Shown: positions 1-32,519 of the stretch, in pieces
How the letters are laid out: every line of letters starts with the position of its first letter
Numbering within the stretch: position 1 is the stretch's first letter
DNA from: Acidimicrobiales bacterium
Lineage (GTDB): Bacteria > Actinomycetota > Acidimicrobiia > Acidimicrobiales > Iamiaceae
NCBI GenBank assembly: GCA_012730075.1
Contig: JAAYBP010000244.1
Coordinates: 1-32,519, forward strand
Reading direction: 5' to 3'
Length of the DNA stretch: 32,519 bases
Notes under the pieces: model-generated
The model's input: only the letters and a program-made list of their open reading frames with translations
Databases searched by the model: none
What the model was told of the DNA's origin: nothing
Program-made: the position numbers and the translations under genes

Positions 1-33
1 GACCGTGCGGGCGCTCATCTCGACCCACTCCAC
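1..33 (-). CDS. jag: Start of Jag/SpoIIIJ-associated RNA-binding protein (5' fragment only, runs off window)
   Basis: Reverse complement from GTG at 33 reads V-E-W-V-E-M-S-A-R-T-V, resembling the Jag_N start (xEWVExxxxTVEEA); 3 bp downstream of the yidC stop, the usual yidC-jag order. Confidence 0.65.
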   Translation of the reverse strand, partial: MEWVEMSARTV

Positions 34-36
34 GGC

Positions 37-1134
37 TTACCTCCGCTTCTTCTTCTTCTTCGATCGGTTCTGGTTGCTGGGCGCCCGGGTGGGCGCCTGG
101 CGGTTCGGGGACCGCTTGGTGGCGGTGGCGCCTCCCGACGACCCGCCCTTCCCGCCCTTGGTCTCGCCGCCCCTGGTCTCGGTGCCGCCGGAGTCGGCGG
201 GTCCACCGCGGGCGATCGACCTGATCTGGTCGAGCAGACCGCCGGTCTCCGGCGGGGGCGCGGGCTCGTCGCCCCCGTCACCCAGCTTGCGGCGGAGCTG
301 GGCCTCCCGCTCGGCCTTGGCCTTCTCGCTGTACATCGTCCGGGTGATGAAGCCCTGCTGGCCGATGCGGTACACGTTCGAGACCACGAAGTACAGGACG
401 AGACCGGCCTGGAGGGTCAGGGAGAACACCGGCAGGAAGAACGGCATGATCTTCATCAGCGCCTGCTGCTGCGGGTTGATCGCCGCCTGCTGACCCGAGT
501 TGCGGGCCATGATCTGGCGCTGCTGGTACCAGGCGGTGGCCGCCACCACCAGCACGAGGATCAGGTACGGCAGGGCGGCGACGAGGCCCTCGCTCAGCCG
601 GCGGGTGAACCAGTCGGCCAGGTCGAGGCCGAGGAAGCGCATGTGCCGCGACTGGCTGAGGTCGTGGTACAGGTTCGAGCCCTGGTCGACGTACTTGGGG
701 TCGAACGTGCCGAACGTCGGGTGCACGCCACCCCCGGCGGGGTCGCGGACGTAGTTGCCGACGGCGACGCCCATGTCACGCCCGTAGGGCTGGTGCCAGG
801 TGAGCCCCTGGAGCACCTGGTAGAGCACGAAGAACACCGGCATCTGCACCAGCAGCGGCAGGCAGCCGCCGAGCGGGTTGATGTCGTGCTCCTTGTAGAA
901 CGCCATCATCTCCTCGTTGAGCTTCTGGCGGTCGTCCTTGTACTTCACCTGCAACTTGCGCAGCTCGGGCTGGAGCTGCTGCATGGCGATCATCGAGCGG
1001 GTGCTCTTCAGGGTGAGCGGGGTGACGATCACCATCACGCCCAGCGTCAGGAGCATGATCGACAGGCCGTAGGACCCGGTCAGGTCGTAGAAGTACGCCA
1101 GGGCCGACGCGATCGCGTCGAAGAAGAAGTCCAT
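37..1134 (-). CDS. yidC: Membrane protein insertase YidC/Oxa1 family
   Basis: 365 aa; YidC core (GLSIMLLTLGVMVIVTPLTLKSTRSM..., LGGCLPLLVQMPVFFVLYQVL), basic C-terminal tail; ATGA overlap with yidD. Confidence 0.97.
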   Translation of the reverse strand: MDFFFDAIASALAYFYDLTGSYGLSIMLLTLGVMVIVTPLTLKSTRSMIAMQQLQPELRKLQVKYKDDRQKLNEEMMAFYKEHDINPLGGCLPLLVQMPVFFVLYQVLQGLTWHQPYGRDMGVAVGNYVRDPAGGGVHPTFGTFDPKYVDQGSNLYHDLSQSRHMRFLGLDLADWFTRRLSEGLVAALPYLILVLVVAATAWYQQRQIMARNSGQQAAINPQQQALMKIMPFFLPVFSLTLQAGLVLYFVVSNVYRIGQQGFITRTMYSEKAKAEREAQLRRKLGDGGDEPAPPPETGGLLDQIRSIARGGPADSGGTETRGGETKGGKGGSSGGATATKRSPNRQAPTRAPSNQNRSKKKKKRR

Positions 1135-1424
1135 CAGGGGGTCCGATCAGGGCGGGACGGGCCGGCGAGGGCGGGGCCGGCCGGACGGGACGGGCGCTCG
1201 GGCACGGGATCCCACCCGTGCCCGCCGAGGGGCTGGCACCGCGACAACCGGCGGATCGCGAGCCACGTGCCCCGACCGGCGCCGTGGACCTCGATCGCCT
1301 CCACCGCGTAGGCGGAGCACGACGGTTCGTAGCGACAGGGAGAGGGCCGACCGGCGCGGGCCCCCTGGTAGAGGCGCACGGCCCCGGTGAGCAGGCGGGC
1401 GGCGCGGCCCGGTGACGCGGTCAC
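1134..1424 (-). CDS. yidD: Membrane protein insertion efficiency factor YidD
   Basis: 96 aa with [61 protein letters not shown] start, GTGA overlap with rnpA. Confidence 0.95.
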
Positions 1425-1762
1425 GGCCGGTCCGCCCCGACGGCGCGGGCGACCGCCTGCCCCAGGTGTCGGCGGACGTCGTCGAACGGGGCGGCCGCGA
1501 CCGGCGCGGCCGCGCTCACCAGCAGCGCGCCGGAGGGCAGGGTTCCGGTGAGGGCCAGCTCGTCGACGAGGGGCCGCAGCCGCCGGCGGATGCGGTTGCG
1601 CACGACCGCGGTGCCGGTGCGCTTCCCGATCGCGTACGCGACGAGGCAGCGGTCCTCGCCCGCGACGGGGAGGTAGCGGACGGTCACCGGGCCGGATCGG
1701 CCCCGGCGACCCGCCTCCCGAACGCGGAGCAGGGTGGCGCGGTCACGCAACGGGGCGATCAG
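1421..1762 (-). CDS. rnpA: Ribonuclease P protein component (start codon uncertain: CTG 1762, TTG 1750 or ATG 1924)
   Basis: RnpA signature ([28 protein letters not shown]...[29 protein letters not shown]); position between rpmH and yidD. Confidence 0.9.
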
Positions 1763-1893
1763 GCGGACAGACGCGCGCGGCCCTTCTGGCGGCGGCTGCG
1801 CAGCACGGCGCGACCGGCGCGGGTCGACATCCGCTTGCGGAAACCGTGCCGCTTCGAGCGGCGACGGACGTTGGGCTGAAAGGTGCGCTTCAC
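1759..1893 (-). CDS. rpmH: 50S ribosomal protein L34
   Basis: 44 aa (V)[43 protein letters not shown] from GTG at 1893; canonical L34. Confidence 0.97.
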
Positions 1894-2242
1894 TGCTCTC
1901 CTCCTCGGACACCGCGACCTCCACGCCCGACGCCGCCGAAGCGGCGCCGTCGATCCCCGGCCGCCGCGGCCATCCGGCCCCGGGGCCGACCCGATCGTCG
2001 GGCAGGCGCGGGTGCCCCGTGAGTCCACGGGACCGGGGGACACGCTAGAGGGCGCCTCCCGCGCCGGGCAACACGGCTCCCCCGACGGTGGCCCGACGCT
2101 CTCACCAGCGGCGTTGCGTCCTCTTGCACGCGCCCCGATCGACGGTGGTACGGTCGCCCTCCCGGCGCCCCGGCCCCCCCGGTCATCGGCGCTCGGTGCC
2201 ACAGACGACGACCCCACGCCTCTCGCGAGGCGCTTGCTGGCG

Positions 2243-2274
2243 TTGTCCACATCTGTGGATTCCCGTGTGGACGA
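2243..2274. promoter_or_regulatory. DnaA-box cluster just upstream of dnaA
   Basis: TTGTCCACA (2243-2251), TGTGGATTC (2254-2262), TGTGGACGA (2266-2274), ending 22 nt before the dnaA GTG. Confidence 0.7.
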
Positions 2275-2296
2275 GGGGAAAGCCGGAGGATCTCTC

Positions 2297-3715
2297 GTGG
2301 AGGCAGCCGACCATCTGTGGGGCGCCTGCTGCGACTTCCTCCGGGATCAGGTCAGCGACGGGGTCTGGCGCTCGACGTTCCAGGGGATCCGGGCGGTCGA
2401 CGTCGACGACGAGCGTCTGGTCGTCTCGGTACCGAGCGGCGTCGTCGCCGACCGCATCTACGGCCGCTACCGCCCACTGGTCGACGAGGCCCTCCTGTCG
2501 GTCCACGGCGACCCCCTCGACCTGGTGGTCGAGGTGCACGCCCCCCCGGCCGACGCCGACGGCCCCGAACCGGGCGCGGACGACCACGAGATCACCGAGG
2601 GTGACGGCGCGACGACCGCGCGGACGGCGCGGACGCCGGTGAGCGAACCGCTGCGGCTCCGCGAACCCGAGTCCGGGAACGGCGCCGACGCGGTCGATCC
2701 GCTCTACACGTTCGACGACTTCGTGATCGGCCAGTCCAACCGCTTCGCGTTCGCGGCGTCGATGGCGGTGGCCGAGACCCCCGGCCGCGCCTACAACCCG
2801 CTCTTCATCTACGGCGACGCCGGGCTCGGGAAGACCCACCTGCTCCAGTCGATCCGCGCCTACGTCGGGCTCAACTACCCGAACAAGGTCGTCCGCTACG
2901 TGTCGACCGAACGGTTCCTGAACGACTTCATCGAGGGCATCCGCCTGAAGACGATGAACGAGTTCAAGCGGCGGTACCGCGAGCTCGACGTGCTGCTGGT
3001 CGACGACATCCAGTTCATCGAGGGCGCCGAGCGGTTCCAGGAGGAGTTCTTCCACACGTTCAACGAGCTGCACGCCCGGCGCAGCCAGATCGTGCTGACC
3101 TCCGACCGCAGCCCCGACGCCATCGCCACCCTCGAGCACCGGCTCCGCAGCCGGTTCCGCATGGGACTGATCACCGACATCCAGCCGCCCGACGTCGAGA
3201 CCCGCCTCGCCATCCTCAAGAAGAAGGCCGAACGGGCCCCGATCCAGGTCCCCGACGACGTCCTCGAGTTCATCGCCACCCACATCTCGGACAACATCCG
3301 CGAGCTCGAAGGCGCCCTGACCAGGGTCTCGGCCTACGCCGCGCTCTACCAGCGCGACCTGGGCGTCAGCCTCGCCGAGCAGGTGCTGTCCGACATCCTC
3401 GGCGAGAGCCAGAGCCGCACGGTCAGCGTGGCGACGATCCTCGACAAGGTGTCCCAGCGCTACGGGTTCAGCGTCGAGGAGATCACCGGCAAGAGCCGCC
3501 GCCGGCCACTCGTCACCGCCCGCCAGGTCGCGATGTACGTGATCCGCGAGCTGACCGACCTCAGCTACCCGGCGATCGCCCGGGAGTTCGGCGGCCGCGA
3601 CCACACCACCGTCATGCACGCGGTCAGCAAGATCGAGAACCTGATGGCGGAGCGCAAGCCCATCTTCCACCAGGTCCAGGCGCTGCTCCAGGAGCTCCGG
3701 AAGGGCGTCGATTGA
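2297..3715 (+). CDS. dnaA: Chromosomal replication initiator DnaA
   Basis: GTG start with GGAGGA 6 nt upstream; [39 protein letters not shown]-terminal [17 protein letters not shown]. The ORF call at 1883 is an upstream extension. Confidence 0.98.
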
Positions 3716-4103
3716 CCGCCCGTGGGACCCGGCGGACCACCGCCGCGGGCCGGTCCGGTCGGCGCGGGGGCGCGCTGGTGTTCTGCACAGGTGTGGACGA
3801 ACGTGTGGACCTGCCGTGGACCAGCGTGTGGGTCGACGGGGGACGCGAGGTGGACGCGATGTCGATGGCCGGGGGCCCGCGGTGGACACCCGTCGGTCCA
3901 TCCGCGCCGACCACCCACGACCTGTGGAACGCTGTGGACGTCTGTGGATCACCGACACCCGGTCTGACCTGCGCAGACGCCGGTTCGTCCACGTTCCACA
4001 GCCACCCCTACCCCTATTACCCGAATGAAGATCCGGTTGTGGGAGTCCTCGATCCCGACCCCCGACCCTCCGCCGGACGGCGGGGAGAAAGCGAGCACCG
4101 TCG
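3716..4103. other. Probable oriC in the dnaA-dnaN intergenic region
   Basis: Multiple DnaA-box-like 9-mers: TGTGGACGA 3792, TGTGGACCT 3804, CGTGGACCA 3815, TGTGGGTCG 3827, TGTGGAACG 3923, TGTGGACGT 3933, TGTGGATCA 3943, inverted TCGTCCACG 3985 and CGTTCCACA 3992, followed by a locally AT-richer tract around 4008-4033. Confidence 0.88.
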
Positions 4104-5192
4104 GTGAAGTTCCGTTGCGAGCGTGATGACCTGGTCGAGGCCCTCGGCACCGCCGGGCGGGCGGTGGCCAACCGCGGCGGGGCCCTGCCGGTCCTCTCGG
4201 GGGTCCGGATGGAGCTGACCGGCTCGCGCCTCCAGCTCACCGGCAGCGACCTCGACCTCACGATCGCCGTCTCGGCCGAGGTCGGCGGCGAGACCGACGG
4301 CGTGGCGGTGGTGCCGGCCAAGATCGCGTCGGACGTGGTGCGCTCCCTCGATGCCGGCAGCGTCGAGGTGCTGGTCGAGGGCGACGAGGCCCAGATCAGC
4401 TCGGGCCGGTTCTCGTCGTCGATCCGGCTGTTGCCCGCCGACGAGTTCCCGCGGCTCGCCCCGCCCGCCGAGCGCGCCGTCACCCTCGACGCCGCCGACC
4501 TGGCCACCGCCTTGTCCCAGGTGGTGCCGGCGGCCAGCAACGACGACGCCCGGCCGATCCTCACCGGTGTGCTGATGGCGGCCGAGGGATCGGGTCTGCG
4601 CCTGGTCGCCACCGACTCCTACCGCCTGGCGGTGCGCGACCTCGAGGGCAGCGCGGTGCTCGACGAGGGCCAGAGCGTCCTCGTGCCGTCGCGGGCGCTG
4701 CGCGAGCTGGTGCGCGCCCTCGGCGAGGGCGAGGTCACGCTCCGCCTCGGCGAGCGGGAGGCGACCTTCGAGGTCGACACCATGCGGCTCACGACCCGCC
4801 TGATCGAGGGCGAGTTCCCCAACTACCGGGGACTGATCCCCTCGACGTACCCGAACCGCATGGTCGTGTCGCGCGAGGCGCTCGGCGACGCGGTGCGGCG
4901 CGTCCGCCTGATGGCCCGCGAGGCGACGCCGGTGCGGCTGACGATGAGCGACGACGGCGTCGAGCTCGACGCCGTCACCCAGGACATCGGCCAGGCCAGC
5001 GAGGCGGTCGACGCGCGCTTCGAGGGCAGCGAGCTGACGGTCGGCTTCAACCCCGACTACCTCCTCGACGGCATCGAGGTCACCCCCGGCGACGAGGTCG
5101 CCCTGGAGACCACCGACGCCAACAAGCCGGCGGTGCTGCGGGCGATCGGGCGGGAGGACTTCCTGTACCTGCTCATGCCGGTGCGCATCTGA
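4104..5192 (+). CDS. dnaN: DNA polymerase III subunit beta (sliding clamp)
   Basis: 362 aa; GTG start MKFRCERDDLVEALGTAGRAVANRGGALPVLSGV...; ends YLLMPVRI. Confidence 0.98.
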   Translation: MKFRCERDDLVEALGTAGRAVANRGGALPVLSGVRMELTGSRLQLTGSDLDLTIAVSAEVGGETDGVAVVPAKIASDVVRSLDAGSVEVLVEGDEAQISSGRFSSSIRLLPADEFPRLAPPAERAVTLDAADLATALSQVVPAASNDDARPILTGVLMAAEGSGLRLVATDSYRLAVRDLEGSAVLDEGQSVLVPSRALRELVRALGEGEVTLRLGEREATFEVDTMRLTTRLIEGEFPNYRGLIPSTYPNRMVVSREALGDAVRRVRLMAREATPVRLTMSDDGVELDAVTQDIGQASEAVDARFEGSELTVGFNPDYLLDGIEVTPGDEVALETTDANKPAVLRAIGREDFLYLLMPVRI

Positions 5193-5217
5193 CCGCCCAC
5201 CCGGGGTCGACCGTCCG

Positions 5218-6300
5218 GTGCTGTTGACGCGGGTCTGGCTGACCGACTTCCGCAACTACGCCTCGGCCGAGCTCGAGCCGGCGCCGGGCCTGACGGTGAT
5301 CGTCGGCGCCAACGGCCAGGGCAAGAGCAACCTCCTGGAGGCGGTCGGCTGGTTGGCCGGCCTGCGCTCGTTCCGGGCCGCCCCCACCGAGGCCCTGGTA
5401 CGGGTGGGTGCCGACCAGGCGATCGTCCGCGGCGAGGCCGACCGCGCCGGGCGGGCGCTCCTGATCGAGTGCGAGATCTCACGGACCGGGCGCAACCGGA
5501 CGCTGGTCAACCGCCAGCCGGTGCGCCGGACGCGCGACGCGCTCGACCACCTGAGGGCGGTCAGCTTCGCCCCCGACGACCTGGAGCTGGTCAAGGGGGG
5601 CCCGGCCGAGCGCCGCCGCTATGTCGACGATCTGCTGGTCGCGGTGCACCCCCGGTACGAGACGGTCCGCAGCGACCTCGACCGGATCCTCCGCCAGCGC
5701 GCCGCGGTGCTGAAGCAGTCCGGCGGGCGGTCGTCCCCGGAGATCGAGGCGACGCTCGACGTGTGGGACACCCGCCTGGCCGCCACCGGCGAGGAACTGG
5801 CCGAGGGCCGGGCCGCGCTGCTCGCCGACCTGGCCCCGATCGTCGCCCGGGCCTACCTCGACCTGGCGGACGCGGGCGCGGTCGACGTCACCTACGCGCC
5901 GGCGTGGCGGGCCGAGGGCCTGGCCGGCGCCCTCGCCGCGGCGCGCCCCGACGAGCTGCGTCGGGGTGTCAGCCTCGTCGGGCCCCACCGCGACGACGTC
6001 GGGCTCGACCTCGACGGCCTGCCGACGCGGACCCACGCGTCGCAGGGCGAGCAGCGCTCCCTGGCCCTGGCCCTGCGCCTGGCGGCCGCCCGGCGCCTGG
6101 CGACGACGCTCGACACCCCGCCCCTGCTCCTGCTCGACGACGTGTTCTCCGAGCTCGACGACGCCCGGGGCGAGGCGCTCCTGGCCCACCTCCCACCGGG
6201 TCAGACGCTGGTCACCACGGCCACCGCCATCCCGCCCGGGAGCCGCCCCGAGCGGGTGTTCCGCGTCGAGTCGGGAGCGGTCGTGCCCGACCTCGGCTAG
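5218..6300 (+). CDS. recF: DNA replication and repair protein RecF
   Basis: 360 aa; LTDFRNYASAELEPAPGLTVIVGANGQGKSNLLEAVGWL (Walker A), SQGEQRSLALALRLA, LLLLDDVFSELD. Confidence 0.97.
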   Translation: MLLTRVWLTDFRNYASAELEPAPGLTVIVGANGQGKSNLLEAVGWLAGLRSFRAAPTEALVRVGADQAIVRGEADRAGRALLIECEISRTGRNRTLVNRQPVRRTRDALDHLRAVSFAPDDLELVKGGPAERRRYVDDLLVAVHPRYETVRSDLDRILRQRAAVLKQSGGRSSPEIEATLDVWDTRLAATGEELAEGRAALLADLAPIVARAYLDLADAGAVDVTYAPAWRAEGLAGALAAARPDELRRGVSLVGPHRDDVGLDLDGLPTRTHASQGEQRSLALALRLAAARRLATTLDTPPLLLLDDVFSELDDARGEALLAHLPPGQTLVTTATAIPPGSRPERVFRVESGAVVPDLG

Positions 6301-6329
6301 CAGCGCGGCCCCTGGGCCATCATGGCGGG

Positions 6330-6668
6330 GTGCCCCGGGACCGACGCTCCGACCGAGACGGCTCCGCACGCGGCCCGACGCCGATCGGCGAGGCGCTCGA
6401 CCGCGTGCTCGCGGGGCTCGGCGCGCCGCCGGCCTCGGCCCTCGAGCGGGTGATCCGGGCCTGGCCCGACCTGGTCGGTCCGGCCGCGGCCGAGGCGCTC
6501 CGCCCCGTCGCGGTGCGTGACGGTGAGCTGGTGGTCACCGCGGACGACCCCGCGTGGGTCGGGCAGGCCCGCTGGCTGGAGGACGGCGTGGTGAGCGGCC
6601 TGGCGGACGTCCTCGGACCCGGCGTGGTGACCCGCCTGCGGGCCCGGCGACCGGCCCGCCGGAGCTAG
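6330..6668 (+). CDS. DUF721 / DciA-like protein
   Basis: 112 aa from GTG at 6330: PIGEALDRVLAGLGAPPASALERVIRAWPDLVGPAAAEALRPVAVRDGELVVTADDPAWVGQARWL; DUF721 pattern in recF-gyrB position. Confidence 0.85.
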   Translation: MPRDRRSDRDGSARGPTPIGEALDRVLAGLGAPPASALERVIRAWPDLVGPAAAEALRPVAVRDGELVVTADDPAWVGQARWLEDGVVSGLADVLGPGVVTRLRARRPARRS

Positions 6669-6733
6669 GCGCGCCGCGGCGTCCGCGGGCTCCGGGCGCG
6701 GCCGCCCGGGCCGCCGTCGGTGCACGGCGCTGA

Positions 6734-6760
6734 CGTACCCCCCTGGTACGATGGGGGGCA
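6734..6760 (+). promoter_or_regulatory. Candidate gyrB promoter with extended -10 (TGGTACGAT) inside a C6/G6 dyad
   Basis: GTACCCCCC-TGGTACGAT-GGGGGG; -10 TACGAT at 6747-6752, about 140 nt upstream of the gyrB start. Confidence 0.5.
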
Positions 6761-6894
6761 TCGTCAACGCCTGTCGAGACCAGCGTCCCCACCGACCATC
6801 GGGCGGGTTCGCAGGCGGTGGCATCGAGGCCGGAAGCGGCCTCGGATCGTTCGTGAGCACGTTGCTCTCCCCGCCGTCCTGAGAGGTCGCGCCC

Positions 6895-8823
<1,929 letters not shown>

Positions 8824-8886
8824 GGCGCCCGGCCACCGCCGCCGGCGCCCCCACCCGAGGACGAGAGGACCCGAGGAAGCCACCGA

Positions 8887-11382
8887 ATGACCGACGACCA
8901 GAACCCGACCGACGAGCCGTCCGACGCCGACCTGCCCGGCTCCGCCGACAGCAGCGTGGAGCTGATCGAGATCGAGGAGGAGATGGAACGCTCGTTCCTC
9001 GACTACTCGATGTCGGTCATCGTGTCGCGGGCCCTGCCCGACGTGCGCGACGGGCTCAAGCCGGTGCACCGCCGCATCCTCTGGGGCATGCACGACGTCG
9101 GCGCCCGGCCCGACCGTCCGTTCATGAAGTGCGCGCGCGTCACCGGCGACGTCATGGGCAAGTACCACCCCCACGGCGACGGGGCGATCTACGACGCCCT
9201 CGTCCGCATGGCCCAGCCGCACTCGCTGCGGCACCCGCTCGTATCGGGGCACGGCAACTTCGGCTCGCCCGACGACGGCCCCGCCGCCGCCCGCTACACC
9301 GAGTGCCGCCTCGCCCCGCTCGCCCAGGCGATGCTCGCCGACATCGACCAGGACACGGTCGACTTCGTGGACAACTACTCCGGCGAGTTCGAGGAGCCGT
9401 CGGTGCTCCCCAGCCGGTTCCCCAACCTGCTGGTCAACGGCTCGCAGGGCATCGCGGTCGGCATGGCCACCAACATCCCGCCCCACAACCTGGGCGAGAT
9501 CATCGACGCGACCACCTACCTGATCGACCACCCCGAGGCCACCGTCGACGAGCTGGTCAACGCCGGCATCGTCAAGGGCCCCGACTTCCCGACCGCGGGG
9601 CTGATCCTCGGCCGGGCCGGCATCCTCGACGCCCAGCGCACCGGCCGCGGGTCGATCCGCATGCGCGCCCGGGCCGAGATCGAGGAGAGCGGCGGCAAGC
9701 GGGGCGACCGCATCGTCGTCACCGAGCTGCCGTACCAGGTCGGCCCGCGGACGGTCCTCGCCAAGATCAGCGAGCTGGTCGCGGCCAAGGAGATCGAGGG
9801 GATCGCCGACGCCAACGACGAGTCCTCCGGTGGCGAGACGCGCATCGTGATCACGCTCAAGCGCGACGCGCCGGCGCTGATCATCCTCAACAACCTCTAC
9901 AAGCGCACCCCCCTCCAGACGTCCTTCGGGGTGAACACGGTCGCCCTCGTCGACGGCGTGCCCCGCACGCTCAACCTGCGCGACGCGCTGTGGCACTACC
10001 TGGAGCACCAGGTCGAGGTCATCACCCGGCGCTCCGAGTACCGGCTGGCCAAGGCCCGGGCCCGCGCCCACATCGTCGAGGGCCTGCTGAAGGCGCTCGA
10101 CCTGATCGACGAGATCATCGCCGCCATCCGAGCCTCGGCCGACAAGCCGGCGGCCAGCGCCGCGCTCCAGGCCGCGCCGTTCGAGTTCACCGAGGTCCAG
10201 GCCGAGTACATCCTCGAGATGCAGCTCCACCGCCTCACCCGGCTGGGCCGGGCGCAGCTCGAGGAGGAGATGGAGGAGCTGCGCGCCCGCATCGCCGAGC
10301 TCGAGGCGATCCTCGGCGACCGCGAGGTGCTGATGGGCGTCATCAAGACCGAGCTGACCGAGATCCGCGGCAAGTACGCCGACGACCGTCGCACCGAGAT
10401 CACGTTCGACCCGGGTGACATGAACCTCGAGGACCTCATCGACGACGAGGACCTCATCGTCACCATGACCGCCAAGGGCTACGTGAAGACCGTGTCGGTC
10501 GACGCGTTCCGCAGCCAGGGTCGCGGCGGCCGCGGCGTCGCCGGCGCCAACCTGCGCGACGAGGACTACATCGCCCACATCGTCACCACCACCGCTCACG
10601 CCTACCTGCTGTTCTTCTCCAACCGCGGACGCGTGTACCGGCTCAAGGCGCACGAGATCCCGATGAAGGAGCGCACGGCGAGGGGCACCGCCATCGTCAA
10701 CCTGCTGCCGCTGCAACCCGACGAGCGCATCCAGGCGATCATCGACACCCGCGACTACGAGTCGAACCAGTACCTCTTCTTCGCCACCACCGGTGGCCAG
10801 GTGAAGAAGACCCGGTTCACCGAGTACGACTCGTCGTTGAGGGCCGGGATCATCGCCATCAACCTCCGCGACGGCGACGAGCTGGTCAAGGTCATCCCGT
10901 GCAACGACGGCGACGACGTGTTCATGGTCAGCCGGGCCGGGATGACCATCCGCTTCAGCCAGGACGACGTCCGCCCCATGGGTCGCTCGGCCGCCGGGGT
11001 CCGCGGCATGCGCATGAAGGACGGCGACGAGGTCGTGAGCTGCGACGTGGCCCGCGACGACACCGCCATCCTGATCGTGACCGACGCCGGCTACGGCAAG
11101 CGCACCCAGCTCGACAAGTTCAACCAGCAGGGCCGCGGCGGCCAGGGCGTCCGGGGCATCCGCCTCACCGCCAAGAAGGGCCGGGTCGCATCGGCGTTCA
11201 TGGTCGGGCTCGACGACGAGATCTTCGTGATCGCGTCCGGCGGGGTCGTGATCCGCATGGGCGTGCGCGACATCTCCTCCCAGGGGCGCGACGCCACGGG
11301 CGTAAGGGTCATGAACCTCGACGACGGCCAGACCGTCGCCGCGGTGGCCCCGGTGCTGGGCGACAACGAGACCGACGAGTGA
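8887..11382 (+). CDS. gyrA: DNA gyrase subunit A
   Basis: 831 aa; [49 protein letters not shown]-terminal GyrA box QGRGGRGV and repeats. Confidence 0.99.
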
Positions 11383-11383
11383 C

Positions 11384-11408
11384 GGCCGCGGGGCACCGCC
11401 CCGCGGCC
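11384..11408. terminator. Hairpin terminator candidate after gyrA
   Basis: Perfect 11-bp inverted repeat GGCCGCGGGGC-ACC-GCCCCGCGGCC directly after the gyrA stop; no T-tract. Confidence 0.6.
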
Positions 11409-11479
11409 ATCACGGCCAGTGTCACTTCCCTCCGAACCCGCTTCCCCCGCAACCCAGTGACGAGGACGGGAGGTCGACG

Positions 11480-11800
11480 ATGGTGTCGACACGAGGCGAT
11501 GGCGGTCAGTCGACCCCGCTGATGGCGGCGGCGGTCGTCCTGGCCGCGGTGGTGCTGTGGATCCTCGCCGGCCGGGCCGGTGTCGCCGTCGACGCAGCGC
11601 GGGCCCGCACGGCCGCGGACGCCGCCGCCCTGGCCGGGGCGGCCGAGGGGCGACCCGCCGCCGAGGACCACGCCGGGGCCAACGGAGGCGTCGTGGTCTC
11701 GTACCGCACCGTCGACGACGACGTGGTGGTCACGGTCCGGGTCGGCGAGGCGAAGGCGACGGCGCGGGCCCGGCGGACGGGGGAGTGGCCCACGGGATGA
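11480..11800 (+). CDS. TadE/TadG-like (Flp pilus-type) single-TM protein
   Basis: 106 aa; GDGGQSTPLMAAAVVLAAVVLWILAGRAGVAVDAARARTAADAAALAGA, the usual actinobacterial TadE/G-like N-terminus. Confidence 0.7.
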   Translation: MVSTRGDGGQSTPLMAAAVVLAAVVLWILAGRAGVAVDAARARTAADAAALAGAAEGRPAAEDHAGANGGVVVSYRTVDDDVVVTVRVGEAKATARARRTGEWPTG

Positions 11801-11839
11801 CGGCGGGGCGGCGACCGGCATCCCTTACACTTGCTCCTC

Positions 11840-12469
11840 GTGTCCAACGACGCCGGGCCCCCGCCCGACCCCGCCCGACGGGCCGCCGCCCAGCGCGCCG
11901 CCCGCCCGCTCCGGGCGGAGGCGGCCCCCGCGGGAGCGGGCGCACCCGTCCCCCCGCCCGCCGCCGCGCCGGTCGGTCGCGGACGGCGCGGCGCCCGCCG
12001 CGGTCGCCGGGTCAAGCGGGTGGTCCGCCGGGTCGAGCTCTGGTCGGTCCTGAAGGTCTCGCTGATCTTCAACGTGATCATGGCCCTGATCAGCATGGGC
12101 GTCGTCGCCCTGCTGTGGGCGCTCGGCAACACGACCGGCCTCGTCGAGGACCTGGAGGGGTTCCTGCGGAGCTCGGGCTTCGACGACTTCCGGTTCCGGG
12201 GCGACCGCATGTTCACCCAGGTCGCGGTGATCGCGTCGATCCTGGCGCTGGCCGGCACGGTCATGAGCGTCCTGATGGCCGCCCTGTTCAATCTGATCAG
12301 CGAGATGACCGGCGGGGTCCAGTTCGTCGTGATCGAGGAGGTCGCGCCCGCCGTGGCGCCGGCGCCGGCGGTCCGCCCGGTGCCCGTCTCGGTCCCGACC
12401 GCACCGCCCCCCGCCCGCCCCGCGCCGGTGGCGGCGTCGACCGCGCCCGCCCCTGTTCCCCCGGCTTGA
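11840..12469 (+). CDS. DUF3566 transmembrane protein
   Basis: GTG start; SVLKVSLIFNVIMALISMGVVALLWALGNTTGLVEDLEGFLRSSGFDDFRFRGDRMF...; DUF3566 proteins typically lie downstream of gyrA in actinobacteria. Confidence 0.85.
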   Translation: MSNDAGPPPDPARRAAAQRAARPLRAEAAPAGAGAPVPPPAAAPVGRGRRGARRGRRVKRVVRRVELWSVLKVSLIFNVIMALISMGVVALLWALGNTTGLVEDLEGFLRSSGFDDFRFRGDRMFTQVAVIASILALAGTVMSVLMAALFNLISEMTGGVQFVVIEEVAPAVAPAPAVRPVPVSVPTAPPPARPAPVAASTAPAPVPPA

Positions 12470-12513
12470 CGGGTGGCACCGATCCGAGAGCGACGGATAG
12501 GGTCACCCGACCC

Positions 12514-12587
<74 letters not shown>

Positions 12588-12613
12588 CGCAGGCCCCCGA
12601 AGCATCGAGACCC

Positions 12614-12766
12614 GTGGAGTCCACCATCTTGACCCTCCTCCGTCGTGCGCTGGTCGCCCTGGGCCTGGCCGGGCTGGTCGCCGCCTTCGTGCGGCTCCGG
12701 GGGTCGGGCGGCACGCCGCCGCAGACCGGCGGATGGCGGGAGCTGTCCGGACCCGACCTGCGCTGA
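12614..12766 (+). CDS. Small (50 aa) putative single-TM protein
   Basis: GTG start: VESTILTLLRRALVALGLAGLVAAFVRLRGSGGTPPQTGGWRELSGPDLR*; one hydrophobic segment; stop overlaps the next ATG (TGATG). Not in the supplied ORF list. Confidence 0.55.
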   Translation: MESTILTLLRRALVALGLAGLVAAFVRLRGSGGTPPQTGGWRELSGPDLR

Positions 12767-13749
12767 TGCGGGCCGCCGTCCTCGGCGTCGGAGCGCTGGG
12801 CGCCCGGGCGGCCCGCCAGCTCGCGTCCACTCCCGAGATCGACCAGGTCGTCCTGCGCGACCCGTCCGCCCGGCGGCTCGACGAGGTCGCGCGATCGCTC
12901 GGGCCCGTGGCGGTCGCCGAGGACGTCGACGACCCACCGCCGGACGCGGACGTGGTCGTGATCGCGTCGCCGGCGGGTGGGCACGCCGAGGTGGCGCTGC
13001 CGCTGGTCGAGCGGGGCATCCCGGTCGTGTCCAGCTCCGACTCGGTCGAAGACGTGCGGGCCCTGCTCGACCTGGCCCCCCTGGCCGAGGCGCGGGCAAC
13101 CACGATCGTCGTCGGCGCCGCCTTCTCGCCGGGTCTCTCGTGCCTCCTGGCCCGTCACGCCGCCGACCGCCTCGACGAGGTCGACGAGATCCACGTCGCC
13201 CGGTTCGGCACCGGCGGCCCGGCGTGCGCCCAGCAGCGCCACCGGGCCCTCCGGGGCACCGCGATCGACTGGCGCGACGGCGGTTGGACCCACCGACCCG
13301 CCGGATCGGGTCGCGAGCTGTGCTGGTTCCCCGACCCCGTCGGCGCCGCCGACTGCTACCGGGCCGCGCTCCCCGACGCGCTGCTGCTCGTCAACGCGCT
13401 CGGTCCGCTCGACCGGGCCACCGCCCGCCTGGCCGCCACGCGCCGCGATCGGCTCACGTCGCGCTTCCCGATGCTGCGACGGCCCCATCCCGAGGGGATC
13501 ATCGGAGCGGCGCGCGCCGAGGTCCGGGGCCGGATCGACGGAAGGTCCGAGACGGTCGTGCTCGGGGCGTTCGACCGGCCCGCGGTGGCCGGCGGCGCGG
13601 TCGCCGCGGTGGCGGCGGTCGCCCTGGCCCGCGGGGACGAGGCGTTCCCGGGGCCCGGCGCCTGGGGGCTCGCCGCGTGCGGGTCGGCCCGTGACCTGCT
13701 CGCCGACCTGGCCACCCGCGGGGTCAAGGCGGCGGCATTCACCGGCTGA
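12766..13749 (+). CDS. NAD(P)-binding saccharopine dehydrogenase-like oxidoreductase
   Basis: MRAAVLGVGALGARAARQLASTPEIDQVVLRDPS Rossmann start, DADVVVIASPAGGHAEVALPLVERGIPVVSSSDSVEDVRALLDL. Confidence 0.7.
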   Translation: MRAAVLGVGALGARAARQLASTPEIDQVVLRDPSARRLDEVARSLGPVAVAEDVDDPPPDADVVVIASPAGGHAEVALPLVERGIPVVSSSDSVEDVRALLDLAPLAEARATTIVVGAAFSPGLSCLLARHAADRLDEVDEIHVARFGTGGPACAQQRHRALRGTAIDWRDGGWTHRPAGSGRELCWFPDPVGAADCYRAALPDALLLVNALGPLDRATARLAATRRDRLTSRFPMLRRPHPEGIIGAARAEVRGRIDGRSETVVLGAFDRPAVAGGAVAAVAAVALARGDEAFPGPGAWGLAACGSARDLLADLATRGVKAAAFTG

Positions 13750-13956
13750 GCGCGCCCGACCGTTACCCTCGCCCGAGGCGGGATGGGCCGGACGACCCTT
13801 GTCCGTGGTCATCCGCACACATAGAGTGACCTACCTGTGACCGAAGTCCTGGTTTCATGGGCCGAACGGATCATTTGGGGTCCGGTCGGGTTGATGTGCA
13901 CCGGGCAGGACCGAAATGGGGATCTGGGATGAGGCACGGGATGAACGGAGGGGTGG

Positions 13957-14790
13957 ATGCCCGTCGAGTGCGAAGCTGAGGTTCACCGACTGATCGAGGA
14001 GCACCTGCCGTTGGTACGGCACGTCGTGTTCCAGGTGGCGGTGCACTTCCCCCGTCACGTCGATCGCGAGGAGCTCGCCACCGCGGGCGCCCTCGGGCTC
14101 GTCGAGGCGGCCCGCCGCTACGACCAGGCGCGGGGCGTTCCGTTCGACCGCTTCGCCGCCCAGCGCATCCGCGGCGCGATCCTGGACGCCGTCCGGGCGG
14201 CCGACTGGGCGCCGCGCTCGGTGCGCACCCTGGCCCGCAAGCTGGAGCAGGTCGAGCAGCAGCTCGCTACCAAGCTCGGCCGGGTGCCCAACGCGCACGA
14301 GAAGGCCGAGGCCCTGGGCATGGAGCCCGACGAGCTGCGCCGGCTCCAGGACCGCATGTTCCGCTCGGTCGTGCTTGCCCTCGAATACGAGGTCGCCGAC
14401 GACGACGAGGAGCTGACGCTCGTCGACGTGCTCGCCGACGACCACAACCGCGAGCCGTCCGAGGAGCTCGAGAACCGCGAGCTGCACTCGTACCTCCGCG
14501 ACGCGGTCGGCCTCCTACCCGAGCGCCACCGGCTCGTGATCGTCGGGTACTTCCTCGAGGGCGCCAAGTCCCAGGAGCTGGCCCAGCTCCTCGGCGTCAC
14601 CGAGTCCCGCATCTCCCAGCTCCGGTCCGAGGCGCTGGCGATGCTCCGCGACGGCATCGAGGCCCAGTACGAGCCGGCGCCGGCCGAGGAGCCCACCGGG
14701 CGGGTCGCCCGGCGCAAGGCCGGCTACGCGTCGGCCATCGGCGATGCCTCGGCCTGGAGCGACCGGCTCACCGCCCTCGCCACCAGCTGA
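13957..14790 (+). CDS. RNA polymerase sigma factor, FliA/WhiG family
   Basis: 277 aa; HLPLVRHVVFQVAVHFPRHVDREELATAGALGLVEAARRYD, FDRFAAQRIRGAILDAVRAADWAPRSVRTLARKLE, sigma4 RHRLVIVGYFLEGAKSQELAQLLGVTESRISQLRSEAL; GGAGGGG upstream of ATG. Confidence 0.9.
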   Translation: MPVECEAEVHRLIEEHLPLVRHVVFQVAVHFPRHVDREELATAGALGLVEAARRYDQARGVPFDRFAAQRIRGAILDAVRAADWAPRSVRTLARKLEQVEQQLATKLGRVPNAHEKAEALGMEPDELRRLQDRMFRSVVLALEYEVADDDEELTLVDVLADDHNREPSEELENRELHSYLRDAVGLLPERHRLVIVGYFLEGAKSQELAQLLGVTESRISQLRSEALAMLRDGIEAQYEPAPAEEPTGRVARRKAGYASAIGDASAWSDRLTALATS

Positions 14791-14794
14791 GTCC

Positions 14795-14814
14795 CCTGCG
14801 CTCCTCAGCGCAGG
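14795..14814. terminator. Shared bidirectional hairpin between the convergent sigma-factor and FlgN-like genes
   Basis: Perfect 8-bp stem CCTGCGCT-CCTC-AGCGCAGG overlapping the FlgN-like stop codon; no T-tract. Confidence 0.5.
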
Positions 14815-15428
14815 AAGGCGAGCAGGGCCGGGATCCGCAGCCGACCGGCGGCGGCGATCACGTCGTGCAGCAGGCACTCGATCGCGACCGGCTCGATCGC
14901 GTCGGCGGTTCCGGGCGCCCGCAGCCGGGCGACCTCGGGGGCCATCACCGCCGCCCCGCCGCCGGTGACGAGCGCGGCGTCGGCCGCGGCCAGGACCGGC
15001 TCGGGCCGACGGGGACCGACCGTGCCGGTGCGGGCCAGCTCCGCCAGGCCGTCGCGGCCGTGCTGGGCGATGCGGTGCGCGGTGACCTCGATCTCGGTGA
15101 CGACCGCGGAGAGGTCGTCGTGGTGGTCGCGCAGGATCGTCGACCAGGGGCGGGGAGCGACGGCGGCGACCTCCCGCAGGGACGGCACCCCGCGGGCGCC
15201 CTTGAGGTTGAGTCGGGCCACGTCGGCGGCGCGGGCGAGGTCGACCTCGCGGACCTTGAGGCGGGCCCGGTCGAGGTCGCGCAGGGCCCAGCCCAGGAAG
15301 CGGGCCTCGCCCGCCTCCACCATGAGGTCGAGGGCTACGTAGCGGAACCGCAGACGCTCGAGCAGATCGCGCTCCACCTGCAGCCGTCCCGCCAGGTCCC
15401 CCCAGAAGTCACTCCCCGTTCCCGTCAT
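14805..15428 (-). CDS. FlgN-like flagellar export chaperone
   Basis: 207 aa helical protein: VERDLLERLRFRYVALDLMVEAGEARFLGWALRDLDRARLKVREVDLARAADVARLNL...PSLREVAAVAPRPWSTILRDHHDDLSAVVTEIEVTAHRIAQHG, resembling actinobacterial FlgN; adjacent to a FliA/WhiG-family sigma gene and preceded by a FliA-type promoter. Confidence 0.6.
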   Translation of the reverse strand: MTGTGSDFWGDLAGRLQVERDLLERLRFRYVALDLMVEAGEARFLGWALRDLDRARLKVREVDLARAADVARLNLKGARGVPSLREVAAVAPRPWSTILRDHHDDLSAVVTEIEVTAHRIAQHGRDGLAELARTGTVGPRRPEPVLAAADAALVTGGGAAVMAPEVARLRAPGTADAIEPVAIECLLHDVIAAAGRLRIPALLAFLR

Positions 15429-15436
15429 CCGACCAC

Positions 15437-15463
15437 CCATCGGCCCCATCCCCCATCGGTTGA
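15437..15463 (-). promoter_or_regulatory. FliA/WhiG-type promoter for the FlgN-like gene
   Basis: Minus strand TCAA (15463-15460) - 15 nt - GCCGATGG (15444-15437); 8 nt to ATG at 15428. Confidence 0.7.
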
Positions 15464-15555
15464 GCACTCTGCGTGACCAATGCGAGCGATCCGTCGGATC
15501 GCGGCGGGGGATGGGCCCTGGCTCCCGTTCCACCGCAGACCCCTGTGCACGGGCC

Positions 15556-16593
15556 TCAGTCTGACGCGCCGGGGACCTCCGGTGGCGGATCCACCCGCTG
15601 GGCGGCGAGGGCGCCGGATCGTACGACGAGGGTGGCCGCGGCGACCGTGGCACCGAGGGCGACGGCGACCGCGGCCCGGTCGAGCGCGGGGTCCAGCGTG
15701 GTGGGCAGGACCGCGGTCCACAGGTGGGCGAGCCGCACCAGGGCCCACCCGCCGGCCGCCGCCGCGCCGGCGAGGGCGGCGACCGCTCGCAGCACCCGGC
15801 CCCGCTGCATCACGGCGATGACGCCGGCGATCACGGCGACGACCGGGAGCACGACCACCAGCGGTGACGTGGGCGCCCCGGGCGGGTCCGCCCCGCGCTG
15901 GGCCCATGCGGCGGCGACGGCGAACACGCCCGAGGCCAGCACGGCGGTGCCGGCGGCCGACACCGGCTCGATCAGACGGGTCAGACCGAGGACGACCGCC
16001 GCGGCCACCACGGCGGCGAGGGCGAACCACGGCAGGGGTGACGGGGCGGCGAGCAGCACGTACCGACCCTGGACCTCCACCTCGGTGCCGTCGACGACGA
16101 TCGGCACCGTCCAGCGCAGCCCGTCGCCGCGGCTGGCGTGGTCGGGTGCCGGGTCGCCCGAGCCCATGTAGTGCACCCGGTGGTCGTGCCAGGCCCACCG
16201 GCCGTCGGTGGCGACCACCCGCCAGGTCGGCTCGGCGTCGGCGTCGGCCGAGGTGTCGGTGCGCCCGCGCGACTGGTTGAGGTCGTAGGCGGGGGAGGAG
16301 GTGTTCTCCTCGACGGTGCCGTCGGCGGCGAAGCGCAGGTAGGGCTCGCCCGAGTAGCCCGGCACCTCGGCGGTGTGACCCGTCGCCACCTCGAGCAGGA
16401 GGAAGCCGTCCCCGCCGACGATCGACACCTCGATCCCCTCGACGTCGGGGACGATCGCGTCGACCGTCGACCGGAAGTTGGTCGGCCCCGGGGGGTCGGC
16501 CGCCGCCGGGCGGCCGCCGGCGAGCAGGGCGACGGCCGCCACGAGGAGGGCGAGCGGGACCCGGCGCCACCGCCGGGGCCGGGGTCGGGTCAT
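15556..16593 (-). CDS. Membrane protein with N-terminal signal sequence, extracellular domain and C-terminal TM helices
   Basis: MTRPRPRRWRRVPLALLVAAVALLAGGRPAAADPPGPTNFRSTVDAIVPDVEGIEVSIVGGDGFLLLEV...; several hydrophobic helices after ~210 aa; ATGA overlap with the upstream phosphatase gene. Confidence 0.75.
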   Translation of the reverse strand: MTRPRPRRWRRVPLALLVAAVALLAGGRPAAADPPGPTNFRSTVDAIVPDVEGIEVSIVGGDGFLLLEVATGHTAEVPGYSGEPYLRFAADGTVEENTSSPAYDLNQSRGRTDTSADADAEPTWRVVATDGRWAWHDHRVHYMGSGDPAPDHASRGDGLRWTVPIVVDGTEVEVQGRYVLLAAPSPLPWFALAAVVAAAVVLGLTRLIEPVSAAGTAVLASGVFAVAAAWAQRGADPPGAPTSPLVVVLPVVAVIAGVIAVMQRGRVLRAVAALAGAAAAGGWALVRLAHLWTAVLPTTLDPALDRAAVAVALGATVAAATLVVRSGALAAQRVDPPPEVPGASD

Positions 16594-17402
16594 CGGGCGG
16601 CGGCCGTCCCGCCCACCAGGTCGATCAGGCGTGGATGCAGTTCGGCGTTGGCGGCGATGCCGCTCCCGTTTCCGGGACCGGGCGTGCCGTCGAGCGCGGT
16701 GAACACCCCGCCCGCCTCGGCGATCACGACCGGCATCGGGGCCAGGTCGTACAGCTCGGCGCGGGGGTCGATCATGGCGTCGACCCGGCCGGTCGCGACC
16801 AGGACGTAGCCGTAGCCGTCGCCCCAGGTGCGGATCGACGCGCCCGCGGCCTGGAGGGCGAGGACGGCGGCGTCCGACCACGGGCCGAGGCCGCTGGTCG
16901 AGACGTACGCGAGGGCGGGGTCGCCGGTGCCCGCGACCCGTGTCGGTTCGCCGTTGCAGAACGCGCCGAGACCGCGCCCGGCCCACACGGTCTCGCCCAG
17001 GGCGGGGATGTTGATCGCGCCGACGGCGATGCCGTGCTCGTCCTCGACGGCGAGGAGGTTGCTGTAGAGCGGCACGCCGTGGGTGAAGGCCTTGGTGCCG
17101 TCGATCGGGTCGAGGATCCACCGTCGCCCGCTCGTGCCGGGCTTCTCGGGCTCCTCCTCGCCGAGCACCCCGTCGTCGGGGTGGCGGGCGTCGAGCTCGG
17201 CGCGGATCAGCCGCTCGGCCTCGCGGTCGGCCTGGGTGACCGGGGTGCCGTCGCCCTTGCGGTCGACCGCCAGCTCGTCGTTGCGGAACCAGCGCAGGGT
17301 CGCCTCGCCCGCCATGCGGATCAGCGCGACCGCCTCCTCGACGAGCGCGGGGTCGGCGGGCGGGGCGGGGTCGACGGTCGGTCCGGACATGGTCCGGATC
17401 AT
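16590..17402 (-). CDS. Inositol monophosphatase family protein (HisN-like histidinol-phosphatase possible)
   Basis: DGTPVTQADREAERLIRAEL, LGEEE, RWILDPIDGTKAFTHGVPLYSNLLAV, WGDGYGYVLVATGRVDAMIDP. Confidence 0.88.
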   Translation of the reverse strand: MIRTMSGPTVDPAPPADPALVEEAVALIRMAGEATLRWFRNDELAVDRKGDGTPVTQADREAERLIRAELDARHPDDGVLGEEEPEKPGTSGRRWILDPIDGTKAFTHGVPLYSNLLAVEDEHGIAVGAINIPALGETVWAGRGLGAFCNGEPTRVAGTGDPALAYVSTSGLGPWSDAAVLALQAAGASIRTWGDGYGYVLVATGRVDAMIDPRAELYDLAPMPVVIAEAGGVFTALDGTPGPGNGSGIAANAELHPRLIDLVGGTAAAR

Positions 17403-17445
17403 CGCACGGTGCGCGGCGGGATCCGCAGCCGGACCCGGCGGGCGG

Positions 17446-18912
17446 TCAGGCGAAGCGGGCCTTGTACTCGGCGCCGACGCGGATCATGCCGATCATCGCC
17501 TGGGTGGACTCGCCGGCGTCGAGGAGGCCCAGCCAGACCTCGCGCTCGGTGGTGCTCGGCGTGCGGACGAGCATCACGCCGTGGGTCCCGATCACGTGCA
17601 TGAGGTTGCGCAGGCGGTTCTGGTTCTCCGGCGACTGGCTGAAGTGGATCAGCACCTTGCCCCGGGTGGTCCCGGAGGCCAGCGCCGCCAGCCAGTACTC
17701 GCGCCCGGCGCCCTCGGCGTTGCGGCCGAGGACGTTCTGGTACACGCGGTCGACGAACTCGGCGTCGGTGAGCGAGCCGTACCGGGACGTGAACTCGGGC
17801 GCCCTGGTGAACTGCTGGCCGATGCGGTCGAGCGTCCACCCGTTCCGGCGCCGGTCGAGCCAGTAGACCAAGCCACCGGAGTCGGGCAGGCGGTCGTAGG
17901 CGGCGAGGTACACGCGGGCGACGGCCTGGGTCACCGAGTCGCACTCGGCGGACTCGAGCAGGTGCGCCGCCAGCCGGTCGGGGCTCCACGCGCCGCTGTT
18001 CAGCAGGTCGCCGTAGTAGGACAGGTCGGCGGCGGACGGCGAGCGGCCCAGGAAGTCGCGGTACTGGGCGTTGACGAACGCGGTGGCGGTGGTCCACGGC
18101 GCGAACACGGCCGGGTCGACCTGCGGACGCTCGGCGGCGGGGGCCGCGTTCTGGAGCGAGACCCGCGGGTTGACCGACGCGGACGACCAGAGCCGCTGGG
18201 TCTCGCTCGAGAACGTGCCGGTGGCCGGCTTGCGGATCTCGAAGTGGAGGTGGGAGCCGGACCCCTCGGCGTTGCCGCTGTCACCGCAGTAGGCGACGAG
18301 CTCGCCCCGCAGCACCCGCACGCCGCGGGCGGCGGACTCGTTGCCGACGTACTGGCGCAGCTTCGGCGCCCACGCGTACTGGGCCAGGTTGCTGGCGTCG
18401 TCGGTGCCGGGCCGGTCGTTGTTGATGTGCAGGTAGCAGTAGAACCAACCGTCGTCGCCCTGGATGTAGAGCGAGTTGCCCGACGCCCGGTGCCGGAACT
18501 CGACGATGCGACCGTCGACGACCGACAGCAGCTTGGTCATCTTGGGGGCCATGAGGTCCTCGCCCTGGTGGGGGCGGGTGCACCCGCTGCGGCAGGCGCC
18601 GTAGGTGTCCTGGGTGCGCGTCCAGCTCGTGGCGTTGTTGGGGAAGACCGGGAACATGATCCCGCGGTCGGGGCTCTCGGTGAGGGTGGTGCCGAACGCG
18701 TCGGTGCCGGGCAGGTCGGTGGGCGCGGGGTGGAGCGGCTCGGCCAGCGAGAAGTCCGTCGACCGCCCGCCGTCGGGACCGGTCGGGTCCTGCGCGCCGA
18801 CCGGCCACGAGGTGACGAGGAGCGCTCCACCGGCGGCCGCGCCTCCGATGATCACCCGGCGCCGGGACAGGGACCGGAGGGCGGGTGGGGCGGCGGGGCC
18901 GGGGCGGGACAT
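17446..18912 (-). CDS. Tat-exported M23 peptidase with C-terminal DUF4214 repeats
   Basis: SLSRRRVIIGGAAAGGALLVTSW Tat-like signal; RPHQGEDLMAP and HLHFEI M23 motifs; repeated segments YRDFLGRSPSAADLSYYGDLLNSG / VYLAAYDRLPDSGGLVYWLDRRRNG / VYQNVLGRNAEGAGREYWLAALASG. Confidence 0.85.
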   Translation of the reverse strand: MSRPGPAAPPALRSLSRRRVIIGGAAAGGALLVTSWPVGAQDPTGPDGGRSTDFSLAEPLHPAPTDLPGTDAFGTTLTESPDRGIMFPVFPNNATSWTRTQDTYGACRSGCTRPHQGEDLMAPKMTKLLSVVDGRIVEFRHRASGNSLYIQGDDGWFYCYLHINNDRPGTDDASNLAQYAWAPKLRQYVGNESAARGVRVLRGELVAYCGDSGNAEGSGSHLHFEIRKPATGTFSSETQRLWSSASVNPRVSLQNAAPAAERPQVDPAVFAPWTTATAFVNAQYRDFLGRSPSAADLSYYGDLLNSGAWSPDRLAAHLLESAECDSVTQAVARVYLAAYDRLPDSGGLVYWLDRRRNGWTLDRIGQQFTRAPEFTSRYGSLTDAEFVDRVYQNVLGRNAEGAGREYWLAALASGTTRGKVLIHFSQSPENQNRLRNLMHVIGTHGVMLVRTPSTTEREVWLGLLDAGESTQAMIGMIRVGAEYKARFA

Positions 18913-18955
18913 CGGTGGGGGTCCTTCGGGGGCTCGGGGAGGGGCGACGGCGGTG

Positions 18956-19001
18956 ACTACGGCCCCGGCGGGCGGCTCGACGCCCCGCTTCCCGGCCGTA
19001 G
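18956..19001. repeat. 9-bp inverted repeat in the M23 / fur divergent intergenic region
   Basis: ACTACGGCC (18956-18964) and GGCCGTAGT-type arm (from 18994). Confidence 0.45.
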
Positions 19002-19110
19002 TGTTGCATTCAGGTTACGACGCGGCACTCCGCCGCGGAAGTCGCGATCCGGACCCGTCCGCCGCTTCTCACCCGTTCTCATTCGGACGGGCGCCGCTAG
19101 GGTGCGGGGG

Positions 19111-19569
19111 ATGGATCCGGCCACCCTCACCCCATCGGCCGCCGACCTCGACCTTGAAGTCAGGCGTCGGGTGGTGGCGGCGGGCCAGCGCTACACCGCG
19201 AACCGCCAGGCGATCGTGGGGATCCTCGCCGGTGCCGACCGGCCCCTCACCACCGCCGAGGTCGTCGCGCGCAGCGAGGGCCTGGCGCAGAGCTCGGTGT
19301 ACCGCAACCTGAGCGTCATGGAGTCGGCCGGCGCGGTCGTCCGCGTCGCCGGGGGCGACGACTTCGCCCGCTACGAGCTGGCTGAGGACCTCGCTGGGCA
19401 CCACCACCACCTGATCTGCACCCGATGCGGGCAGGTCGAGGACTTCACCGTGCCGACCGGCGTCGAGGCCCGCCTCGAGGCCGCGCTCGGCGAGGCGGCC
19501 GCCGACGCCGGGTTCGAGGTCGACCTCCACCGGCTCGACCTCGTCGGCCGCTGCGCCGAGTGCCGGTGA
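19111..19569 (+). CDS. Fur-family transcriptional regulator
   Basis: 152 aa; YTANRQAIVGILAGADRPLTTAEVVARSEGLAQSSVYRNLSVMESAGAVVRV, HHHHLICTRCGQVEDF, C-terminal CAEC. Confidence 0.9.
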   Translation: MDPATLTPSAADLDLEVRRRVVAAGQRYTANRQAIVGILAGADRPLTTAEVVARSEGLAQSSVYRNLSVMESAGAVVRVAGGDDFARYELAEDLAGHHHHLICTRCGQVEDFTVPTGVEARLEAALGEAAADAGFEVDLHRLDLVGRCAECR

Positions 19570-21164
19570 CCGGGCCGGTCCCGGAGGCGCCGGCGGAGGC
19601 CGCCCGTCGACGCACCTTCGCCATCATCAGCCACCCCGACGCCGGCAAGACCACGCTCACCGAGAAGTTCCTGCTCTACGGCGGGGCGCTGACCACCGGC
19701 GCGGGCGCGGTCAAGGCGCGAGAGGGACGCCGGGCGGTCACGTCGGACTGGATGGACATGGAGCGCGAGCGGGGGATCTCCATCACGAGCACGGTGCTCC
19801 AGTTCCCGTACCGGGACGCGGTCGTCAACCTGCTCGACACCCCCGGCCACCGGGACTTCTCCGAGGACACCTACCGGGTGCTGGCCGTCGCCGACGCGGC
19901 CGTGATGGTGCTCGACGCGGCGAAGGGCATCGAGCCCCAGACGCTGAAGCTGTTCGAGGTGTGCCGCGAGCGGGAGCTGCCGCTCGTCACGTTCATCAAC
20001 AAGTGGGACCGGCCCGGCCGCGATCCCCTGGAGGTGATCGACGAGGTCGAGGCGCGCATCGGCGTCGTCCCGACGCCGGTCACCTGGCCGGTCGGCATCG
20101 CGGGCGACTTCCGGGGCGTGGTCGACCGGCGGTCGGGTGACTACGTCCGGTTCACCCGTGTCGCCCGCGGCGCCACCGAGGCCCCAGAGGAGGTGCTCGA
20201 CGCCGACGCGGCCGCCGCCACCGAGGGCGACGCGTGGGCCACCGCGGCCGACGAGCTGGCGCTGCTCGGGGAGGTCGGCGCCGACCACGACCAGGAGCTG
20301 TTCCTCGCGGGGGAGACGTCGCCGACGTTCTTCGGCTCGGCGCTAACCAACTTCGGCGTCCGGCTGCTGCTCGACGCGGTCGTCGACCTCGCCCCGGCGC
20401 CGACCGCCCGGCTCGACGAGGCCGACAAGCCGCGGCCGCTCGACGCCCCGTTCTCGGGCTTCGTGTTCAAGGTGCAGGCCAACATGGACAAGGCGCACCG
20501 CGACCGCATCGCGTACCTAAGGGTGTGCTCGGGTCGCTTCGAACGGGGGATGGTCGTCACCCACGCCCGCACCCACAAGCCGTTCGCGACCAAGTACGCC
20601 CACTCGGTCTTCGGTCAGGAACGCGAGACGGTCGAGGTCGCCTGGCCGGGCGACGTCGTCGGCCTCGTCAACGCGAACGACGTGCGGGTGGGCGACACGC
20701 TGTACGTCGACGAGCGGGTCGAGTTCGCGACGATCCCGAGCTTCGCCCCCGAGCAGTTCGCGGTGGTGCGGGTGCGGGACACGGCCAAGGCGAAGCAGTT
20801 CCGTCGGGGCGTCACCCAGCTCGACGAGGAGGGCGTGGTGCAGGTGCTGCGCGACCTCGACCTCGGCGACCAGGCGCCGGTGCTGGCCGCGGTCGGGCCG
20901 ATGCAGTTCGAGGTGGCGGTGCACCGGCTGGAGACCGAGTTCGGGGCGCCGGTCGAGCTGTCGCCGACCGCCTACACCGTCGCCCGAGTCACCGACGTCG
21001 ACAGCACCCCGACGCTGCGGAGCATGAAGGGTGTCACGGTGCTCGAACGGGCCGACGGCACCCGGCTCGCCCTGTTCGAGAGCCGCTTCTGGCTCGATCG
21101 GGTGGCCGCCGAGCAGCCCGAGCTCCGCCTCGAACCGCTCGTCGGCAACGAGCTGGCGGGCTGA
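19566..21164 (+). CDS. prfC: Peptide chain release factor 3 (RF3)
   Basis: RRTFAIISHPDAGKTTLTEKFLLYGGALTTGAGAVKAR, SDWMDMERERGISITSTVLQFPY, LLDTPGHRDFSEDTYRVL; GTG start overlapping the fur-like stop. Confidence 0.95.
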   Translation: MTGPVPEAPAEAARRRTFAIISHPDAGKTTLTEKFLLYGGALTTGAGAVKAREGRRAVTSDWMDMERERGISITSTVLQFPYRDAVVNLLDTPGHRDFSEDTYRVLAVADAAVMVLDAAKGIEPQTLKLFEVCRERELPLVTFINKWDRPGRDPLEVIDEVEARIGVVPTPVTWPVGIAGDFRGVVDRRSGDYVRFTRVARGATEAPEEVLDADAAAATEGDAWATAADELALLGEVGADHDQELFLAGETSPTFFGSALTNFGVRLLLDAVVDLAPAPTARLDEADKPRPLDAPFSGFVFKVQANMDKAHRDRIAYLRVCSGRFERGMVVTHARTHKPFATKYAHSVFGQERETVEVAWPGDVVGLVNANDVRVGDTLYVDERVEFATIPSFAPEQFAVVRVRDTAKAKQFRRGVTQLDEEGVVQVLRDLDLGDQAPVLAAVGPMQFEVAVHRLETEFGAPVELSPTAYTVARVTDVDSTPTLRSMKGVTVLERADGTRLALFESRFWLDRVAAEQPELRLEPLVGNELAG

Positions 21165-21176
21165 GCCGATCAGCGG

Positions 21177-21677
21177 CTAGCGGTCGTCGGCCTCGACGGC
21201 GTCGAGCCGGCCCTCCAGGCGTTCGAGGGCGCCGGTGACGCGGTCGACCGCCTCGCGGAGGTCGGACGCGGTGACGACGTCGCGGAGGGCGATGCGCACC
21301 GACGCCAGCTCGCGGGCGAGGTACTCGGTGTCGGCCTGGGTGCGGGCGTTCACCTCGCGGTCGCGCTCGGCCTGGTGCCGGTCCCGTTCGTCCTGACGGT
21401 TCTGGGCCAGCAGGATCAGCGGCGCCGCGTAGGCCGCCTGGGTGGAGAAGGCCAGGTTGAGGAGGATGAACGGGTACGGGTCCCAGCGCAGTGCGACGAC
21501 GCCGATGTTGATGACGATCCAGACGATGACCACGACCGTCTGGCCGGCGAGGAAGCGGCCGGTGCCGAGGAAGCGGGCGATCGACTCGGAGAACCGTCCG
21601 AACGCCTCGGGGTCGTAGAAGCCGCTCCACTCCAGCCCCCGGCGGGGGCGGGACAGATCGGTGCGCCGGCGGGCCAC
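21177..21677 (-). CDS. DUF1003 membrane protein
   Basis: SIARFLGTGRFLAGQTVVVIVWIVINIGVVALRWDPYPFILLNLAFSTQAAYAAPLILLAQNRQDERDRHQAERD. Confidence 0.93.
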   Translation of the reverse strand: MARRRTDLSRPRRGLEWSGFYDPEAFGRFSESIARFLGTGRFLAGQTVVVIVWIVINIGVVALRWDPYPFILLNLAFSTQAAYAAPLILLAQNRQDERDRHQAERDREVNARTQADTEYLARELASVRIALRDVVTASDLREAVDRVTGALERLEGRLDAVEADDR

Positions 21678-21678
21678 G

Positions 21679-22893
21679 TCAGGTCACCGGGTCGGCGCGA
21701 CGCCGGTGGCGCCGCCAGTCGTCGGGCAGCACGTGGTCGAGCACGTCGTCGACCGTCACCGCGCCGACCAGGCGGCGGGCCGGGTCGCACACCGGAACGG
21801 CGAGGGAGTCGTAGGTGGCGAGCCGCTCGGCGACCTCGCGCAGCGGCATGTCGGGGTGGACGGGCTCGGGGTCGAGGAAGGCGCACTCGTCGAGCCGGGT
21901 GCCGGGCTGCTCGCGGAGCAGCCGCTGGAACGGCACGCTGCCGATGAAGCGGCCGGTCGGCGTCGAGGTGGGCGGCTCGACGACGAAGACCTGGGCCGCC
22001 AGCTCGGCGGGCAGCTCGGGTACCCGTACGGTGGCGAGCGCCTCGGCGACGGTGGTCGACCCGGTGAGGATCACCGGCTCGGGGGTCATCAGGCCTCCGG
22101 CGGTGTTCTCGCCGTAGGCGAGTAGGCGGCGCAGCGGCGTGGAGTCGGCCGGCTCCATCGCCTCGAGCAGCCGCTGGCGCTCGGCCTCGGGCAGCCAACC
22201 CAGGAGGTCGGCGGCGTCGTCGGGCTCCATCTCCTCGAGGACGTGGGCGGCGCGGGCGAGGTCGAGGCCCTGGATCATGCGGATCTGCTCGTCCTCGGGC
22301 AGCTCCTCGAGGACGTCGGCGAGCCGGTCGTCCTCCATCAGCTCCGCCAGGCGGCGCCGCTTCGCCGGGGGCAGGGACCGGATGCGCTCGGCCACGTCGG
22401 ACTGGTGCATCTCGCGCAGCTCGGCGACCTCGGCGTACTCGGGACCGACGTCGAAGTGGGCGGCGACGTCGCCCCACTCGACGACCCGGGTACGGCGGCG
22501 ACGCAACGGACTCCGCCCACCGAGCGCCACCGCGACCACGAACCAGTCGCCGGTGCGGGGGGACTCCTCGATCGCGGTGTCGATCACGTAGTCGTCGCCC
22601 ACGCGCGTACCGACGACGTCGGCCACCGCGAGCTTCTCGCCCTCGCGCTGCTGGAACGGGTGGACGTCGATCGTCCCCGATCGCAGGCGCACCCCGGTGG
22701 TGTCGATCGTGGCGACCCGCGCCTCGTTCACGAAGATCCGGCGCCGGTCGACCGAGGCCACGAAGCCGAGCACCCGCGCCGGGGCGGAACCCGACGGGAC
22801 GGTCACGACGTCGTCGACGCGCCCGATGCCGTGGCCGCCCGAGTCGAGCAGCGGTAGCCGCACCAGTCGGGACACGAAGATGGGGCCGGGCAC
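21679..22893 (-). CDS. MgtE N-terminal domain plus CBS pair protein with PRC-barrel-like N-terminus; no TM transport domain
   Basis: LREMHQSDVAERIRSLPPAKRRRLAELMEDDRLADVLEELPEDEQIRMIQGLDLARAAHVLEEMEPDDAADLLGWLP; CBS: VPVCDPARRLVGAVTVDDVLDHVLPDD. Confidence 0.88.
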   Translation of the reverse strand: MPGPIFVSRLVRLPLLDSGGHGIGRVDDVVTVPSGSAPARVLGFVASVDRRRIFVNEARVATIDTTGVRLRSGTIDVHPFQQREGEKLAVADVVGTRVGDDYVIDTAIEESPRTGDWFVVAVALGGRSPLRRRRTRVVEWGDVAAHFDVGPEYAEVAELREMHQSDVAERIRSLPPAKRRRLAELMEDDRLADVLEELPEDEQIRMIQGLDLARAAHVLEEMEPDDAADLLGWLPEAERQRLLEAMEPADSTPLRRLLAYGENTAGGLMTPEPVILTGSTTVAEALATVRVPELPAELAAQVFVVEPPTSTPTGRFIGSVPFQRLLREQPGTRLDECAFLDPEPVHPDMPLREVAERLATYDSLAVPVCDPARRLVGAVTVDDVLDHVLPDDWRRHRRRADPVT

Positions 22894-22966
22894 GCGGTCA
22901 CGCTACCGCCCGGTCCGCGCCCGCCCGGGGCTCGTCGGGGGAGGGCCGCCGGCGGCGTCCGGGGCG

Positions 22967-25900
22967 TCAGGGCCGGTTGACGTCGTCGTCGACGGCGCTG
23001 CCGGACCCGCCGGCCGCGTCGTCGTCGGGCAGCTCGAAGCCGCCGCCGGCGAGGTTGTTCTCGAGCATCTCGGTGAAGACCTCGGAGGTGACCGGCGGCG
23101 AGAACCAGAAGCCCTGCCCGAGGTCGCAGCCCATCCGGCGCAGCACGTTGATCTGCTCCTGGGTCTCGATGCCCTCGGCGACGGTGTGCACGCCAAGGCG
23201 ACGCGACAGGGCGACGATGGCCTCCAGCACCGGCGTGGCCTCCCCGCCGACGATGCCGGCGACGAAGCTGCGGTCGACCTTGAGCACGTCGACGGGCAGG
23301 TCGTCGACGTAGCGGAGCGACGAGTAGCCCACACCGAAGTCGTCGAGCGCGATCTGCACGCCGAGCGCCTTGAGGGCGGTGAGGCGGCTGCGGTCGGTCT
23401 CCATGTGGTCGATGACGACCGTCTCGGTGATCTCGAGGGTGAGGGTGGAGGGGTCGAGCGCGAACTGGTCGACGACGCCGCGCACCGAGTCGATGATCGA
23501 CGCCTGCTCGAGCTGGCGCACCGACAGGTTCACGCTCATCGACAGGGCGGCGTCGCCGGGGAGGCTGAGCTGCCAGGTGCGGAGCTGCTGGCACGCCTCC
23601 TCCAGCACCCACTGGCCGAGCTGCACGATGAGCCCGGTCTCCTCGGCGATGCTGATGAAGGCGTCGGGCGAGAGGCGTCCCCGGCGGGGGTGGTCCCAGC
23701 GGACGAGCGCCTCGGCGCCGGTGATGCGGCCGGTCTCGAGGGCCACGACCGGCTGGTAGACGAGGGCGAGCTGGCCGGAGGTGATGGCGCGGGCGAGGTC
23801 GGCCTTGAGCTCGAGGCGTTCGAACGCGGTGACGTGCATCGCCTCCTCGAACAGCTCGACTCGGTCCTTGCCCCGCTCCTTGGCCAGGTACATCGCCATG
23901 TCGGCGTTGCGCAGGACGACCTCGGGCGTCGTGCCCTGGTCGCCGACCGCGGCGATGCCGATCGACGCGGTGACGACGATCTCCCAGCCGTTGATGTCGA
24001 ACGGCGAGCGCAGCTCGTGGAGGAGGCGGAGCGCCACGCCGACCGGGCCGAGGTCGTCCTCGGTGGGCCGGACCAGCACCGCGAACTCGTCGCCGCCGAG
24101 GCGGGCGGGCGTGGCCTCCGGCGGGAGGCTGGCGGTGAGCCGCTGGGCGACCGCGACCAGCAGCTCGTCACCGACGGCGTGCCCGAGGCTGTCGTTGACG
24201 GTCTTGAAGTCGTCGAGGTCGATGAAGAGCACGCAGGCCGAGCCGCCGTCGGCGACGGCGGTCTCCTCGACGAGCCGGGCGAAGTGGCTGCGGTTGGGGA
24301 GGCCGGTGAGCGAGTCGTGGTCGGCCTGGTGGCGGAGGGACGATTCGAGCTGCTTGCGCAGGGTGACGTCGCGGGCGTTGAGCACGACGCCCTGCACCGC
24401 GGGGTCGTGGCGGAGGTCGGTGACCGTGACGTCGAGGATGCGCGACGAGCCGTCCATGGCGATCGCGCGCAGCTCGAGGCTCTCGTCGATCAGGTCGCCC
24501 GCGGCGACGCGCAGGGCGCCGGTGAGGATCCGCTCGACCGACTGGCGCTCGTCGGAGGCGATCACCGCGGTCGCCGGCGTGTCGAGGAGCTGCTCGGGGC
24601 GGTAGCCGAGCAGGCGGGTGATCGCGGGCGACACGTAGGTGAACCGCCCCCAGTCGTCGATGACGGCGACGACGTCGGACACGTTCTGCACCAGGGCGCG
24701 GAACCGGGCCTCGCTGCGGTACAGGCGGACCTCGGCGTCCTTGCGGTCGGTGACCTCGCGGCAGTTGAGGATGACGCCCTCGAGCTCGGGGTCGTCGGTG
24801 AGGTCGCGGGCGACCGCCTCGAACCAGCGGTGGTGGCCGTCGGCGTGGCGCAACCGGACCTCGATGGGCGGGGTGAACGTGCTCGCCGCGGACCGCTCGA
24901 TCAGGCCGTCGAGCAGTTCGAGGTCGTCGTCGGTGAGGTCGGCCAGCGGGCGGCCGATCAGGTCGAACGCGGTCCGCCCCAGCAGGCGCCGGACGGCGGG
25001 GGTGATGAAGGAGATCGTGCCGTCGGGGGCGACCACGAGGATCAGGTCCGACGAGTTCTCGATCATCACGCGGAAGCGCCGCTCGGTGCGCGTGCGCTGG
25101 AGCGTCTCGGCGAGCTGGGCGCTGTCGACCGCGAGGGCGAGGTTGGTCTCGAGCGTGCTCAGGGCCCGGCGGACCGGCTGGGGGAGGGCGGTCTCGGACT
25201 CGACCTGGATCGCCAGATCCGGCTCGTCGGGGCGGCCGAGCTTCACCCGGGCGACGCGGGTGTCGCGGATCGCCGGTGCCGGCTCGCCTTCGTCCTCCGC
25301 GCCACCGGCGACCCGGATCGCCGCGCCGGTGCGGTCGACCAGGAGGCCGACCGCGTCGTAGGCGGCGGCCTCCAACGAGGGGCGGTCGGCGGCGAGCAGG
25401 AGGCGGTCCGACGCCTGCCGGAGCGTGTGCTCGAGGCGGGCCGCCTCGGATCCCGCCCGGATCATCAGGGTGAGGCGGGCGAGCACCAGACCGGTGACGA
25501 CGGCGGCACCCAACGCCATGACGATCAGGTCGTCGCGTCGTCCGGTGCGGGCGATGACGATCAGGGTCGCGGGAGCGACGAGCAGCGCGGCCGAGAGGAT
25601 CGCGAAGCGGGCGGTGCCGACCTCGGCGGGCGGGTCGGGGTCGCGGTCGAGCAGCAGCGGCAGGCTCGGGTGGAGGAGGGCGGCGCCCATGCACGCGTAC
25701 ACGATCGGCGACAGGATGATCGAGGCGTCGGGTGCGACGCGGGCGGTCAGGTCGGCGGCGACGAAGGCGAGGATCCCGGCGCCCAGGAGGTACCACGCCG
25801 GGGCCTTGGCACCGGGCCCGATGGCGAGGCGCGCCCCGACCACCATCACCGCCGCGCTCAACAGGATGAAGACCCCGCTCGTGATGGTGGCGAGGACCGA

Positions 25901-26416
25901 CTCGGGGTTCGCCTCGAGGGCGGGGGACACGGCGGGCAGCCACAGCGCCAGGCCGAGGGCGACGGCGATGATCGCGCCGTCGATCAGTCCCTCGTGGTCG
26001 GGCTGGTCGTTGCGGGCGCGCCGGAGCCGCTCGATGCCGCCGATGAGCACGACGTAGGCGGCCCCGTAGAAGAACTCGCCGATCCCGGGGTAGGGGGGTT
26101 CCTCGCCGGTGGTCAGCTCGTAGAGGACCGATGCGGTGGCGCCGAGCAGGCCCAGGGGGGCGGCGGCGATGATCTGGCGGACCGGACGGATGGCGGTGCC
26201 CCGGTTGTGCGCGAGGAACACCACGCAGCACCCGATGACCACGACCCCGGTGATGACGGCGAGCGGGGCCCGGACGGTGGGGACCAGTGCGCCGACGACG
26301 GTCGCCGCCAGGCCGGCCCCGAGGACGACCTTCCAGCCGGCGCGCCCGGTGAGCCCGCCGTCCTCGTCCTCGGACTCGCCTCCCCAGCCCCTCACCCTGC
26401 TCACCGTCCTACTCAT
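22967..26416 (-). CDS. Multi-TM, PAS-PAS-GGDEF-EAL c-di-GMP turnover protein (true start possibly GTG 26404)
   Basis: N-terminal hydrophobic helices, PAS (FRVMIENSSDLILVV...; FRALVQNVSDVVAVI...), LGGDEFAVLV, EALVRW, DDFGVGYSSLRYV, LKVDRSFV, EGIETQEQ. Confidence 0.96.
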   Translation of the reverse strand: MSRTVSRVRGWGGESEDEDGGLTGRAGWKVVLGAGLAATVVGALVPTVRAPLAVITGVVVIGCCVVFLAHNRGTAIRPVRQIIAAAPLGLLGATASVLYELTTGEEPPYPGIGEFFYGAAYVVLIGGIERLRRARNDQPDHEGLIDGAIIAVALGLALWLPAVSPALEANPESVLATITSGVFILLSAAVMVVGARLAIGPGAKAPAWYLLGAGILAFVAADLTARVAPDASIILSPIVYACMGAALLHPSLPLLLDRDPDPPAEVGTARFAILSAALLVAPATLIVIARTGRRDDLIVMALGAAVVTGLVLARLTLMIRAGSEAARLEHTLRQASDRLLLAADRPSLEAAAYDAVGLLVDRTGAAIRVAGGAEDEGEPAPAIRDTRVARVKLGRPDEPDLAIQVESETALPQPVRRALSTLETNLALAVDSAQLAETLQRTRTERRFRVMIENSSDLILVVAPDGTISFITPAVRRLLGRTAFDLIGRPLADLTDDDLELLDGLIERSAASTFTPPIEVRLRHADGHHRWFEAVARDLTDDPELEGVILNCREVTDRKDAEVRLYRSEARFRALVQNVSDVVAVIDDWGRFTYVSPAITRLLGYRPEQLLDTPATAVIASDERQSVERILTGALRVAAGDLIDESLELRAIAMDGSSRILDVTVTDLRHDPAVQGVVLNARDVTLRKQLESSLRHQADHDSLTGLPNRSHFARLVEETAVADGGSACVLFIDLDDFKTVNDSLGHAVGDELLVAVAQRLTASLPPEATPARLGGDEFAVLVRPTEDDLGPVGVALRLLHELRSPFDINGWEIVVTASIGIAAVGDQGTTPEVVLRNADMAMYLAKERGKDRVELFEEAMHVTAFERLELKADLARAITSGQLALVYQPVVALETGRITGAEALVRWDHPRRGRLSPDAFISIAEETGLIVQLGQWVLEEACQQLRTWQLSLPGDAALSMSVNLSVRQLEQASIIDSVRGVVDQFALDPSTLTLEITETVVIDHMETDRSRLTALKALGVQIALDDFGVGYSSLRYVDDLPVDVLKVDRSFVAGIVGGEATPVLEAIVALSRRLGVHTVAEGIETQEQINVLRRMGCDLGQGFWFSPPVTSEVFTEMLENNLAGGGFELPDDDAAGGSGSAVDDDVNRP

Positions 26417-26439
26417 CGGCTTCGAAACCTGGGCCTTGA
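26413..26439 (-). promoter_or_regulatory. FliA/WhiG-type promoter for the membrane GGDEF-EAL gene
   Basis: Minus strand TCAA (26439-26436) - 15 nt - GCCGATGA (26420-26413); 8 nt to in-frame GTG at 26404. Confidence 0.7.
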
Positions 26440-26472
26440 TGCTGTCGGACGATCCTTTGCGCCGCCGTATCG

Positions 26473-26490
26473 CCGACCCGGATGGGTCGG
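26473..26490 (-). terminator. Hairpin downstream of the pyruvoyl arginine decarboxylase gene
   Basis: Perfect 7-bp stem CCGACCC-GGAT-GGGTCGG starting 10 nt after the stop codon; no T-tract. Confidence 0.5.
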
Positions 26491-26500
26491 AAGACCTACA

Positions 26501-27058
26501 TCATGGCTCGCGCAGGTCGATCACGTCGCCCCGTCGCCACGGGTCGTGCTGGTAGCAGGCGACGGCGAGGGCGCAGACGGGCTCGTCCTCGCAGGTGATC
26601 CCGGTGATCGCGAGCTCGTGCGCACCCCAGTCGCGACCGCGCGCGGCGGCGATCGACTCGAGGCTGGATTCGAGGTCGCTGCGCACCTGGTGCTCGGAGT
26701 GACCGCTGTGCTCGACGAACAGCCCCTCGCTGGTGGCGGGGTCCTGGCACCAGGCGATGCCGGCCCAGGCCTCCTCGTGGGGACGCTCGACGCGGGCGTC
26801 GGCCATGACCACGTACAGGCGGTCGCCGAAGTCGCCCGGGCAGTCGGCGGCGCCGGGCGCCCGCTCGACCGTGGTGCCGGCGGGGATGATCGAGCTGAGG
26901 ATGAGCAGGTTCCGGTCGGCCACCCCCGCCGCCCGGAGGGCGGCGTCGAACGCGGCGAGCCGGGTGGGGCCGGTGCCGCGCCCGAGGCGCACGGAGATGC
27001 GGAGGGCTCCCGCGTCGGTGGCGGCCACCGTGCGGGTGTCGACGTGGAGCTCGCTCAT
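26501..27058 (-). CDS. Pyruvoyl-dependent arginine decarboxylase (PvlArgDC family)
   Basis: 185 aa; GTGPTRLAAFDAALRAAGVADRNLLILSSIIPAGTTVERAP (Ser-Ser self-cleavage context), VMADARVERPHEEAWAGIAW. Confidence 0.88.
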   Translation of the reverse strand: MSELHVDTRTVAATDAGALRISVRLGRGTGPTRLAAFDAALRAAGVADRNLLILSSIIPAGTTVERAPGAADCPGDFGDRLYVVMADARVERPHEEAWAGIAWCQDPATSEGLFVEHSGHSEHQVRSDLESSLESIAAARGRDWGAHELAITGITCEDEPVCALAVACYQHDPWRRGDVIDLREP

Positions 27059-27239
27059 CGGTTGGGTCTCCTCGGCGCGGTCCTCCCGCCCCGAACGGTA
27101 GGGGCCGGTCCGCCGCCGGTCGCGGATGGTGCGGGACTCGCCACGCAGGTGACGCGGCGCGACAGCCCGGCTACTCTCCGGGACCTGACTCGACCGGGTC
27201 ACTTGGGATGGGATCACCGGGAAGGGTTGGTGGATCGCG

Positions 27240-28067
27240 ATGACGATCACCATGAGCGGCGTCCACGAGTCCGTGGAGAAGGCGTGCTGGGCACCGTGGC
27301 TGCAGTTCTCGGTGGCCGAGATGGAGGCCTACGCGCGGGCCTTCCCGGAGGGCCAGATCACCTGCGTCGACGAGAACGACCGCCCCGTCGCGGCGCTGAC
27401 GACGGTACGGGTCGAGTGGGACGGCGATCCCGCCTCGCTCGGGACGTGGGACGGGATCGCCGGCCGGGTGCCGGTCACGGGCACCCCGGCCCGCGCCGAC
27501 GGCAACGCGATCGGGCTCCTGTCGGCCGCCGTCCACCCCGACCATCAGGGCGAGGGCCTGGCCGATCGCCTGCTGGACGGGATCCTGGCCGTCGGCGTCG
27601 AGGCGGGGGTCGATGTCCTGTTCAGCCCGTTCCGCCCGAGCGGCTTCGGTCGGTACAAGGACCGGACCGGCTCGGTCGACTTCGTCGACTACTGCGCGCA
27701 GCGCACGGCTGGAGGGCTGCCGCTCGACCCCTGGCTCCGCATCCTGCACCGGCGCGGGATGCGGTCGCTCAAGGTCGTCGAGGGCGCCATGGTCGTCGCC
27801 GTCACGCTGGACGAGCTCGACCACCACCGGCGCACGTGGCGGCGCGAATCGTGGCGCCGACTGACCGACCCGGCGGCGCTCGACCTCCTGCAGCGGCGCC
27901 ACGCGGCGCTGGGGGTGGTCGATCCCGGCGAGGTGTGGGAGTGCGGTGAGACCGGCTGGTGGTTGGTCGACCACCGACGGGGCCGGGCCGAGTACGTGGA
28001 ACCGAACCTCTGGGGGTGCATCCCGGTGTCGCCGGGCGCGCACGACCGGCTCCTGCCCCCGGCGTGA
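27240..28067 (+). CDS. GNAT-family N-acetyltransferase with C-terminal extension
   Basis: AIGLLSAAVHPDHQGEGLADRLLDGILAVGVEAGVDVLFSPFRPSGFGRYKD (motif A Q-x-x-G-x-A/G-like). Confidence 0.8.
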   Translation: MTITMSGVHESVEKACWAPWLQFSVAEMEAYARAFPEGQITCVDENDRPVAALTTVRVEWDGDPASLGTWDGIAGRVPVTGTPARADGNAIGLLSAAVHPDHQGEGLADRLLDGILAVGVEAGVDVLFSPFRPSGFGRYKDRTGSVDFVDYCAQRTAGGLPLDPWLRILHRRGMRSLKVVEGAMVVAVTLDELDHHRRTWRRESWRRLTDPAALDLLQRRHAALGVVDPGEVWECGETGWWLVDHRRGRAEYVEPNLWGCIPVSPGAHDRLLPPA

Positions 28068-28801
28068 CCCGACCGTTCGACCGCCTGCGCGACGACCTGT
28101 TCACCGCCGTCGCCAGCGTCGCGGCACCGGTGGTGCTCGTCGAGATACCCGGCGACCATCCCGTCGCCGACCTGATCCGGGCCCTCGAGCGGGCGCAGTT
28201 CCCCGACGTGGAGGCGTTCCTCACCGATGAGGTGGAGTCGCGGTGCCGCTTCCTCGCCGTCGTCGACCGGTCCGGGCCCGAACCGGCGCTCGCGTTCGCG
28301 ACGCGGGTCAGCAGTCCCCGGTTCGGCCCGACACCACCGCGGCCGGACGAGACCGGCCTACCGATGCTCGACGAGGTGCTCGCGGTCAACGAGGGGATCG
28401 ACGCGCCGGCGCTCGTCGCCCACTACGGGCAGCGGGGCGTCGACGTGGCGCGCTGCGTCGCCGTGGAGACGAACTTCCGGCTCGCCCCGACGAGGGACGC
28501 GCCCACCGGTCTCCGTTGGAGCGACCACGCGTACGTCGGGGTCTTCGACCTGCTGATGGAGGGCCCCCCGGGCGGGAAGGGGGTGTTCGCCCACGCGAAC
28601 GAGGCGACGGTCCGCTCCCTCGGTGCGATCGACCTCACGTTCGAGGCGGTGATGGGCCGGCCGGACCTGGTGTCCCCCGCCGCGCAGCAGGGCGAGGCCG
28701 ACGACCGGTACGCGCCGGGCTACATCGACCTCACCGAGCACTCCCGGCGGGTGTTCCGGCAGCTCGAACCGCTGTCGGCGCCGAAGGTCGTGCTGGCGTG
28801 A
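28064..28801 (+). CDS. Hypothetical protein coupled to the GNAT gene
   Basis: 245 aa from GTG 28064 overlapping the GNAT stop (GTGA): VTRPFDRLRDDLFTAVASVAAPVVLVEIPGDHPVADLI...; no family recognised. Confidence 0.7.
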   Translation: MTRPFDRLRDDLFTAVASVAAPVVLVEIPGDHPVADLIRALERAQFPDVEAFLTDEVESRCRFLAVVDRSGPEPALAFATRVSSPRFGPTPPRPDETGLPMLDEVLAVNEGIDAPALVAHYGQRGVDVARCVAVETNFRLAPTRDAPTGLRWSDHAYVGVFDLLMEGPPGGKGVFAHANEATVRSLGAIDLTFEAVMGRPDLVSPAAQQGEADDRYAPGYIDLTEHSRRVFRQLEPLSAPKVVLA

Positions 28802-28823
28802 TCGTCCGGGCCGGCACGCGAGG

Positions 28824-29294
28824 TCACAGGAGTCCCGGCACCGCCCCGTGGATGACGGCGAACTCGACCGCGTAGATCGTCGCGGTCACGTACGAGAGGC
28901 GGCGGACGAACGCCTGGCCGTGGCCGTGTCGCCACAACACCAGCGGCGGGATCACCCCACCGATCAGGACCGACAGCAGGCAGGCGCTGACGCCGCCGGT
29001 GACCCGCGACCGCAGGCTCTTCTCGCGGGTGGCGATGCCCTCGAAGCGGCGGTGGAGGTCGAGTCGGTCGAGGAACCAGCGGGCGATGGCGTGCGGGTCG
29101 TCGGACGTGCCGGCCCGTACGAGGAGCACCTGGGCGGGCACGTAGATGGCGAGTGCGGTGAGGAACCCGGCGAGCGGGCTGCCGAGCAGGGAGATCAGCC
29201 AGAAGGCCGGCCCGAACGTGAGGTCGTCGAGCACGACCAGGGTGAGGAGCGTGGCGGCCCACCAGCCGATGGTGCTGAGGCGGCGCGGGGCCAC
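28824..29294 (-). CDS. Small integral membrane protein
   Basis: 156 aa, GTG start; hydrophobic segments IGWWAATLLTLVVLDDLTFGPAFWLISLLG, AGFLTALAIYVPAQVLLV, GGVSACLLSVLIGGVIPPLVLW. Confidence 0.7.
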   Translation of the reverse strand: MAPRRLSTIGWWAATLLTLVVLDDLTFGPAFWLISLLGSPLAGFLTALAIYVPAQVLLVRAGTSDDPHAIARWFLDRLDLHRRFEGIATREKSLRSRVTGGVSACLLSVLIGGVIPPLVLWRHGHGQAFVRRLSYVTATIYAVEFAVIHGAVPGLL

Positions 29295-29384
29295 GATGTC
29301 CTTCCGGGGGCGATGGGGTGACTGGCGATCGGGCCACGCTCTCCCCGGCGACGGCCCCGGCTCACCCTACGCGGCCGGGCACGG

Positions 29385-32111
29385 TCAGTGGTGGTTCGGA
29401 TCGTGTCGGTACACGGCCTCCAGCCGGGTCAGATCCGCGGCCGGGGCGGGCGCGGCGAACAGGTAGCCCTGGCCGTGGGTGCATCCGATGCGCACCAGCG
29501 TGTCGATCTGGGCGGAGTCCTCGATGCCCTCGGCGATCACGTCGAGGCCGAGGGCCCGGCCGACCGCGACGACCGCCTCGACGACGGCCCGGCCGCCGGG
29601 CTCCAGGAGGCGCCGCCCGATCGACGGGTCGATCTTCAGGAAGTTGATCGGCATCGACCGCAGGTGCGCGAGCGACGTCGTGCCGGTGCCGAAGTCGTCG
29701 ATGCCGAGGCGCACGCCCATGGCGGTCAGGGCGCGCATGCGGTCCTGGGCCTGTCCGTCGGTGAGGAGCAGCGCGGGCTCGGGGATCTCGAGGTGGAGCC
29801 GGTGCGGTTCGAGGCCGCTCTCGTCCAGGGCGGTTCCGATGCGGTCGACCAGGGCGTCGGTCCGCAGCTCGGCCCCGCTCAGGTTGAGCCAGATCGACAG
29901 CGGGCCGATCATCGCCGCGTCCCACTCCTGGACCTCGGTCAGGACGGTTTCGAGCACCCAGCCGGCCAGATCGACCAGCAGTTCGGGGTCCTCGACGCCG
30001 TCGAGCAGGCGGCCGGGCGGGCCGGTGCCGGCGAGGGGGTCCTCGATGCGCAGCAGGGCCTCGGTGCCGACGGCCCGACCGCTGCGGAGGTCGACGATCG
30101 GCTGGTGGTGGACCGTGAGGCTGTCGGTGTCGATCGCCAGGCGCAGCGCCTCGGTGATCGGGGTGAGCGGCTGGTCGGTGCCGGCGCCGACGGTGACCTG
30201 GTAGCGGTCGCGGCCGGCCGCCTTGGCCTGGTACATCGCCTGATCGGCGTCGCGCAGGACGGCGTCGACCGTGGCGTGCTCGGCTCCGGAGAGGACGACG
30301 CCGACGCTGGCGGTCACCGCGAGGACGTGGTCGGAGCGGACGAAGGGTTGGGCGATCGCGGCCCGTACCTTCTCGGCGAGCATCGCGGCCGTCTCGGGTT
30401 CGCTGACGCCGTTGGCGAGCACCACGAACTCGTCGCCGCCGAGGCGCACGACCGTGTCGTCGGTTCGCACCGCGTTGCGGAGCCGCTGGGCGATCTCGAC
30501 GAGCAGGGCGTCGCCGACCTCGTGACCGTGGGTGTCGTTGGTCCACTTGAAGTGGTCGAGGTCGACGAACATCAGGGCGAACGACGCCCCCGGGTGGGCG
30601 GTGGCGCGCTCGAGCCGCTCGCGCAGCAGCAGGCGGTTGCCGAGCCCGGTCAGCGGATCGTGCAGCGTCTGGTGGAGGAGCTTCTCCTCGGTGTCGCGCT
30701 GGACGGTGATGTCGCGGAGCTGGGCGATGGCGAACGCCCCGGGGTCGGCGCTCGACGGCACCGGCGACACGACCAGCTCGACCAGGCCGTCGGGTCGGCC
30801 GGCGCGGAGCAGGCGGCACTCGAGCTGGCCCCCCTCGCCCTGGCCCCCCTCGCCGTCGAACACGTCGAGGAGGGCCTGGTCGACGGCGGCGCGGTCATCC
30901 TCGGCGACCATCTCGACGAGCCGAGCGACCGGCGGGCCGTCGGACACCAGCGCGAGCAGGTCGCGCAGCTCGGCGTTGGCCTCCCGGATCGTGCCGTCGC
31001 GGCTGACCAGCGCCATCGGGGTGGGGGCGTGGGTGAACGCGGTGCGGAGGGCGTCGACCGTTCCGAGCTGGTCGATCTCGGCCCGGTGGCGGTCGGTGAT
31101 GTCGACCAGCACGGCGTCGGCGACGATCGCGCCGGCGAGGGTGGCCCCCTCGATCGTGATCCGGACCCAGCGGGCGCTGGCCGTCGAGGGCTCGTCGTCG
31201 GCGAGGCGGACCTCGTGCTCGAAGCCCGACAGATCGCCGCCGAGCGTCGCACCGAGGAGCGCCTGGAGGGGGGCCTGGTCGTCCCGCGCGACCAGGTCGA
31301 TCAGGTGACGCCCGGTCAGCTCGTCGGCCGGGGTACCGACGAGGTCGGCGAACGTCGTGTTGGCCCGCCGGATCGCCCCCTCCTCGTCGAGCTGGCAGCG
31401 ACCCGACGGCGCCTGCTCGAACAGGGCGTTGGCCCGCCGGGCCGCGCTCGCCATGCGACCGCCGGGCGCGTCGAGCGGCGTGAACACGAGCAGGCGCCCG
31501 TGGTCGGGCGCGGCCGCGGCCGGAAAGGTGAGGGGATCGGCGTCGAGGTCGACCGCCTCGACGTTGACCCACCGGGTGGGACCGCCGTCGCCGGGCACCA
31601 GCGCGATGCCCTCGGCGACGTCCTCGGCGCGGCGAACCAGCGCCGCCAGCCGCCCGGCGTCGTCGGGAGAGACGATCGACTCGAGGCCGCGCGTGGCGAG
31701 CGTGCGCGCCGGCGTGCGGACGAGGGCGGCGAGCGCGGGGCTGACCATCGAGGTCTCGCCGTCGGGTCCGATGGCGCACACGGCGATGCCGGGCAGGACC
31801 GCCCGGCGGCCGTCCTCGAGCGTGGCGACCACCGGGTCGCCGGGGTGCGGGTCGGGCCGGGTGCCGGCGCCGCGCACCATCACCTCGAGGTGCCGGGGCA
31901 GGCCGCGGATCGTCAGCAGTGCGTGGCCGCCGCTGGCGAGGGGGAGCGCGATCTGCGACTCGATGACCCGGCTGGTGTCGTCGGGGATGTCGCCGATCAG
32001 CGCGAGCACGGCCGGTTGGGCGGCCGGCGGGAGCTGGTCGATGCCGGTCATGGGCGTCGCGTCGCGGCCGAGCACCCAGTGCCCGTCCCACAGGCGCTCG
32101 TTGCTGCTCAT
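29385..32111 (-). CDS. Soluble PAS-GGDEF-EAL c-di-GMP turnover protein
   Basis: 908 aa from ATG 32111; FALMFVDLDHFKWTNDTHGHEVGD, RTDDTVVRLGGDEFVVLA (with RxxD), TEALLRIEDP, WLNLSG, GIDDFGTGTTSLAHL, FLKIDPS, AEGIED, GQGYLF. Confidence 0.95.
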   Translation of the reverse strand: MSSNERLWDGHWVLGRDATPMTGIDQLPPAAQPAVLALIGDIPDDTSRVIESQIALPLASGGHALLTIRGLPRHLEVMVRGAGTRPDPHPGDPVVATLEDGRRAVLPGIAVCAIGPDGETSMVSPALAALVRTPARTLATRGLESIVSPDDAGRLAALVRRAEDVAEGIALVPGDGGPTRWVNVEAVDLDADPLTFPAAAAPDHGRLLVFTPLDAPGGRMASAARRANALFEQAPSGRCQLDEEGAIRRANTTFADLVGTPADELTGRHLIDLVARDDQAPLQALLGATLGGDLSGFEHEVRLADDEPSTASARWVRITIEGATLAGAIVADAVLVDITDRHRAEIDQLGTVDALRTAFTHAPTPMALVSRDGTIREANAELRDLLALVSDGPPVARLVEMVAEDDRAAVDQALLDVFDGEGGQGEGGQLECRLLRAGRPDGLVELVVSPVPSSADPGAFAIAQLRDITVQRDTEEKLLHQTLHDPLTGLGNRLLLRERLERATAHPGASFALMFVDLDHFKWTNDTHGHEVGDALLVEIAQRLRNAVRTDDTVVRLGGDEFVVLANGVSEPETAAMLAEKVRAAIAQPFVRSDHVLAVTASVGVVLSGAEHATVDAVLRDADQAMYQAKAAGRDRYQVTVGAGTDQPLTPITEALRLAIDTDSLTVHHQPIVDLRSGRAVGTEALLRIEDPLAGTGPPGRLLDGVEDPELLVDLAGWVLETVLTEVQEWDAAMIGPLSIWLNLSGAELRTDALVDRIGTALDESGLEPHRLHLEIPEPALLLTDGQAQDRMRALTAMGVRLGIDDFGTGTTSLAHLRSMPINFLKIDPSIGRRLLEPGGRAVVEAVVAVGRALGLDVIAEGIEDSAQIDTLVRIGCTHGQGYLFAAPAPAADLTRLEAVYRHDPNHH
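30825..30854. repeat. Perfect 15-bp in-frame tandem duplication
   Basis: CTGGCCCCCCTCGCC twice in succession, encoding GEGGQ-GEGGQ on the minus strand. Confidence 0.85.
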
Positions 32112-32519
32112 CGGTCGTCCGCTTCGCGGTCGGGGCGCGCGCGTCCGGCGTCGGCCGGACGGGGGCGCCTGTGCGGAAGCGCGGTGCGGTGGTGCAACGG
32201 AGCTCTGTCGGTCGGCGGCGTCGGTGGGGGCCGGCGAGCCGGGGATGGGCAGTCGGACCAGTCTGGCACAGACGAACACCGTCCGCGGTCATTCCGACCG
32301 TTTGACTCCGCTCCGTGTTCGAATCGATACGCCTCGGCTCGCTGCGTGGGCATGCGGGCGCGCTGGGTCACACCGGCATCGTCCGGTGGGGGCGGCGCCG
32401 ACCGCGTGGGGCGCGACGGACGTCGGGCCAGCGTCGGACCCTCCCTTCGGCGTGGACCGGTACCGATCGGCGGCTCCGGTCGGTGGTGGCCTCGCTACCC
32501 TGCCACACCGCGCCTCCCC

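Follow-up and report, generated by a model that had tools for sequence, protein, structure and literature searches.

The window analysed here is a 32,519-nt stretch from a 3.3 Mb draft genome (520 contigs) of the Iamiaceae, a family (Acidimicrobiales by NCBI) that includes Aquihabitans. It carries a FliA/WhiG-family sigma factor gene and, convergent with it, a gene for an FlgN-like protein. A promoter-like site lies within the gap between the end of the minus-strand upstream gene (15556) and the FlgN-like start. The features are as follows:

13957 to 14790, plus strand: FliA/WhiG-family sigma factor gene, proposed reader of the promoter (TIGR02479, solved-structure matches)
14805 to 15428, minus strand: gene for the FlgN-like protein, 207 aa, ATG 15428, predicted to be leaderless or to have a 1–2 nt leader (ortholog alignment, PF05130 in orthologs, model, weak fold match)
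15437 to 15444, minus strand: extended −10 element GCCGATGG, 15-nt spacer from the −35, genus-wide consensus
15438 to 15440, minus strand: ATG inside the −10 box, read as a decoy start codon; in frame in the window, out of frame in nearly all orthologs
15460 to 15463, minus strand: −35 element TCAA, from the sequence; TCAA in 4/4 genus genomes, TCAC in the sister genus
22967 to 26404, minus strand: c-di-GMP turnover gene (PAS-GGDEF-EAL, from Pfam) that follows the second site
26413 to 26439, minus strand: second site, one mismatch, TCAAGGCCCAGGTTTCGAAGCCGATGA; GTG 26404 lies 8 nt past it

Direct reading of the minus strand from 15463 to 15437 gives TCAA-N15-GCCGATGG. Specifically, TCAA is followed by the 15-nt spacer CCGATGGGGGATGGG, the box GCCGATGG, the 8-nt stretch GTGGTCGG and then ATG 15428, so that the sequence-only reading, which had placed TCAA-N15-GCCGATGG 8 nt before this ATG, was correct. 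The site has the architecture of a sigma-28 promoter, a class that flagellar or sporulation sigma factors usually recognise, with a −35 element and a GCCGAT −10 separated by a 15-nt spacer, and deviates from the FliA/WhiG consensus in its −35 (TCAA, not TAAA) and in its last two bases (GG, not AA). In addition, GTGC stands directly before the −35 in all four genus members, as AGTGC in the window. By arithmetic, the ATG within the box is in frame solely at an 8-nt distance between box and start and out of frame at every site with 6–7 nt. Since most relatives have this ATG in a different frame from the gene, ATG 15440 is best read as a decoy, as had been proposed.

The assignment of the adjacent gene to the FliA/WhiG family is likewise upheld, as it scores 209 bits against TIGR02479 FliA_WhiG, above the curated cut-off of 189.6. 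Its best solved-structure matches are Streptomyces venezuelae WhiG (6PFV/6PFJ) and FliA (6PMI). The genome yielded no second FliA/WhiG-family sigma; two weaker matches, at 27–32% identity, come next and are, in our reading, probably a SigB/F-type and a primary sigma. Sister-genus genomes contain a second sigma relative with about 36–40% identity. Autoregulation of the sigma gene was rejected: the best motif upstream of it in the window scores 8 of 12, and most of the genus likewise lacks a good one.

The label "FlgN-like", also given earlier, is right through relatives only: PF05130 matches 14 of 19 orthologs (E up to 1, best 4.7e-7), while the window protein alone has no Pfam match and two orthologs shown singly fall below the PF05130 gathering cut-off. 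Reciprocally, the profile of the FlgN-like orthologs finds the flagellar FlgN of genome G025 at 2e-29. The structural model (pLDDT 86.5) consists of long hairpin helices; fold searching with it returned weak matches only, the FlgN structure 2FUP being third at E 0.35, and the profile has no match among solved-structure sequences. The C-terminal end forms a conserved RLRMPxLLxFLR segment. Small ORFs after flgN in G029 and G036 have similar ends, ERVLHPSLIAFL and ERILQPSLVDFL, and this resemblance of separate small ORFs to the C-terminal segment, judged by eye, suggests that a small ORF and flgN were fused in the Iamiaceae proteins. The small ORFs L209:1893-2084 and L211:1914-2096 overlap the flgN end, their termini ERVLHPSLIAFLGQ and ERILQPSLVDFLS being like the Iamiaceae C-terminal segment. 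In other families of the order, sigma and flgN are separated by a gene for a LuxR-type response regulator (loci L209, L210, L211 and L212).

Profiles for Flagellin_N and FlhA (PF00669, PF00771) have no match in 24 family genomes and, among the 41 genomes searched, match solely in G025 and G037, in which Flagellin_N also detects FlgK/FlgL-type proteins. In both of these flagellated genomes the FlgN-like profile finds flgN just before flgK; the G037 contig that carries flgN also encodes a sigma relative, some 1.2 kb away. This arrangement suggests that the sigma-flgN pair was inherited from a flagellar cluster. Since Flagellin_N and FlhA are absent from the 24 family genomes, the family protein is, as judged from sequence, FlgN-derived and not a working flagellar FlgN.

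An FlgN-like ortholog adjoins the sigma gene at 19 of the loci examined (Iamiaceae, Acidimicrobiales). Loss of TCAA/GCCGAT upstream of orthologs had been named as evidence against the promoter; instead, nearly all of them retain TCA[A/C]-N14-16-GCCGATGG upstream, with little else conserved there and with poorer matches at L052, L054 and L062. An ATG or GTG follows the −10 by 6–9 nt in 17 of the 19 orthologs, despite the drift of the −35 from TCAA to TCAC; the leadered orthologs are those of G001 and L044. In other families of the order, the FlgN-like gene lies beside or near the sigma in G029, G031, G035 and G036 and at a contig edge in G040, and related boxes precede the FlgN-like start by 6–13 nt in several of these families.

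Genome-wide scanning for the motif, a check that the sequence-only reading had put forward, finds that many other genes also have leaderless spacing. The exact pattern TCAA-N15-GCCGATGG occurs in 7 genome copies against 0 for the reversed-pattern control, and the relaxed TCAM-N15-GCCGATKG gives 71 matches in four same-genus genomes against 4 for reversed controls, with GATGG present in every one of the 71. Of 70 relaxed-motif sites read, 55 lie outside genes. Among these non-genic sites, RTG occurs exactly 6 nt past the box at 18 (p about 7e-15) and exactly 7 nt past it at 11 (p about 3e-7), the background rate being ~0.03 per position and the counts, which come from related genomes, being phylogenetically non-independent. 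A start 6 or 7 nt past the box is found at 29/70 motif sites versus 1/42 GCCGATGG boxes without a −35 (Fisher 1.5e-6); beyond the window, genes were called with a simple codon-usage script, which makes some start positions approximate. In the window, TCAM-N15-GCCGATGG has a single match with no mismatch, the FlgN-like site.

The predicted regulon centres on pili, c-di-GMP and the cell surface. Three or more of the four genus genomes have in common, as targets, the FlgN-like gene, DUF4388, a T2SSE ATPase of the CpaF/TadA type, a TadE pilin, GNAT and GGDEF/EAL; PilZ, zinc-ribbon and ABC-transporter genes are common to two. DUF4214, CAP and SpoIID proteins are also among the motif targets, and surface-protein genes follow the motif as well. 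The pilB site is not retained from genome to genome, nor are several other targets. A conserved pilB promoter was rejected, the PilB target (L003) having an ortholog only in G001 and without the motif there. The C406 site (L005), 227 nt before an ECF-like sigma gene, may be a chance match. A second PAS-GGDEF-EAL gene of the window, at 29385–32111 (−), has an upstream motif with two mismatches that is not convincing. A protein with Peptidase_M23 and DUF4214 domains is encoded at window positions 17446–18912 (−), and the motif also precedes genes for DUF4214 proteins in G001 (L151) and G003 (L186).

The distance from the −10 to the start codon is 6–9 nt in most orthologs and peaks at 6–7 nt across the predicted regulon. 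With a genus optimum of 6–7 nt and a gap of 8 nt in the window, the FlgN-like mRNA may have a leader of 1–2 nt rather than none. Across the family, the motif before DUF4388 genes lies 30–45 nt upstream of the start, usually with a strong Shine-Dalgarno sequence; since it also occurs at that distance before Shine-Dalgarno-led genes, the motif behaves like a promoter, not like a translation signal. These leadered DUF4388 targets would also fit a sigma-28-type promoter with a conventional leader, in which the true start lies further downstream and the near ATG is coincidental. The G001 ortholog points the same way, its sole in-frame start being a GTG 39 nt past the box with a good Shine-Dalgarno sequence (GGAGG), and because of it leaderlessness is not absolute. 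For the window, however, a conventional leader is improbable: the sole in-frame ATG, GTG or TTG within 45 nt past the box is the one 8 nt away, ATG 15428. The 6–9 nt spacing in 17/19 orthologs and the genus-wide peak of starts at 6–7 nt argue against it as well, as does the lower frequency of Shine-Dalgarno sequences at starts 6–9 nt past the box (4/29 vs 9/19 at 5 nt or longer, p 0.019).

It is about equally improbable that another regulator binds the motif or that a different alternative sigma reads it. The sigma is assigned from motif class and synteny only, and both the −35 TCA[A/C] and the terminal GG depart from TAAA/GCCGATAA. Against this, the flagellar sigma family has the same 15-nt spacing and GCCGAT core, no further FliA/WhiG-family sigma was seen in the genome, and a constant distance to start codons is in keeping with a promoter. 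Finally, although looser two-mismatch matches are common in the window (17, with 8 expected), a chance match in a G+C-rich intergenic region is very improbable indeed and already contradicted by conservation of the promoter in orthologs, the match being exact, kept across genera with a drifting spacer, and accompanied by strong genome-wide enrichment and a positional signal.

The sequence 15463–15437 (−) is best explained, with high confidence, as a promoter recognised by the product of the neighbouring FliA/WhiG-family sigma gene, one that would yield a leaderless or near-leaderless FlgN-like mRNA, the pair being a putative flagellar remnant with a pilus/c-di-GMP regulon. RNA polymerase with the neighbouring sigma would recognise TCA[A/C] and GCCGATGG, and transcription would start about 6–8 nt past the box, on or within 1–2 nt of ATG 15428. 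The FlgN-like mRNA, leaderless or nearly so, would then be translated without a Shine-Dalgarno sequence. The sigma beside flgN would represent part of a flagellar cluster retained after the flagellum was lost, and the sigma regulon would now comprise Tad-type pili, c-di-GMP enzymes and effectors, and surface proteins. Feedback on the sigma would be the most likely role of the FlgN-like helical-hairpin protein, favoured by synteny and by the predicted sigma-dependent expression of the neighbouring gene. The conserved motif, its spacing, the target set and the synteny are supported by the sequences; we infer the transcription start, the identity of the sigma and the function of the FlgN-like protein. 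A broader proposal is put forward tentatively and could well prove wrong: in flagellum-less Acidimicrobiales, FlgN has become a regulator that acts, probably as a feedback anti-sigma, on a FliA/WhiG-type sigma for pili and c-di-GMP, with a large proportion of the messages of this sigma leaderless by promoter design.

By analogy, the closest precedent is the Rubrobacter radiotolerans WhiG regulon with its RsiG/c-di-GMP switch, in which 12 promoters were mapped, several before type IV pilus and DGC/PDE genes (Schumacher et al. 2021, PMC8325347). Both systems combine an actinobacterial FliA/WhiG-family sigma, GCCGAT-type promoters, and pilus and c-di-GMP turnover targets, which in the Iamiaceae are predicted ones. 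The Iamiaceae system differs in its Tad-type pilus (CpaF-type ATPase, TadE) in place of a type IV pilus, the FlgN-like partner gene beside the sigma, promoters of the form TCA[A/C]/GCCGATGG rather than TAAA/GCCGATAA, and many targets with leaderless spacing. The RsiG motif E(X)3S(X)2R(X)3Q(X)3D was not seen by eye in the FlgN-like alignment, and the RsiG twin motif gave no paired matches in the four genus genomes with one strict DNA pattern, a weak test for any RsiG encoded elsewhere in these genomes. Class III flagellar promoters (sigma-28/FliA, including flgN-flgK operons) have the same architecture, and in flagellated G037, where flgN heads flgK near the sigma relative, a related box lies 6 nt before the flgN GTG. 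Unlike in those systems, the Iamiaceae FlgN-like gene stands apart from any flgK and next to the sigma, with no flagellin or FlhA. According to its citation in PMC8325347, Actinoplanes missouriensis uses FliA-family sigmas for flagella and zoospore type IV pili; as cited there, it resembles the system proposed for the Iamiaceae in having actinobacterial WhiG-like sigmas that direct pilus genes, but it is flagellated, whereas no flagellin or FlhA was found in the 24 Iamiaceae genomes.

No report of such an arrangement in Acidimicrobiales was found in the open-access literature. Judged by sequence conservation, a flagellar sigma and a flagellar chaperone appear to have persisted together after the flagellum was lost and now to act in pili and c-di-GMP signalling. 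A whole alternative-sigma regulon is predicted to have its transcription starts on start codons. Where RsiG is possibly missing, FlgN-like proteins also become candidate partners for WhiG-type sigmas. The dnaA, dnaN, recF, gyrB and gyrA genes lie at 1883–11382 (+) of the window, placing the sigma-flgN pair close to the replication origin region.
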